Shown: positions 1 to 57,936 of the stretch, piece after piece
Position numbering within the stretch: the first letter of the stretch is position 1
Layout of the letters: every line of letters begins with the position of its first letter
NCBI RefSeq assembly: GCF_015521605.1
Contig: NZ_WANV01000002.1
Coordinates: forward strand, 1 to 57,936
DNA length: 57,936 nt
Reading direction: 5' to 3'
Source of the DNA: Thermococcus sp.
GTDB lineage: Archaea; Methanobacteriota_B; Thermococci; Thermococcales; Thermococcaceae
The notes under the pieces: model-generated
Told to the model about the DNA's origin: nothing
The model's input: only the letters and a program-made list of their open reading frames with translations
Database searches by the model: none
Position numbers and translations under genes: made by a program

Positions 1-286
1 ATTTGGTGAAATTTGTTGTCATATTCGCTCAAAATATGGGCAAAATCTGGTCAGTTTTTTGAGAAAAATGGGGGAGAATCTGGGCTTCAAATCCAGAACA
101 TGGGGAGATATTGGCTTGTTTTAGCTGGCGGCCAGACTTAATTCCCTGATTACAGGAAATCTGGACATTGTGGTATTCATAAGACATTGCAGGCTGGTAC
201 TGCATCCGTAAACTAAAAATGATATCAAACTTGGCCGATTGGGTGTACTGCCAGCTTTTAATCGAATTCTCTAGAAGAGTTTCTTG
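1..286. other. AT-rich stretch with no convincing gene
   Basis: No reading frame here has a credible start, ribosome site or recognisable protein. The minus-strand open frame crossing it runs straight through two tRNA genes and is not coding. The part next to 287 is the 3' flank of the CAT-anticodon tRNA. It starts CCACAAGAAACTCTTCT on the minus strand, close to the 3' flank of tRNA-Thr(GGT) at 48477 (CCACAACAAACTATTCT). Confidence 0.5.
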
Positions 287-364
287 TGGTGGGCCCGGGG
301 GGCTTTGAACCCCCGACCACGCGGTTATGAGCCGCGCGCTCTGACCAGGCTGAGCTACGGGCCC
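287..364 (-). tRNA. tRNA with CAT anticodon, probably Ile2 (or elongator Met)
   Basis: The minus strand folds as a cloverleaf with a GGGCCCG acceptor strand, anticodon stem CGCGG/CCGCG, loop CTCATAA, T-arm GGTTCAAA, A discriminator and encoded CCA (287-289). The anticodon is CAT. The G1-C72 acceptor and GGGCCCGTAGCTCAG start resemble archaeal isoleucine tRNAs, so I favour tRNA-Ile2, whose C34 would become agmatidine. Elongator Met is not excluded. It is not an initiator, because the anticodon stem lacks the three GC pairs typical of initiators. It is co-oriented with tRNA-Asn, 5 bases downstream of it. Confidence 0.93.
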
Positions 365-369
365 ACTGC

Positions 370-445
370 TGGCGCCGCCGCCCGGACTCGAACCGGGGAC
401 CGCCGGATTAACAGTCCGGCGCTCTACCAACTAAGCTACGGCGGC
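370..445 (-). tRNA. tRNA-Asn (GTT)
   Basis: The minus strand begins GCCGCCGTAGCTTAG, has an anticodon stem around loop CTGTTAA (anticodon GTT), a T-arm GGTTCGAG, and encoded CCA at 370-372. It is the first gene of a two-tRNA unit with the CAT tRNA and sits 29 bases from the TATA box at 474-483. Confidence 0.95.
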
Positions 446-473
446 ACGACCCAATTTAGGGAATACAGGGGGG

Positions 474-483
474 ATTTATAAAA
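474..483 (-). promoter_or_regulatory. TATA box of the tRNA-Asn/tRNA-CAT unit
   Basis: The minus strand reads TTTTATAAAT about 29 bases before the tRNA-Asn 5' end, the normal archaeal spacing. It lies back to back with the promoter of tRNA-Thr. Confidence 0.75.
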
Positions 484-512
484 CTTACGGTGATGCATTG
501 GTGCAAGAGAAA

Positions 513-522
513 ACTTTATATT
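513..522 (+). promoter_or_regulatory. TATA box of tRNA-Thr(TGT)
   Basis: ACTTTATATT lies about 25 bases before the tRNA 5' end at 547. With the minus-strand box at 474-483 it makes a compact divergent tRNA promoter region. Confidence 0.7.
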
Positions 523-546
523 CGACCCCGTTGCTCTTAAAACCGT

Positions 547-623
547 GCCCCGGTAGCCTAGCCTGGCGGGGCGGCGGACTTGTAATCCGCCGGTCGCGGG
601 TTCAAATCCCGCCCGGGGCTCCA
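547..623 (+). tRNA. tRNA-Thr (TGT)
   Basis: The acceptor strands GCCCCGG and CCGGGGC pair. The anticodon stem GGCGGA/TCCGCC closes loop CTTGTAA, giving anticodon TGT. The T-arm is GGTTCAAAT, the discriminator T and CCA is encoded at 621-623. It is transcribed away from the tRNA-Asn unit. A second threonine tRNA (GGT) with the same acceptor stem is at 48403. Confidence 0.95.
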
Positions 624-746
624 TCCCATCAAGCTTCTCGTCTTTCGGGCTCTCACACCCGAATCCTGTAGAATCCAGTTTCTGCTTCAAAGTGCTGTTT
701 TCTGACCAGTGACATCCCTGTTATATTGATGGGAGCCAGGAAAGGT

Positions 747-1055
747 TCAGCTCTCCTCAGGGAACTGGGTCACGTGAACCGGCCATGTTCTGTAGCCGTC
801 CTGGATGTAGACCTCAAGGATCTCCGCTCCGGCGTATCTCACTTCCCTGACGAGTAGCTTCTTTCCGCTTCTCCCCCTGAGGATGTCCTCATGAACGTCC
901 CTTGGTAGCTCCTCCGTAACCGGAAGGATTCCTCCTTTTACGTATATTCCCTCAAGTCGGCCGTCTTTGAAGAGAAACCCCCTCACGGGCACTTCATATT
1001 CATCAATGACGTCCTCATAATGAACGGTTCTATACTTCCCGAGGATTTTGTCCAT
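747..1055 (-). CDS. Hypothetical small protein (about 102 aa)
   Basis: I do not recognise the family. The product is hydrophilic and beta-rich, without signal peptide or membrane segment, and contains a run of short strand-like segments (VPVRGFLFKDGRLEGIYVKGG). The ATG at 1055 is preferred because GGTGA lies at good spacing; an ATG at 1061 and a GTG at 1064 are in the same frame. The gene stands alone between tRNA-Thr and gcvPB. A TATA-like GTTAATAAAG at about 1104-1113 and a perfect inverted repeat in the leader (1067-1090) suggest its own regulated promoter. Confidence 0.7.
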   Translation of the reverse strand: MDKILGKYRTVHYEDVIDEYEVPVRGFLFKDGRLEGIYVKGGILPVTEELPRDVHEDILRGRSGKKLLVREVRYAGAEILEVYIQDGYRTWPVHVTQFPEES

Positions 1056-1066
1056 CTTCATCACCC

Positions 1067-1090
1067 ATATGTAATTTTTCTGTTACATAT
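1067..1090 (-). promoter_or_regulatory. Inverted repeat between TATA box and start of the small gene
   Basis: ATATGTAA (1067-1074) and TTACATAT (1083-1090) are perfect 8-bp inverted arms around an 8-base T-rich spacer. The element covers the expected transcription start of the minus-strand gene, whose TATA-like GTTAATAAAG lies at about 1104-1113, so it looks like a repressor operator. No regulator is identified. Confidence 0.45.
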
Positions 1091-1193
1091 TGATTCGGGC
1101 AAGCCTTTATTAACTTTTTGGTGCATACATGGGTAAATGGAAACAAAGATGGCAGAAAATGGCCGTTAAAAACGGAGATAATGGGTGCGCTCC

Positions 1194-2702
1194 TTAGATA
1201 TCAACCTCTCCCTTCTCCTTCAACTCCCTGTACATGCGCCAGGTTATTATTGGCCTCTTGGCGGCCAGGACATCGTCCACCCTCTTCACCGCTGTGTTGT
1301 GGGGAGCGCTCTTGACGACCTCTGGGTTGCTGTAGGCTTCCTCACTTATCCTCTTCAGGGCATCGATGTAGGCGTCGAGCTCCTCCTTGCTAACAGTTTC
1401 GGTAGGCTCTATCATGAGAGCCTCGTGCACTATCAGCGGGAAGTAGATGGTTGGCGCATGGAGGCCGAAGTCGAGGAGCCTCTTCGCCACGTCAAGGGCC
1501 TTGACTCCCGTCTCCTTCTTCATCGGCTCGGCGCTGAACACAACCTCGTGCTTCCTGAGCTCCTTGTGAGGTAGTTCGTAGCCCCTAGTCCCCTTCAGCT
1601 TCTGGGTGAGGTAGTTTGCGTTCAGCACCGCTATCTCGCTGACCTCCTTGAGGCCTTCCCTGCCCATTATTTTGAGGTACGTTAATGCCCTAACCATCAC
1701 CGCGAAGTTGCCGTAGAGCTCCTTGACCTTGCCGATGCTCTTCGGCACGTTGTAGTCAAGGTAGTAGCGGTCGTTTTCTTCGTCATAACCGACGAGAGGG
1801 ACAGGAAGGTAGTCCTTGAGGAATTCCTTAACACCAACAGGCCCGCTTCCGGGACCGCCTCCGCCGTGCGGGGTCGAGAATGTCTTGTGGAGGTTGAGGT
1901 GCACGACGTCGAAGCCCATGTCCCCCGGCCGCACCTTTCCAAGGACGGCGTTGAGGTTTGCTCCATCGTAGTAGAGAAGCCCTCCCGCTTTGTGGACTAT
2001 CTTCGCTATCTCCAGTATCTCGTCCTCGAAGATGCCGAGGGTGTTGGGGTTTGTCAGCATCAGTCCTGCCGTCCTCTCGCTCACGGCGTTCTCCAGAGCC
2101 TCAAGGTCAACGGTTCCGTTCTTGTTGGAGGGTATCTCGACGACCTTGAAGCCCGCCATCGCCGCACTCGCGGGGTTCGTTCCGTGGGCAGAATCCGGCA
2201 CGAGCATCTCCGTCCTCTGGGTGTCCCCCCTGTCGAGGTGGTAGGCGCGGATTATCATGACCCCTGTGAACTCCCCGTTAGCTCCGGCCGCCGGCTGGAG
2301 GGTGAAGCGGTCCATCCCGGTTATCTCTTTGAGCCATCTCTCAAGCTCCCACATTACCCTTAGCGCTCCCTGGACGGTTCTCTCGTCCTGGTAGGGGTGG
2401 ATGTAAGCTACTCCCGGATGGCCGGCCATCTCCTCGTTGATCTTGGGGTTGTACTTCATGGTGCACGAGCCGAGCGGGTAGATGCCGTTATCGACGCCGT
2501 AGTTCATCTCGCTCAGGCGCGTGTAGTGTTTAACCACCTCGGGCTCGCTCAGCTGGGGAAGGTTTAGGGGGCTCTTTCTCTTCAGCTTTTCAGGAATCTC
2601 GACGCTGACGTCCTCAATAGGCTCCGGCATTGTATAGCCGACCCTTCCCTCACGGGAAAGTTCGAAGATGAGCGGTTCGCTCCACTTAGCCTGGCGGAAC
2701 AT
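1194..2702 (-). CDS. gcvPB: Glycine dehydrogenase (decarboxylating) subunit 2
   Basis: This is the C-terminal half of the split P-protein of the glycine cleavage system. It is a PLP enzyme that decarboxylates glycine and passes the aminomethyl group to lipoyl GcvH. The 502-residue length is normal for subunit 2. The cofactor lysine is in [16 protein letters not shown] (K273), and [15 protein letters not shown] and [10 protein letters not shown] are further conserved blocks. The ATG at 2702 follows AAGGAGGTGGCCTGA and directly abuts the gcvPA stop codon (2703-2705), so the two subunits are translated as a pair. GcvT, GcvH and lipoate genes are not in the window. Confidence 0.96.
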
Positions 2703-4043
2703 TCAGGCCACCTCCTTTAGGGCCTCTATGAGCGCATCGACCCACTCTTTTCTCGTCGTCTCTGTGGCTGCAAAAAGCGCTGCGTTGCCCAGCTCCAGGA
2801 AGTGCTCTCCTAAGTAATAGCCACCGTGGATGTTCCTCTCAAGAAGGGCCTCATGTATCTCCCTGTAGGGCTTTTCGAACCGCACGAGAACGTCCTTGAA
2901 GTTAATCCCCTCAAAGGGAATCTCGGCGACCTCTCCCAGGCGCTTCTTGAGGTAGGAGGTGTTCTTGAGGATGACCTCTCCGAGCTCCCGGAGGCCCTTC
3001 GGGCCAAGGGTCGCGAGGTGTATCGCCGCGGCAACCGCCACCAGGGCCTCGTTTGAACAGATGTTCGAAGTCGCCTTGGCACGTCTTATGTGCTGCTCCC
3101 TGGTCTGGAGTGTCATGACGAAGGCCCTCTTCCCCTCGGCGTCTTTGGTCATTCCTATTATCCTTCCTGGCATCTGTCTTATCAGCTTCCTGTCATTTCT
3201 GACGGCGAATATTCCGGCCCTGGGGCCACCGAAGTTCATCGGGCTTCCAAAGTATGCGGCCTCTCCGACGACAATGTCGGCTCCAAGCTCGCCGGGTGCC
3301 TCAACTATGCCGAGGATAGTTGGGTCAACACCGACGACAAACAGTGCCCCAGCATCATGGGCTATCCCGCCGATCTCCCTGATGTTTTCCTCCAGAAGGC
3401 CGAAGAAGTTGGGGATCTCGATGTAAACGCCAGCGGCTCCTTCAACTGCCTCTTTGAGCTTTTCGATACTCACCTGCCCCCCTTCGTTCCAGTCGATGTA
3501 CTCAATCCGGAGTCCGGGCCCAGCAGTATAGGTTTCGAGAACCCTCTTTTTCTCCGGGCTGAGTGCCCTGGGAACTATGAACTTGCTCTTTCGGGTCACC
3601 CTGGCACTCATCAAAGCCGCTTCAGCCATAGCCGTCCCCCAGTCGTACATTGAGGCATTCACAATTGGCAGACCGACAAGCTCTGCTATGAGGCTCTGGT
3701 ATTCAAAGAGAGCCTGGAGCATGCCCTGGCTTATCTCGGGCTGGTAAGGCGTGTAGGAGGTGAGGAATTCACTCCTCTCTATTAGGTACTTGACGTGTGC
3801 CGGAACGTAATGGAAGTAAGTACCCGCACCGAGGAAACTGGGCATCTCGAGGACGGTTTTGTTTTTGGAGAGAATTTCGCTGAGCTCAAGAAAGACCTCG
3901 TACTCGCTCTTTCCCTCTGGGAGGTTGAACTCTTTGACCATTCCCTTAGGGACGTCCGAAAAGAGCTCCTCGACCGAAGTGAATCCGATCTCCCGGGCGA
4001 GCTCCTCCTTATGCGCGGCGTTAGGGAGGTAGTGCCTTCCCAT
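2703..4043 (-). CDS. gcvPA: Glycine dehydrogenase (decarboxylating) subunit 1
   Basis: This is the N-terminal half of the split glycine cleavage P-protein, which forms the heterotetramer with GcvPB. The protein starts MGRHYLPN, as the family does, and is 446 residues, close to the usual size. The start at 4043 is chosen because GAGGGTGATAAGC precedes it; the longer open frame lacks family similarity. Conserved blocks include [13 protein letters not shown] and [19 protein letters not shown]. It is the first gene of the gcvPA-gcvPB unit and has a TATA-like box at 4094-4103, which implies a short leader of about 25 bases. Confidence 0.95.
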
Positions 4044-4093
4044 GCTTATCACCCTCTGAACTTTAAGACAGTCGTGGAAAATAGGGTCGGCAT

Positions 4094-4103
4094 TGTTATA
4101 TGC
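4094..4103 (-). promoter_or_regulatory. Probable gcvPA promoter
   Basis: The minus strand reads GCATATAACAATG about 52 bases before the gcvPA ATG, which fits a TATA box with a short untranslated leader. Confidence 0.45.
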
Positions 4104-4158
4104 TTTGTGCCGCAGGGTGTGGGTGAATAAATTCAGAAAAGATTGGAAGGAAAAAGGA

Positions 4159-5448
4159 TCAGCCTGAGACGCCGACATCCTCGAAGAACTTCTCCATCAG
4201 GCCTGCGAGAAGTCTGATGTTGTACTGCATGGTCTCGTAGACTGCCCACTGGACCTTGGTGTACTCCCTCCCGTCGAGGGTCTTGAAGCCGCTCGGCGCG
4301 TTGACGTCGAAGTTCGCGTGGAGCTCAATGTTTCTGATGGCCCAGCCGTCCACGTCACTGTCCAGCCATGCGGTGCTGTCAACGTGGGTGTAGATGTAGA
4401 CGGTGTCCCCTGGGACGGTGACGCTGGTGTCGACGAGCGGGTTCGGATCCTGGGCGTACCTCGCTATGAGGTTCCAGTTCTTGTCGTAAATCTCGACGTA
4501 GCCCAGGGTCTTGAAGTAGGCGTTCTGCATATCTATGTCCTTGAAGACCAGGGTTATTGAGCTGGCACCCTTGAACTCAAGCTTGAGGACGCTCCAGTCC
4601 CCCTTTCTGAGGGTTCTCGTCCAGAAGTAGCTGCCGAGGTGCCCCCACTCGCTCCACAGGTTTATGTCCTTTCCGGTGGAATAGAGCATGTACCTCCACG
4701 AGTTGTGGGCGGCGAGGTCAGCGTAGGCCCAGGCGACGCCGTTTGAGAGGCTCATGTGTCCGTTCTCGTTGTCCGTAAGGTATATGTCGTAGCCCTGTAT
4801 GAACCGGGCCTTTTCCTGGGGTATCTGCCACCACTTTATCGGGGTCAGGTCGAGGGGGACACGGTTGTTGAGGATATCGTCCGCGACCGTTGGTGAGACT
4901 TGATTCTCAACGAAGTCGTGGGCGTTCTCAACGTACTTCTCCTGCTCAAGATCCTCGAAGAGGTGAGGGGTCTGGTGGCCTATGAGCATGCCCTGGTCTT
5001 CGATTATGTGGAGCGCCCTGCCGAGGTAGTACATCGCCCCGGCTCTGTCGCCCTGTTTCCAGAGCTGGACGGCTTTTTCATAGAGCCTCTGGGCCATGTC
5101 GGCGGCGGAGGTGTCAGGGTCGCCGAGAAGGGCAACGGTGAACAGCTCGGCATGATCCATGGGGTCAAGGAAGTGGTACTGGCTCTGTATCGTGTACGTC
5201 TTACCCCCTATCTCTATGCTCCCGCCAGTCCAGTCCTCATCGTACGCCCCATAGAGGAGCTGATCCTTGTACTGCATGAGGATCGCACCGAGCTGGGGGT
5301 TGTCGTTGTAGACTGCCTCAATCGCCTTGTAGGTCAGCCTCTGATGGACGTTCATCGGGTCGTCAAGGTTTGGCCCGTTGGTCGGCCATGCCGAAACCAG
5401 TCCGGAAACGGCCAAAAGCGCTATTATCAGGGACAGAACCTTCTTCAT
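4159..5448 (-). CDS. Secreted zinc-dependent phospholipase C-like protein with CUB-like C-terminal domain
   Basis: A signal peptide (residues 1-20, ending VSA) is followed by Trp21, which would be the mature N-terminus, as in zinc phospholipases C and S1/P1 nucleases where the terminal Trp binds zinc. The other expected ligands appear in order: H35, D70 or D72, H92 (YHFLDP), H147xxxD151, H158 and H177xxxE181. This matches the ligand order of Bacillus cereus phospholipase C. Residues about 280-400 form a separate beta-rich domain with a CUB-like pattern ([17 protein letters not shown]). The substrate is unknown; in an archaeon it may be an ether lipid, a foreign lipid or a nucleic acid. Start 5448 follows GGAGGTAAA. 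Confidence 0.8.
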
Positions 5449-5490
5449 TTTACCTCCCTCCAACAGGTTGCAGATTTTTTTGAGGTTGGA

Positions 5491-5502
5491 AGAATTTAAA
5501 AC
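5491..5502 (-). promoter_or_regulatory. TATA box of the phospholipase C-like gene
   Basis: The minus strand reads GAGTTTTAAATTCTT about 45 bases before the start at 5448. The divergent HAD gene has its own AT-rich box (GATTTAAAG) near 5625. Confidence 0.55.
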
Positions 5503-5665
5503 TCTTTTGAATTACTGAAGTTACAACATCATCCGCTATTCAAGGTCGAAAGTGTCGTCCAAAGCGGCAGTATTTACCAAATGTGGTATTTCCTGTCCGC
5601 GAACTGAGGGCCCCAAAAAGGCAAGATTTAAAGACAGAGGAGAAAACGTACCGGAGGGGTTGCGT

Positions 5666-6343
5666 ATGATAATCGCCTTCGACTTCGATGGGACACTGGC
5701 CGACACCTATTCGTGCATAGAGGAAGCCTTCAAAAGGGCCCTGGAGAGACGCTATCGCTGGCTTCCCTTGAAGGGTCTCTGGGCCAAGGTACTCACCAGG
5801 ATCGAGAACTACTTTGAGAGGCCAACCTTTGGAAGCCACAGGAAGACCTCAAAGCCCCCGTTCTTCTTGAGGACAAAGTTTTTTGAAACCTGGTTCGAGG
5901 AGAGGGCGAAGCTAACCAGGCCCCTCGATGACGCCCCCGAACTGCTCAAACGGCTCAGAGAGGATGGGCACACGGTTATATCGTTCTCGGCCGAGGACTT
6001 CATTGACGGGATGAAGGTGCGCAGGCTCAAGGAGATGGGAATCTACGACCTCTTTGACGACGTTATCGTTTTCGGACGTGAGATGACGATAGACGAGGCC
6101 TTCAGGAAGGTCAGGGAAAAGTACGGGGACGATATATTTGTATGGGTGGACGACAAACCCTGGCGCTTCATAGGTCACGGAGACGAAAACACGGAGTACG
6201 TGTGGTACTACTTCCCCTTCAGCGCCAAGTTCGTTGAGAAGAACCGAGAGAGGCTCGCCCTGATACCGCACCTGCACGTGATACGGGATCTCTGGAGCAT
6301 ATTCGACGTGATAGAGAGGATAAAGCAGGAGCGCTCATCCTGA
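5666..6343 (+). CDS. HAD-superfamily hydrolase
   Basis: All core HAD motifs are visible: motif I FDFDGTLADT at residues 4-13 (nucleophile Asp), motif II SFSAED, a basic residue region before GREMTIDEA, and motif IV VWVDDKPW. It is probably a cytosolic phosphatase or phosphotransferase; the substrate cannot be read from sequence. The protein is 225 residues with a long helical cap insert after motif I. ATG 5666 follows GGAGGGG and puts the DFDGT motif at the usual place. Its 3' end overlaps the convergent gene at 6335 by 9 bases. Confidence 0.85.
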   Translation: MIIAFDFDGTLADTYSCIEEAFKRALERRYRWLPLKGLWAKVLTRIENYFERPTFGSHRKTSKPPFFLRTKFFETWFEERAKLTRPLDDAPELLKRLREDGHTVISFSAEDFIDGMKVRRLKEMGIYDLFDDVIVFGREMTIDEAFRKVREKYGDDIFVWVDDKPWRFIGHGDENTEYVWYYFPFSAKFVEKNRERLALIPHLHVIRDLWSIFDVIERIKQERSS

Positions 6344-6619
6344 GTCCGCGTTGGTGTACTCGAGCGTGTCCTCAATGAACTCGTCGTATGTCTCCCCATC
6401 CACCTCTTCAATCTCTACCTTGAACTCTCTGCCCAGCGCCCACCTTATGGCGACTTCTCCCCTCTCAGTTTCAGCCACTATCAGACCGAAGGGCAGGTCC
6501 CCTGCCCAGTGGTGTTTTGAGAACTCGATGGAAAAACCCTGCCTTTCAAGCTCGTTGAGCACGAGCTGATACGTCTTAGCGGGTCCGTAGGGACTCCTTG
6601 CGAAACCAATGTAGGGCAT
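6335..6619 (-). CDS. Hypothetical protein (94 aa)
   Basis: I do not recognise this family. It is a small soluble protein with a basic N-terminal half (residues 1-40) and a very acidic C-terminus (EIEEVDGETYDEFIEDTLEY). GGTGAGTAGAA precedes the ATG at 6619, and a TATA-like GGTTTTAAATC lies near 6650. It converges on and slightly overlaps the HAD gene, so the two transcripts have complementary 3' ends. Confidence 0.75.
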   Translation of the reverse strand: MPYIGFARSPYGPAKTYQLVLNELERQGFSIEFSKHHWAGDLPFGLIVAETERGEVAIRWALGREFKVEIEEVDGETYDEFIEDTLEYTNADSG

Positions 6620-6710
6620 TTCTACTCACCATTGTTCCTTTAATGGACAGATTTAAAACCTTTTCGGTTGCCCTAACAAAGTTTAAAAGCCGGAGGTCGA
6701 ACTCCAGCAC

Positions 6711-7391
6711 ATGAGACCCGTGCCGCTCCCTGGGAAGGCGCTGAAACTCGGGGATACCCTGGTCGTAGCCGACCTACATCTCGGCTACGAGGTCAGCATG
6801 GCAAGGGAGGGCTTCTACCTGCCGAGGGTCTTCCGTGAGGTAGTTGTGAAGCTAAAATCCCTCATAGAGCGGGAGAAGCCAAGGGTTTTTGTCGTGGACG
6901 GCGATCTGAAGCACTCCTTTGTGCCCGAATGGAGGGAGAGGGAAGAGCTGAAGGCGTTCGTTGAGGAGATACTGCCCCTGGTTAATGAACTCGTCCTGGT
7001 GAGGGGGAACCACGACGTTGGGACGCTCTGGCTCAGGGAGCTGGGTGTTGAGGTCGTGGATGAACTCGAAGTGGGGAAGTGGAAGCTGGTTCACGGTCAT
7101 AGACTCGTCGATGGGGAGCGATTTATAATAGGGCATGAACACCCATCAATACGGCTCCGCGATGAGGTGGGAGCGCTGGTCAAGGTTCCCGCCTTTCTGA
7201 TGGACGAGAGGCTGATAGTTCTTCCCGCCTTCAGCCCCTGGGCATACGGAAACGACGTCCTCAGGGAGATAGTTTCACCGTTCCTCAGAGAGTATGATCT
7301 GTCCGATGCCAGGGTCTTAGTTCCTCTTGAGGACGAACTCCTGGACTTCGGTCGGCTGGGTGATTTGAGCAGGGTTTTGGGTTCACTTTGA
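6711..7391 (+). CDS. Metallophosphoesterase, archaeal SbcD/Mre11-related type
   Basis: The calcineurin-like metal-binding blocks are present in order: ADLHLGYE, VDGDLKHSF, RGNHD, VHGHR and IGHEHPS. At 226 residues it is a single-domain phosphoesterase, much shorter than Mre11, and belongs to the archaeal family related to SbcD. It probably hydrolyses phosphodiesters or nucleotides in the cytosol, but the substrate is not known. AAAGTTTAAAAGC near 6678 is a likely TATA box, which leaves a leader of only a few bases. The open frame starts at the ATG encoding MRPVPLPGKAL. Confidence 0.88.
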   Translation: MRPVPLPGKALKLGDTLVVADLHLGYEVSMAREGFYLPRVFREVVVKLKSLIEREKPRVFVVDGDLKHSFVPEWREREELKAFVEEILPLVNELVLVRGNHDVGTLWLRELGVEVVDELEVGKWKLVHGHRLVDGERFIIGHEHPSIRLRDEVGALVKVPAFLMDERLIVLPAFSPWAYGNDVLREIVSPFLREYDLSDARVLVPLEDELLDFGRLGDLSRVLGSL

Positions 7392-7437
7392 TGCCAACCT
7401 TTTAATACCGGGAGCTGAACTATTCTCGGGTGATGGA

Positions 7438-8190
7438 ATGAGGAAGGAATACTTGGGAATCATCGGTGTGCTGCTCGTTCTCACGGTTCTTGTGTCTGGA
7501 TGTATCTCCTCGGGGGGAAGCAACCCGACAACAACCACGACCAAAAACCTGCCTTTTACAAAGGAGCAGCTTGAGAGTGCCGTTGCTGGAATAAAAAGCT
7601 ATGAATACATTATGGACGTCAAAACGTACAACGGAACCAATCTTACAGCAACGCTCTACTCCAAGGTCTCCATAGACAAGGAAAACGAGATGAAATCATC
7701 AATCACCGTTGCCAACAGAACCGGAAAGCTTGTCTATGCAGTATATTACTACACGACTAGGGCCGGATTTGTTACGCTGACCAACAAGAGCGGACTTGTG
7801 AACTGGCAGTTCTCGTGCTACGAGACCGGTGGTGGACCCGAGGTGAACTCGACCCTCCTCGATAACCTCTGGAAGGACTTCCCCCTCGAAAACGCAACGG
7901 TTACAACCGAGGGGGACTACTACATCATCACCGTTAACCACACCATCTGGAGCGAAACGGGAAATGAAAAGGACTACAGCGGCACGGTGACTGTAAAGCT
8001 GACCAAGGATCTCGTCCCTGTTGAGATACTCCAGAAGGCGTACTACAAAAAAGACGGCGAACGCTGGGTCGATGAGATTAGAATAGAGATAACCAGCGTC
8101 AATTCGGCTTCCGTGGAACCTCCTCGGCCCCTCGTGGATTATCTGAAAGGCCAGGGGCTCGACATAGGTGAGCTTCTTGGCAAATGCTAA
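7438..8190 (+). CDS. Lipoprotein of unknown function
   Basis: The N-terminus has a hydrophobic stretch ending in the lipobox VSGC (Cys22), then a Ser/Thr-rich linker, so the protein is probably lipid-anchored outside the cell membrane. The 230-residue mature part is beta-rich with many N-glycosylation sequons (NGT, NRT, NKS, NST, NAT, NHT). Its layout matches the lipoprotein at 9247, so the two look like distant paralogues of an LppX/LolA-like fold; this is inference. They flank a PrsW-type protease gene. The ATG follows TGATGGA, and a TATA-like CCTTTTAATACC lies near 7398. Confidence 0.75.
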   Translation: MRKEYLGIIGVLLVLTVLVSGCISSGGSNPTTTTTKNLPFTKEQLESAVAGIKSYEYIMDVKTYNGTNLTATLYSKVSIDKENEMKSSITVANRTGKLVYAVYYYTTRAGFVTLTNKSGLVNWQFSCYETGGGPEVNSTLLDNLWKDFPLENATVTTEGDYYIITVNHTIWSETGNEKDYSGTVTVKLTKDLVPVEILQKAYYKKDGERWVDEIRIEITSVNSASVEPPRPLVDYLKGQGLDIGELLGKC

Positions 8191-8235
8191 ACCTTTAAAT
8201 TTCCAGCCTCCAATTTTCTTTTGGTGAAGTGATGT

Positions 8236-8943
8236 ATGGACTTCCTGAGTGCAATAGTGTTCTTTGCATATGCTCCCGCTCTGGTGATACTCTGGTACTT
8301 CTACCACGCCGATAGATACGAGCCCGAACCGAGGAAGTACGTGGTGGGGACGTTCATACTTGGAGGGACACTCTCAGTTGGAATTGCATATTTCCTGGAG
8401 AGTATCCTTACCCTGGGCGGTATCGTGCAGCCAGTCCTTCCACTGACGGCGTTTTACGTTGCCCTCGTGGCAGGAATCGTTGAGGAACCTGCCAAGGCGC
8501 TGGCAATAAGGTGGCCATTCAAAGCGGGACAGATGGACGGTATAATGGACGGCCTCGTTTACGGTGTCGCGGCAGGCCTGGGGTTTGCCGCCACAGAGAA
8601 CTTTCTCTACGGCCTGGGATACGGTGTCTCGGTGACCATTGTGAGGGCTTTCCTGACACCATTCGCGCACGGTGCATGGAGTGCAGTCATAGGTGTCGGC
8701 TATGGTATGAAGGCCGAAGGAAAGATAACCTCCGTTAAGCCATACTTCCTCCTCGCGATGCTTCTCCACTTCATCTGGGACTACTACGCCTTCCTGAGCC
8801 GCGAGGTGCCCGCGTACAACATAATCCTGATACTGCTGATACTCGTGAACCTTGCGATACTCCGCTACTTCATGATAATGGGTCAGGCAGAGGACGTTGG
8901 CAGACTGTGGTACTACTGGTTCAAAAGGAGGGATGAGATGTGA
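8236..8943 (+). CDS. PrsW-family intramembrane metalloprotease
   Basis: This is a polytopic membrane protein with about seven hydrophobic helices. The family signature is clear: YEPEPRKYVV after the first helix, the glutamate motif EEPAKAL, then FAHGAWSAVIGVGYG and HFIWDYYA, which together would bind the catalytic zinc. PrsW of Bacillus cleaves a membrane anti-sigma factor, but archaeal substrates are unknown. The start at 8236 follows GGTGAAGTGATGT. The stop overlaps the next start by four bases (GTGA at 8940). Position between two related lipoproteins suggests, but does not show, a shared pathway. Confidence 0.85.
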   Translation: MDFLSAIVFFAYAPALVILWYFYHADRYEPEPRKYVVGTFILGGTLSVGIAYFLESILTLGGIVQPVLPLTAFYVALVAGIVEEPAKALAIRWPFKAGQMDGIMDGLVYGVAAGLGFAATENFLYGLGYGVSVTIVRAFLTPFAHGAWSAVIGVGYGMKAEGKITSVKPYFLLAMLLHFIWDYYAFLSREVPAYNIILILLILVNLAILRYFMIMGQAEDVGRLWYYWFKRRDEM

Positions 8944-9140
8944 AGCTGGAGGATGCCCTGTTCGAGGCGAGGCCCTACGTGGAGTACTACGAGAGGCTTG
9001 AGAATCTCGTGAGACGCCTCTGGGAGGAATCCACAGATGAAGCGAATTTTCTTCAGCTTCTCAACGAGGAGATAGAGCGCGCGGAAGAGCCCTTCAGGAC
9101 TGATCTCAGGATATTCCTCCAGAAGTTTGAGGCACTCTGA
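8940..9140 (+). CDS. Small helical protein coupled to the PrsW gene (66 aa)
   Basis: I do not recognise the family. The product is short, charged and entirely helical in appearance (ARPYVEYYERLENLVRRLWEEST, LNEEIERAEE), with no membrane segment. It starts with GTG in a GTGA overlap with the stop of the PrsW-type gene and has AAAGGAGGGATGA upstream, so translation is probably coupled. It may be a partner or regulator of the protease; that is inference from the overlap only. Confidence 0.7.
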   Translation: MKLEDALFEARPYVEYYERLENLVRRLWEESTDEANFLQLLNEEIERAEEPFRTDLRIFLQKFEAL

Positions 9141-9194
9141 ACTTTCCACTTTTTGCTAACTTTTCTAAATAGTGTGCAAAATCTGAATAGAAAA

Positions 9195-9206
9195 AGTATT
9201 TAAACC
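9195..9206 (+). promoter_or_regulatory. TATA box of the second lipoprotein gene
   Basis: AAGTATTTAAACC lies about 45 bases before the ATG at 9247, with GGGAGGTAGTACC as ribosome site. The gene is therefore likely to have its own promoter. Confidence 0.55.
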
Positions 9207-9246
9207 TACTCGTGGATATTCTGGTGAAACCACGGGAGGTAGTACC

Positions 9247-10050
9247 ATGAAGCGGGTCACGGCACTTCTGCTGGTTGGCCTTATAGTACTGGCAAGCGGA
9301 TGTATCGGGGAGAACGTTGGCCTTACCAAGGATAAGGTCCTGAAGGCTCTGAACGACATTGAGACTGCCAGATACGACCAGAACTTTTCAATTGCCATGC
9401 ACTTCAAGGAGCCGGTAACCAACAGGACAATCAATATGACGATGTCGGGTCATGTTCTTGGAATGTTCAACAGAACCAGCGGCCTTGAAGTGGGAAACAT
9501 GACAATGAGCATGCACACGATGGGAATGAACATCACCTTTAACTGGCCGTACTTAGTCAACGGCACCTTCGTGTACTTCAAAGTTGACGGAAAATGGTAC
9601 AACGTCTCCAGCAATAATGACCTCTATACCCAGGCGAGGGGCGCACTCAACGTCGACTATATCGAGAACCTCCTGAAGAGGAAGAACGTGACCATCAAGA
9701 AGCTGGCCGATGGCTACGCCTTCCGCGTCAACGTTACCTTCTGGGAGTTCGTTAACGCCACCAACCAGACCGGCTACCTCAACGAGGCCTGGGGCAACCT
9801 CCCCGGCAACGTCACCGTGGACACGAAATCCGGGTGGATCGAGGTTCACCTCCAGGACGATGGGACTCCCGTCTTCATAGAGACGTACATGGACGTCGTG
9901 ATGAGAATAACGGGGATCTCCGAGAAACCGGTGGAGGCTCGCATGACCGTTCACCAGGAGGTCAAGCTCTCGGATGTGAACAAGCCGGTGCTGATACAGA
10001 TTCCCGCGGAAATAAAGAACGCCGGCGACTTTGATGAGATTTTCTGGTGA
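9247..10050 (+). CDS. Lipoprotein of unknown function, paralogue of the gene at 7438
   Basis: A hydrophobic signal ends in the lipobox ASGC (Cys19), followed by a short linker. The mature domain is beta-rich with many NxS/T sequons and a methionine-rich patch (NMTMSMHTMGMN, residues about 80-92). The early segment LTKDKVLKALNDIETARYD parallels FTKEQLESAVAGIKSYEYI of the lipoprotein at 7438, which supports common ancestry. It is probably a cell-surface binding or lipid-handling protein; no catalytic motif is visible. It ends 27 bases before the convergent gene at 10078. Confidence 0.75.
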   Translation: MKRVTALLLVGLIVLASGCIGENVGLTKDKVLKALNDIETARYDQNFSIAMHFKEPVTNRTINMTMSGHVLGMFNRTSGLEVGNMTMSMHTMGMNITFNWPYLVNGTFVYFKVDGKWYNVSSNNDLYTQARGALNVDYIENLLKRKNVTIKKLADGYAFRVNVTFWEFVNATNQTGYLNEAWGNLPGNVTVDTKSGWIEVHLQDDGTPVFIETYMDVVMRITGISEKPVEARMTVHQEVKLSDVNKPVLIQIPAEIKNAGDFDEIFW

Positions 10051-10077
10051 TGGCCTCTGCTGTTAGTTCTTCCCTTT

Positions 10078-10764
10078 TTATTGTCTGCCCTTGAAAACCC
10101 ACCGCATAAGGAACGGAACCCCCAGCAGGACGCCCCACGTTGCCAGGAAGCCGGAGAGATTATGGAAGCCTTCAGGGGTGTAAGAAGGCCCCGCCTGCGC
10201 TATGATGTTCAGCTCCGCCCACAGCCTCATCTCACTTTCGATCAGCCCAATCCTCTCCCGGTTGCTCTCCATGACTTCGGTGAGGATTTCCCTGCTTCCT
10301 GGGGAGAGTTCGTTTAAGTGTGCGGATATTATCCTGTTCTCCGTTTCGAACCGGGAACTCATCCTGGCACAGAAGTCGGAGTTGTTGTGATACGCCGCCA
10401 TCCATCCGTTCTCCCTGCTCTTTTCCACGATTTCCTCAGCGTTCTTGAGTGGAACCCTGCCGATCATGGATATAAGCCTCTCTCCGTCTCGTGAAACGGC
10501 GACCCTTATTTTTTCGTCCCTGAGAAACTCCTCCAGCCTTGCGGCATCCTCGCTGTTTCTCACCGTGATGTATACGTCCACCGTGTTGCAGAGCCCGTAC
10601 CACGAGGCGTTTTCTTCCCCCATCCTCTCAAGCTCATCCATCGCAGCGATCTGTTCACGGGCCAGAGACGTTTCCTTATAGTACGCGCCGATGAATATTG
10701 AGCCTAAGATTATGAAGATTACGAAGGGAGCCATCGCGAGTATCAGCTCTCTCTTTCTTTCCAT
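10078..10764 (-). CDS. Hypothetical membrane protein with two terminal membrane helices
   Basis: I do not recognise it. A membrane helix at residues 7-27 is followed by an extracytoplasmic domain of about 170 residues with helical segments (ARLEEFLRDEKI, FETENRIISAHLNELSPG), and a second helix close to the C-terminus (LSGFLATWGVLLGVPFLMRWVF). Start 10764 follows GGTGATGGT and overlaps the end of the upstream gene by 22 bases, so the two are one operon. The paired layout and topology suggest subunits of one membrane complex. Confidence 0.72.
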   Translation of the reverse strand: MERKRELILAMAPFVIFIILGSIFIGAYYKETSLAREQIAAMDELERMGEENASWYGLCNTVDVYITVRNSEDAARLEEFLRDEKIRVAVSRDGERLISMIGRVPLKNAEEIVEKSRENGWMAAYHNNSDFCARMSSRFETENRIISAHLNELSPGSREILTEVMESNRERIGLIESEMRLWAELNIIAQAGPSYTPEGFHNLSGFLATWGVLLGVPFLMRWVFKGRQ

Positions 10765-11414
10765 ACCATCACCAGCTCGATCACTCCGGTGAGGACGACA
10801 CCGGCCCACAGGGCCGCCATCAGGGGTACATTGCTCTTCGTCTTCACCGGGTACACTAGGATTATGCGGGCGAAGGTTGCGTTGCACATCAGTTCTTTCT
10901 GGTCCGGTTCAAGGAGCTCCTCCAATTCGACGGTGCGGTTGTGGATGAACTCCCTCTCAGTGGGGTCACCAACCAGGTTCTCCAGCTCGCGATAGGCTTC
11001 CAGCTCCTTTCTCAGCCGGTTCCGGTCCAGGTTGACAGGCTTTAGCTCAATGTTTCCCCAAGGGTGGCATGTGTTTGGAAGTGCGGAGTAAAACTCGCTC
11101 CTGTTGAAGACCACGACATCGGTTTCGCCGTAGCCATCGGTGAGCTCTATCGAGAAGTGCGGGAACCTGTCGAGTGCGGTTATAGTTCTGTTCAGCTCCC
11201 AATCCGAGTGGACGTGGCACGTGACGATGACCCTCTCGGCGGGCTCGCAGAGGTATGGCTCCGTTACGTTGTGCTCTTCGAGCTCCTCCGTGAAGTCTCC
11301 GAGATTGGAATCCAGAGTCAGCCGGGGAGGAGGGACGTACCTCACCGGCGATACCATTGCAGAGGCCAGCATCAGGACAATGGCCGTGAGAACGAGGAGC
11401 GGGCCCCACCTCAT
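10743..11414 (-). CDS. Hypothetical membrane protein (223 aa)
   Basis: I do not recognise it. It has an N-terminal hydrophobic helix (residues 4-22), an extracytoplasmic region with at least four cysteines (LCEP, VTCHVH, NTCHP, LMCNA) and several N-glycosylation sequons, and a C-terminal helix (VPLMAALWAGVVLTGVIELVMVW). The even cysteine number outside the membrane suggests disulfides. The start at 11414 follows GGTGGGGAT. It overlaps the downstream membrane gene, which has the same two-ended topology. Confidence 0.7.
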   Translation of the reverse strand: MRWGPLLVLTAIVLMLASAMVSPVRYVPPPRLTLDSNLGDFTEELEEHNVTEPYLCEPAERVIVTCHVHSDWELNRTITALDRFPHFSIELTDGYGETDVVVFNRSEFYSALPNTCHPWGNIELKPVNLDRNRLRKELEAYRELENLVGDPTEREFIHNRTVELEELLEPDQKELMCNATFARIILVYPVKTKSNVPLMAALWAGVVLTGVIELVMVWKERES

Positions 11415-11456
11415 ATCCCCACCATATGGAGTAAAAGAGGAGAAGCTTAAAAGGCT

Positions 11457-12203
11457 TTACCTGAGCCCAATGGTTTTGAGATACCCCATCATCCTTTCCA
11501 CATCGTTCGCTATCACAACTTCGAACAGCCCTTTGAGCTTGGCCAGATTGTCGTCTTTGTAGAACAGGACGTCGTTTTCGGTCCAGAGCACCACCCTGAG
11601 GCCGAGGGAGCGTGCCCATCCAATCGCCTGCACGGTCTTCTCGAAGCCTATTATGGGTATCGCCTCCATGGGCACGTTTATCGACCAGAGGCCGAGCTCC
11701 GCCTTCAGCTTTGGAATCAGCGGGACGACCTCTTCGCGGTCTATGAGGAGGCCCATCACGGTGTCTCCGTCGTGCTTCCGATACTCCCTGAGTGCTTCTA
11801 TGATGAAGGATGATATCATGACTCTCTCCGGGTTGTTCCCGGCCACGATTTTGGCAACTTCCCTCGCCGTGTCGGGGTCTTTGAGCTCGATGTTGACCAG
11901 AGCGTCCCGGGGGAGGACTTCAAAAACTTCCTCAAGCGTTGGAATTTTCTCCCCCATTCCAATATCCGCCTTCTTGAGGTCTTCCAGCGTCATGTCCTTC
12001 TGTCTTCCGTTCATGTTGCTCGTCCTGTCGATGCTCTCGTCGTGCATGACGATGACCTTTCCGTCCTTGGTCAGCCACACGTCCAATTCAATCCCATCCG
12101 CGCCGGCTTCGATGGCCTTCCTGAAGGCCAGGAGGCTGTTCTCCGGATAGGCACTCATATAGCCCCTGTGCCCGAGGACGATAACACTACTGCGTTCCCA
12201 CAT
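11457..12203 (-). CDS. Glycerophosphodiester phosphodiesterase
   Basis: It hydrolyses glycerophosphodiesters to glycerol phosphate and an alcohol. The family motifs are intact: [15 protein letters not shown] near the N-terminus (catalytic His, Arg), [12 protein letters not shown] (metal-binding Glu and Asp) and [14 protein letters not shown] (second catalytic His). Length is normal at about 248 residues with no signal peptide, so it acts in the cytosol. The ATG at 12203 is preferred because GGGAGG lies 8 bases before it; an ATG at 12209 is in frame. It overlaps the upstream paralogue by 17 bases, and the tandem pair is probably one transcript. Confidence 0.92.
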
Positions 12204-12924
12204 GTGCATCGCCTCCCTCTGGTAGACTTCCGACGTAAAAACTTTTCCTCAGCCTTGCGGGGTCATCGGAGATAATGGCATCGGCCAGAGGCAGTAGCCT
12301 TGGAACCCACACCCTCTCGTCCATCCGGTAGTTCCACAGGTAAACCTTCAGCCTGCGCCTCCTGAGGGCCCGCAAAAGCACCAGCAGCGGCCGGTAGCCG
12401 ATGTACGAGACCGCGTCTATCGGCACGTGGACTGAGGTTACTTCCCTGAGACGCGGTATCCATAGAACCGAGGAATATCCGACTATTGAGAGCCCCACCC
12501 TGCATCCCGGGCACTCCCTGAGGACGGCCCTAACTATCTCCGGGCTCTCCGAAGAGAACACGGTGTTTTCAGTGGCACGATGTCTTTCGACGAGTCTGAT
12601 TGTGCTCCCAACGGCATCAATCTCCTTGATGTCAGCGTTAAGAAGAGCCCCGGGAAATGAGCGCAGAACTTCCTTGACTGTTGGAACCAGGTTCCCCAGT
12701 GGGTGCAGTCTCCTCAGCTCCCTCAAGCTCAGCGCCCTTAGCCTGTACCGCGAGCCGTTTGCCTGAAAGGAACAGCCGTGGTGGATCACGAGCTTTCCAT
12801 CTCCGGTCATCCTGACGTCGAATTCTATCCCATCTGCGTATTTGAGCGCCCTCCTGAATGCGGGGAGAGTGTTTTCGAGCCTTCCCCTGCACCCTCTGTG
12901 CCCTAAGATGCTTGGTCGCCCCAT
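12187..12924 (-). CDS. Divergent glycerophosphodiester phosphodiesterase paralogue
   Basis: It has the family frame: [26 protein letters not shown] and [14 protein letters not shown]. In the last motif the usual HD is HG and the following Arg is lost, while the catalytic His aligns, so activity may be altered. Three cysteines and a highly basic C-terminal half ([15 protein letters not shown]) distinguish it from the downstream paralogue. The overlap of 17 bases with that gene indicates an operon. The start encoding [11 protein letters not shown] puts the first motif where the family has it. Confidence 0.85.
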
Positions 12925-12954
12925 CCCCGGTCCCTAATCACCTGAAGACCGAAA

Positions 12955-12966
12955 ATCCTTATAAGC
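12955..12966 (+). promoter_or_regulatory. Probable TATA box of the first MFS gene
   Basis: ATCCTTATAAGC lies about 50 bases before the ATG at 13012, with GGGTGATGAAC as ribosome site. It also separates the plus-strand carriers from the minus-strand phosphodiesterases. Confidence 0.5.
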
Positions 12967-13011
12967 TAAGCGGTTTAGTTCATTGGGGACTAAAATAGTA
13001 GGGTGATGAAC

Positions 13012-14337
13012 ATGGTAGAGTTCAAGTACAGCAGGATATTCCTCCTCGGTTTTGGCTTCTTTGGGATAAGCATAATATGGGCACTGTACAACGCCTACGT
13101 GCCAATATTCCTGCAGGACACCTTCCACCTCAGCAAAACAGTGACCGGCTTCATAATGACCATCGACAACCTGTTCGCGGTTCTCCTGCTTCCATTCCTG
13201 GGCGCGCTGAGCGACATGACGCGGACAAGATTGGGGCGTAGAAAGCCCTACATACTCCTTGGGGCGCCCTCTGCCGCGATAATGTTTGCGCTCATACCGG
13301 TTTCAAGGATGTATGAGAGCCTTGCCCTCTTCATGGGAACGATAATCTTCATGAACTTCTTCATGGCCCTGTTCCGCTCTCCGGTTGTTGCCTTTATGCC
13401 TGACATAACCCCGAGTGAAAAGAGAAGCCAGGCCAACGGGATAATAAACTTTATGGGTGGCCTCGGAGCTTTGCTCGCCTACTTCGGCGGAAAGATCCTC
13501 TATGATATGAACTATGCCTACCCGTTCTACTTCGGTGCGGCGATAATGCTCCTCGCCAACCTCCTCGTTGTTCTCTTCGTCCCCGAGCCGGAGGAATACC
13601 GCGTTCCCGGAAAGAAGCTCAATATACGAAAACTCCTGGCGGAAACATCCCACAAGAGCTTCGGCGAGCTCAAGGAGAATCTTAAGGACGTCTTCGCCAG
13701 CCACGAGAGGAGCCTACTCGCGATACTTTTGGCCATATTCCTCTGGTTCATAGCCTTCAACTCCCTGGAAACCTTCTTCACAAGCTATGCCAAGTACTAC
13801 CTCGGCATTGAGGAGAGCACCGGCGCGTTCATGCTCGGCCTCTTTTCCCTCAGTTTCATGATCTTTGCAATTCCCGCCGGTTTCATCGGTGCCAGACTGG
13901 GCAGGAGGCGGACGATAACGCTCGGATTGATAGTGATAGTCGCAATACTCATAGCGGCCTACCTTGTTGGTGAGGGCCAGAAGCCAGAATCCAGCGCCTT
14001 GACGGATCCTGTCGTGATGACCTTCATGGGACTGTTCTTCGTGGGCGGCATGGGTTGGGCCATGGTCAACGTGAACTCACTGCCGATGGTAGTTGATATG
14101 ACCACGGAGGAGAAGCTTGGCGGCTACACAGGACTCTACTACTTCTTCAGCCAGGCGGCGAACTTGGTTGCACCCCCGCTGGCAGGGGCCTTCCTTGACC
14201 TCATCGGATACAGGACGCTGATACCGTTCTCGATAGCCTTCTTCATCCTGTCGGCAGTAGCGATGCAGTTCGTCAGGCGTGGAGACATCGTCCGGCGTAA
14301 GGGTGACATACTGGACTACGTTCCGGATATGGACTAA
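13012..14337 (+). CDS. MFS transporter (sugar-carrier-like, first of a pair)
   Basis: This is a polytopic protein of about 12 membrane helices. The loop between helices 2 and 3 reads SDMTRTRLGRRKPYILLG, the D-x-GRR-P signature found in SLC45/GPH-like sugar carriers. A second GARLGRRRT loop follows helix 8, consistent with two six-helix halves. The substrate is unknown; a sugar or glycoside is inferred from family resemblance only. The ATG at 13012 follows GGGTGATGAAC, and upstream in-frame GTG and ATG codons lack spacing. A second carrier and a hydrolase follow on the same strand. Confidence 0.82.
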   Translation: MVEFKYSRIFLLGFGFFGISIIWALYNAYVPIFLQDTFHLSKTVTGFIMTIDNLFAVLLLPFLGALSDMTRTRLGRRKPYILLGAPSAAIMFALIPVSRMYESLALFMGTIIFMNFFMALFRSPVVAFMPDITPSEKRSQANGIINFMGGLGALLAYFGGKILYDMNYAYPFYFGAAIMLLANLLVVLFVPEPEEYRVPGKKLNIRKLLAETSHKSFGELKENLKDVFASHERSLLAILLAIFLWFIAFNSLETFFTSYAKYYLGIEESTGAFMLGLFSLSFMIFAIPAGFIGARLGRRRTITLGLIVIVAILIAAYLVGEGQKPESSALTDPVVMTFMGLFFVGGMGWAMVNVNSLPMVVDMTTEEKLGGYTGLYYFFSQAANLVAPPLAGAFLDLIGYRTLIPFSIAFFILSAVAMQFVRRGDIVRRKGDILDYVPDMD

Positions 14338-14430
14338 AATTCTTTCATTTTTTGTCCTTTTTAGCCCGTTGAACCGAAAAAGTAAAAACTTCCTTTTGAC
14401 ATAAACCTGTCAAAATAAGGGGGTGAAACC

Positions 14431-15735
14431 GTGAAGAGAAAGGGCTTCAGCTGGGGCGTTGTTCTCGGTCTTGCCCTGTTGGGCTTCAGCAGGAGCACGG
14501 GGTGGGCACTCAACAAGGGACTATCGTTCCCACTGCTCTCCAGTTACACCGGTTCGGCCTTTGTTAAGGGGACCATCCTGGCCGTTGAGGGCTTTATCGG
14601 CCTCTTCATACCTGTCCTCCTCGGTTACTACAGCGATACACTCAAATCAAAGCACGGCAGGAGGAGACCCTTTATAATGGCGGGAGGCCTTCTGGCCGGA
14701 ATCGCGGCGCTGATGATATACACGGGCTACGCCATGGGGGTGCCCCTCTGGGGCTTCGCCCTGACGTTGGGTTTCTTCTATCTCTCGATGCACCTCTACA
14801 CCGCCCAGTACCGCGCCCTGATGCCGGATACAATCGAAAGCGGTCAGAGGGGGAAGGCAAGCGGCGTTATCACACTCCTTGAATGGGCCGGCAATCTCTT
14901 CCTGTTCGGTCTGGCGGGATTCCTGATAGCGAAGGCGGTCGCAGAAACCGGAGAAAACGAGGGAATAAAGGCACTGGCCCAGACACCCTATCTAAAGATT
15001 CCCTTCCTTGTAACCGCGGTCTTCCTCATAGGTGCGGCCCTCTTCGTGTACTTTATCGTCAGGGAGCCCGAAGCTCCCGAAATCGAGGAGGATGAGAGCC
15101 TCTGGAAGTACCTCAAGAGCATCGTTGAGAACCGCGATTTCCTCAAGTTCTACGCGGCACAGACGCTCTGGTGGATGAGCTTCGAGTTCATAGCCATATT
15201 CCTCTATGGAATCCTCGCCTATATCCTCTACGGCTCGGCGACCGAGGAAAACATCAAAGCCGTTACCTCCCTCGGCCTCTACCTCATGGCGCTCTTCAAC
15301 ATAACGGTTCTCCTCGGGGCCCTCCCGGGGGGTATAATCTACGACAAACTCGGAAGGCGCCTGAGCATAATCCTCGGGGGAATTATATTTGCCCTCCCCC
15401 AGCTCTGGGGATGGTTCATAAAGAGCCAGACGGAGATAGTGATTGCCCTTGGAGTCGCAGGATTGGGCTGGGGAGTGCTCATGGCGGCTTCGTACCCTGT
15501 AATCGGCGACCTGCTCACGAAATTCGAGAGGGAAGCATTTACCGGGAGGTATTACGGCTTTTTTGAGGCCACGCGCTCCCTCCCGGTTCTGCTCGCGGGG
15601 GTCATCGGCGGTGCAATAGTTGACCTCGCCGGTGAGAACTACAGGGTGCTCTTCCCGATCGGGGCCCTGCTAGTCCTCCTGGCGATGCCGATGATATGGT
15701 ACATGAGAAACCTCGATGTGGTAAAGGAGGGTTGA
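14431..15735 (+). CDS. MFS transporter (sugar-carrier-like, second of a pair)
   Basis: About 12 membrane helices with the loop SDTLKSKHGRRRPFIMAGG after helix 2, the same D-x-GRR-P signature as its neighbour at 13012, and YDKLGRRLSI in the second half. It resembles SLC45/GPH-type carriers, with an unknown substrate. It starts with GTG after GGGGTGAAACC. The stop lies two bases before the hydrolase ATG, so carrier and hydrolase are probably co-translated, and the hydrolase may act on the imported compound. Confidence 0.82.
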   Translation: MKRKGFSWGVVLGLALLGFSRSTGWALNKGLSFPLLSSYTGSAFVKGTILAVEGFIGLFIPVLLGYYSDTLKSKHGRRRPFIMAGGLLAGIAALMIYTGYAMGVPLWGFALTLGFFYLSMHLYTAQYRALMPDTIESGQRGKASGVITLLEWAGNLFLFGLAGFLIAKAVAETGENEGIKALAQTPYLKIPFLVTAVFLIGAALFVYFIVREPEAPEIEEDESLWKYLKSIVENRDFLKFYAAQTLWWMSFEFIAIFLYGILAYILYGSATEENIKAVTSLGLYLMALFNITVLLGALPGGIIYDKLGRRLSIILGGIIFALPQLWGWFIKSQTEIVIALGVAGLGWGVLMAASYPVIGDLLTKFEREAFTGRYYGFFEATRSLPVLLAGVIGGAIVDLAGENYRVLFPIGALLVLLAMPMIWYMRNLDVVKEG

Positions 15736-15737
15736 AC

Positions 15738-16607
15738 ATGGTCTGGCTTGGTGTTTTAATTTTTATCCTTCTGGCTTTCATCGCATTTTCGGCTTTTGTT
15801 GCATACAAGATGGCCAAACCGCCACGCTTTGTGGGGAACTGGACGCCCAGAGACTTTGGCTTTGGCTACGAGGACGTTGAGTTCACGACCGAAGATGGCT
15901 TGAGGCTCAGCGGCTGGTGGATAGACAACGGGAGCGATAAGACCGTTCTCCCGCTCCATGGATACACCAGGAGCAGGTGGGACGAGGTTTACATGAGGGA
16001 TACCGTTGAGTTCCTGCTCGGGGAGGGCTACAACGTTCTGGCCTTTGACTTCAGGGCCCACGGGAAGAGTGGGGGGAAGTACACGACGGTGGGAGACAAG
16101 GAACTGCTCGATGTTAAGGCGGCCGTTAAGTGGTTGAAGGATAACCACCCCGAGCGGGCTCGGAGGATTGCACTGGTAGGGTTCTCGATGGGTGGAATCG
16201 TTACGATACGCGCCCTCTCTGAGATTGAAGAGGTCTGCTGTGGGGTGGCTGACAGTCCGCCCATGTACCTTGACAGGACCGGCGCCAGGGGACTCAAATA
16301 CTTTGCAAAGCTTCCCGAATGGCTCCACATCTTTGTCCGTCCGTTCACAAAGCTCTTCAGCGGTGGCGAGGAGGTACACCCCATAGAATACGCTGACAGA
16401 GTCAGAAAGCCCCTCCTCCTCATAGCCGGTGAAAGCGATCCCCTGGTGAAGGTCGAGGAGGTAAGGGAGTTCCACGAGAGAAACAGGAGGCTGAACCCCC
16501 ACGTTGAGCTGTGGGTGACCGATGCCCCCCATGTCAGAACGCTCAAACTCCACCCGGAGGAGTGGAAAAAGAAAGTTGGGGAGTTTCTCAGGAAGTTTCT
16601 GGCGTAG
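15738..16607 (+). CDS. Alpha/beta hydrolase with N-terminal membrane anchor
   Basis: The N-terminal hydrophobic helix (residues 3-22) is followed by an alpha/beta hydrolase domain. The oxyanion loop is LHGYTRSRW, the nucleophile elbow GFSMGG, the acid GESDPLV and the histidine DAPHVRT, so the triad is complete. It is probably a membrane-bound esterase or peptidase of the BAAT/DLH-like group; the substrate is unknown. ATG 15738 follows GGAGGGTTGAAC and lies two bases after the carrier stop. The gene ends 16 bases before the convergent ABC permease. Confidence 0.83.
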   Translation: MVWLGVLIFILLAFIAFSAFVAYKMAKPPRFVGNWTPRDFGFGYEDVEFTTEDGLRLSGWWIDNGSDKTVLPLHGYTRSRWDEVYMRDTVEFLLGEGYNVLAFDFRAHGKSGGKYTTVGDKELLDVKAAVKWLKDNHPERARRIALVGFSMGGIVTIRALSEIEEVCCGVADSPPMYLDRTGARGLKYFAKLPEWLHIFVRPFTKLFSGGEEVHPIEYADRVRKPLLLIAGESDPLVKVEEVREFHERNRRLNPHVELWVTDAPHVRTLKLHPEEWKKKVGEFLRKFLA

Positions 16608-16622
16608 TCTCTTTCCCTGTTT

Positions 16623-17840
16623 TTATCCCAGTCTCTTTATCGCCCAGTTGTAGAGAACCACCGCTATCAGGAGCATCCCAAAGGCGCTCCCAGCCACCCA
16701 CACAATGCTGGGCAGGATTTCGCTTGCCGGTCTGTGGTAGAGCTCCAGCAGGCGGAGGCTCTTCAGCGCGGTTCCGAGCGGGAAGTAGTTCGCTATGGGC
16801 TTCGCCCACTCGGGCAGTATGCTCGCAGGGATGACGATGCCGGCCAGGAAAAGCAGGGGCATCGATATGAGGTTGACTATCGCGTTCGTGGCCTTTATGC
16901 TCCTCGTGCCCATGGCTATCGCCAGCCCGAGGCTCATTGAGAAGACCGCCGCGAGGAATATTATGAGCCAGCCGAGAGCGCTCGGAAAGACCGTCTCCCC
17001 GAAGACCAGCTTTGCGTAACCTATTCCGATGAGTATGCTCACGGTTATGACGATGAATGTCGAGAGCATCTTTCCGGCCAGGAAGTCCCACGCAGTTGCC
17101 GGCGAGGCCGCTATGCGCCTCAGAGTCCCGTGCTCTATCTCTTCAAGCGTTCCGGAGCCTATCATGAGCATCGTGGCGAAGAGGAACTGAATCCCGATGA
17201 AACTCGTGACGTAGAACTGAATGGCGGAGGGGGATTCTCCCCTGACTTCCCTCTCTTCAAGCTCAAGTGGGTTCGCAAGACCGATGAGGTACCTCCTGAA
17301 ATCATCGATGGTGAGGTTTGCCGGGATGTACTTTTCCATGTAGCTCAGGGTGATGTTGAGCTTCCTCTCGCTCATCTCCTTCTCGAACTCTGAGAAGAAG
17401 CCCTTGATGACGCCGCTCACTATCTGGTAGTTCTGGGGGTCGCTCCTGTCAAAGTAGACGTAGACCCTCGCCTGAAGGCCGCTGGAAACGTTCTCCCCGA
17501 AGCCCCGCGGGAACACAAGAAGGGCATCTATCCTTCCTGTTCTAACGGCATCTACACCCGAGCTCTCGTTGGGGTATCTCTCGATGTTAAAAACTTGGGC
17601 GTTCTCCATTGTCACGTTTTCCATGACGTTAACGATATCCCGCGCGGTAAAAGCGGCGCTCTCGTTGAAGTATACGACGCCGACGTCAACTGTTATAGGC
17701 GGGCTGTGGCCGCCCCAGATTCCTCCGAGCAGGGTGATCCACATGAGCGGGAATACGAATATCCAGAAGAGGGCCATCTTCTCCCTTCTGGTTTCCCTCA
17801 AATCCTTGCCGATTATGGCCCTGATGGCTCTGGCTTTCAT
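16623..17840 (-). CDS. ABC-2 type transporter permease
   Basis: This has one N-terminal membrane helix after a cytosolic KDLRETRREKMALFW segment, an extracytoplasmic loop of about 170 residues, and a C-terminal block of five to six helices, the normal plan of ABC-2 permeases. The signature helix region ATMLMIGSGTLEEIEHGTLRRIAASPATAWDFLAGK is typical of the drug/lipid export branch (only part quoted here is needed: LEEIEHGTLRRIAASP). It works with the ATPase just upstream, whose stop overlaps this start by four bases. Export of a lipid, drug or peptide is inferred. Confidence 0.88.
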   Translation of the reverse strand: MKARAIRAIIGKDLRETRREKMALFWIFVFPLMWITLLGGIWGGHSPPITVDVGVVYFNESAAFTARDIVNVMENVTMENAQVFNIERYPNESSGVDAVRTGRIDALLVFPRGFGENVSSGLQARVYVYFDRSDPQNYQIVSGVIKGFFSEFEKEMSERKLNITLSYMEKYIPANLTIDDFRRYLIGLANPLELEEREVRGESPSAIQFYVTSFIGIQFLFATMLMIGSGTLEEIEHGTLRRIAASPATAWDFLAGKMLSTFIVITVSILIGIGYAKLVFGETVFPSALGWLIIFLAAVFSMSLGLAIAMGTRSIKATNAIVNLISMPLLFLAGIVIPASILPEWAKPIANYFPLGTALKSLRLLELYHRPASEILPSIVWVAGSAFGMLLIAVVLYNWAIKRLG

Positions 17841-18727
17841 TCCAGTCCCCTCCCGGTGAGCTTCAGGAAAACGTCCTCAAGGGTCGGCTCTTCAACCCTT
17901 ATCGTCCGTATCTCGCTCCCCGCTTCAACGAGCAGTTCAACGACCCTGGGGAGGGCGGTCTTTGCCTCCTCCACCCCGATCCTGAGAACCCCCTCGCGCT
18001 CTATCGTTCTCGGAAACTCCTCCCTGACGAGCTCTGTGCCCTTCAGGATGCCCTCGACGTGTATCACGCTCTCCTCCTCTGCAAGGGACTTCAGCCCGTC
18101 GGGAGTTCCGACCGCTATTATCCTCCCCTCGTTTATTATCGCCACCCTGTCAGCCAGTGCCTCGGCCTCCTCCATGTAGTGGGTCGCGAGGAGTATCGTC
18201 CGCCCCTCCTCCCGGAGCCTTCTTATGAGGCTCCAGAGCTCCCTCCTCGACGGCACATCCAGGCCGGCGGAGGGTTCGTCGAGGATGAGGAGTCTCGGTT
18301 CGTAGAGTAGCGCTATCGCCAGATTGAGGCGCCTCTTAAAGCCACCGCTCAGCTCCTTGGCTTTCTTCTTCGCGGGTAGGGAGAACTCCGAAATGAGCTT
18401 TCTCACCCTCTCCCTCGGTGCGTCGTAGAGGTCGGCGTAGAAGTGCAGGTTCTCCTCAACAGTCAGGAGGTCGTAGGCCACGCTCTCCTGGGGCGCGTAG
18501 CCGATCAGTCTCGCGGTTCCCTTTGTGAGGGGCTCACCGAAGACCAGTATCTCTCCGGAGTCGTAGCCCAGCCCCTCGGCCAGAATCCTTATGAGAGTCG
18601 TCTTTCCAGCCCCGTTTGGCCCGAGGAGCGCGAAGACCTCGCCCTCTTCAACCTCAAGGTCTATCCCCTTAAGCGCCAGAGAGTCACCGTAGCTCTTTTT
18701 CAGTTTCTTAATCACAAGCGCTTTCAT
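17837..18727 (-). CDS. ABC transporter ATP-binding protein
   Basis: Walker A GPNGAGKTT (residues about 38-46), Q-loop YAPQESVAY, signature ELSGGFKRRL, Walker B LLILDEPSAGLD and the H-loop ATHYM are all present, so it should hydrolyse ATP. A C-terminal tail of about 80 residues is of the DrrA/NatA type. Start 18727 follows GGTGAGCCG and gives the usual MKALVIKKLKKSYG beginning. The stop overlaps the permease start, so the two form an exporter operon. A TATA-like AGTTTTATATCC lies at about 18763-18774. Confidence 0.92.
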   Translation of the reverse strand: MKALVIKKLKKSYGDSLALKGIDLEVEEGEVFALLGPNGAGKTTLIRILAEGLGYDSGEILVFGEPLTKGTARLIGYAPQESVAYDLLTVEENLHFYADLYDAPRERVRKLISEFSLPAKKKAKELSGGFKRRLNLAIALLYEPRLLILDEPSAGLDVPSRRELWSLIRRLREEGRTILLATHYMEEAEALADRVAIINEGRIIAVGTPDGLKSLAEEESVIHVEGILKGTELVREEFPRTIEREGVLRIGVEEAKTALPRVVELLVEAGSEIRTIRVEEPTLEDVFLKLTGRGLE

Positions 18728-18762
18728 CGGCTCACCTGTTATCCACTTGGACGTCATTGGAT

Positions 18763-18774
18763 ATAAAACTTGAA
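18763..18774 (-). promoter_or_regulatory. TATA box of the ABC exporter operon
   Basis: The minus strand reads AGTTTTATATCC about 40 bases before the ATPase start at 18727. Confidence 0.55.
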
Positions 18775-18966
18775 GGAACTCTGGGATTCAGAACGGCCTC
18801 GGCTAACCCTCTTCTCCTCACCGCTCAGCGTGGCTAACGCTCGTCATCGGCCTGAGTGAGTTGATGCCAAGGTTTTAAAAAGAATCCGTCAAGAAGGGAT
18901 GGGGGATGAAGAGCGTTTACCGGTCGGATCGCTACCGGATGAAGAGACTGGCACTGGCCGACCCCA

Positions 18967-19590
18967 TCACTTCTTGAAGAGTTCGTGCTCGACCAGCGCT
19001 ACTATATCGTTGTGGATGTCCTCCACACTGGCCAGGGCGTTCACTATCCTAATCTCAGGGAAGCGCTCGGCCAACTTGAGGTAGTTCTCGCGTACCCTCT
19101 TCTGAAGCTCCGCTATCTTGTCGAACTCGGTCTTTATGCTCCGTCCGTTGATGCGCTTCATGCTCTCCTTAACGGGCAGATCTAGGAGAATCACAAGGTC
19201 TGGCCGTATCGCGAAGCGGTTCAGGTCGATTAACCACTCAAGGTCGAGTCCCCTTGCCCACTGGTAGGCGAGAGATGAGTAGAAGTAGCGGTCTGATATC
19301 ACCACCTTTCCCGCCTCGACGGCGGGTTTTATCAGCTTGCTTACGTGCTCCGCCCTGTCGGCGGCGAAGAGAAGCGCCTCGGCCTCGTGGCTTATCCTGG
19401 CGCCATCGATTATACCCTCTCTCCCCCCGGTGAGAACCAGCTTTCTTATAAGTTTTCCAAAGGCGGTATCCGTTGGTTCCTTTGTCAGAACAACGTCGTA
19501 GCCTTTTTCCTCAAACCACTTTGCCAGAAGTTTTGCCTGGGTTGATTTACCTGCGCCATCGATGCCCTCCATGACTATAAATGCTCCCAC
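18967..19590 (-). CDS. tmk: Thymidylate kinase (dTMP kinase)
   Basis: It phosphorylates dTMP to dTDP with ATP for DNA synthesis. The P-loop is [13 protein letters not shown] at the N-terminus, followed by [10 protein letters not shown], the DR motif [13 protein letters not shown] and the lid region [10 protein letters not shown]. Length is 207 residues from the chosen GTG at 19590, which follows GGGGGTGACATCT; a TTG 15 bases upstream has no better site. It stands alone, with an unexplained 240-base gap between it and the ABC operon. Confidence 0.93.
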
Positions 19591-19692
19591 AGATGTCACC
19601 CCCAAAATGAACGCGAAGATTATAATGAACCCCTCCCTTTTAACGCTTTTCTCTTAAAGATTTTTAGGAGATTTAAAAGGGAGGGCAAAAAT

Positions 19693-20409
19693 TTAAAGGT
19701 TCTTCTTCATGTGGTCGAGGAGCTTCCACATGCTGCCGAATTCAAGTTCCTCACCATCTCTGTAGAACTCCACGATGCCCTCGGGTCTAAAGCGCAGTCC
19801 GAAGTCGTATTCACCCTTCTGGAGCTTGTGAATGAAGACCTCCTTGGGCTTTGGCGGGAGGTAACTCGTCATCATGTCGTTTATCAGCTCGACCTCAAAG
19901 CCGAAGTGGTCGCTCATGCGCGGGAAGAACAGCACGGCGGGAGTGTTCATGGCGTCAACCAGCGCTTTGCCCTCCACCCTGAAGTTGTAGTGCTTGAAGA
20001 CCTCGTGGAGGAAGTCGTCCAGGGCGTTTGGGTAGTACACGGTCGCCCCGATGTCGTTCGGCTGGGCCTCGATGAAGCTCTTGCTTTCCATTATGGCCCC
20101 TATCTCGTCGCTGTCTATACCGCTGACATAGACGCGGACACCGCCGTAATAGTAGACGTACGCCAGGGGAAGACCCTTCCTGTGGGCAAAGTCCTTCAGC
20201 GCTATCAGGGGAATAAGGCGGACGTCCATTATGGTCGAGCCTGTGCTGACGATTCCAACCACCATCGCGCGCTTCCCGTACCTGGATATTGCCCTGCCGT
20301 CCCTTCCAACTATTATCGTACCGTGGGATATCGTTCCTATGGCCCTTCCGAGAAGGGCGAGCTCCTCAGGGTTGAACCTCTGGGAGTAGTACACTTCCAC
20401 TTCCACCAC
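19693..20409 (-). CDS. Phosphohexomutase-like protein, probably catalytically dead
   Basis: Domain blocks of phosphomannomutase/phosphoglucomutase can be followed in order: an IVGRDGRAISRYGK segment, a GIVSTGSTIMDVRLIPLIAL segment, then VDAMNTPAVLFFPRMSDHFGFEVE and a final DFGLRF-PEGIVEFYRDG part. The phosphoserine loop TASHNP is missing, replaced by YYYGGVRVY, and the DGDxDR metal loop is reduced to RFRPEG. At 238 residues it is half the normal size. It directly follows the nucleotidyltransferase gene. A regulatory or sugar-sensing role is possible; a working mutase is unlikely. The start is GTG 20409 or 20406, after GACTGAG. Confidence 0.75.
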   Translation of the reverse strand: MVEVEVYYSQRFNPEELALLGRAIGTISHGTIIVGRDGRAISRYGKRAMVVGIVSTGSTIMDVRLIPLIALKDFAHRKGLPLAYVYYYGGVRVYVSGIDSDEIGAIMESKSFIEAQPNDIGATVYYPNALDDFLHEVFKHYNFRVEGKALVDAMNTPAVLFFPRMSDHFGFEVELINDMMTSYLPPKPKEVFIHKLQKGEYDFGLRFRPEGIVEFYRDGEELEFGSMWKLLDHMKKNL

Positions 20410-20410
20410 C

Positions 20411-21496
20411 TCAGTCCGGGAGTATTATACTTTCCTTACCAATCCTCGACTCCACCCAAATCTTGACGTTGGAGCCTATCTTGCTGAAGTCCTCGATGAG
20501 CGTGTTGTCGCCTATAACGCTGCCGGGCTGTATAACAACACCCTTGCCCACGTGGACGTTCTCTCCTATTATGGCCTCCTTAATCTCGGCACCCTCCTCT
20601 ATGACCGCCCCTGAAAATATCACCGAACGCTCTATTTTAACGTTTCTGCCGATTTCAACGTCGTCTCCAAGCACTGCGAATCCCCTGACCTCTGGTCTCC
20701 TCAGTATGCAGCGCCTGCCGGTTATGAGGGCGCCGCCGTACTCAAGGTTGCCCTTGAGGCTCTCGGTTCTGAGGCCGGGCAGGAGCAGTCTGCCAAGAAA
20801 GACGTCCTCAGTGGCCTGGAGATAGCTCGACGGCCTGCCGACGTCGTTCCAGTACTCGCTGAACGGAAACCCGTAGAGTGCCAGGTCGTTTTCAAGCATC
20901 CTTGGAAAGAGATCCTTGGAGAAGTCGAAGTTCTTTCCCTTGGGAACCAGGTCAAACGCCTCCGGCTCAAAAACGTAGATTCCCGCGTTAACGAGGTTGC
21001 TGAAGGCCTCTTCTGGCTTTGGCTTCTCTTTGAAGCGTAGTATCCTTCCGTCTTCGTTGATAACCGCGATGCCGTACTGGCTGGGGTCGTCCACCCTGGA
21101 GAGTGCTATGGTCGCGAGGGCCTTCTTTTTACGGTGGTACTCGTACAGGGCCCTAAGGTCAAGGTTGGTGAGCACATCACTTGAGACAACGAAGAATGTT
21201 TCGTCGAGCTCCTTAACGACCTTTTTCGTGGCGCCGGCGGTTCCAAGCTTCACGTTGTCCTTGTTGGAGTAGTGTATACGGACTCCCCACCGGCTTCCGT
21301 CTCCGAAGTAGTCCATTATGCGCTCCTTTAGGTATCCGACGAGGACGTATATCTCGTCAACGCCGGCTTTTACAAGACTTTGGACGGCATATTCCATCAG
21401 CGGCCTGTTGAAGAAGGGGATCATGGGCTTTGGCCTGTAGACGGTCAGTGGCAGCAGCCTTGTGCCCTTGCCTCCGGCCAAAATCACTGCCTTCAT
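20411..21496 (-). CDS. Sugar-phosphate nucleotidyltransferase with left-handed beta-helix domain
   Basis: The N-terminal domain begins MKAVILAGGKGTRLLPLT and has RPKPMIPFFNRPL, SSDVLTNLD, EKP and EYWNDVGRP blocks of NTP-transferases. Residues about 240-361 carry hexapeptide repeats (VLGDDVEIG, IIGENVHVG, VIGDNTLIE). It should activate a hexose-1-phosphate to an NDP-sugar, most like archaeal mannose-1-phosphate guanylyltransferase or glucose-1-phosphate transferases; the sugar is not decided by sequence. Start 21496 follows GTGGTGCGCGTA. The stop lies one base from the next gene, which is the degenerate mutase. Confidence 0.85.
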   Translation of the reverse strand: MKAVILAGGKGTRLLPLTVYRPKPMIPFFNRPLMEYAVQSLVKAGVDEIYVLVGYLKERIMDYFGDGSRWGVRIHYSNKDNVKLGTAGATKKVVKELDETFFVVSSDVLTNLDLRALYEYHRKKKALATIALSRVDDPSQYGIAVINEDGRILRFKEKPKPEEAFSNLVNAGIYVFEPEAFDLVPKGKNFDFSKDLFPRMLENDLALYGFPFSEYWNDVGRPSSYLQATEDVFLGRLLLPGLRTESLKGNLEYGGALITGRRCILRRPEVRGFAVLGDDVEIGRNVKIERSVIFSGAVIEEGAEIKEAIIGENVHVGKGVVIQPGSVIGDNTLIEDFSKIGSNVKIWVESRIGKESIILPD

Positions 21497-21592
21497 TACG
21501 CGCACCACTGGAGTATATCACCGCTAGTTAATATACTTTGCGCCGGACGTAGGGATATGGACATCAATCACTAACTCTGAGCATTACATGCT

Positions 21593-21675
21593 GTCGTTGT
21601 GACGACCAGCGGCCTTTTTCCAAAGGATTGCGGCAACGGAAGCTCCGGATTCCATTTCACGCTGGTCACAACGAC
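21593..21675. repeat. Long imperfect inverted repeat upstream of the PEP carboxykinase promoter
   Basis: The left arm at 21593-21610 (GTCGTTGTGAC then GACCAGC) and the right arm at 21661-21675 (GCTGGTCACAACGAC) pair over 15 bp with one 3-base bulge. The loop holds a second hairpin CCTTT-ttcc-AAAGG at 21613-21626. The right arm ends about 5 bases before the pck TATA box. Confidence 0.7.
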
Positions 21676-21679
21676 GAAG

Positions 21680-21689
21680 AATTTTTAAG
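21680..21689 (+). promoter_or_regulatory. TATA box of PEP carboxykinase
   Basis: AATTTTTAAG lies about 35 bases before the ATG at 21721, with GGAGGCGATATT as ribosome site. The leader is therefore very short. Confidence 0.6.
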
Positions 21690-21720
21690 CATGAATCCAA
21701 CTCCCATCGGAGGCGATATT

Positions 21721-23598
21721 ATGAACGCCTTGGAAAGGCTTGAAAAGCTCCTTGATAAGGAACAGTTTGAAAAAATCAGGGCGATAGACAATCCCGAACT
21801 CCACGAGTTTCTGGCGGACTGGATTGAATGGCTCGAACCGGATAAGGTTTTTGTATGCACCGACAGCGAGGAGGACGAGAGCTACGTCCGCTGGAAGGCC
21901 CTCTATTACGGGGAGGAAAGGCTCCTCGAAACGCCGAACCACACCGTCCACTACGACAACTACTACGACCAGGCCAGGGACAAGGCCAACACCAAGCTCC
22001 TCGTTCCGGGCGGAAAGGAGATTCCCTTCCTGAACACGAAGGACAGGGACGAGGGTCTGAAAGAGATACGGGAACTCATGAGGGGCATCATGAAGGGTAA
22101 GGAGCTCTTCGTGTGCTTCTTTGTCCTCGGACCCAGGAACTCGGTATTTACAATTCCGGCCGTTCAGCTCACCGATTCGGCCTACGTGGCTCACTCCGAG
22201 TTTATCCTCTACCGGAAGGGCTACGAAGAGTTCAGACGCCTTGGCAGGCAGGCCAGGTTCTTCCGCTTCGTTCATTCCGCAGGTGAGCTTGATGAGAGAA
22301 AGACCAGCAAGAACCTCGACAGGAGGAGGATTTACATCGACCTTGTGGGCGAGACCGTCTACTCCGTCAACACGCAGTACGGCGGAAACACCATCGGCCT
22401 TAAGAAGCTCGCCTTCAGGCTCACCATTCAGCGCGCCGTCCGGGAGGGATGGCTCAGCGAGCACATGTTCCTGATGCGCGTCAACGGCCCCAACGGGAGG
22501 AAGACCTACTTCACCGGCGCCTATCCGAGCATGTGCGGAAAGACCTCCACCGCCATGATAAGCTGGGAGAACATAGTCGGCGACGACCTGACCTTCATAA
22601 TGCCCTTCAACGGTGTCGCAAGGGGAGCCAACGTCGAGAAGGGGGTCTTCGGTATAATTCAGGGCGTCAACCCCGAGGATGACCCGATTATTTGGCAGGT
22701 TCTCCACTCACCCGTCGAGATAATCTTCTCCAACGTCCTCGTCAAGGGCGGTAAGCCCTACTGGAACGAGATGGGGGTGCCTATCCCCGAGGAGGGCGAG
22801 AACCACAGCGGAAAGTGGTGGCGCGGGAAGAGGGACAGGGAAGGAAACGAGATACCGCCCAGTCACAAGAACGCCCGCTTCACAGTCAGCCTTGAGCACT
22901 TCCCGAACGTTGACATGGAAGCCCTGGAAGCCCCCTGTGGCGTCGAAATAGGTGGAATGATATTCGGCGGCCGCGACAAGGACACGTGGCCCCCTGTCAG
23001 GGAAGCATTCGACTGGAAGCACGGCGTCATCACCATGGGCGCATCACTGGAGAGTGAGACGACGGCCGCAACCCTCGGAAAGGAGGGCGTTCGTGCCTTC
23101 AACCCAATGGCCATACTCGACTTCATGAGCGTTCCTCTCGGGGAGTACATAGAGAACTACCTGAAGTTCGGGGAGGGGCTGAGGAAGGCCCCGAAGATAT
23201 TTGCGGTGAACTACTTCCTCCGCGACGAGAAGGGCAACTGGCTCAACCACAAGCTTGACAAGGCGGTCTGGCTCAAGTGGATGGAACTCCGCGTCCACGG
23301 CGACGTCGATGCTATAGAGACGCCGATAGGCTACATTCCGAAGTACGAAGACCTGGCCAGGCTGTTCAGGGGGGTTCTCAACAAGGACTACAGCAGGGAG
23401 GACTACGAGAGGCAGTTCACCATAAGGGTCCCCGAACTGCTCGCGAAGATTGAGCGCATAGAGAAGATCTACCGCGAGCAGGTGAAGGAAGTCCCGGAGG
23501 AGCTCTTTAAGGTTCTGGAGGAAGAGAGGAAGCGCCTCCTTGAGGCCAGAAAGAAGTACGGCGAATACATTAGCCCCTTTGTTCTTGATGGGGAATGA
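21721..23598 (+). CDS. pckG: Phosphoenolpyruvate carboxykinase (GTP type)
   Basis: It interconverts oxaloacetate and PEP with a guanine nucleotide, linking the C4 and C3 pools in gluconeogenesis. The 625-residue length is that of the GTP-dependent class, as is the P-loop GAYPSMCGKTSTAM (residues about 266-279) with the reactive cysteine, and the GMIFGGRDKDTWP and FAVNYFLRDEKGNWL blocks. ATG 21721 follows GGAGGCGATATT. The neighbour downstream is the glucan phosphorylase, an arrangement I also recall in Thermococcus kodakarensis. A large inverted repeat abuts the promoter. Confidence 0.95.
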   Translation: MNALERLEKLLDKEQFEKIRAIDNPELHEFLADWIEWLEPDKVFVCTDSEEDESYVRWKALYYGEERLLETPNHTVHYDNYYDQARDKANTKLLVPGGKEIPFLNTKDRDEGLKEIRELMRGIMKGKELFVCFFVLGPRNSVFTIPAVQLTDSAYVAHSEFILYRKGYEEFRRLGRQARFFRFVHSAGELDERKTSKNLDRRRIYIDLVGETVYSVNTQYGGNTIGLKKLAFRLTIQRAVREGWLSEHMFLMRVNGPNGRKTYFTGAYPSMCGKTSTAMISWENIVGDDLTFIMPFNGVARGANVEKGVFGIIQGVNPEDDPIIWQVLHSPVEIIFSNVLVKGGKPYWNEMGVPIPEEGENHSGKWWRGKRDREGNEIPPSHKNARFTVSLEHFPNVDMEALEAPCGVEIGGMIFGGRDKDTWPPVREAFDWKHGVITMGASLESETTAATLGKEGVRAFNPMAILDFMSVPLGEYIENYLKFGEGLRKAPKIFAVNYFLRDEKGNWLNHKLDKAVWLKWMELRVHGDVDAIETPIGYIPKYEDLARLFRGVLNKDYSREDYERQFTIRVPELLAKIERIEKIYREQVKEVPEELFKVLEEERKRLLEARKKYGEYISPFVLDGE

Positions 23599-23639
23599 AC
23601 CTCTCTTTTTCTCTTTTCGTCAAACGCCGAGCGGCAAGA

Positions 23640-23649
23640 CTTTTTAAGG
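23640..23649 (+). promoter_or_regulatory. TATA box of the glucan phosphorylase gene
   Basis: CTTTTTAAGG (T-rich TATA) lies about 50 bases before the ATG, just upstream of the Tgr-type operator. Confidence 0.45.
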
Positions 23650-23664
23650 TTGACCCCAAATATT

Positions 23665-23681
23665 TATCACCCATGATGATA
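23665..23681 (+). promoter_or_regulatory. Thermococcales glycolytic motif (Tgr-type operator), one mismatch
   Basis: TATCAC-CCATG-ATGATA differs by one base from the palindromic consensus TATCAC-N5-GTGATA bound by the Tgr/TrmBL1 regulator. It lies downstream of the TATA box and over the expected start of transcription. In known genes that position goes with repression under gluconeogenic conditions, relieved by maltooligosaccharides, which fits a glycolytic phosphorylase. Confidence 0.65.
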
Positions 23682-23695
23682 CACGGGTGGTTGCC

Positions 23696-26194
23696 ATGGT
23701 AGAACTTGACACCTGTACCCAGGATGTAATCAGGGAGAAGCTTCCCCATCCACTGAAGGACCTGGCGGAGCTGGCGTACAACTACTGGTGGAGCTGGAAC
23801 AGACGTGCCACAAAGCTCTGGGAGTATATCGACCCGGAGCTGTGGCAGGAGCACAAGAACCCGGTCAAACTCCTTCTCGACGTTCCCCAGAGCCGTCTCC
23901 GCGAGCTTCTCAAAGATGACGATTTTATGAACCTCTACGACCTCGTCACCGAGCAGTTCGAGGACTACATGAACCCCTCGTCCACCTGGTTCTCCACCAA
24001 CTATCCCAAGTGGGACAAACCTATAGTGTACCTGTGCATGGAGTACGGCATCAGCAGAAGCCTGCCCATCTATTCCGGCGGTCTGGGTATCCTTGCCGGC
24101 GACCACGTGAAGACCGCGAGCGACCTCGGGCTTCCCTTCATAGCCATAGGGCTTCTGTACAAACACGGCTATTTCAGGCAGGAGATAGGAAAGGACGGGA
24201 GGCAGAGGGAGGTCTTCCCGGAATACAAGCCCGCTGAGATGCCCATCAAGCCGGTTCTTGGCAAGGACGGGAAGCCCCTGTTGGTGGAGGTTCCCATAGA
24301 GGACAGGATCGTTTACGCGAGGGCCTTTGAGGTCACGGTCGGGAGGGTGAAGATATACCTCCTCGACACAGACGTGCCCGAGAACAGTGCCGACGACAGG
24401 ACGATATGCGACTACCTCTACAACGCGGAAATAGACAAGAGGATAAAGCAGGAGATACTCCTCGGAATCGGTGGCATGAGGCTTCTAAAGGCCCTCGGAA
24501 TAGAGCCCGGTGTGGTTCACCTCAACGAGGGACATCCAGCCTTTGCGAACCTCCAGAGGATGGCCTGGTACATGGAGGACGGGCTTACCTTCACCGAGGC
24601 CCTCAGCATAGTGAGGGGCACGACGGTTTTCACCACCCACACCCCGGTTCCGGCTGGCCACGACAGGTTCCCGATAGGGGAGGTCAGGAAAAGGCTGGCG
24701 AAGTTCCTTGAGGGCAGGGAGGAACTGCTGGAGCTCGGCAGGGAGGGCGACCAGCTCAACATGACCCTCCTGGCTATCCGGACGTCGAGCTACGTCAACG
24801 GCGTAAGCCAGCTCCACGCGGAGGTCAGCAAGCGCATGTGGAAAGACCTCTGGCCTGACGTTCCCATAGACGAGATACCCATCGAGGGCATCACGAACGG
24901 AATCCACACAATGACGTGGGTTCACAACGAGATGAGAAAGCTCTTTGACCGTTATCTGGGCAAAATCTGGCGCGAGCACACAAACCTCGAAGGCCTCTGG
25001 TACGCCGTTGAGATGATACCGGATGAGGAACTCTGGGAGGCGCACCTCGAAGCCAAGAGGCAGTTCATAGAGTTCCTCAGGAGAAAGGTCATGAGGCGGA
25101 ACGAACGCCTTGGAACGGACGACCCCCTACCCGACATGGATGAGAACGCGCTCATAATCGGCTTTGCCAGGCGCTTCGCAACCTACAAGCGCGCCACCCT
25201 TCTGTTCACAGACCTTGAGAGGCTGAAGAGAATTCTCAACGACCCTGAAAGGCCGGTTTACCTGGTCTTCGGCGGAAAGGCCCACCCGATGGACGAGGCC
25301 GGAAAGGAGTTCCTTAAGCGCGTTTACGAGGTCAGCCAGATGCCCGAGTTCAGGGGCAAAATATTCGTGATGGAGAACTACGACATGGGCAGCGCCAGGC
25401 TCATGGTGGCGGGCGTTGACGTCTGGCTCAACACGCCGCGCAGGCCGATGGAGGCGAGCGGGACGAGCGGCATGAAGGCGGGACTAAACGGCGTCCTCAA
25501 CGCGAGCATCTACGACGGCTGGTGGGTCGAGGGATACAACGGCAAGAACGGCTGGGTTGTTGGGGAGGAGACAACGGAGCCTGAAACCGAGGCGGACGAT
25601 GTGAAGGATGCGCAGGCCCTCTACGACCTCCTGGAGAGGGAGATAATCCCCACATACTACGGCAACCGCGAGAAGTGGATATACATGATGAAGGAGAGCA
25701 TCAAGAGCATAGCGCCGCGCTTCAGCACTCACAGGATGGTCAAGGAGTACGTTGGAAGGTTCTACGCGAAGGCCATGAGCAACCACATCTGGCTGACCCG
25801 TGAGAACTACAGGGGGACCAGGGAGATAGCCGCGTGGAAGGAGCGCGTTATGGCATCCTGGGACAAGGTGGTCATTGAGCACATCAAGGTCAGGGAGGAT
25901 CGGAGCGGCTTTGAGGCTACACTGTATCTGGACGGGCTGGCACCGGAAGACGTTAGGGTCGAACTATACTACGGTGTCAAGGCCGAGGGCTACCACGTGG
26001 AGAAGCCCTACATCATCGAGCTGAGGCACCCCAAGAAGCTCGGCGGAGACAGGTGGCTCTACACTTACGAGGGGACGGCACTGAGATACCTCGATAACCC
26101 CTGCTGGCACTACGCGCTCCGCGTCTATCCCCACCACGAGAAGTTGCCCCACAGGTTCCTACTCGGTCTTGTCAAGTGGCATGGTTTAGAATGA
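23696..26194 (+). CDS. glgP: Alpha-glucan (maltodextrin) phosphorylase
   Basis: It releases glucose-1-phosphate from alpha-1,4-glucans, feeding glycolysis. The protein is 832 residues, in the size class of the archaeal/bacterial GlgP branch. Key blocks are YCMEYGIS-like YLCMEYGISRSLPIYSGGLG (quoted in part), VVHLNEGHPAF, IEGITNGIHTMTW and the PLP-binding EASGTSGMKAGLNG with Lys594. The C-terminal 110 residues form an extra beta-rich part. ATG 23696 follows GGGTGGTTGCC. A Tgr-type operator lies in the promoter. Confidence 0.95.
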   Translation: MVELDTCTQDVIREKLPHPLKDLAELAYNYWWSWNRRATKLWEYIDPELWQEHKNPVKLLLDVPQSRLRELLKDDDFMNLYDLVTEQFEDYMNPSSTWFSTNYPKWDKPIVYLCMEYGISRSLPIYSGGLGILAGDHVKTASDLGLPFIAIGLLYKHGYFRQEIGKDGRQREVFPEYKPAEMPIKPVLGKDGKPLLVEVPIEDRIVYARAFEVTVGRVKIYLLDTDVPENSADDRTICDYLYNAEIDKRIKQEILLGIGGMRLLKALGIEPGVVHLNEGHPAFANLQRMAWYMEDGLTFTEALSIVRGTTVFTTHTPVPAGHDRFPIGEVRKRLAKFLEGREELLELGREGDQLNMTLLAIRTSSYVNGVSQLHAEVSKRMWKDLWPDVPIDEIPIEGITNGIHTMTWVHNEMRKLFDRYLGKIWREHTNLEGLWYAVEMIPDEELWEAHLEAKRQFIEFLRRKVMRRNERLGTDDPLPDMDENALIIGFARRFATYKRATLLFTDLERLKRILNDPERPVYLVFGGKAHPMDEAGKEFLKRVYEVSQMPEFRGKIFVMENYDMGSARLMVAGVDVWLNTPRRPMEASGTSGMKAGLNGVLNASIYDGWWVEGYNGKNGWVVGEETTEPETEADDVKDAQALYDLLEREIIPTYYGNREKWIYMMKESIKSIAPRFSTHRMVKEYVGRFYAKAMSNHIWLTRENYRGTREIAAWKERVMASWDKVVIEHIKVREDRSGFEATLYLDGLAPEDVRVELYYGVKAEGYHVEKPYIIELRHPKKLGGDRWLYTYEGTALRYLDNPCWHYALRVYPHHEKLPHRFLLGLVKWHGLE

Positions 26195-26302
26195 CCCCAC
26201 TTTCTTCAATTTTCCGAATTTTTGACCTCATGTTACTCTAGGGCAGAAGGACATTCCCAAAAGAGCAGAGGATGTAAATTTTCGTGAGATTCCGAAAAGT
26301 TA

Positions 26303-26314
26303 CTCTTTTAACCC
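26303..26314 (+). promoter_or_regulatory. Probable TATA box of the NSS transporter gene
   Basis: CTCTTTTAACCC lies about 50 bases before the ATG at 26360. The 165-base gap to glgP contains nothing else that I can identify. Confidence 0.45.
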
Positions 26315-26359
26315 TAAACAATTCTAGTGAAACGAATGAAATCATTGGGGGGTGGAACC

Positions 26360-27652
26360 ATGGACCAAGTCAAGAAGTGGACCCTCTATCTGATGTTCCT
26401 GGTGGCGGGCTTTGCGACGGGGATAGGGACGCTGGGACTCTTCCCGCAGTTCTGGCTCCAGTACGGAATAACCGGAATGGCAGTCCACGTGGCCTTTCTG
26501 GCACTGTTCACGTACGTGGCAATACTCGAGGCAGAGGTCGTCATGAACTCGGGCTACTACTTCGTTGAACTTTACAGGAAAGTGGCCAGGAGGCCCGCAA
26601 TGATAGTCACAATCCTTGCAGCGGTGGTGCTCTTTATATCGTACTACGCCGCCAACGTCATGCTCAGTATCCTCTCACCGGTGGTCGGAACCGGGACTGT
26701 GGGCAGGCTCATTGCAAAGCTCCTGATGCTCGCGATAGTGTTCCTGATACTCACCCGTGCCAAGGAAAAGACGTTTGCCATAATGGCCGTTGGTTCGCTG
26801 GTCTTTGTCGTTTCGGTTGTCATAACCGCGATAGCCTTCAAGACGCAGATACCCGAGAACGCAACGTTTCTGGGGCTGGCAAAGCACATGCTCATAACCA
26901 CGACCCCCATCACGCTTGATCTCATCAGGGACGCTGCAATGAGGGCCATCTACGGTGTGGGGCTGGGGTTCGCGTTCTACCTCATGCTTGGCAGCTTCCT
27001 CAACGAGCGCTTCAACCCGAGGATCATCATAGGGACGGGCATCCTCATCCAGCTCCTCGTCAGCCTGCTGTCAACCGTGATAGTGGTCTATGCCATAGCC
27101 CCGACAACCCCTGAAAGGCTGCTGAGCTACGTCTACGGGGGCGACGAAGGCGCCATAGCACTCATGGCGGATCTCCCCAACATACTCTCGGGCTATCCCA
27201 TCCTTCTGGGACTGATAGCGATATCTCTGTTCTTCGCCGGCGTGACCAGCCTCCTTCCAACGGCGGAGGTTGGCCTTCAGATCACGGAATCCCTGCTTAA
27301 GATCGGCAGGAACAGAGCCGCTGCCTACATCATAGGTGCCGCCGCCATCATAGGTGTCCTCGACTCAGTACCCGCTGTTGCGGACATGGCCCTGAAGACC
27401 GTCACGGCCACAACGTTCTTCACCGCAGTGTATGAGCTGTACCCGGTGATGACATCCAGAGAAAAGCAATCCCTCCGGGCCATACTGGGGGGCATCGCCA
27501 TCGTGATGTTCCTTATCGGCGGCGTCTATGCCGTGGTCACCGACTTCAGGGCGGGAGGGCTCTACATCGCTTCGGGACTGCTGGCGGTGGCACTTGTCGT
27601 CTTTGGTGTCCTCGGCGACAGAATAGTTCCCCTCCAGGAGGAGGCCATCTGA
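26360..27652 (+). CDS. Sodium-dependent transporter of the NSS (SNF) family
   Basis: A membrane protein of about 11-12 helices. The first helix, GFATGIGTLGLFPQFWLQYG, has the shape of the unwound sodium-binding helix 1 of neurotransmitter:sodium symporters, and FFAGVTSLLPTAEVGLQ fits helix 8. NSS proteins import amino acids or amines with sodium; substrate not predictable here. At 430 residues it is slightly short for the family. ATG 26360 follows GGGGGGTGGAACC. It converges on gltX. Confidence 0.8.
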   Translation: MDQVKKWTLYLMFLVAGFATGIGTLGLFPQFWLQYGITGMAVHVAFLALFTYVAILEAEVVMNSGYYFVELYRKVARRPAMIVTILAAVVLFISYYAANVMLSILSPVVGTGTVGRLIAKLLMLAIVFLILTRAKEKTFAIMAVGSLVFVVSVVITAIAFKTQIPENATFLGLAKHMLITTTPITLDLIRDAAMRAIYGVGLGFAFYLMLGSFLNERFNPRIIIGTGILIQLLVSLLSTVIVVYAIAPTTPERLLSYVYGGDEGAIALMADLPNILSGYPILLGLIAISLFFAGVTSLLPTAEVGLQITESLLKIGRNRAAAYIIGAAAIIGVLDSVPAVADMALKTVTATTFFTAVYELYPVMTSREKQSLRAILGGIAIVMFLIGGVYAVVTDFRAGGLYIASGLLAVALVVFGVLGDRIVPLQEEAI

Positions 27653-27707
27653 GCCTCCATTTTTATTATTGCATTTTTATTATTGCAAAAAGGGAACAGA
27701 AGGGGCA

Positions 27708-29426
27708 TCATTTGTGGGCGAATATCGCGACGGTCTTTTCTGGGGTAACCTCGTCAATCCTGACGAAGCCGAAGCGCTCGAACTGGACTATATCGTCCAC
27801 CCTGAGCTGCGCGTCACTCTCCAGGAGGCCCTTTCTGATAATCAGCTCGTCTCCCTCTGGCACGAGAACCTCACAGGCCTTTCCTTCAGTGACCCAGTGA
27901 ACCATCCTCCAGCGGTTCTCCCTGGCAACCTCGTACTCGACGCTGTGGAACTTCGCCCTAATCCCGTCCTCGCTTACCTCGACTATCTCGACGTTGAATA
28001 GGTCCTTCAGGCGGACAAAACTGCCCGGCTTGAAGAGGTCCATATCGTCCCTTGAGACGTAGACCGGCTTACCCGGCTCGAACCTGAGCTTTCTCGTTCC
28101 CCTCTCCGGGTAGTCGGGGTGGAGCGGTATCTCGGCTGTGAACTCTCTGGCCCCCTCCACGTACATCGGAATCGGGTCTGCCACGAAGAAGTACCTGTTG
28201 GCTATCGGCTCGATGATGTGTCTGTTTATTGCCGCCAGATTGTCCCAGCTTATGGTCGTGTCGCTCCTCTTCAGGCCGACCTCGATGATGAGCTGCCTTA
28301 TAGCTTCCGGCCTTATTCCGCGCCTTCTAAGGGCACGGATTGTTCCGAGCCTCGGGTCGTCCCAGCCGAGGTACTTGCCCTCCTGGATTCCCTTCCGGGT
28401 CTTGGACTTGCTGAGGATCACTCCCTCGATGCTCAGCCTCCCGTGGTGGACGGTGACCGGGTACTCCCAGCCGAAGTAGTCGTAGATGTAGCGCTGTCTG
28501 GTCTCGTTCTCCGCGTGCTCCTGACCGCGGAAGATGTGGGTGACACCAAGCTCGTAGTCATCTATGGCCGAGGCGAAGTTGTAGAGGGGCCAGACGCGGT
28601 ATTTGTCGCCAACGCGCGGGTGGTCGGGGTTGTCGATTATCCTCAAAGCGGGCCAGTCCCTAACTGCCGGATTCGGATGGCTCAGGTCAGTCTTTATCCT
28701 GACAACGGCTTCCCCTTCCCTGTATTCGCCGTTCAGCATCTTCCTCCAGCGTTCGAGCTGGACCTCCACAGGCTCATCCCTGTGCGGGCAGGCGATTCCC
28801 TTATCCCTGAGCTCGCGGAACTTCTCCGGCGGGCAGGTGCAGACGTAGGCTTTTCCGCCCTTTATGAGCCTCTCGGCATAGTCGTAGTAGATTTCCAGCC
28901 TATCGCTGGCAATGTGTATCTCGTCTATCTTGAATCCGAGCCACTCCAGATCCTCCTTGATCCACTCGTAGAATTTCGGTTCTGGCCTCTTGACCTTCGG
29001 GTCGGTGTCGTCGAAGCGGAGGATGAACTTGCCGCCGTAGATCCTCGCGTACTCGTGGCTGAGAATGGCGGCCCTCGCGTTGCCCAGGTGGAAGGCCCCG
29101 TCCGGGTTGGGGGCAAAGCGGGTAACCACCTTACCCTTCTCGGCCCTGGGAAGGGGTGGGAGACCTTTCTTTTCCTCCTTCTTGGCCTTCTTTGCCTCAA
29201 AGAACTCCGGATAAATCTCCCTCAGCTTGACCTCCTGCTCTTCGGGGCTCATACCGTTGACTCTCTCAACGATTTCGTTCACGAGGGGGATTATCTCCCT
29301 CGCTTTGGGTCTCAGCTCGGGGTTCTCACCCAGAACCTTTCCAATGACTGCCTTGGCGTTTGCCTTTCCCTTGTGGGTGTAAGCGTTTATGAGCGCGTAC
29401 TTCAGTATAAGCTCCTCCACGTTCAT
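27708..29426 (-). CDS. gltX: Glutamyl-tRNA synthetase
   Basis: A class I aminoacyl-tRNA synthetase of the archaeal GluRS branch. The HIGH-type signature is in FAPNPDGAFHLGNARAA (residues about 108-124) and the KMSKS-type in VILSKSKTR. An N-terminal helical domain of about 100 residues and a beta-barrel anticodon domain at the C-terminus follow the archaeal plan; total 572 residues. In organisms of this type it charges tRNA-Glu, and tRNA-Gln is served by GatDE. Start 29426 follows CCGGTGAGGAGA. A TATA-like AACTTTATAACC at 29456-29468 gives it its own promoter. Confidence 0.95.
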   Translation of the reverse strand: MNVEELILKYALINAYTHKGKANAKAVIGKVLGENPELRPKAREIIPLVNEIVERVNGMSPEEQEVKLREIYPEFFEAKKAKKEEKKGLPPLPRAEKGKVVTRFAPNPDGAFHLGNARAAILSHEYARIYGGKFILRFDDTDPKVKRPEPKFYEWIKEDLEWLGFKIDEIHIASDRLEIYYDYAERLIKGGKAYVCTCPPEKFRELRDKGIACPHRDEPVEVQLERWRKMLNGEYREGEAVVRIKTDLSHPNPAVRDWPALRIIDNPDHPRVGDKYRVWPLYNFASAIDDYELGVTHIFRGQEHAENETRQRYIYDYFGWEYPVTVHHGRLSIEGVILSKSKTRKGIQEGKYLGWDDPRLGTIRALRRRGIRPEAIRQLIIEVGLKRSDTTISWDNLAAINRHIIEPIANRYFFVADPIPMYVEGAREFTAEIPLHPDYPERGTRKLRFEPGKPVYVSRDDMDLFKPGSFVRLKDLFNVEIVEVSEDGIRAKFHSVEYEVARENRWRMVHWVTEGKACEVLVPEGDELIIRKGLLESDAQLRVDDIVQFERFGFVRIDEVTPEKTVAIFAHK

Positions 29427-29500
29427 TCTCCTCACCGGGGGGAGAAAGGCGGGAGTGGTTATAAAGTTAGTCCTTAAGAAGGGAGAAAAGATGGCGGAGC

Positions 29501-30814
29501 TCACTCCGCGAAGGTAACTATCTTGAGGTTTATCGGCCTTCTGACGACGTTGTACTTCCTCGCACCAACGAGGTACTTGACGCCGCTCTCGCTCACCGTG
29601 TCGATGAGGCGCTGGGTTATGACGCCGTTGAAGACCACGGCATAGACATCCTTGCGTTCCTTAAGCTGGTTGGTGAGCTCCCTGACGGGTATCTCCGCAA
29701 CGGTGTTCTTGTCTTTGTCGAGGAGAAGTGCCATGGACTCCTTGGACGCCTTGACCTTCTCTATGAACTCGCCGAACTCATCGAGCTCGCTCGGCTTTGG
29801 CTGCTGGATGGGCTTTATTATGCGCTCCTCCCTTCTGGGCTCCGGTTGTGGCTTCCTCTCCTCGGCCTTCACGACCGGTGGGGCCGGGGCGGGGGCTGGA
29901 GGCTTGGTTTCCCTCTTCTCCTCCTTGGACTTGGCCTTCTCCTTTTCCTTTATGACGTCGTAGAAGTTCCTTCCCTTGTAGAATATCTCCGTTATGACCT
30001 GCTCGGCCGGAACCTTGCTTCTGAGGGACTTAACTATCTCCTTCTTGGTCAGCTCCTCGACTTCCTTGCCCTCCGGCGCGCGAGCCACGTAGTCAACATC
30101 TGCCACCTGCAGCAGCTCCTTGAGGATGAGCTCACCGCCGCGGTCGCCGTCCGTGAAGGCGGTAACTATTCTCTCCTTGCTGAGCTTTATGATGGTCTCG
30201 GGAACGGATGTGCCCTCTACGGCGATGGCGTTCTTTATGCCGTGCTTGAGCAGGTTAAGAACGTCTGCCCTGCCCTCAACGACGATTATTGAGTCTGAGA
30301 ACGGCACGTGCGGGCCTGCCGGGAGCTTCTCTGGACCATACTCAATGAGCTCCTTGGCACGAACGGCCTTCTTAACTTCCTCCGTCAGCTCCTGGGTTTC
30401 GGGTATCTCCTGCTCCATGAGGCTTTCGAGTATCTCCTTGGCCCTCTCTATTATGTACTTCCTTTTGGTCGCGCGGACGTCCTCGATGCGGAGAACCTTT
30501 ATCTTGGCCTCGGCGGGGCCAACGCGGTCAATGGTCTCAAGGGCCGCCGCCAAAATGGCCGTTTCAACCCTGTCGAGGCTCGATGGGACGGTTATCGTTC
30601 CGTAGGTCTTTCCGGCCTTCGTGTGAACTTCAACCCTTATCCTTCCAATCCTTCCGGTTTTCTGGAGTTCCCTCAAGTCGAGATCGTCACCCAGGAGGCC
30701 CTCAGTTTGACCAAAAATAGCACCAACAACGTCGGGCCTTTCAACAATTCCGTTCGCTTCAAACTCGGCATAAATTACGTACTTCGTGGTTCCAAATTCG
30801 TCTTTGGCTGACAT
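29501..30814 (-). CDS. dnaG: DnaG-like primase (archaeal)
   Basis: The protein follows the archaeal DnaG plan: an N-terminal domain with VVGAIFGQTEGLLGDDLDLRELQ (quoted in part: IFGQTEGLLGDDLDL), the Toprim centre VVEGRADVLNLLKHG with AFTDGDRGGE, and a Pro/Glu-rich linker before a C-terminal domain. Archaeal DnaG is known as a primase and as an exosome component. ATG 30814 follows GAGGGTGGTGGT. An in-frame ATG at 30892 has GGAGGGGATTCG and an ATGA overlap with the upstream stop, which would add 26 basic residues; I cannot exclude it. Confidence 0.94.
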   Translation of the reverse strand: MSAKDEFGTTKYVIYAEFEANGIVERPDVVGAIFGQTEGLLGDDLDLRELQKTGRIGRIRVEVHTKAGKTYGTITVPSSLDRVETAILAAALETIDRVGPAEAKIKVLRIEDVRATKRKYIIERAKEILESLMEQEIPETQELTEEVKKAVRAKELIEYGPEKLPAGPHVPFSDSIIVVEGRADVLNLLKHGIKNAIAVEGTSVPETIIKLSKERIVTAFTDGDRGGELILKELLQVADVDYVARAPEGKEVEELTKKEIVKSLRSKVPAEQVITEIFYKGRNFYDVIKEKEKAKSKEEKRETKPPAPAPAPPVVKAEERKPQPEPRREERIIKPIQQPKPSELDEFGEFIEKVKASKESMALLLDKDKNTVAEIPVRELTNQLKERKDVYAVVFNGVITQRLIDTVSESGVKYLVGARKYNVVRRPINLKIVTFAE

Positions 30815-30888
30815 ACCACCACCCTCTTTCCGTTTTTCAAACTTCTGTTTTTCAGCCAAAATGTGGTGAAGCACTGTCTTCTTCCTCT

Positions 30889-31290
30889 TCATCGAATCCC
30901 CTCCGTCAGGGGGTCAGAAACGGAGACGACCTTAAGGTACAAGCCGTAGAGGTCCTCAATCCCTTTAATGTCCTTCTTTGCTATCCTCCTGAGCTCTCTG
31001 CGCGTTTCTGAATCGACCCTGCAGGGATACCCCTCCAGGTACCGGAGGAGCTTCCTTGCGAGCTCTTCGCCCTTTCTGTCGAAGTCGGTAAGTATCATGA
31101 CCTCTTTATAGGATGACGCGATGAGCGCAACTTCCGTTAACGGGAGGCGTGAGAGCCTTATTATCTCCGCCCTGACCCCCAGATTCCTCAGAGCCACCTC
31201 GTCTCGCGGGCCCTCCACGATGAGGGCTCCCTCAAACTCTCGCAGTTTATCTATAAGCTCTAGGAATCTTTTATAGTTTTCGGCGTACAT
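30889..31290 (-). CDS. Small Toprim-domain protein (UPF0292 type)
   Basis: This 133-residue protein has one Toprim fold: ALIVEGPRDEVALRNLG supplies the glutamate, and MILTDFDRKGEELA the DxD-type acidic pair. It matches the archaeal UPF0292 family, which is short and of unknown role, possibly nucleic-acid cleaving or a primase relative. It is followed directly by dnaG, another Toprim protein, with ATGA overlap if the long dnaG start is used. A TATA-like GCTTATAACC at 31323-31332 means an almost leaderless transcript. Confidence 0.85.
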   Translation of the reverse strand: MYAENYKRFLELIDKLREFEGALIVEGPRDEVALRNLGVRAEIIRLSRLPLTEVALIASSYKEVMILTDFDRKGEELARKLLRYLEGYPCRVDSETRRELRRIAKKDIKGIEDLYGLYLKVVSVSDPLTEGIR

Positions 31291-31364
31291 ATTGCCGTCG
31301 GTTAGGTAACGAAAGAATGGGGTTATAAGCTTATTGGATGATTTTTGACGCCTCCTTGTCTACA

Positions 31365-32639
31365 TCAGCACACGTTGCGTACGGGCACCGTGTGGCTCAT
31401 GGGCTCCTCGTAGAACTCTTCCATGAGTTTCTGGAGCTTTCTGGAGAGTTCAATCTGCTTGCCCCATGACCCCTCTATCTTGCCCTTCGCGGCCATCCTC
31501 CCCAAAAAGCGCTTCATCTCCTCTCTCAATGGGGAAGGCCTGCAGCGTGCCCAGGGCGTCCCAGGGAGCGGCATGAAGTAGTGCGCCCTCACCTTTCCTC
31601 CTTTCCTCATAATCCACTTCATCAGCTCGATGCTTTTGCGCTGGCTCTCCTCGCTTTCGTTCGGGAGACCTACGATGAAGTCAACGATCGGTTCAAAGCC
31701 GTACTCAAGCATGTATTCCACCGCCCGCTGGACGTGCTCGACCCGGTGAATCCTGTGCATGGCCTTCAGCATGGCATCGTCTCCGCTCTGTGCTCCTATC
31801 GCTAAGCGCCTGTTGTCCGCGTAGTCGATGAGGAGTTCAAGCGTCTCCGGAAGGACGAACTCGGGCCTTACCTCGCTTGGAAACGTACCGTAGAACAGCC
31901 TCCTGCCCTCTTTTCTTAGCGGTTGAAGCGCCTTGAGAAGGGCTTCGAGCTTGTTGAGCTTTAGGATAGCCCCCGGAGAGCCGTAGGCAAAGGCGTTGGG
32001 TGTTATGTAGCGCATGTCCCTCATTCTCCGGGAGTACTTTACGATCTGGTCTATCGGTCTGTGCCTCATTCTCAGCCCCTTGATGTAGGGCGTCTGGCAG
32101 TAGTAGCAACCGAAGGGACAGCCGCGGGTTATCTCTATGGGGGAGATCAGGCGAACGCTCTCAGGGTAGGGGGGAAAGCGCCAGAAGTCCTCAACCTTGG
32201 CGAAGCCGGTAAAGACGAACTCACCGTTGAGGTAGAAGGCCAGTCCCCTGATATCAAGGAGCTCCTTTGTAATTCTATATCCCGTCCTTTTCAGCACTGT
32301 GAGCAACCGGTAGAGAACCTCCTCCCCCTCCCCTATAGCCGCTATATCGAAGCCGAGCTGATTGAGCGTATGTTTGGGCATCGCTATGGCGTGATATCCT
32401 CCCGCTACAAGAAGTGCCCCGCTTTTTTTCAAGAGGCTAACTTCCTCGGGCAGGGGGCCCCATATCTCCTCGGTGAAGAAGGAGTACAGAACCACCTTTG
32501 GCTTTGCCCGGAGTATCTCCGTGAAGTCCTTGGTTATCAGGAGCTCGTCCAGGTCAAAGCCCTGGCTCTCTAAGGCGCCGAGGAGGTGGACGAACGCGTT
32601 GTGATTGCGCTTGGTCATCCGGACGGCTATCTCGGGCAT
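31365..32639 (-). CDS. B12-binding/radical SAM protein
   Basis: The N-terminal 120 residues resemble a cobalamin-binding Rossmann domain (VVLYSFFTEEIWG, LLVAGGYHAIAMP, IAAIGEGEEVLYR). The radical SAM cluster motif is RGCPFGCYYCQTP (CxxxCxxC), followed by a half-barrel with GAQSGDDAMLKAMHR and VDFIVGLPNESEES. The protein is 424 residues and belongs to the archaeal MJ_1487-like group; reaction and substrate unknown. It ends in Cys. The ATG at 32639 is 20-30 bases from a TTTTTAAGAGG box, so the mRNA may be nearly leaderless. Confidence 0.85.
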   Translation of the reverse strand: MPEIAVRMTKRNHNAFVHLLGALESQGFDLDELLITKDFTEILRAKPKVVLYSFFTEEIWGPLPEEVSLLKKSGALLVAGGYHAIAMPKHTLNQLGFDIAAIGEGEEVLYRLLTVLKRTGYRITKELLDIRGLAFYLNGEFVFTGFAKVEDFWRFPPYPESVRLISPIEITRGCPFGCYYCQTPYIKGLRMRHRPIDQIVKYSRRMRDMRYITPNAFAYGSPGAILKLNKLEALLKALQPLRKEGRRLFYGTFPSEVRPEFVLPETLELLIDYADNRRLAIGAQSGDDAMLKAMHRIHRVEHVQRAVEYMLEYGFEPIVDFIVGLPNESEESQRKSIELMKWIMRKGGKVRAHYFMPLPGTPWARCRPSPLREEMKRFLGRMAAKGKIEGSWGKQIELSRKLQKLMEEFYEEPMSHTVPVRNVC

Positions 32640-32705
32640 GTTTAAACCCTGAGAAGAGCCTCTTAAAAATCTGATGACGTGCAAAAATCAAGAAGGAAAG
32701 GGCCT

Positions 32706-32909
32706 TCAGGCCTTGATGGCGAGCTTGATGTCCTCGGCCTTGACGGTCTTCCTGCCAGCGTGCCTGGCGTACTCGGCGGACTTCTTGGCGAGCTCGATGG
32801 CGTACTCCTCAAGGTACTCGGCGAGGACCTTGGCGGCCTCCTCGCTGACCCTCTCAGCACCGGCCTTCCTTATAAGCCTGTCAATCGGGGCAATCGGCAA
32901 CTCAGCCAT
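32706..32909 (-). CDS. Archaeal histone
   Basis: A 67-residue histone fold protein, full length for the HMf/Hpk family: helix 1 [10 protein letters not shown], helix 2 [21 protein letters not shown] (part quoted), helix 3 [14 protein letters not shown]. It packs DNA into histone-based nucleosomes or longer hypernucleosomes and has no tails. It starts after GGAGGTGTTGTGA. The promoter at 32959-32969 gives a leader of about 25 bases. Whether it is the A or B paralogue of the genus cannot be told from this window alone. Confidence 0.96.
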
Positions 32910-32958
32910 TCACAACACCTCCAGGAAGGGTTTTTCGGTATTTTTTAAGGAATTGGAG

Positions 32959-32969
32959 ATATATAAACC
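32959..32969 (-). promoter_or_regulatory. TATA box of the histone gene
   Basis: The minus strand reads GTTTATATATC, a near-consensus archaeal TATA box, 50 bases before the ATG at 32909. Confidence 0.7.
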
Positions 32970-32983
32970 TTTCGGTAAACGGA

Positions 32984-33169
32984 GCCGTCTACGTCGATTA
33001 GACGGCCGGTGCGCCGTTGAATACAATCGGCTTGTCAAGAGGGATATTTTCATTGACATTTGGAGAAATAGACAACCGATTAAGAGTCCACAGTGCCAGG
33101 AAAGGCCACACCCAGATGGTGCCTCCTGCCGACTATAACCCGGTGATATCAGGGGTAACGTAGCCGGCA
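32984..33169. other. Gene-free stretch with four consecutive hairpins, possible ncRNA
   Basis: Between dcd and the histone promoter about 275 bases hold no credible gene, yet four stems fold in a row. H1 is GCCGTCTA/TAGACGGC (32984-33006). H2 pairs 33025-33036 with 33071-33081 over 11 bp with one bulged C. H3 pairs 33097-33112 with 33118-33128 in three short helices. H4 pairs TGCCGACTA with TAGCCGGCA (33127-33169), with an inner ACCC/GGGT stem. H3 and H4 compete for two bases. The strand and function are unknown; I see no signature of RNase P RNA, SRP RNA or H/ACA guides. Confidence 0.4.
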
Positions 33170-33245
33170 ATCTTTGAAAAATCCCGGTTCACCGCACTTT
33201 GCCACGGCATGGCTCAATAAATAGAATGGGTTAACGAAAAGCGGT

Positions 33246-33713
33246 TTATCTTTTCCTCCTCTTTGAGAGTGCCAGGTGTTGGCTCCCCTGGTAGTTCCCG
33301 CGGTAGGGGTTTCTGGCCGGACCTTCCAGCCTTATGAAGGCTATCTGCACGAAGCGCTCTCCGTAGGCGAGCTCAACCGGTTCGTTTGATGCGTTGTAGA
33401 TTCCAAGGGTCAGGTTGCCGTCCCAGCCCGGGTCAACCCACGCGAACGACCCAAGGAGGCCCTCCCTGGCGAGGCTGCTCCTGAGCTTCATGTCGCCCAT
33501 AACATCGTCGGGAAGCTTGACCCTCTCAAGGGTCAGGATGAGCGCGTACGTCTTGGGGGGGATTGCAACTCTTCCGGCCTCTTTAACGTCTATCAGTTCT
33601 CCATTTATGTAAGCCTCCCTTCCAACGCGAAGGTCGTAGCCTGCCGGCTGGAGGGACTTTTCGCTGAAGGGCTCGATTAGAATTTCCTTTCTGATTTTCC
33701 AGTCCGGGAGCAT
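33246..33713 (-). CDS. dcd: dCTP deaminase (or bifunctional dCTP deaminase/dUTPase)
   Basis: It converts dCTP to dUTP (and in some archaea onward to dUMP) for thymidylate supply. Trimeric-dUTPase-fold motifs are clear: LQPAGYDLRVG, MKLRSSLAREGL, AWVDPGWDGNLTLGIYN (the catalytic Asp/Glu region) and the C-terminal GNYQGS. Length is 155 residues. ATG 33713 or the adjacent 33716 follow GGTGGTTGGTA; family members start MLPDWKIR. The gene is alone between the structured stretch and tRNA-Arg, sharing a divergent AT-rich region with the latter. Confidence 0.92.
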   Translation of the reverse strand: MLPDWKIRKEILIEPFSEKSLQPAGYDLRVGREAYINGELIDVKEAGRVAIPPKTYALILTLERVKLPDDVMGDMKLRSSLAREGLLGSFAWVDPGWDGNLTLGIYNASNEPVELAYGERFVQIAFIRLEGPARNPYRGNYQGSQHLALSKRRKR

Positions 33714-33764
33714 CATTACCAACCACCGCAAGCTTTATTTTGCCGCCCCTTAAAACACTTCCGA

Positions 33765-33995
<231 letters not shown>

Positions 33996-34140
33996 CTCGT
34001 AGACCCTTCTAAAAAGTCAAATCCCAAGTGGTTTTCCTCGTGAACAGCCGTTTTGAAGTGAGAGCCTTCTGAATTGCTTTACTGGGAACTCTAAAGCTGC
34101 TTTCGTTGAGGTTCTCATTCAGGGGATAAAAGAAAAGGAT

Positions 34141-34428
34141 TCACTCCTGTGTCAAGCTCCTTATCAGCTCATCGAGGGCTTTGTAGGCTTCGCCGGTTGA
34201 GTATACCTTTTCCATAGTTTTCATGATCTTGTAATGGGCATCAACGCGGTACGTGCTGACGTTCTTTCTGACTCCGTACGGTCCCACGAGAACCTCGCCC
34301 ACCATGCTTACCCACTCGGTGTAAATCGCCATAAGCTCTTCCAAAACCATGATCTTCGATGCCATTCCCATTTCTTTAAGGGCTTCATCCAGGGGTTTAT
34401 CCCCAATCTTTTCAAGGGCTATGGGCAT
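34141..34428 (-). CDS. Hypothetical helical protein (95 aa)
   Basis: I do not recognise it. The product is a small soluble, mainly helical protein (KPLDEALKEMG, KIMVLEELMAIYTEWVSMVGE, YKALDELIRSLTQE) without cysteines or signal peptide. ATG 34428 follows GGTGGTCTCC, and an ATTAAATAG box near 34460 could be its promoter. It lies between the tRNA-Arg flank and the ribosomal stalk operon, on the same strand as rpl12 but likely transcribed separately. Confidence 0.7.
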   Translation of the reverse strand: MPIALEKIGDKPLDEALKEMGMASKIMVLEELMAIYTEWVSMVGEVLVGPYGVRKNVSTYRVDAHYKIMKTMEKVYSTGEAYKALDELIRSLTQE

Positions 34429-34535
34429 GGAGACCACCGTAGAATTATGGGGCTCATGCTATTTAATGGTGGCGAATGACTGCAAAGAAAAGTTGTTGGG
34501 TGTCCGCCCAAGGGCGGACAAAAGGAAAAAGGATT

Positions 34536-34853
34536 TCATCCGAAGAGGGCGCCGAGACCGGCGAGGGCCTCCTCCTCGCTGGCCTCCTCTTCCTCTTCCT
34601 CCTCTTCTTCCTGAGCCGCCTCGGCCGGGGCCTCGGCAGCCGGGGCAGCGGCAACTGCCACCGGAGCGGCAACCGGCATGGCGGCCTTCTCGATGACCTC
34701 GTCGATGTTGACGCCCTCAAGGGCGGCAACGAGAGCCTTTATCCTAGCCTCGTCCGGGCTAACTCCAGCAGCCTCAAGGACTGCCTTGAGGTTCTCCTCG
34801 GTTATCTCCTTACCAGCGGCGTGGAGCAGCAGAGCGGCATACACGTACTCCAT
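34536..34853 (-). CDS. rpl12: Ribosomal protein L12 (P1-type stalk protein)
   Basis: A 105-residue archaeal stalk protein: N-terminal dimerisation domain ([17 protein letters not shown]), an Ala/Pro hinge, a run of about 15 acidic residues and the tail [10 protein letters not shown] that recruits elongation factors. It binds as dimers to L10 (P0). It follows rpl10 in the operon; start 34853 follows TTGGAGGTGCGAAAA. The acidic tail is almost identical to that of L10. Confidence 0.97.
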
Positions 34854-34931
34854 TTTTCGCACCTCCAATCATCTTCATTTTTTCATTCATTTCACACGGA
34901 CTCGTTCAGGGATACGAGGGAAATGGAAAGT

Positions 34932-35951
34932 TCAGCCGAAGAGCGCGCCCAGTCCAGCGAGCGCGTCCTCCTCGGAAGCTTCCTCTTCTTCCTCCTCTTC
35001 TTCCTCAGCCTCCTCGACCTTCTCCTCCTGAGGCTGAGCGGCAACGGCTATTTGTGCCTGTTGGTTTAAAAGCTCTTTGGTCTTCTCGTCGAGCAGGTCC
35101 TCAGGCAGCTCCTGGGCTATGAGCAGGACTGCACGCAGGGCCCTGCCAAAGATGTCCTCAACTGTCTCTGGGGTGATGTAGCCAGCCTCGACTGCAACGT
35201 TCTTCGCACCGAGGAAGGCCTTCTGGATGATCGCCTCGATGGTCTGGCTGGTCGGGTAGGCGGTGTTGACCGACAGGTTGAACGCGTGCATGTAGGCCTG
35301 CTGGAGCAGGTTGATGTACTCGCTCTCGTCGATCGCCAGGACCTCTGGGGTGTAAACAATCCCGTCCTCGTAGGCCGCGAGCAGGTTGAGACCGACCTCA
35401 AGCGGCTCGATTCCGAGCGCGTTGAGGATCCTCGCGAGCTGGTCGGTTATGACCTCCCCAGCCTTAAGGACGGTGTAGTCTTTCTGAATGCTGACCTTAC
35501 CCTTCTCGATTCTCGCGGGTATGCCAAGAGCCTGCATCTCACCGACGAGCGGACCCGGTGAGATTGAAGTCGGACCTGCTGGAATCACGACGTCCTTGGG
35601 AACCGCAACGCCTGGCTTCGCCGGGGCCGGAGTCTTGCTTTCCTCAAGGAGCTTGTAGAGCTTGAACGGGTTCATCTCGGTGGCGAGGATTCCTGCTCCA
35701 CCCTGGATGTAGTCAATGAGTTTTTCGAGGTCCGGGTTGTTGAGCTCCTGGGCAGCCTTCTTTATGGCGAGTTCTATGAGGGTGTTTCTGCTGACCCTGA
35801 GGAGCGCCTTGCCCCTGAGCTTCTCACGCATCTTGCTGAGCGGGTAGGCAGGGACGTTGGCGACGTCAACGAGTGCTATCACTGGGTAGCTCTTGATGAT
35901 GTTGGCGAGCTCTTCAACTTCCTTCTTCTTCCACTCGGCTACGTGGGCCAT
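34932..35951 (-). CDS. rpl10: Ribosomal protein L10 (acidic P0)
   Basis: A 339-residue archaeal P0. The N-terminal domain ([21 protein letters not shown], in part) binds 23S rRNA together with L11; a middle insertion domain follows; helices near residues 230-310 carry L12 dimers; the C-terminus is an acidic run ending [10 protein letters not shown]. Start 35951 follows GGTGAGGGAG, and the start region is just past the rpl1 stop (35957), so L1, L10 and L12 are one transcript. Confidence 0.97.
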
Positions 35952-35956
35952 CTCCC

Positions 35957-36607
35957 TCACCTCTCCACCTTAACTGCCGGTCCCATGGTGGTCTTGACGT
36001 ACACTGACTTCACTTGGTTCTCGCCGCGCTCCAGCTTGTTAATGATGGCGTTGAGAACCGCCTCGGCGTTTTCAGCCAGCTTCTCGTCGTCCATGTCCTC
36101 GGTTCCTATCCTGGCGTGAACGACCGGGTTGTTCTTGAGCTGTATCCTGACGGTTCTCTTGAGCCTGGCGACGATCGGCTCCAGGTTGGTCATGGTCGGC
36201 GGAACTACCTGCGGCATCTTGTTCCTCGGACCGAGGTACCTACCGAGGTACCTACCGATCTTAGGCATCAGCGGTGCGGCCGCTATGAAGAAGTCGTAGT
36301 TCTTGGCCAGCTTCCTTGCCTGCCTTGGGCTCTTGGCAAGTTCCTCAAGCTGCTCTCCACTAATCACATCAAGCCCGAGCTTTTTAGCCGCCTCGGCAAC
36401 GGCACCATCAGCGATGACCGCGATCTTGGGCTCCTTCCCACGACCGTGGGGCAGCACAACCTCAAGCTTAAACCTGTTCTCCGGCTTGCGGAGGTCTATA
36501 TCCTTGAGGTTGACTGCCATTTCGACGGTCTGTGTGAAGTTGCGCGGCTTAGCCCGGGCCTTCGCCTCCTTCACCGCTTCCACGAATTTCTGCCTGTCAA
36601 AGGCCAT
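35957..36607 (-). CDS. rpl1: Ribosomal protein L1
   Basis: A 216-residue L1, which forms the mobile L1 stalk at the tRNA exit site. Typical blocks are [34 protein letters not shown] (part) and the [16 protein letters not shown] region. At 36232-36255 the motif cgaggtacctac occurs twice in tandem, encoding RYLG RYLG. It has its own T-rich promoter (36671-36680). L1 represses its own mRNA in some archaea by binding an rRNA mimic; I did not identify such a mimic in the 43-base leader. Confidence 0.96.
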
Positions 36608-36670
36608 TTACAGCCCTCCTTTCGTTTTTGATTTAAGCAGCGAAAAGTCAAAAATGCGTAAAAAGAGGGA

Positions 36671-36680
36671 TTTTTAAACT
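36671..36680 (-). promoter_or_regulatory. TATA box of the rpl1-rpl10-rpl12 operon
   Basis: The minus strand reads AGTTTAAAAATCC, within the 79-base gap after rpl11, so the ribosomal stalk genes can be transcribed separately from the ftsZ unit. Confidence 0.6.
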
Positions 36681-36686
36681 TTTCCC

Positions 36687-37178
36687 TCACTCCTCGGCGT
36701 TGGCGAAAATCTCGTCGTAAACGCCTTCGTCAATCTCCTTCTGGACTTCCCTGGGGTCCTTGCCCTCAACGGTTACGCCCATGCTGAGCGCGGTACCGAT
36801 GACCTCCTTCGCTGCGGCCTTGAGGTCGGCTGCAAGCATCTGCTCCTGCTTGGCCTTCGCTATCCTGATGACCTGCTCCATGGTCAGGTTCCCGACCGGG
36901 CTGTGGCCGGGCTCACTTGAGCCCTTGGGAGCGCCTATTTCCTTCTTGATGAGCTGGCTGACCGGGGGAACACCGACCTCTATCTCAAAGGTCTTCTTCT
37001 TGGGGTCGGTGACGATGATCTTGACGGGAACCTGCATCCCCTCGAAGTCCTTGGTGGCCTTGTTTATCTCGTCAACGACCTGCTTGACGTTGAGTCCAAG
37101 CGGACCGATAGCGGGACCGAGTGGGGGCCCAGGTGAAGCCTTCCCTCCCTCAACGAGCACCTCAACAATCTGCGGCAT
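36687..37178 (-). CDS. rpl11: Ribosomal protein L11
   Basis: A 163-residue L11 of the GTPase-associated centre. The N-terminal domain with [20 protein letters not shown] (proline-rich hinge) and the rRNA-binding C-terminal domain with [16 protein letters not shown] are complete. ATG 37178 follows GAGGTGAGAAAG. It overlaps nothing but starts 27 bases after the spt5 stop. Confidence 0.97.
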
Positions 37179-37204
37179 CTTTCTCACCTCTGTCCTTTGA
37201 CCGT

Positions 37205-37663
37205 TCACTCCTTCTGGCGTTTGCTTATAAGTCTAACGTATTCGCCCCTTACCGTGACCGGAATCGGGACGATTGAACCGATGAGTTCAACGACTATCTC
37301 GTCCTTGGCTTCGTCAACCCTTACAACCTTTGCCTTCTCGCCCTTGAACGGTCCGGCAATGAGTTCGACTATGTCTCCGGGTTCGAAGCCGCTGACGGCC
37401 GGTTTCTCCTCAAGGAAGTGCTCTATCTCCTCGAACTTAACCTCGCCCGGAAGGGTGCCCTTCGCGTGCCTTATGCCCTTAATGGCCTCATCAACGGCGC
37501 TCTTACTGGGCGCTTCGACGAAAATGTAACCCTTCACCTTTGAGGGGGCGAGTATCGCATACACGGGCAGGTTGTACGTTTTAATCTTGCTGTATATCAG
37601 TTTGGCCGTGGTCTCTTCCTGGCCGACGGTGACACGTACTGTAAATATCCTGCTGTCGCTCAT
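37205..37663 (-). CDS. spt5: Transcription elongation factor Spt5 (NusG-like)
   Basis: A 152-residue archaeal Spt5 with the NGN domain ([38 protein letters not shown] in part) and a KOW domain ([21 protein letters not shown], in part). It binds the RNA polymerase clamp with Spt4 and increases processivity. Start 37663 follows GGGTGATAGAG; the longer open frame has no support. It sits between secE and rpl11, the usual archaeal order. Confidence 0.96.
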
Positions 37664-37683
37664 CTCTATCACCCGTTGCTGGC

Positions 37684-37869
37684 TCAAGAGCCAGTAATGA
37701 GGTAGCCGAACAGGCGAATCACAAGGCCAATAAGGCCGATTAGTATCATTCCGATGCCGGTAATCTTTGCTGCCATCTTAAACTCCTTCATACCCGGCTT
37801 TCTAGTAACCATCAAAACCCTCCGCGACTCCGCGAAGAAGCTTTTAAGCTTTTCCGTGGTTGTTGCCAC
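37684..37869 (-). CDS. secE: Protein translocase subunit SecE (Sec61 gamma)
   Basis: A 61-residue single-span membrane protein. An amphipathic helix ([19 protein letters not shown]) precedes the membrane helix [22 protein letters not shown]. It clamps SecY in the translocon. It starts with GTG at 37869 after GGTGACGAGG; the ORF extends upstream only because no stop intervenes. It follows ftsZ with a 38-base gap. Confidence 0.93.
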
Positions 37870-37907
37870 CCTCGTCACCTCACTAAATTTTGAAAACGAA
37901 AGGGTCG

Positions 37908-39029
37908 TCAAAGCTCCTCAAGGTCGAGCTTAATAACTTTTCTCTCCGACTCCTCTGGATAGTAGAGGGTCTCCTCCTCGGCGACGGCGTAGGGTGAGCT
38001 GACGCCGGTGACCACGATGAGTATTCTGATCATCTTGCCGAGCTCCTCGTCGAGCTGGATACCCCAGATGACCTGTGCCTCGGGGTCGAGCTTGCTCGTA
38101 ACGAGCTCGATTATCTGCTGGGCCTCTTCAAGCTTGACGTCGCTTCCGCTGATGCTTATCAGGGCGCCCTTGGCGCCGCTTATGTCGACGTCGAGGAGCG
38201 GGCTGTTCAAAGCTTGCTGGGCTGCCTCCAGAGCGCGCTTCTCGCTGTCACTCTCACCGATGCCTATCATCGCAACGCCGCCATCCTTCATGACGGCACG
38301 GACGTCGTTGAAGTCGAGGTTGACAAGACCGGGCTTGGTGATGAGCTCAGTGATGCCCTTGACGGCCTGGACGAGTATCTCGTCGGCGACCTTGAAGGCC
38401 ATGTGGATCGGCAGGTTCGGGGCAACTTCCATGAGCTTGTCGTTCGGGATGACTATGACGGTGTCGCTGTTCTTTCTGAGCTTCTCAAGACCGTACTCGG
38501 CGTTCTTTATGCGCCTTATGCCCTCGACGGTGAAGGGGAGGGTTACCACCGAGACGGTCAGGGCGCCCATCTTCTTGGCTATCTCCGCAACGACCGGAGC
38601 GGCACCGGTACCGGTACCTCCACCGAGACCGCAGGTGATGAAGACCATGTCGGCACCTTCGAGGGCATCGCGTATGTCCCTCTCGTTTTCCTTGGCGGCT
38701 TCCTCACCCATCTTGGGGTTGTTCCCGGCTCCGAGACCGCGGGTGAGTTCCTTACCGATGAGTATCTTCTTGTGAGCGCGAACCTTGAGGAGGTCCTGGG
38801 CATCAGTGTTGATGGCGATAACCTTCGCACCCTGTATACCAACCTGCATCATCCTGTTAATGGTGTTACAGCCAGCACCGCCGACACCGACGACATAAAT
38901 CTTGGCCTGTATCTGCTCAAGAATCCTCTTGAGCTCTTCATCAATGTCGGTCTGGGGAACTTGGGCCTCCGGGGCCTTGTTAAGGTCGGCAGAGGTTCTT
39001 TCGATAGCGTCTTCAATCAGCTTCAGCAT
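37908..39029 (-). CDS. ftsZ: Cell division GTPase FtsZ
   Basis: A 373-residue FtsZ. The tubulin signature is [16 protein letters not shown], with [18 protein letters not shown] for nucleotide binding and [22 protein letters not shown] for the T7 loop that hydrolyses GTP in the neighbour subunit. It polymerises at mid-cell; euryarchaea usually have two FtsZs. ATG 39029 follows CCGGAGGGTGAAAAG and the upstream TATA box is at 39080-39090. It is the first gene of the ftsZ-secE-spt5-rpl11 unit. Confidence 0.97.
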
Positions 39030-39079
39030 CTTTTCACCCTCCGGGCAATTTAACATCTGTTTCACTTTGTAGGCAGGTA

Positions 39080-39090
39080 GTATATAAATT
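39080..39090 (-). promoter_or_regulatory. TATA box of the ftsZ operon
   Basis: The minus strand reads AATTTATATAC, near consensus, about 50 bases before the ftsZ ATG. Confidence 0.65.
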
Positions 39091-39150
39091 TAGCTAAGGG
39101 CGAGTGCTGATTTTAAAATCCCGCTTAACATCTTTAAAGATTTCGATTAT

Positions 39151-39969
39151 TTAGTCGCGTATGAACTCCAAGCCCAGTTCTTCGGCGAGAGCCCTAGCCA
39201 TCTGCCTGGTTTCGCCCTTGCTGCCCTTCCAATCAACGTATATTGCCTCCACCTTTTCTGCAGTCCTTTCAATAGCCTTGAGGACGAGTTCCTTCCTGAG
39301 CGGGTGGGCGTACTTCGCCGCTATGTGGCTGAATGCTATGTCAGTTTCAAGCGCCCTCTTAGTCTGCTTCGGTGCGTAGTGTCCACCACCTATCCCAACG
39401 GCAACCGGGAACTTGGCCTTTTTGTAGTTTTCAAGCACGTGGACTATCGTCTCGGCTATTATCTCCCCGGCCCTGTCTATTATCCATTCCTCCTCGCTGG
39501 AGCCAATCTCAATAAAAAAGCTCGGCACTTCAAGCTCGCTTGGACCGTGGTGAGTCGCCTCGTAGCAGACGGTCCATCCAAGGTCGTTGAGCTCGTTCAT
39601 CTTCATGAGAGCAAGCTTCATAGCACTTGGCTGGGATATTGCGAGGCTCTCATCCCTCCCTCCATATATCCCCCCGCCCCAGTTTCCGGTCACGTGGACA
39701 GTGAGTGCCGGCAGTTTCTGCTTGCTTGAGTGCCTGGAGGCGAAGGCTATGATCTCGGGCACAAAGCCGAGCTGTTCCTCAATGGCCCTGTCAAGGCCGT
39801 CGTAGTAGATCATCTCGTCGTTGGTCGTCAGTATGAGTGTGTCCCCCTTTGCGTACACAGGATTCCCATCGAAGGACTTATCCGTCTCGGTAAAGTCAAA
39901 GTTATCGATCAGCTTGTTCATGATGTTCATCGATGCAAGGTCGATCTTGGTAGTCATTATCACTTTCAT
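39151..39969 (-). CDS. dtdA: D-aminoacyl-tRNA deacylase
   Basis: It removes D-amino acids from mischarged tRNAs. The archaeal/plant DtdA (GEK1) blocks are present: [36 protein letters not shown] (in part), [11 protein letters not shown] and [10 protein letters not shown], supplying the His/Glu residues for zinc. It is 272 residues. ATG 39969 follows TTGGGGGCAGCAAAA. It is not linked to other genes. Confidence 0.94.
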
Positions 39970-40199
39970 TTTTGCTGCCCCCAAGCTGCCTTCAAGGGGA
40001 GCGTTATAACCCTTTTGCTTTGGAGAGTTTAATTAAGCCCATGTCTTCTCCGAAAACTCCTTGTTGAATAAAAAACCAAATCTTTATGTTTGTAAATTAT
40101 TCTTTGCAGGATTGACATAAGTTAAGTTAGATTTTAGCAATTTTTCAAGATTTTATGGAAAAATATGTAAAATTTTCGTAATTTTGGGTTCCAAACTTT

Positions 40200-40214
40200 A
40201 AATATGTCATATTT
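40200..40214 (+). promoter_or_regulatory. Palindromic site upstream of the KamA-family promoter
   Basis: AAATATG, a central T, and CATATTT form a perfect 7-bp-arm palindrome just upstream of the TATA box. The position suits an activator, but no protein is known for it. Confidence 0.35.
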
Positions 40215-40233
40215 TACGGGGATGTAAAAGTAA

Positions 40234-40243
40234 AGTATATATA
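40234..40243 (+). promoter_or_regulatory. TATA box of the KamA-family gene
   Basis: AGTATATATAG sits about 30 bases before the leader hairpin, leaving a leader of roughly 85 bases, which is long for this genome. Confidence 0.65.
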
Positions 40244-40273
40244 GCCGTTTAAGGCCACTAAGAGCGAAAGCTT

Positions 40274-40318
40274 GCCCCCTATGAGGGAATGTGTTCACCA
40301 ATGTTCCCGAATGGGGGC
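40274..40318 (+). promoter_or_regulatory. Leader hairpin before the KamA-family gene
   Basis: GCCCCC (40274-40279) pairs with GGGGGC (40313-40318) and GGGAA (40285-40289) with TTCCC (40304-40308). Between the helices tandem G-A mismatches face each other (83-84 with 309-310). The loop is 14 bases. It may be an mRNA-level control element; no riboswitch class is recognised. Confidence 0.45.
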
Positions 40319-40350
40319 ATTGTCCATAGTCGGGCATGGAGGGTGTGGGC

Positions 40351-42264
40351 ATGGAGAAACAGATGGAAAGCGCCATTTCCACGTTTAACGTTGAGGAATC
40401 CCCCTGGGGACTCAGACAGGGGGTCGAACACAAGAAGTTTTTAGAGGTTTTTGAGCCTCTCCCGGAAATCAAAGAAATACTGCTCACCAGTAAAGACCTG
40501 GAAGAGGCAAGGAAAAGGTTATCCAAGTTCGCTGAGGAGCTCTTGTGGAGGTATAAAAACGGGGAAATCAATGTTGACGCCATAGACAGGTGGCTCGGGG
40601 TTGAGGCCATTAATGTGTTCCTTAACATGATCTCTGAGTACGGGGAGAAGGCAGCCGGATTCAGCACCCTTGAGTACCTCTGGAAGGCAACAAAAGGCGA
40701 CAAACATGTCCTCAGCATAATAACCGACGGATTCGTTGAGGAGTTCCGCCATCTCTTCAGGGCGATGGCCGGTGTGAGTGGCTACTCCAAGGGGTGGCTC
40801 GGACCGAAGCTCGAAGCTGCCGGTATAAAGTTCGTTGACTTCAGCAAGATAAAGGGCAGAAAAGCCGCACTGGCACGTTCTGAATACCTTGACAAGGAGT
40901 GGAACTACATTAGAGGATACTTGAAGAAGTACCCGAGCGGCCTTGACAAGGAAATAATCGAGAAGAGGAAGAAGCAGAGAGAGCAGCTTATGGAGTACTT
41001 CGGCATAACCGAGGATGAGTGGTTTGACTACCGCTGGCAGTTCAGTCACGTGCTCAAGAGGGAGAAGGGCCTCGAAATCCTGAGGGAATTAAACGAACTG
41101 GGCATAGTTAAGGTTCCTGAAGACGACCTGAAGCAGGTCGAGCTTGCCGTTAAATACCGCATCCCCTGGGGGATAACTCCACATTACCTCCACCTGTGGG
41201 ACTTCCAAGAACCGTACAAGTACGACAGACACGTGAGAAGACAGGTAATGCCACCGGAGTGGTACATGGACAACATGATAATCCACAGGGAGGACAGGGA
41301 GTACTACTTCGACTTCATGGGTGAACATGACACATCACCCATCGACCTCGTTACCAGGAGGTATGTTACAATTGCAATCCTCAAGGCCTACGACACCTGT
41401 CCGCAGATATGCGTCTACTGCCAGAGGAACTGGGAGGTTCTTGAGCCATTCATGGCCGGCTCCTTCCCGGGATGGGACAAGATAGAGAAAGCCCTCGACT
41501 GGTTCGCCGAGCACGACTCCATGATGGACGTCCTCATAACCGGTGGGGATCCGATAGCGCTCAGTGACAAGATAATCGACAGGATAATGTCCCGCCTTGC
41601 GGAGATGGATCACGTCGTGAACATCCGGTGGGGAACCAGGATACTTGTCACGGTTCCAATGAGGATAACCGACAGCCTCGCAGAGATTCTCGGGTCATAC
41701 ATAGAGCCGGGAAGGAGGAACGTTGCCATCTCTACACACTTCGAGACCGCCTACGAGGTAACTCCGGAGGTCGCTGAGGCCACGTACAAGCTGAGAAAGC
41801 AGGGAATATACATCTACAACCAGCTCGTTTACCAGAGGAACGTCAGCAGGCGCTTTGAGAACGTGGCCCTCAGGATTGCCCTCAAGAAGGTGGGCATCGA
41901 CCCGTACTACACCTTCTATCCGAAGGGCAAAATAGAGCAGAAGGACTACCTCGTACCTATAGCCAGGGTCGTCCAGGAGAGGAAGGAGGAGGCAAGACTA
42001 CTGCCCGGTCAGTTCAGGCCTGACGAGCCTGTCTTCAACGTCCCGAGAATGGGCAAGAACCACCTGCGCGCATGGCAGGACAGAGAGCTGGTCGGAATAA
42101 GGCCCGATGGTAGCAGGATATACCTTATGCACCCCTGGGAGAAGGGCATCAGTGAGACCAAGCTCTACACCTACCCGGACGTTCCAATTAAGGAGTATCT
42201 CGACTACCTGGAAAGCATCGGTGAGGATCCGAATGATTACTGGACGATCTGGTATTATTACTGA
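40351..42264 (+). CDS. KamA-family radical SAM aminomutase-like protein, with long N-terminal extension
   Basis: The radical SAM motif is TCPQICVYCQRNW (Cys350, 354, 357) in a lysine 2,3-aminomutase-like barrel, followed by VLITGGDPIALSDK (GGD motif), TRILVTVPMRIT and VYQRNVSRRFENV. The VPRMGKN segment is where the PLP lysine of lysine 2,3-aminomutase may lie. The protein is 637 residues, against 416 for the Clostridium enzyme, with about 220 extra residues at the N-terminus. Lysine or glutamate beta-aminomutase activity is possible but not proven. ATG 40351 follows GGAGGGTGTGGGC. Confidence 0.85.
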   Translation: MEKQMESAISTFNVEESPWGLRQGVEHKKFLEVFEPLPEIKEILLTSKDLEEARKRLSKFAEELLWRYKNGEINVDAIDRWLGVEAINVFLNMISEYGEKAAGFSTLEYLWKATKGDKHVLSIITDGFVEEFRHLFRAMAGVSGYSKGWLGPKLEAAGIKFVDFSKIKGRKAALARSEYLDKEWNYIRGYLKKYPSGLDKEIIEKRKKQREQLMEYFGITEDEWFDYRWQFSHVLKREKGLEILRELNELGIVKVPEDDLKQVELAVKYRIPWGITPHYLHLWDFQEPYKYDRHVRRQVMPPEWYMDNMIIHREDREYYFDFMGEHDTSPIDLVTRRYVTIAILKAYDTCPQICVYCQRNWEVLEPFMAGSFPGWDKIEKALDWFAEHDSMMDVLITGGDPIALSDKIIDRIMSRLAEMDHVVNIRWGTRILVTVPMRITDSLAEILGSYIEPGRRNVAISTHFETAYEVTPEVAEATYKLRKQGIYIYNQLVYQRNVSRRFENVALRIALKKVGIDPYYTFYPKGKIEQKDYLVPIARVVQERKEEARLLPGQFRPDEPVFNVPRMGKNHLRAWQDRELVGIRPDGSRIYLMHPWEKGISETKLYTYPDVPIKEYLDYLESIGEDPNDYWTIWYYY

Positions 42265-42326
42265 AAAATTTTCATTATTTCCTTTCAACATTTGTTTAAT
42301 TGAATGTAAAACTTCCAACCAGCCAA

Positions 42327-42397
42327 AAAATATATAACCCTGAAGTGTACATATACTGCGATACGTGTACATATTTAGGCGCCTGTGCATACATGGG
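42327..42397 (+). promoter_or_regulatory. TRAP promoter with three 10-bp near-repeats spaced 20 bp
   Basis: A TATA box AAAATATATAACC (42327-42338) precedes GTGTACATAT at 42345, the same 10-mer at 42365, and GTGCATACAT at 42385. The starts are exactly 20 bp, two helical turns, apart and cover the likely transcription start. This looks like a multi-site operator. Confidence 0.55.
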
Positions 42398-42423
42398 CGT
42401 CAGTCTTTAAGAGGTGGTGAAGA

Positions 42424-43461
42424 ATGAGGAAGTGGACTGCCGTAGGTTTGATGTTTGTTTTGTTTTTGGCCGTTGTTGCCGCAGGTTGCACCACCGGTGG
42501 CGGAGAAACGACAACCCAGGGGCTGAACCTTGAAAAGACCGACGATGGGAAGTACATCATAACAATATACACCGGTTCCGGCCCGGGTAGCGTCTATTTC
42601 GCACTGGGTTCAATGTATGCCAAGGTGATAAACAAGAAGAGCGACATGATCTATGCTAAGGCCGTCACCAGCGGCGCCAGTGTTGCCAACTGTCTCGCTG
42701 TTGGCAAGGGTGAGGCCCAGGCGGCAATAGCACAGAACGACGTCACGTACTACGCCTGGAACGGACTCTACCAGTTCGAGAAGAGCGGGCCAATCAAGGA
42801 TCTGCGGGCCATAGGAACCCTGTACCCCGAGCCTGTCCAGATAGTCGTTAGGGCTGACAGCGACATAAAGACCCTTGAGGATCTCGCGGGCAAGAAGGTC
42901 GTTGTGGGTGCGGCAGGAAGCGGTGTGGCCGCAACCGCCGAGAGGGTTCTCAAGGCTGCGGGGGTCTGGGACAAGATAGAACCGGTCTACCAGACCTTTG
43001 AGGAGGCCGCTCAGAGCCTTGTTCTCGGCCAGGTTGACGCTGAATTCACCGTTATCGCATACCCAGCGCCGGCCATCAACCAGATAGCAGTTAAGGTTCC
43101 GGTAAGGCTCATCCCGGTTCCGGATGACGTTGTCCAGAAACTCCACGACCAGGGATACCCGTTCTACGTTAAGGTTACCATACCCGCGGGGACGTACAAC
43201 GGAATGGACACCGATGTTCAGACCATAGCGGTCAAATCAACCCTCATCGTGCACAAGGACCTACCTGACGATCTGGTCTACGAGATGACCAAGATCCTCT
43301 ACACCAGCATTGACGACCTCGCGACGGCCCACCAGGTCGCGAAGCAGATAGACATCAACCACGCCTTCGATGGTCTCATGGTGCCGCTCCACCCAGGGGC
43401 CATCAAGTACTACGAGGAACAGGGCATAACCGTCCCGGACGAGTACAAGCCCAGTGGATGA
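42424..43461 (+). CDS. TAXI-family TRAP transporter solute-binding lipoprotein
   Basis: The lipobox VAAGC (Cys22) is followed by a Thr/Gly linker and a periplasmic-type binding domain of the TAXI family, marked by YTGSGPGSVYFALGSMYAK (in part), AKAVTSGASVANCLAVGKGEAQAAIAQ (in part) and GKKVVVGAAGSGVAATAERVL. It captures a solute, probably an organic acid or amino acid, outside the membrane for the fused permease encoded downstream. ATG 42424 follows GAGGTGGTGAAGA. The expression unit probably continues to 46230. Confidence 0.92.
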   Translation: MRKWTAVGLMFVLFLAVVAAGCTTGGGETTTQGLNLEKTDDGKYIITIYTGSGPGSVYFALGSMYAKVINKKSDMIYAKAVTSGASVANCLAVGKGEAQAAIAQNDVTYYAWNGLYQFEKSGPIKDLRAIGTLYPEPVQIVVRADSDIKTLEDLAGKKVVVGAAGSGVAATAERVLKAAGVWDKIEPVYQTFEEAAQSLVLGQVDAEFTVIAYPAPAINQIAVKVPVRLIPVPDDVVQKLHDQGYPFYVKVTIPAGTYNGMDTDVQTIAVKSTLIVHKDLPDDLVYEMTKILYTSIDDLATAHQVAKQIDINHAFDGLMVPLHPGAIKYYEEQGITVPDEYKPSG

Positions 43462-43474
43462 AGGGGGGAACCGA

Positions 43475-43924
43475 TTGAAAAAGCCCTTTCTTTTTTTATT
43501 ATTGCCGTTAGTCGTGCTCCTTCTTCCTGTCTCCGTGATCGGGGTAGAATTCGGTGGGAGTGAATGTTACTATCACCTGGAACCGAACTCAACACTTGAG
43601 GTCCATTACACCCACAGCGTCTCCCTCACGAAGGTCGTTGACGTTTACAGGCTCTCCGAGAACGGCATCTATTTTACCAAGGAGATGTGGCAGGAGTTCC
43701 TAGCCGGGCAGCCCATAGACTTCCAGTACAAGCAGGGGGAGTTCTACGTGAAGGAAGCCAATGAATTCCTCGGCAAGTCTTGGAGCTACTGGTTCATTCC
43801 TGTCAACAACGTCACGGTGCTGGTGGATGGAAATACCGTGTTCGTCCAGCCCAGGAAGGAGGGAGTCTTGGAGATAGAGGTGAAGGAGGTACCTTATATT
43901 CTTTCGATAGTTAGGAGGTGTTGA
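43475..43924 (+). CDS. DUF1850 protein of the TRAP operon
   Basis: It has an N-terminal hydrophobic signal or anchor and the DUF1850 pattern: a HYTHSVSLTKVVDVYRL segment, then YFTKEMWQEFLAGQPIDF. DUF1850 proteins usually sit in TAXI-TRAP operons and are probably extracytoplasmic helpers; function unproven. It lies between the binding protein and the permease. The start is not certain: TTG 43475 has AAGGGGGGAACCGA at good spacing, while a GTG at 43454 inside the previous gene has none. It overlaps the permease ATG by one base. Confidence 0.75.
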   Translation: MKKPFLFLLLPLVVLLLPVSVIGVEFGGSECYYHLEPNSTLEVHYTHSVSLTKVVDVYRLSENGIYFTKEMWQEFLAGQPIDFQYKQGEFYVKEANEFLGKSWSYWFIPVNNVTVLVDGNTVFVQPRKEGVLEIEVKEVPYILSIVRRC

Positions 43925-46230
43925 TGATGGGGGAGAACTTGGAGGCTATAGAGAAGAAGATAAAGCTGGAAGCAACGAGAACCTTGTCACCAAAGCTTGA
44001 GAAGGTTGTGAGTGGAGCGTCGATCCTCATAGGTATCTTCGAGATACTGTTTATATTCAACTTTATGTTCCTCCTGTACTCTATCTTCAGCAAACTAGGC
44101 ATCGAGATAGAGTTCCTGAAGCTCGACTTCCAGGATCAGCAGGTAATGGCCTTCGTGCTCGGGATGATATTTGTAATAGCCATCCTGAGGTACCCAATAC
44201 GGAAAAAAGAGAAGTATCTCTCAAAGGTTCAGTGGTTTGACTATATACTAATACTGCTGGGGCTGGTGGCAGCATTTTACAAGTTCTGGCGCTGGCCGAC
44301 GTACATGGTGTACTACGACGTGAACCAGATGGACGTTATTTTCGGGATACTCGCAATAATACTCGTCCTCGAAGCGACGAGGAGAGCGATAGGATGGATA
44401 CTTCCCACCATCGTGGTGGTATTCCTCCTGTATGGCATCAGGGACGCGGGCTATAACTGGACCAGGATCGTCCAGTACCTCTATCTAGACCAGGGAATAT
44501 TTGGAATCCCCTTCTATGTCATGACGATTTACGTCTTCGCCTTCGTTTTCTTCGGGGCATTCCTGTTGAGAATAGGGGTCAGTGACTATATAACCGAGTT
44601 CATGATAAGCCTGTTTGGAACCCGGCCGGGAGGACCGGCGAAAGCGGCGGTTATCTCAAGTGGACTGATGGGAACCGTTAGCGGTTCCAGCGTCGCCAAC
44701 GTCCTGACGACGGGCACTTTCACGATACCCCTGATGAAGAAGGCTGGCTATCCCCCTGAGATAGCAGGTGCGGTTGAGCCAGTTGCCTCAACGGGCGGTC
44801 AGCTCATGCCCCCGGTTATGGGAGCGGCAGCGTTCATCATGGCCCAGTTCCTCGGGATTCCGTATAACAAGCTCATAATAGCGGCTGTTTTACCAGCGCT
44901 GATATACTACACCGGCGTCTACCTCTTCATAGACCTGGAGACGAAGAGGCTTGGTCTCAAGGGCATGCCCAGGGAGCATTTCAAACCGCTGAAATACTTC
45001 CTGAGAAAGCTCTACATCCTGCTGCCAATAGTGGTCATCACCGTGGCCCTTGTCTGGGGAATTGCGCCCCATATTGCGGCGGTTTCCTCCCTGGGAATTG
45101 CAATCTGGGTCGCGTGGATATCGAAGGATGAAATACCCGGGCATGAACACTTCTATGTCGCGATAGCCCTCATAACAACGGTGCTGATGTTCACCAGCAG
45201 AGAGTACGCCACCCCAGTTGGAGCGGTGCTCATTGTTCTGGCGGCAATCCTCGTGGCCGCGGCACTGCTGACCGACAAGGCAGAGTTCAACGAGAAGTTC
45301 TACATAAGCATACTGTTCATACTGATGGCAGTTCTCGGAAAGCTGCTCTATATGCGGAAGGAGGAGATACTGCTGATGAGCGGCACCTTCGGAATAATAT
45401 TCTCCCTCGTTGTGGGTTACAGATCGAGAACGGAAGGCGGCAAGAAGATGTACACCGCCACGTACGAGTCGATGATAGACGCGGGCAAGACGAGCACAAC
45501 CGTCATGCTGGCAGCTGCAAGCGCCGGCCTTATACAGGGTGTCCTCACCATGACCGGCCTGGTAACGGCCCTCGGCTACAAGCTCGTTGACCTCGCCGGC
45601 GGAAACCTACTCCTTCTCCTCATAATGGCAATGATATTCAGCCTCATCCTCGGTATGGGTGTCCCAACGACGGCGAACTACGTTATAACCTCTCTTGTGG
45701 CCGCTCCAGCGGTTTATACTGCAGTCGCAGGCAATCCGATATACGACGCCTCCGTGCCGGGATACAGCACTGCGATAGCCCTCCTCGCGGCACACTTCTT
45801 CGTGTTCTACTTCGGAATACTGGCAGACCTCACTCCGCCCGTCGCCCTCGCAGCGTATGCGGGTTCAGCTCTGGCGGGAGGAGACTTCTGGAAGACAGCC
45901 ATAAACTCGGTTAAGTACGCACTGGCAGGGTACATAGGGCCGTATATCTACTTCACCCACCCGGAGATGTTCCTCATAACGGTCTCCGAATGGACGCCAC
46001 AGATGGCACTGAGGGTCCTGTACTACCTGGCGGCGACGATTCTGATAATGTACATACTCGCGATTGCCATAACCGGGCACTTCAAGAGTCTCTCGATACC
46101 AACGATCCTGAGAGCAGCAATGGTGGGCCTCAGCCTCATCGCGGCGTCGCTCCACATAATACCCGTGGGACTTGAATTTGCCGTTCTGGTAGGGCTCGTG
46201 CTTTACGAGAAAAAGGCAGCTGGTAGCTGA
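43924..46230 (+). CDS. TRAP transporter fused permease (DctQ-DctM type)
   Basis: A 768-residue integral membrane protein with some 18 helices: a small DctQ-like part at the N-terminus fused to a large DctM-like part. The GLMGTVSGSSVANVLTTGTFTIPLMKKAGYPPEIAGAVEP segment (quoted in part: SGSSVANVLTTG) and GMGVPTTANYVITSLVAAP match the ion-coupled TAXI-TRAP permeases. It moves the solute bound by the protein at 42424 using a sodium or proton gradient. ATG 43924 follows TAGGAGGTGTTG and overlaps the previous stop. Confidence 0.93.
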   Translation: MMGENLEAIEKKIKLEATRTLSPKLEKVVSGASILIGIFEILFIFNFMFLLYSIFSKLGIEIEFLKLDFQDQQVMAFVLGMIFVIAILRYPIRKKEKYLSKVQWFDYILILLGLVAAFYKFWRWPTYMVYYDVNQMDVIFGILAIILVLEATRRAIGWILPTIVVVFLLYGIRDAGYNWTRIVQYLYLDQGIFGIPFYVMTIYVFAFVFFGAFLLRIGVSDYITEFMISLFGTRPGGPAKAAVISSGLMGTVSGSSVANVLTTGTFTIPLMKKAGYPPEIAGAVEPVASTGGQLMPPVMGAAAFIMAQFLGIPYNKLIIAAVLPALIYYTGVYLFIDLETKRLGLKGMPREHFKPLKYFLRKLYILLPIVVITVALVWGIAPHIAAVSSLGIAIWVAWISKDEIPGHEHFYVAIALITTVLMFTSREYATPVGAVLIVLAAILVAAALLTDKAEFNEKFYISILFILMAVLGKLLYMRKEEILLMSGTFGIIFSLVVGYRSRTEGGKKMYTATYESMIDAGKTSTTVMLAAASAGLIQGVLTMTGLVTALGYKLVDLAGGNLLLLLIMAMIFSLILGMGVPTTANYVITSLVAAPAVYTAVAGNPIYDASVPGYSTAIALLAAHFFVFYFGILADLTPPVALAAYAGSALAGGDFWKTAINSVKYALAGYIGPYIYFTHPEMFLITVSEWTPQMALRVLYYLAATILIMYILAIAITGHFKSLSIPTILRAAMVGLSLIAASLHIIPVGLEFAVLVGLVLYEKKAAGS

Positions 46231-46273
46231 GGTTTTTCTTTTATTTATCTCTGAGCTATGTTTCTCTCCCCCT

Positions 46274-46441
46274 TCACTTCAGGGTGCTGTTGAGGGTCTC
46301 TACGATTTCCTTTGAAACTCGCTCAGTTTGTCTGCTGGCGGTGCTGGCAACCTCCCTGAGCGCCCTCACCACGACCAGTACCATGAGAAGTGCCAGGGAT
46401 ATCATGAAGAGGTACTCCAGAGCCGCCTGGGCCCTTCTCAT
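46274..46441 (-). CDS. Small pilin-like protein with class III signal peptide
   Basis: The 55-residue product begins MRRAQAALEYLFMISLALLMVLVVV (in part): basic start, then Q-x-x-x-E-Y at the edge of a hydrophobic helix. That is the class III signal peptide cleaved by archaeal prepilin/archaellin peptidases, here probably before QAALEY. The remaining 30 residues are charged helix. It may be a minor pilin. ATG 46441 follows GGTGGTGAGT. It is too small to carry a globular head, which is odd for a structural pilin. Confidence 0.75.
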   Translation of the reverse strand: MRRAQAALEYLFMISLALLMVLVVVRALREVASTASRQTERVSKEIVETLNSTLK

Positions 46442-46507
46442 ACTCACCACCCCCATAGAATATTAAGTAACTTGATGTTAATAAAAGTTTTGGTGGGAAG
46501 AAAAACG

Positions 46508-47716
46508 TTAGTAGAGCATGACCTCAAAGCCCAGCTCGCTGAGCAGATCGGCCAGCTCCTCGCTGTCCACGTAGACCAGCAGGTGGTGGTTTCCGAGCGT
46601 TCCATCTATGAAGTCCATCGCGTCCTCTATGCGGAGCTTCACCTGGGTTCTGCACCTGAAATCGCTGTGTTCCTGGCCAATAACTTCGACGCCGGCAACA
46701 ACGGCCTTTCTCCCGCGTATCTTCAGGAGGCTGGCTTTTCCTTTGGGCAGCTGGACGTCGACACCGACTCCCATGCCGCTCTCAAAGTGTGATCTGACGA
46801 CATACCTCCCGATGAGTGGTGCGGTGCAGTGGGCAAGGATTATGTGGCTTTCCCCGTAGTCGGCTATGTTGCCCATAAATGCCGGCTTGTCGAAGAAGCG
46901 CCTCGCTATCATCATTCCGACGAGGGAGTTCAGCTCACCCTCGCATGCCGCTGGGATCCCCTCCGCATTGAACATGGCCAGGGCCAGGCAGGGCGTTGCC
47001 TTGAGCTTGCCTATCAGATCAAAGCAGCCTATGGTGAAACCGTCGAGCCTGTAGTCCTCCAGTATCCTCTTTATCGCGAGGTATATCCTTCCCGCCTTTA
47101 CGAGGTCTTCCCTCTTGGGCTCTTTTATCTCGATTGCCTTTCCGACGATTTCCTCTACGGCCTTCCATCCTTCAGCCTCGGTGGTGGCCTCGTAGTACTC
47201 GTAAAACTTCTTGAGGCTTATTTTTGTGTACGGGAGTTCAAACTTCTCGTTGATGAGCCAGGGCGAGACCCTGCCTATTATGCCGATGCGCATGCGGAGG
47301 AACTTATCCAGAACGTCCCCCATATCTTCATAGCCCAGGAGTGCCGCCTTCAGCTCGTTGAAGTCCTTTACCAGGGTTGCCGGTACGAGCCTGTCCCTGA
47401 AGTACTCCCTGAGTTCGATTCCGGCTGCAAGTGAGTTGTTGAAGGGGTCGCCGTAAATCACTGTGGGTCTTCTGTAAACCGCAAACTCCTTGAGAGGGCC
47501 CTCTGTGCCGCCGGTCAGAGGGTAGAGCACTATAGCGTCAACCTCGTTGAAGTTGACTTCTTCTCTGGCCTCCCTGAAATCCCTCCGTGTCGAGATGAAG
47601 AACCCTCCAACAACCTCAAACTCCTTCGCGAGGCCCGTTATGAACTCCGAGGCTTTCTTCTCAAAGACCTTCGGGTTTGCCAGCTCGCTGACTCCAAAAA
47701 CGACTCCAACCTTCAT
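46508..47716 (-). CDS. L-fucose/L-arabinose isomerase-like protein
   Basis: The 402-residue protein has the layout of the FucI/AraA superfamily: two alpha/beta domains and a C-terminal sugar-binding barrel (MGNIADYGESHIILAHCTAPL in part, ACEGELNSLVGMMIARRF in part). The acidic residues in CEGELNS and the DGFTIGCFDL segment suggest a metal site, but I cannot assign a sugar. Start 47716 follows GGTGGAAGC; the much longer open frame upstream is not family-like. Divergent to it is the PIN-domain gene. Confidence 0.7.
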   Translation of the reverse strand: MKVGVVFGVSELANPKVFEKKASEFITGLAKEFEVVGGFFISTRRDFREAREEVNFNEVDAIVLYPLTGGTEGPLKEFAVYRRPTVIYGDPFNNSLAAGIELREYFRDRLVPATLVKDFNELKAALLGYEDMGDVLDKFLRMRIGIIGRVSPWLINEKFELPYTKISLKKFYEYYEATTEAEGWKAVEEIVGKAIEIKEPKREDLVKAGRIYLAIKRILEDYRLDGFTIGCFDLIGKLKATPCLALAMFNAEGIPAACEGELNSLVGMMIARRFFDKPAFMGNIADYGESHIILAHCTAPLIGRYVVRSHFESGMGVGVDVQLPKGKASLLKIRGRKAVVAGVEVIGQEHSDFRCRTQVKLRIEDAMDFIDGTLGNHHLLVYVDSEELADLLSELGFEVMLY

Positions 47717-47776
47717 GCTTCCACCTAACCGTTTTAAACTTCCACGCTTAAATAAGCTTGTGGTGGTAGCGTGGCA

Positions 47777-48361
47777 ATGCGGTTCGTCCTCGACACGAGC
47801 ATCTTCGTAAACCCGGAGATTCGGGACAGGTTTGGTGGCTCTCCGACCGAGGCCATGAGGACTTTTCTGGGCTATGCCGAGAGGCTCTTTGGGAAGGTCG
47901 AGTTCTACATGCCCCCTGGCATCTACCGCGAGGTTATGCATTTCGTTGATGAGGAGGAACTCCTCCCCGAAATAGAGCTGTACGTAATCAAAAAGCCGCC
48001 CAACGTTCACGACATCAAAATACCCGCCTTTGTGGTCTATGAGCTGATAGACGACATAAGGCGGCGCATCGACAAAGGCCTTCGCGTGGCCGAGAAGGCA
48101 GTTCGCGAGAGCGTCATAGAGACGGACAATGTGGACAGGATAATCCAGAAGCTCAGGAGGAACTACCGGAAGGCGCTCCGTGAGGGCATCGTTGACAGTA
48201 AGGAGGACTTTGAGCTGATCCTTCTCGCCAAAGAGCTCGATGCAACTATAGTCTCAGCCGACGTCGGCATACTCACCTGGGCGCAGAAGATGGGTATCAA
48301 GTGGATCGACGCGGCCAACTTCAGGGAGGTACTGGAGGGGCTCGTCGAGAAAATGGGGTGA
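47777..48361 (+). CDS. RNA ligase partner protein (PIN domain, UPF0278)
   Basis: The family, archaeal RNA ligase partner (MJ_0950-like), is recognised by RFVLDTSIFVNPEIRDRFGG at the start, EFYMPPGIYREVMHFV, and SADVGILTWAQKMGI at the end. The conserved acidic residues DTS, D (DSKEDFELILLAKEL) and SADVGI are those of a PIN nuclease. It is 194 residues. ATG 47777 is preferred because relatives start at MRF; GTG 47771 is closer to GGTGGTAGC. No RNA ligase gene is adjacent. Confidence 0.85.
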   Translation: MRFVLDTSIFVNPEIRDRFGGSPTEAMRTFLGYAERLFGKVEFYMPPGIYREVMHFVDEEELLPEIELYVIKKPPNVHDIKIPAFVVYELIDDIRRRIDKGLRVAEKAVRESVIETDNVDRIIQKLRRNYRKALREGIVDSKEDFELILLAKELDATIVSADVGILTWAQKMGIKWIDAANFREVLEGLVEKMG

Positions 48362-48366
48362 GGGAA

Positions 48367-48379
48367 AAATTTATAAACG
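48367..48379 (+). promoter_or_regulatory. TATA box of tRNA-Thr(GGT)
   Basis: AAATTTATAAACG lies 25-30 bases before the tRNA 5' end at 48403 and immediately follows the PIN gene stop. Confidence 0.65.
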
Positions 48380-48402
48380 CTGGTCTGCATGGTATCATCG
48401 AC

Positions 48403-48479
48403 GCCCCGGTGGCTCAGCCTGGTGGAGCGGCCGCTTGGTAAGCGGCAGGTCGCGGGTTCAAACCCCGCCCGGGGCTCCA
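48403..48479 (+). tRNA. tRNA-Thr (GGT)
   Basis: GCCCCGG/CCGGGGC acceptor, anticodon stem GCCGC/GCGGC around loop TTGGTAA (anticodon GGT), T-arm GGTTCAAAC, discriminator T, encoded CCA (48477-48479). It has the same acceptor and T-arm as tRNA-Thr(TGT) at 547. It faces tRNA-Pro across a 353-base region. Confidence 0.95.
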
Positions 48480-48832
48480 CAACAAACTATTCTGGCGAAA
48501 AGTTTGATCAAAGTTTGCATATCGTTTTTGAAGATCCTCAGTTTTAAACGGGTTTGCTATTTCACTCGCTGGTTCTGCAATGTTTCACTGTGAGTACAAC
48601 GCCCTCTGGGCGTTTAAAAGAAGTTGAAACCCGTTTTAACTTGATTTCCCAAGTGAAAATCCGCTCTGAGATTGCAATCTTGAGAAGACATGCGAACTCA
48701 TTCTGGCATTTTGCCAAAGTTCACTCTTTGATTACACTTTGCAGAGCAAAGTTACTGGGAGTGTGGGGCGTTAGCCCCTCAGTAGTTTGAGAAAAACGGA
48801 GTTGCGGGGCGGAGCCTCCTTGTCTTTCGTTG
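48480..48832. other. Gene-free region between convergent tRNAs, rich in inverted repeats
   Basis: No gene is supported. The left part is the 3' flank of tRNA-Thr. Two clear inverted repeats are AAACGGGTTT (48546-48555) with AAACCCGTTT (48627-48636), and AACGCCC-tct-GGGCGTT (48598-48614). The right part (48726-48835) is copy B of the tRNA 3'-flank repeat. It may serve as a bidirectional terminator or derive from an old integration. Confidence 0.6.
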
Positions 48833-48835
48833 TGG
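48726..48835 (-). repeat. tRNA 3'-flank repeat, copy B
   Basis: On the minus strand, from the CCA of tRNA-Pro, it shares long blocks with copy A behind tRNA-Arg: CCACAACGAAAGACAAGG, GGCTCCGCCCC, AAACTACTG, GGGGCTAACGCCCC, CAGTAACTTTGC and ATCAAAG. It lacks the segment of about 50 bases found in copy A. Confidence 0.8.
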
Positions 48836-48910
48836 TGGGGCCGCCGGGATTCGAACCCGGGTCACGGGCTCCCAAAGCCCGCAGGATGGACCAGGCTACC
48901 CTACGGCCCC
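48833..48910 (-). tRNA. tRNA-Pro (TGG)
   Basis: The minus strand begins GGGGCCGTAGGGTAGC. The anticodon stem CGGGC/GCCCG closes loop TTTGGGA (anticodon TGG). The T-arm is GGTTCGAAT, the discriminator A and CCA is encoded at 48833-48835. It is transcribed towards tRNA-Thr(GGT). Confidence 0.95.
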
Positions 48911-49015
48911 GTGCCCGCGGTAGTGCATTGAAGGGTTCCTTATTAAGCTTTTCGCTGGGGCCAGAAGGAGTGGTTCGTGTTTCATGTGAGTCCTCCAAAG
49001 GCTCGCTCCGCAGGT

Positions 49016-49026
49016 TTTTTATAATC
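49016..49026 (+). promoter_or_regulatory. TATA box of topoisomerase III
   Basis: TTTTTATAATC lies about 35 bases before the ATG at 49055, so the leader is very short. Confidence 0.6.
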
Positions 49027-49054
49027 CCCCTGCCTATCGCTTCAAGGTGTCGTC

Positions 49055-51208
49055 ATGGTCACGCTCATCATAGCCGAGAAGCCCAACGTTGCGAGAAAAA
49101 TCGCCTATGCCTTGGCGGAAGGCAAACCGGTTAGAAAGACCATCGGCAAGGTTCCCTACTACGAATTCACCCGCGACGGGAAGAGGATAATAGTGGCTCC
49201 AGCGGTTGGGCACCTCTTCTCGCTCGCTCCGAAGACCAAAACCTACGGTTATCCCGTCTTCGACATTGAATGGGTCCCCGTTTATGTTGCGGAGAAGGGG
49301 AAGGGCTACGCCAAAGATTACATAAAAGCCCTCGCTACCCTCGCCAAGCGTGCCGATGAGTTCGTAGTTGCCTGCGACTACGACACTGAGGGGGAGGTCA
49401 TCGGCTACACCGCCCTCAAGTACGCCTGCGGCGTTGACCCGTCCCGGGCGAAAAGAATGAAGTTCTCTGCACTCACCAAAAAAGATCTTCTCAGGGCCTG
49501 GTACAACCTTGAACCGACTATAAACTTCGGAATGGCCGATGCCGGAATAGCGCGCCACGTCCTCGACTGGTACTGGGGCGTGAACCTTTCCCGTGCCCTG
49601 ACATCGGCAATAAAGCGCGCCAGCGGCAAATGGCAGGTTCTCTCTACTGGCCGCGTTCAGGGGCCGACCCTCAAGTTCCTCGTTGACAGGGAAAAGGAGA
49701 TTCAGAACTTTAAGCCGACACCCTACTGGGTCATAAAGATGCTCCTTGAGAAAAACGGGGAGCAGTACACGGCGGTCTATGAAAAGGAGCGCATACTCGA
49801 TGAAAACGAGGCAAAGCGCATCGTCGAAGAGGCAAGGAGGGGCCCCGCCTTCGTTGAGAAGGTTGAGGTTAAGCGGCAGAATAGGCATCCGCCCGTGCCC
49901 TTCGATCTCGGAACCCTCCAGAGGGAGGCATACTCCGCCTTTGGATACTCCCCGAAGAAGACTTTGGAGATTGCACAGCGCTTGTATGAGCGTGGAGTCA
50001 CGAGCTATCCCCGCACCTCATCACAGAAGCTCCCCAAGAACCTCAACTTCCGCTCCATCCTCCAGAACCTGGCGAAGCTACCCGAGTACAAGCCCTTCGC
50101 CCACGAGCTCCTGGGTAAGGAGAGGCTCAAGCCCGTCGAGGGAAAGAAGGACGACCCCGCTCACCCGGCCATCTATCCAACGGGGGAGCTTCCAAAGCCC
50201 GGCGAGCTTACCAAGGACGAGGCCAACCTCTACGACCTCATCGTCAGGCGCTTCTTGGCACTCTTTATGGAGCCAGCCGTCAGGGAAATAATGAAGGTTG
50301 TCATAAACTCCAACTCCCACCGATTCATCCTGAGCGGGGCCAGGACCGTGAAGGAGGGCTGGCTGAAGGTCTACGGCAAGTACGTCAAGTTCGACGAGGT
50401 TATCCTTCCCGCGTTTAGGGAGGGCGAGCCGGTAAAGGTCATCCAGATAAAGCGCGAAAAGAAGAAAACGAAGCCTCCCGCGAGGTATTCCCCAGCCGCC
50501 GTCATCAAAAAGATGGAAGACCTCGGCATAGGGACCAAAGCGACCCGCGCCCAGATCCTTGAGACCCTCTACAGCAGGGGCTACATCGAAGGCAAGAGGA
50601 AGATAAAGGTCACCCCGTTAGGCATGCGCGTCGTTGAGGCGCTGGAGAAGAACGTGCCCGACATAGTCAGTGTCGAGCTGACGAAGGCATTCGAGGAGAA
50701 GATGGAGGACATAATGGCCGGAAAGGCCGACAGAGAAGGTGTCATCGAGGAGAGCAAGAACCAGCTCATCAAGATTCTGAAGGTCTTCAAGGAGAGGGAA
50801 CTCGACATAGGGAAAATGCTCATGGAGACGACCGGAACAGGCACAACTACCTCAAAAGCCGCCGCCAGAAAAGCCGGTGCGGTAAAGGAGCTCAGTGAGG
50901 AAGAGGAGAAGGCCGTCAAAAAGGCCGTGAATAAAGACGAGAGGGGCCCCCTCGTGGTGGGCAAGTGCCCCAAGTGCGGCGGTGACCTCGTGGTGAGGTA
51001 CAACAGGAGAACCGGTAAGCGATTCGTCGGCTGTTCCAGCTGGCCCAAGTGCAACGTCACATACCCGCTCCTCCAGAGGGGCGAGATAATTCCCACGGAC
51101 AAGACCTGCTGCGGCGGCGCTCCGGTCGTAAAAATCAGGGAGAAGGGCAGGGAGTACGAAATTTGTCTGGACATGAACTGCAGGGAGTGGAAGAAGGGTA
51201 AGAAATGA
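49055..51208 (+). CDS. topA: Type IA DNA topoisomerase (topoisomerase III)
   Basis: It relaxes or decatenates DNA through a 5'-phosphotyrosine link. The Toprim domain is at the N-terminus ([31 protein letters not shown]), and the active-site Tyr318 is in [12 protein letters not shown]-terminal part from residue about 630 carries zinc-ribbon motifs ([22 protein letters not shown]). Length is 717 residues, typical for archaeal topoisomerase III. The start is supported by the TATA spacing. It ends directly at the convergent geranylgeranyl reductase. Confidence 0.94.
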
Positions 51209-52399
51209 TCAAATCAGCTGTCTGAGGAGGTTTATCCTCCTGGGGCTCAGTATGACCTTTGGGTGCTTCAGGAGGGCTTTTATGACCTCTACGTAGTCGC
51301 CGCTCGCTATCTTCTCCGCGTCGGCACTGTTCAGCACCTGGATGAACAGGTCGAGGTCTTCGTCGGTGAGCTTCTCCGTGACCTTCCTGACCTTCAGGAC
51401 TTTTTCGAGCCTCTTTCCGTCGGTCTCCCACCATTCTTTGGTGTAGTTCTGGAGCAGTGCAAGGTTCTCCTCTTCTAACGCTTTTACGATCCACTTGCTC
51501 GCTATTGTGCCTGCCTCCATGGCCTCGGCCATTCCACCGCCGTGCATGGGGTTGACCTGCCTGGCCGCGTCCCCTACCACTACCACGTTCTCCTTGGCCA
51601 GCTCCTTAACGAAGCCCCCAACAGGAACGACGCCGACGTTTATCTCAAGGAGCTTCTTGGCGGGGATATTGTTCTCCTTCAGCCACTTGTCTAGGTAGTA
51701 CTTGGCCGTCTGCGGGTTGTCAGAGTTGATTCCTATGCCGACGTTGGCCCTGTCCTCGTCCTTCGGGAAGACCCAGACGTAGCCCCTCGGCGCTATCTCA
51801 TTGCCGAACCAGAGGTGAATCAGATCCGGGTCGTAGCCCTCGATGAGCATCTCGTACTCGTAGCTTGAGTCGAACTCATGTGGGGGAGCGTAGGTGTTTA
51901 TGCCGGCTTTCCTGGCTATTTTGCTCTCGACACCATCAGCGGCGACTATGATGTCTGCGTAAATCTCCACCGGCTCGTCCTCGTGTTTGGCCTTTATTCC
52001 AGCCACTCTGCCGTCCTTCTTGATAACGTCAACCGCCTCTGTCCTGGCGAGGACGTCGGCGCCGGCCTTCGCCGCGTAGTAGGCAAGCATCTTGTCGAAG
52101 ACTTTCCTTTCGAGAATAACGCCGCTGGCTTCCTTATAGCGGAGCTCAAGCTCGTACCCGCTGGGGGAGTAGAGCTTGGCACCGTAGATCTCGCGGTTGA
52201 TGTAGCGCCTGTCGTAGGGTATGTCGTACTTTTTGAACACGGTCATGCTTATTCCTTCGGCACACTGTTTGGGCGTACCGATGGCGGGCTTCTTATCGAT
52301 GAGCAGAACAGAGAACCCTGCTCTGGCAACGTTTCTCGCGACTATCGGGCCGGCTATCCCGGCTCCAACCACCACAACGTCGTATTTCATCTGGTTCAC
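51209..52399 (-). CDS. Geranylgeranyl reductase family flavoprotein
   Basis: It likely saturates the double bonds of archaeal isoprenoid lipids. The FAD-binding [17 protein letters not shown] lies near the N-terminus, with the reductase-family CAEGIS cysteine motif, and the second FAD site [22 protein letters not shown] (in part) follows. Length 396. It starts with GTG 52399 at ideal spacing from GGAGGTGGGA and overlaps the ferredoxin stop by GTGA; ATG 52390 is the alternative. It forms an operon with the ferredoxin, which could supply electrons, and surR. Confidence 0.9.
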
Positions 52400-52599
52400 T
52401 CTCCCACCTCCAGGGGTTCACCGCTGAGAGCACCCACTGGACAGGCACTGATGCATATCCTGCAGGAGATGCACTTGTCCTGGAAGAACTCCCACCTTGA
52501 GGCGCTTACGTTTATTGCGAGCGTGGGACAGACTCCAGCACAGCCGCCGCAGAGATAGCACTTGTCCTCGTTAACCACGACCCTTATTTTCTCCGGCAT
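52396..52599 (-). CDS. Two-cluster 4Fe-4S ferredoxin
   Basis: The 67-residue protein carries two complete CxxCxxCxxxCP motifs, [12 protein letters not shown] and [12 protein letters not shown]. It should pass electrons, plausibly to the reductase encoded next. ATG 52599 follows GGCGGTGTCTAAT and lies one base after the surR stop; the end overlaps the reductase GTG. Confidence 0.92.
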
Positions 52600-52600
52600 A

Positions 52601-53293
52601 TTAGACACCGCCAAGCTTTTGTTTCAGCTTTTCCTCGTCGATTTTGATGGCTCCGTCTTTTATTATTAACGGTATGAATTTGTCCAGTTCCTGGGCCTTC
52701 ACGAGAACCTCCCTCTCCTTGAGGTTAAGCCTGTCGCTCAGGTCCTCGATGGTGGCCTCGCCGGCCAGCAGGAGGTAGTGCAGTATCGCCAGCTGGGTCA
52801 TGTCACCTATCTCCTGGAGGTAGCGCTCCTTGAGCTCCTTCATGAGCCTGTCGCGTCTGCTTTCCACCGCCTGAAGTGCCTGGAGTATCTTTTCAAGCTC
52901 CGATGTCAGCTCAAGGAAGGAGTTGACCATCTGGAGAAGGCTCTCGTGCTCCAGGGGTATGTGCGTCAGGTCAATCTCTGTCTTCTCGAATGAGAATTCT
53001 CCAAGATCGAGCCCCCTGTACCAGAAGAGGTTCGGCGTCACCGTCGTGACGTAAGTCCTTGAGATGGCTATGTTGTAGTACTTCCTGGCGGGCCCTATGA
53101 AAGGTCCTTCCCTCTCGTAGGATTTCAGTATGCCCTCGCGCTCCATGATTTTAAGGTGCTTCGCCACCGCCGTTGAGGACACGCTAACCTTGCTGCTGAG
53201 GAAGCTGAAGTAGCACTCCGTACAGGTGAGGTGGCTGAGCAGATCGCGCCTCACCTTGTTCCCCAGTATGTAAAAGATGTCGGGTTCACTCAT
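52601..53293 (-). CDS. surR: Sulfur-responsive transcriptional regulator SurR
   Basis: An ArsR-type winged-helix protein of 230 residues. The redox switch is Cys24-x-x-Cys27 (LTCTECYF) in the DNA-binding domain, followed by the recognition segment VSVSSTAVAKHLKIMEREG. Disulfide formation by sulfur releases it from DNA and changes expression of hydrogenase and sulfur-reduction genes. Start 53293 follows GGTGTAGGTC. A SurR site (53343-53359) lies just upstream of its own promoter. It is in operon with the ferredoxin and reductase. Confidence 0.95.
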   Translation of the reverse strand: MSEPDIFYILGNKVRRDLLSHLTCTECYFSFLSSKVSVSSTAVAKHLKIMEREGILKSYEREGPFIGPARKYYNIAISRTYVTTVTPNLFWYRGLDLGEFSFEKTEIDLTHIPLEHESLLQMVNSFLELTSELEKILQALQAVESRRDRLMKELKERYLQEIGDMTQLAILHYLLLAGEATIEDLSDRLNLKEREVLVKAQELDKFIPLIIKDGAIKIDEEKLKQKLGGV

Positions 53294-53319
53294 GACCTAC
53301 ACCACCCAAATCTGTGACG

Positions 53320-53332
53320 CAAAGCTTATATA
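53320..53332 (-). promoter_or_regulatory. TATA box of surR
   Basis: The minus strand reads ACTATATAAGC about 30 bases before the surR ATG. Confidence 0.65.
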
Positions 53333-53342
53333 GTGAACATTC

Positions 53343-53359
53343 AACCTTAGGTTGCAAAC
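53343..53359 (-). promoter_or_regulatory. SurR binding site in the surR-pdo divergent region
   Basis: The minus strand reads GTT-TGC-AAC-CTAAG-GTT, a full match to GTTn3AACn5GTT. It lies just upstream of the surR TATA box and about 40 bases from the pdo TATA (GTTATAAACC, near 53395-53405). It could control both genes. Confidence 0.8.
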
Positions 53360-53424
53360 CGGAATTGAATCCCACGGAGAGATTGTAATCCAATCGTTAT
53401 AAACCTTATGTGGAGGTGTTTGGA

Positions 53425-54105
53425 ATGGGATTGATTAGCGACGCTGACAAGAAGGTCATCAGGGAGGAGTTCTTCTCCAAGATGACGAACCCGGTCAAGA
53501 TCATCGGATTCATAGGAAAAGAGCACTGCCAGTACTGCGACCAGCTCAAACAGCTGGTCCAGGAGCTCAGTGAACTCAGCGACAAGCTCACCTTCGAGTT
53601 CCACGACTTCGACAGTGAGGAGGGCAGGAAGCTCGCCGAGCAGTACAGGATCGACCGCGCCCCGGCCGTCACCATAACCCAGGACGGCAAGGATATGGGC
53701 GTTAGGTTCTTCGGCCTTCCCGCCGGCCACGAGTTCGGGGCGTTCCTTGAGGATATAGTTGACGTCAGCAACGCCACCACCGACCTCATGCCCGACAGCA
53801 AGGAGGAGCTTGCGAACATAGACAGGGATGTGAGGATACTCGTCTTCGTAACCCCCACCTGCCCGTACTGCCCGCTCGCCGTCAGGATGGCCCACAAGTT
53901 CGCCATCGAAAACGCGAAGGCAGGCAAGGGTAAGATACTCGGGGACATGGTCGAGGCCATCGAGTACCCGGAGTGGGCCGACCAGTACAGCGTCATGGCA
54001 GTGCCCAAGATCGTCATCATGGTCGACGGCGAGGCCAAGGTGCAGTTCGAGGGCGCCTACCCGGAGAAGATGTTCATGGAGAAGCTCCTCGCGGCCCTCA
54101 GCTGA
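53425..54105 (+). CDS. pdo: Protein disulfide oxidoreductase (glutaredoxin-like, two thioredoxin folds)
   Basis: A 226-residue protein of two thioredoxin-fold units. The active sites are GKEHCQYCDQL (Cys35, Cys38) and TPTCPYCPLAV (Cys146, Cys149). In hyperthermophilic archaea Pdo works in thiol-disulfide exchange and with an FAD-dependent reductase; it is part of the SurR-linked sulfur response. Start 53425 follows GGAGGTGTTTGGA. Confidence 0.93.
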   Translation: MGLISDADKKVIREEFFSKMTNPVKIIGFIGKEHCQYCDQLKQLVQELSELSDKLTFEFHDFDSEEGRKLAEQYRIDRAPAVTITQDGKDMGVRFFGLPAGHEFGAFLEDIVDVSNATTDLMPDSKEELANIDRDVRILVFVTPTCPYCPLAVRMAHKFAIENAKAGKGKILGDMVEAIEYPEWADQYSVMAVPKIVIMVDGEAKVQFEGAYPEKMFMEKLLAALS

Positions 54106-54137
54106 GGGCTCTTAATTCCTTTTCTCAGGTGGCCACC

Positions 54138-54338
54138 GTGAACCTGAGGTTTTCGACAGCGTTGCTCACGGCCTTTGGTTTCTATGCCCTTGGCTACGTG
54201 GTGCGCGGTGCTGTCAGGCTTTACAACCCCGGGACTTTCTGGGGGGATATGGTGACGGATGCCGCAATGTTCCTCGGTGCGTTTATTCTGGCGTGGTGGG
54301 TATACCTGAGGCTCACCCACGGAGAGGCAGAAAACTGA
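54138..54338 (+). CDS. Small membrane protein (66 aa)
   Basis: I do not recognise it. Two hydrophobic helices are predicted, FSTALLTAFGFYALGYVV and VTDAAMFLGAFILAWWVYL, with a short loop GAVRLYNPGTFWGD. It starts with GTG at 54138 after CAGGTGGCCACC. It lies 32 bases after pdo on the same strand and may be co-transcribed, so it might belong to the sulfur response; this is inference from position. Confidence 0.65.
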   Translation: MNLRFSTALLTAFGFYALGYVVRGAVRLYNPGTFWGDMVTDAAMFLGAFILAWWVYLRLTHGEAEN

Positions 54339-54429
54339 TGGGCATGAAAATGTCAAAACAGCCCCTTTACGTTCACTGTTTTACGGAAAAGTTATAAATC
54401 CCCCGGCCCAGCCTATGGTGGGTGAAGCG

Positions 54430-55362
54430 ATGGCACTCAGGGTAGGCGGGGTTAACGTTCTTTTCACCGGGGAGCTTGATGATGGCTTTGAGGAGGGTTT
54501 CAGGGGACTTTTTGCGCGACGCTACCTCCCCGATGTCTCCGATCCGGATGGTGATGTCCACGTTGTCGTGGAGCGCTTCAAGGGTGAAGAGTTCAGGGTC
54601 TTCAGTGCGGCTTACGACCACATGGGGCGCGACGAGTACAAGATAGAGTCCCGCGTCCCCTCTGCATACGGAAACGAGGCACCGATTTTCTTTATCCTCC
54701 AGGCGGCCGCCAGAGCCGGTGCCAAAACAGGGAGGATGTTCATAACGGACTCCGTTGCTGTCGTTCCCCCGAACGGCAAGGCAGTTCTTTTCGTCGGTTA
54801 TCCCCACACGGGGAAGAGCACAATGTCGGTTCTGGCAATGGCCAGCGGTCTTCCCGTTCTCAGCACCGAGAACACCGTTGTTGAGGTTAGGGGGGAGGGG
54901 CTCTACATAGTTGGTGGTACTGAGGTTCTCGTGTATGACCCCCGGGTGGAGGGCATCTATGACGTCAGGATCCCATACGATGAACAGACGAGAAGCGGAT
55001 ACCGGATAAAAGACCTCAGACAGGATTCCCGGAGGAGAAAGCTTCTTGAGCGCGGTGTTGAGATAGGCATGATAGTGCTCCTTCACGCGGCCTTCAACTG
55101 TATGGAGGCCAGTTTTTCCCGGATACGCGGGAGAAAAGTCAGAAAGACCCTGTGGTACTTCTCAACTGCGCTCATGAAGGGGCTTGATTACTACGAACCG
55201 GCACCCCTGCACGTCCCGGTAAGTGATGAGATAGCCCAGAACCTGCGGCTGTTCCTTGAGACCGCATCTAGCAACTACTCCGACAGGATGTTTGAGGCCT
55301 TTGGAAACCACCGGGCGGTCTTTGAGAGGGTTATTGAGATGGAGCTCGCACAGAAGGGGTAG
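54430..55362 (+). CDS. HprK-like P-loop kinase domain protein
   Basis: A P-loop GYPHTGKST at residues 123-131 in the middle of the protein, followed by LPVLSTENTVVEVRGEG, has the arrangement of HPr kinase and PEPCK-like kinases, in which the loop follows a beta sheet. The first 120 residues (DGDVHVVVERFKG, SVAVVPPNGKAVLFVG) and the tail are unlike known families. No HPr is expected in an archaeon, so the substrate is open. ATG 54430 follows GGGTGAAGCG. The stop is 20 bases from the CRISPR array. Confidence 0.55.
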   Translation: MALRVGGVNVLFTGELDDGFEEGFRGLFARRYLPDVSDPDGDVHVVVERFKGEEFRVFSAAYDHMGRDEYKIESRVPSAYGNEAPIFFILQAAARAGAKTGRMFITDSVAVVPPNGKAVLFVGYPHTGKSTMSVLAMASGLPVLSTENTVVEVRGEGLYIVGGTEVLVYDPRVEGIYDVRIPYDEQTRSGYRIKDLRQDSRRRKLLERGVEIGMIVLLHAAFNCMEASFSRIRGRKVRKTLWYFSTALMKGLDYYEPAPLHVPVSDEIAQNLRLFLETASSNYSDRMFEAFGNHRAVFERVIEMELAQKG

Positions 55363-55382
55363 TCTCAATTCTTTGCCCTATA

Positions 55383-57936
55383 CTTTCAATTCTCCTAGAG
55401 TCTTATTGCAACGAGGAACTCATGAGACTCCCTCCAGGACTCCAGATCCCCTTTCAATTCTCCTAGAGTCTTATTGCAACGCACGGTGGACGACGGACAG
55501 GCTTTAGAAATTCCAAACTTTCAATTCTCCTAGAGTCTTATTGCAACGGCTACAACCAGTCAGGAAGCTAAAAGAAGTGCCTAACTTTCAATTCTCCTAG
55601 AGTCTTATTGCAACGATTTTAGCCTCGCGTTCTCCTGGGTCAGCTCGCTAACTTTCAATTCTCCTAGAGTCTTATTGCAACGGCGAGGCCCTTGAGGACG
55701 CAGGTATAACAGGGCTGTCTTTCAATTCTCCTAGAGTCTTATTGCAACTTTGTTTGGATTATAGCAGGCTCAGTAACGCTGAACCCTTTCAATTCTCCTA
55801 GAGTCTTATTGCAACCAACATAAAGAGGGACGATAACACGACCATACCAGTCCTTTCAATTCTCCTAGAGTCTTATTGCAACCAGCCGTATCATTCTGCA
55901 CATCAACAGTGATAGTTTCAGCTTTCAATTCTCCTAGAGTCTTATTGCAACACATCATCCGCGAAGTCCTCACTGACCCGGAAGAACTCTTTCAATTCTC
56001 CTAGAGTCTTATTGCAACTAGAGTTGGGCGAATTGTTTTCTCTCTAAGGCTTTTGGTTTCAATTCTCCTAGAGTCTTATTGCAACTGCTTGAGGTGGAGG
56101 TTCTAAAGGGTGGGGAGCGTGGGTTTCAATTCTCCTAGAGTCTTATTGCAACCGAAGCCTCCTTGAGAGGTGCTTTCTTTTCAAGAATCTGTTTCAATTC
56201 TCCTAGAGTCTTATTGCAACATCAGCGAGGAGCTGAGCGCGCTTCGCGGGGCTCATCGTTTCAATTCTCCTAGAGTCTTATTGCAACGCCGGTGAGCTTT
56301 GACTGGTACGGGCACGGGCACGCGGTTTCAATTCTCCTAGAGTCTTATTGCAACGTCCAGTCGGGGATGCCCTTTCCGATCGAGATGTTCGTTTCAATTC
56401 TCCTAGAGTCTTATTGCAACCGAAGACAGGGAGTGTGTAGATGTCGCTGATGTTGCGTTTCAATTCTCCTAGAGTCTTATTGCAACGGCCGCCAAGGTGC
56501 TCGATGCCCATCAGGGTGAACACGTTTCAATTCTCCTAGAGTCTTATTGCAACACTGTATAAAGAGGTCTTTTGCCAGCGGGCGCATTTGTTTCAATTCT
56601 CCTAGAGTCTTATTGCAACCTGCCCATGCTGCTGCGAATATCGCAATAAGATAAGTTTCAATTCTCCTAGAGTCTTATTGCAACGATGGATTCAATGCTA
56701 GAGTGTACGACCGTAAAACAGTTTCAATTCTCCTAGAGTCTTATTGCAACACCATTGCCAGGGCACCGACGTAGATCGCGAGACCGTGTTTCAATTCTCC
56801 TAGAGTCTTATTGCAACTTATACTTTGGACTTAATAGGGGCCTCTCAAGACATCAGTTTCAATTCTCCTAGAGTCTTATTGCAACGCCCTGGCGGCGTCA
56901 ATGTACGTCTTCGCCCGTACGGAGTTTCAATTCTCCTAGAGTCTTATTGCAACCCAGGGAGCCCCCATCGGAGAGGTCGAGAAGGCAAAGGTTTCAATTC
57001 TCCTAGAGTCTTATTGCAACCTCACAGGAGCCGCCCTACTGATAGCGGCAGGCCTCAGTTTCAATTCTCCTAGAGTCTTATTGCAACCCGCGTGCACCGG
57101 CATTATACCTTACGCCCACGTCCGTTTCAATTCTCCTAGAGTCTTATTGCAACTTATGACGCCTTCGGCCACTTTGCTAACGCTGATTTTGTTTCAATTC
57201 TCCTAGAGTCTTATTGCAACGTTCCAAAGCTTCTTCGGGCATTTCGGCCACTACTAGTTTCAATTCTCCTAGAGTCTTATTGCAACCTACCAAGTGACCG
57301 ACGCGGGATTTATACGGCTTAAGGGTTTCAATTCTCCTAGAGTCTTATTGCAACTGGGAGGCGGGGAAGCAGAAAGTCCGGGCGGGCTTTTGTTTCAATT
57401 CTCCTAGAGTCTTATTGCAACCGGCTCCTGGCTGGGGGTTGCTTTTCGGCAGTTGTCTAGTTTCAATTCTCCTAGAGTCTTATTGCAACGCCCTCGCTCC
57501 TCGACCAAACTTTTACCGGGTATAGGTTTCAATTCTCCTAGAGTCTTATTGCAACTACCCCCCAAGATACCTATTGTCCACCTGCCTTTCCAAGGTTTCA
57601 ATTCTCCTAGAGTCTTATTGCAACTATTCCTCGGAGCTGGAGCCTCTCAGGTATCCGAGTTTCAATTCTCCTAGAGTCTTATTGCAACCCTGCGTGTGTT
57701 TAAATCACCCGCACCCCAGCCGTGTTTCAATTCTCCTACAGTCTTATTGCAACAAAGTGGTTGAGAACATAAAGAAGATAGTTGATGTAAAGTTTCAATT
57801 CTCCTAGAGTCTTATTGCAACCTTAGCCTTGAGGTCACCGAGCTTCGCAACGAACTCGTTTCAATTCTCCTAGAGTCTTATTGCAACCCCGGGGGAAGGC
57901 TTTGGGCCCTCTCCCCGGTTTACCGTTTCAATTCTC
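55383..57936 (-). CRISPR. CRISPR array, at least 38 repeats, continues past the right edge
   Basis: A 30-bp repeat ([C/G]TTTCAATTCTCC... TCTTATTGCAAC on the plus strand) occurs 38 times complete, from 55383, plus 12 bases of another at 57925. The reverse complement, GTTGCAATAAG...ATTGAAA[G/C], has the Pyrococcus/Thermococcus form with an 8-base crRNA tag ATTGAAA[G/C], so transcription is leftward. The 38 spacers are 34-39 bases (mostly 36-38). Repeats 1-10 (55383-56018) start with C, repeats 11-38 and the partial one with G. One repeat (57724-57753) has C for G at 57739. No leader is inside the window. Confidence 0.98.

Follow-up and report, generated by a model that had tools for sequence, protein, structure and literature searches.

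CRISPR arrays grow by duplication of the leader-proximal repeat at each acquisition, and in the type I-E system of E. coli the last repeat base derives from the PAM. Many clusters of CRISPR repeats end at their 3' side in a conserved GAAA(C/G) (Kunin et al. 2007, PMC1896005), and repeat polymorphisms near the trailer end of arrays have been reviewed (PMC8047081), with an example described in S. agalactiae (PMC4466440). The Thermococcus array analyzed here carries the same two GAAA(C/G) ends, but both are found inside one array, where they form two blocks. As with trailer-end polymorphisms, older and newer repeats differ and the boundary between them is kept by polar growth; however, it is usually the terminal repeat alone that decays, whereas here ten intact repeats share the older base. 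The variable base is likewise the last repeat base beside the spacer, as in the E. coli type I-E system, but it follows the array and not the incoming DNA, as nearly shared spacers in another Thermococcus genome (G013) indicate. Compared with the 30-nt-repeat arrays of Thermococcus and Pyrococcus that accompany type I-A (Csa) cas genes, we see no essential difference, as the repeat and the position of the leader by the cas operon are the same and the flank, read from two protospacers, is likewise CCN-like.

Two blocks of repeats in one array

The window, meaning the whole stretch of 57,936 nucleotides that was analyzed, makes up contig C2, one of the 42 contigs of a draft Thermococcus genome of 2.03 Mb. 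Its right-hand end is occupied by a CRISPR array that is transcribed leftward and interrupted by the contig end at position 57936. The features of the region are as follows.

54415..55362, plus strand: conserved Thermococcus gene at the trailer end, without a Pfam match, marking the syntenic array locus in other species
55363..55382, no strand assigned: trailer flank TCTCAATTCTTTGCCCTATA, which begins like an incomplete repeat and contains 11 nt that also occur in the leader on contig C30
55383..57936, minus strand: CRISPR array of 38 full 30-nt repeats and a partial 39th, with its leader outside the window, most likely on contig C30
55383..56018, minus strand: the ten oldest repeats and their spacers, repeat ending ...GAATTGAAAG, predicted crRNA handle AUUGAAAG
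56019..56055, minus strand: 37-nt spacer of the first switched unit, protospacer search without a match
56056..57936, minus strand: newer repeats, 28 full and one partial, repeat ending ...GAATTGAAAC, predicted handle AUUGAAAC, with the same form in the eight leader-adjacent repeats of C30
56288..56324, minus strand: spacer whose protospacer, found in another Thermococcus genome, matches at 36/37 and has CCG as its 5' flank (CCN PAM)
57724..57753, minus strand: repeat 36, with the array's single internal change (G to C on the plus strand at 57739), which was not passed on to other repeats

Parsed directly, the window yields 38 complete repeats of 30 nt and a 39th of which the contig end leaves the first 12 bases. 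The repeats are regular and near-identical and are separated by unique spacers of 34-39 nt (mean 36.9 nt), which places the array in the 30-nt repeat class of Thermococcus. The first plus-strand letter is C in repeats 1-10 (55383-56018) and G in repeats 11-38 (from 56056), and it is G also at the visible start of the partial repeat 39, in full agreement with an earlier note on this DNA that had counted ten and 29 repeats with these coordinates and first letters. Read in the crRNA sense, the repeat is GTTGCAATAAGACTCTAGGAGAATTGAAA followed by G in the older units and by C in the newer ones, such that the ten older repeats end in ...AUUGAAAG and the newer repeats (28 full and one partial) in ...AUUGAAAC; the 3' end is GAAAG in ten repeats and GAAAC in all others. 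The remaining 29 positions are uniform, with a single base of repeat 36 (position 57739) as the sole exception, and it is not credible that a clean 10/28 split would arise by chance among independent repeats. Each repeat tags, in the crRNA sense, the spacer to its left, giving nine G-tagged units with a spacer (repeats 2-10) and making 56019-56055 the first C-tagged spacer. The mature crRNA is predicted to start 8 nt before the repeat end, and the place of the switched base in an 8-nt 5' handle, as read by the earlier note, would follow from the repeat class and from Cas6.

The trailer flank has features of its own. Positions 55372-55382, immediately before the first repeat, read TTTGCCCTATA, and the same 11 nt recur in the leader on contig C30; the string is preceded in the flank by the repeat-like TCTCAATTC. 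Together the two are possibly a relic of an older leader or repeat, and TTTGCCCTATA was not found beside the trailer-most repeat in any of the other arrays examined. Elsewhere in the window, the TopA gene (49055-51208) is uninterrupted, and in about ten other Thermococcus genomes the TopA ORF is about 1,240 aa long and contains, close to residue 320, a large insertion in frame, as an intein would give.

Genome context and the growing end of the array

A search for the repeat across the genome, with up to 3 mismatches allowed, returned matches at four contig ends only (C2, C21, C30 and C34). Two of these are trailer ends, namely the window itself, with its ten old-form repeats followed by new-form ones, and C21, in which all repeats are of the old form. 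The other two are leader ends, with eight repeats on C30, all of the new form, and nine on C34, all of the old form. Since either pairing of trailer and leader ends leaves at least one array with a switch, the switch is real and an assembly artefact is ruled out. On C21, the final two complete spacers (39 nt) are identical, reflecting either tandem duplication of a unit or an artefact of the contig end (L009).

The leader on C30 both carries repeats and adjoins a cas operon, which comprises a cas2-like sequence, cas4, cas1, cas4, cas6, cas3 (both parts), csx9/cas8a2, cas5a, csa2 and a second cas6, and is a type I-A set. The two contigs are not joined in the assembly; however, the gene at 54415-55362 and the cas2 side of the leader border one array in many other Thermococcus genomes, and by this synteny C2 and C30 are most likely parts of the same array. 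As the leader side is the growing end, the ten G-tagged repeats are the oldest. The leftward reading of the array and its division into an older and a newer section, both proposed in the earlier note, are borne out by this arrangement, as is the suggestion that the array was continued from a different leader-proximal repeat, given that the leader end on C30 carries the new form. The note had also called for a search for a second array in the genome carrying the other repeat form; the genome-wide search revealed one other array, which is of the old form throughout, and import of the new form from it is thereby ruled out.

The last repeat base across Thermococcus

Repeat forms were counted over 61 genomes, and full arrays were obtained from many of them, giving a set of 82 distinct Thermococcus arrays with 2,184 repeats. 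Both forms are present in many species according to the genome counts, and the leader-most base of the 82 arrays is G in 53, C in 24, T in 3 and A in 2. Clean block switches at the last repeat base were identified in ten of the 82 arrays, among them G to T after 7 units (G005), G to A after 13 (G056), T to C after 10 (G012) and C to G (G046). With 12 of the 34 block switches, this base is the most switch-prone column of the repeat. A switch of the same kind is common in the genus, and the case in the window is ordinary within Thermococcus.

At the syntenic locus, 17 species or MAGs have a readable state, and the leader-end base is C in five of these (the window included) and G in 12. The two forms are scattered over a tree of the neighbouring gene, in which well-supported branches force at least two changes. 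The G004 copy of the locus switches several times, reading A C GGGG CCCCC G... from the trailer, which indicates that the base can switch repeatedly and return to an earlier state, though for the most part in blocks. The earlier note had held that C and G variants scattered through the array in other strains would speak against its reading; the G004 array partly has this character, yet its variants too are grouped mostly in blocks. Two further peculiarities were seen in G004. After the last repeat of its copy of the locus (L136, G004:C50, about 3654-3944) the usual leader start (AGGGCGG...) is missing while cas2 and cas4 still follow; the leader-proximal part seems to have been deleted, and spacer acquisition may have been lost. 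In addition, a spacer in the G004 array (L138, G004:C50:63002-63040) resembles a tRNA gene fragment, with 84-86% identity to loci in several genomes; its target may be an element that uses a tRNA gene as its integration site.

The manner in which the last base changes also differs from that of the other columns. Beyond the four trailer-most repeats, it underwent 10 block switches and no singleton changes, compared with 20 and 10 at the other columns (Fisher p=0.04), and its changes are mostly transversions (7:3 versus 5:25 at the other columns; p=0.003, with events not fully independent); resting on few events, some of them linked, both statistics are suggestive only. If all repeats mutated equally, we estimate that unpropagated singletons should exceed block switches by roughly half the array length. 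Given the 10 blocks without singletons and the excess of transversions, plain point mutation fits poorly, and a change tied to acquisition, or recombination, fits better. The one notable leftover of the genus-wide pattern is this tendency of the last base to change in blocks and, for the most part, by transversion. In three arrays from different species (L065, L068 and L099), the fourth repeat counted from the trailer ends in a lone T, which may be a coincidence.

Inheritance of the base and a probable change in place

Arrays inside one genome can be fixed for different last bases. In G013, near-identical spacers that share their 5' start lie beside G in two arrays and beside C in a third (L051/L054 and L052/L054), indicating that an array normally takes this base from its own leader-proximal repeat and not from the DNA that is captured. 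A PAM-derived last base, as in type I-E, is ruled out as the normal rule by these spacers common to G- and C-type arrays. Within the window, the spacer at 56288-56324 has a repeat base of C and a protospacer flank base of G; here too the last base does not follow the flank.

Because the leader-proximal repeat is duplicated at each acquisition, a single change in it gives a clean block. The account that we consider likely is a heritable change in the leader-proximal repeat that was copied to all later units and was close to neutral. The array beside the type I-A cas operon would have grown at its right-hand (leader) end until, after about ten repeats, the leader-proximal repeat that serves as the template for duplication acquired C in place of G as its last base (crRNA sense), and each later acquisition would have copied the changed repeat, leaving a clean boundary between old and new. 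The change would have been nearly neutral, as CRISPR repeats are known to end in either base at their 3' side and the position would face a degenerate PAM base. Directly observed are the division into two blocks, the side on which the leader lies, the G form at the trailer end as against the switched form at the leader end, and the presence of both forms at the syntenic locus elsewhere. An origin in the leader-proximal repeat itself, whether by mutation or in the course of acquisition and not via imported array DNA, is favoured by the G-form arrays that the nearest cas1 relatives (G033, G031 and G022) carry at the syntenic locus and by the single base that differs across the boundary; the old form of the sister array and of most syntenic arrays fits this reading as well. 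The neutrality of the switch is what we would expect from the nature of the two bases.

Alternative origins of the switch

Recombination between arrays is the main rival to a change in place. Two array segments would have been joined by homologous recombination within a repeat, the newer section being imported with its leader side, for example from a C-form strain, and we regard this as possible but rather unlikely. Other arrays provide the arguments for such an event, as the base reverts to an earlier state in G004 and G012 (G-C-G in both), switches together with another repeat position in two arrays (L019 unit 14 and L093 unit 6) and adopts new states that match the standing G/C polymorphism; unit duplications also occur inside arrays, and the presence of the syntenic locus in many species makes homologous exchange possible. 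In the window, however, only one base changes and spacer lengths are alike in the two sections (p=0.16), while the genome's other array is all of the old form and the closest cas1 relatives carry G-form arrays. Moreover, no spacers from either section were found in a different array or strain among the arrays compared and 60 Thermococcus genomes. The joining of two arrays, which the earlier note had offered as its second possibility, is thus not established by the spacer comparisons or by the genome's other array.

A change in place could also have come from the acquisition reaction. In the most specific form of this idea, which we judge improbable, Cas1 would have cleaved the repeat one base too soon on its spacer side, and the last base would have been taken from the incoming DNA and then copied. 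The last base sits exactly at the spacer-side integration point, and its rank as the most switch-prone column (12 of 34 block switches) and its transversion-rich changes in blocks, free of interior singletons, would all be in keeping with such a slip. An early cut, however, predicts that the switch spacer is shorter by one, and the mean deviation over 12 events was -0.19 +/- 0.37; with no spacer-length signature, a one-base integration slip was rejected. Furthermore, first spacer bases are spread evenly over A, C, G and T, yet G or C make up most of the new states, and the switch spacers gave no protospacer from which the base could be read, with none convincing in 61 genomes and no match for the window's own switch spacer in an exact scan of viral_contigs. 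Quite unlikely, in our estimate, is the broader proposal that the last base in Thermococcus is occasionally rewritten at acquisition by imprecise spacer-side integration or repair, such that its evolution would proceed by inherited jumps alone and record rare integration errors in the time line of the array.

PAM, handle and the effect of the switch

Convincing protospacers were found for two spacers of this genome (36/37 and 35/39), with 5' flanks CCG and CCT. These flanks agree with a CCN-type PAM, as read from two protospacers only, one of them belonging to the genome's other array, and the switched base would face the N. In a large survey, the -1 PAM base was not predictable from the repeat (PMC8482600). 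An adaptive switch, altering PAM recognition, Cas6 processing or self/non-self discrimination via the crRNA handle, is highly improbable: the switched base belongs to the predicted 8-nt handle, and three target-flank bases opposite the handle end matter for activation of P. furiosus Cmr (PMC7192623), but all four bases are found at leader ends in the genus and differing arrays coexist in one genome, every handle derives from the repeat adjoining its spacer and so matches the array itself, leaving self-protection unchanged, the PAM base opposite the switched position would be degenerate, no match to Cmr2 was found in this genome, and the repeat folds weakly in both forms (-0.2 and -0.6 kcal/mol).

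No functional effect of the switch is supported, and a nearly neutral change in the leader-proximal repeat probably leaves immunity unaffected. The earlier note, mostly right on the history of the array, over-interpreted its function in suggesting an effect on PAM or Cas recognition, as the base would face the N of a CCN-type PAM, all four bases serve at leader ends across the genus, and C and G are both published 3' ends (PMC1896005). By analogy with the P. furiosus Cmr complex, which is sensitive to three bases flanking the target RNA (PMC7192623), a subtle effect of the base in type III systems is conceivable.

Taken singly, the case matters little; it provides a datable boundary in one array and illustrates the role of the leader-proximal repeat as master copy. 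If the last base truly changes only in inherited blocks, array end-bases could mark the lineage of arrays, and the precision of repeat cutting by Cas1-Cas2 or the frequency of array recombination could be tested at the switch points. Only this genus-wide behaviour of the last repeat base is worth following further.

Comparison of the spacers with phages yielded only chance-level matches to a Pseudomonas phage, and the first 12 spacers had no match among plasmids. The spacer at 56288-56324 additionally has a 93% match over 30 bases in the chromosome of its own genome (G000:C17:51657-51686), which is possibly a degraded self-target or an integrated element related to one in G048.
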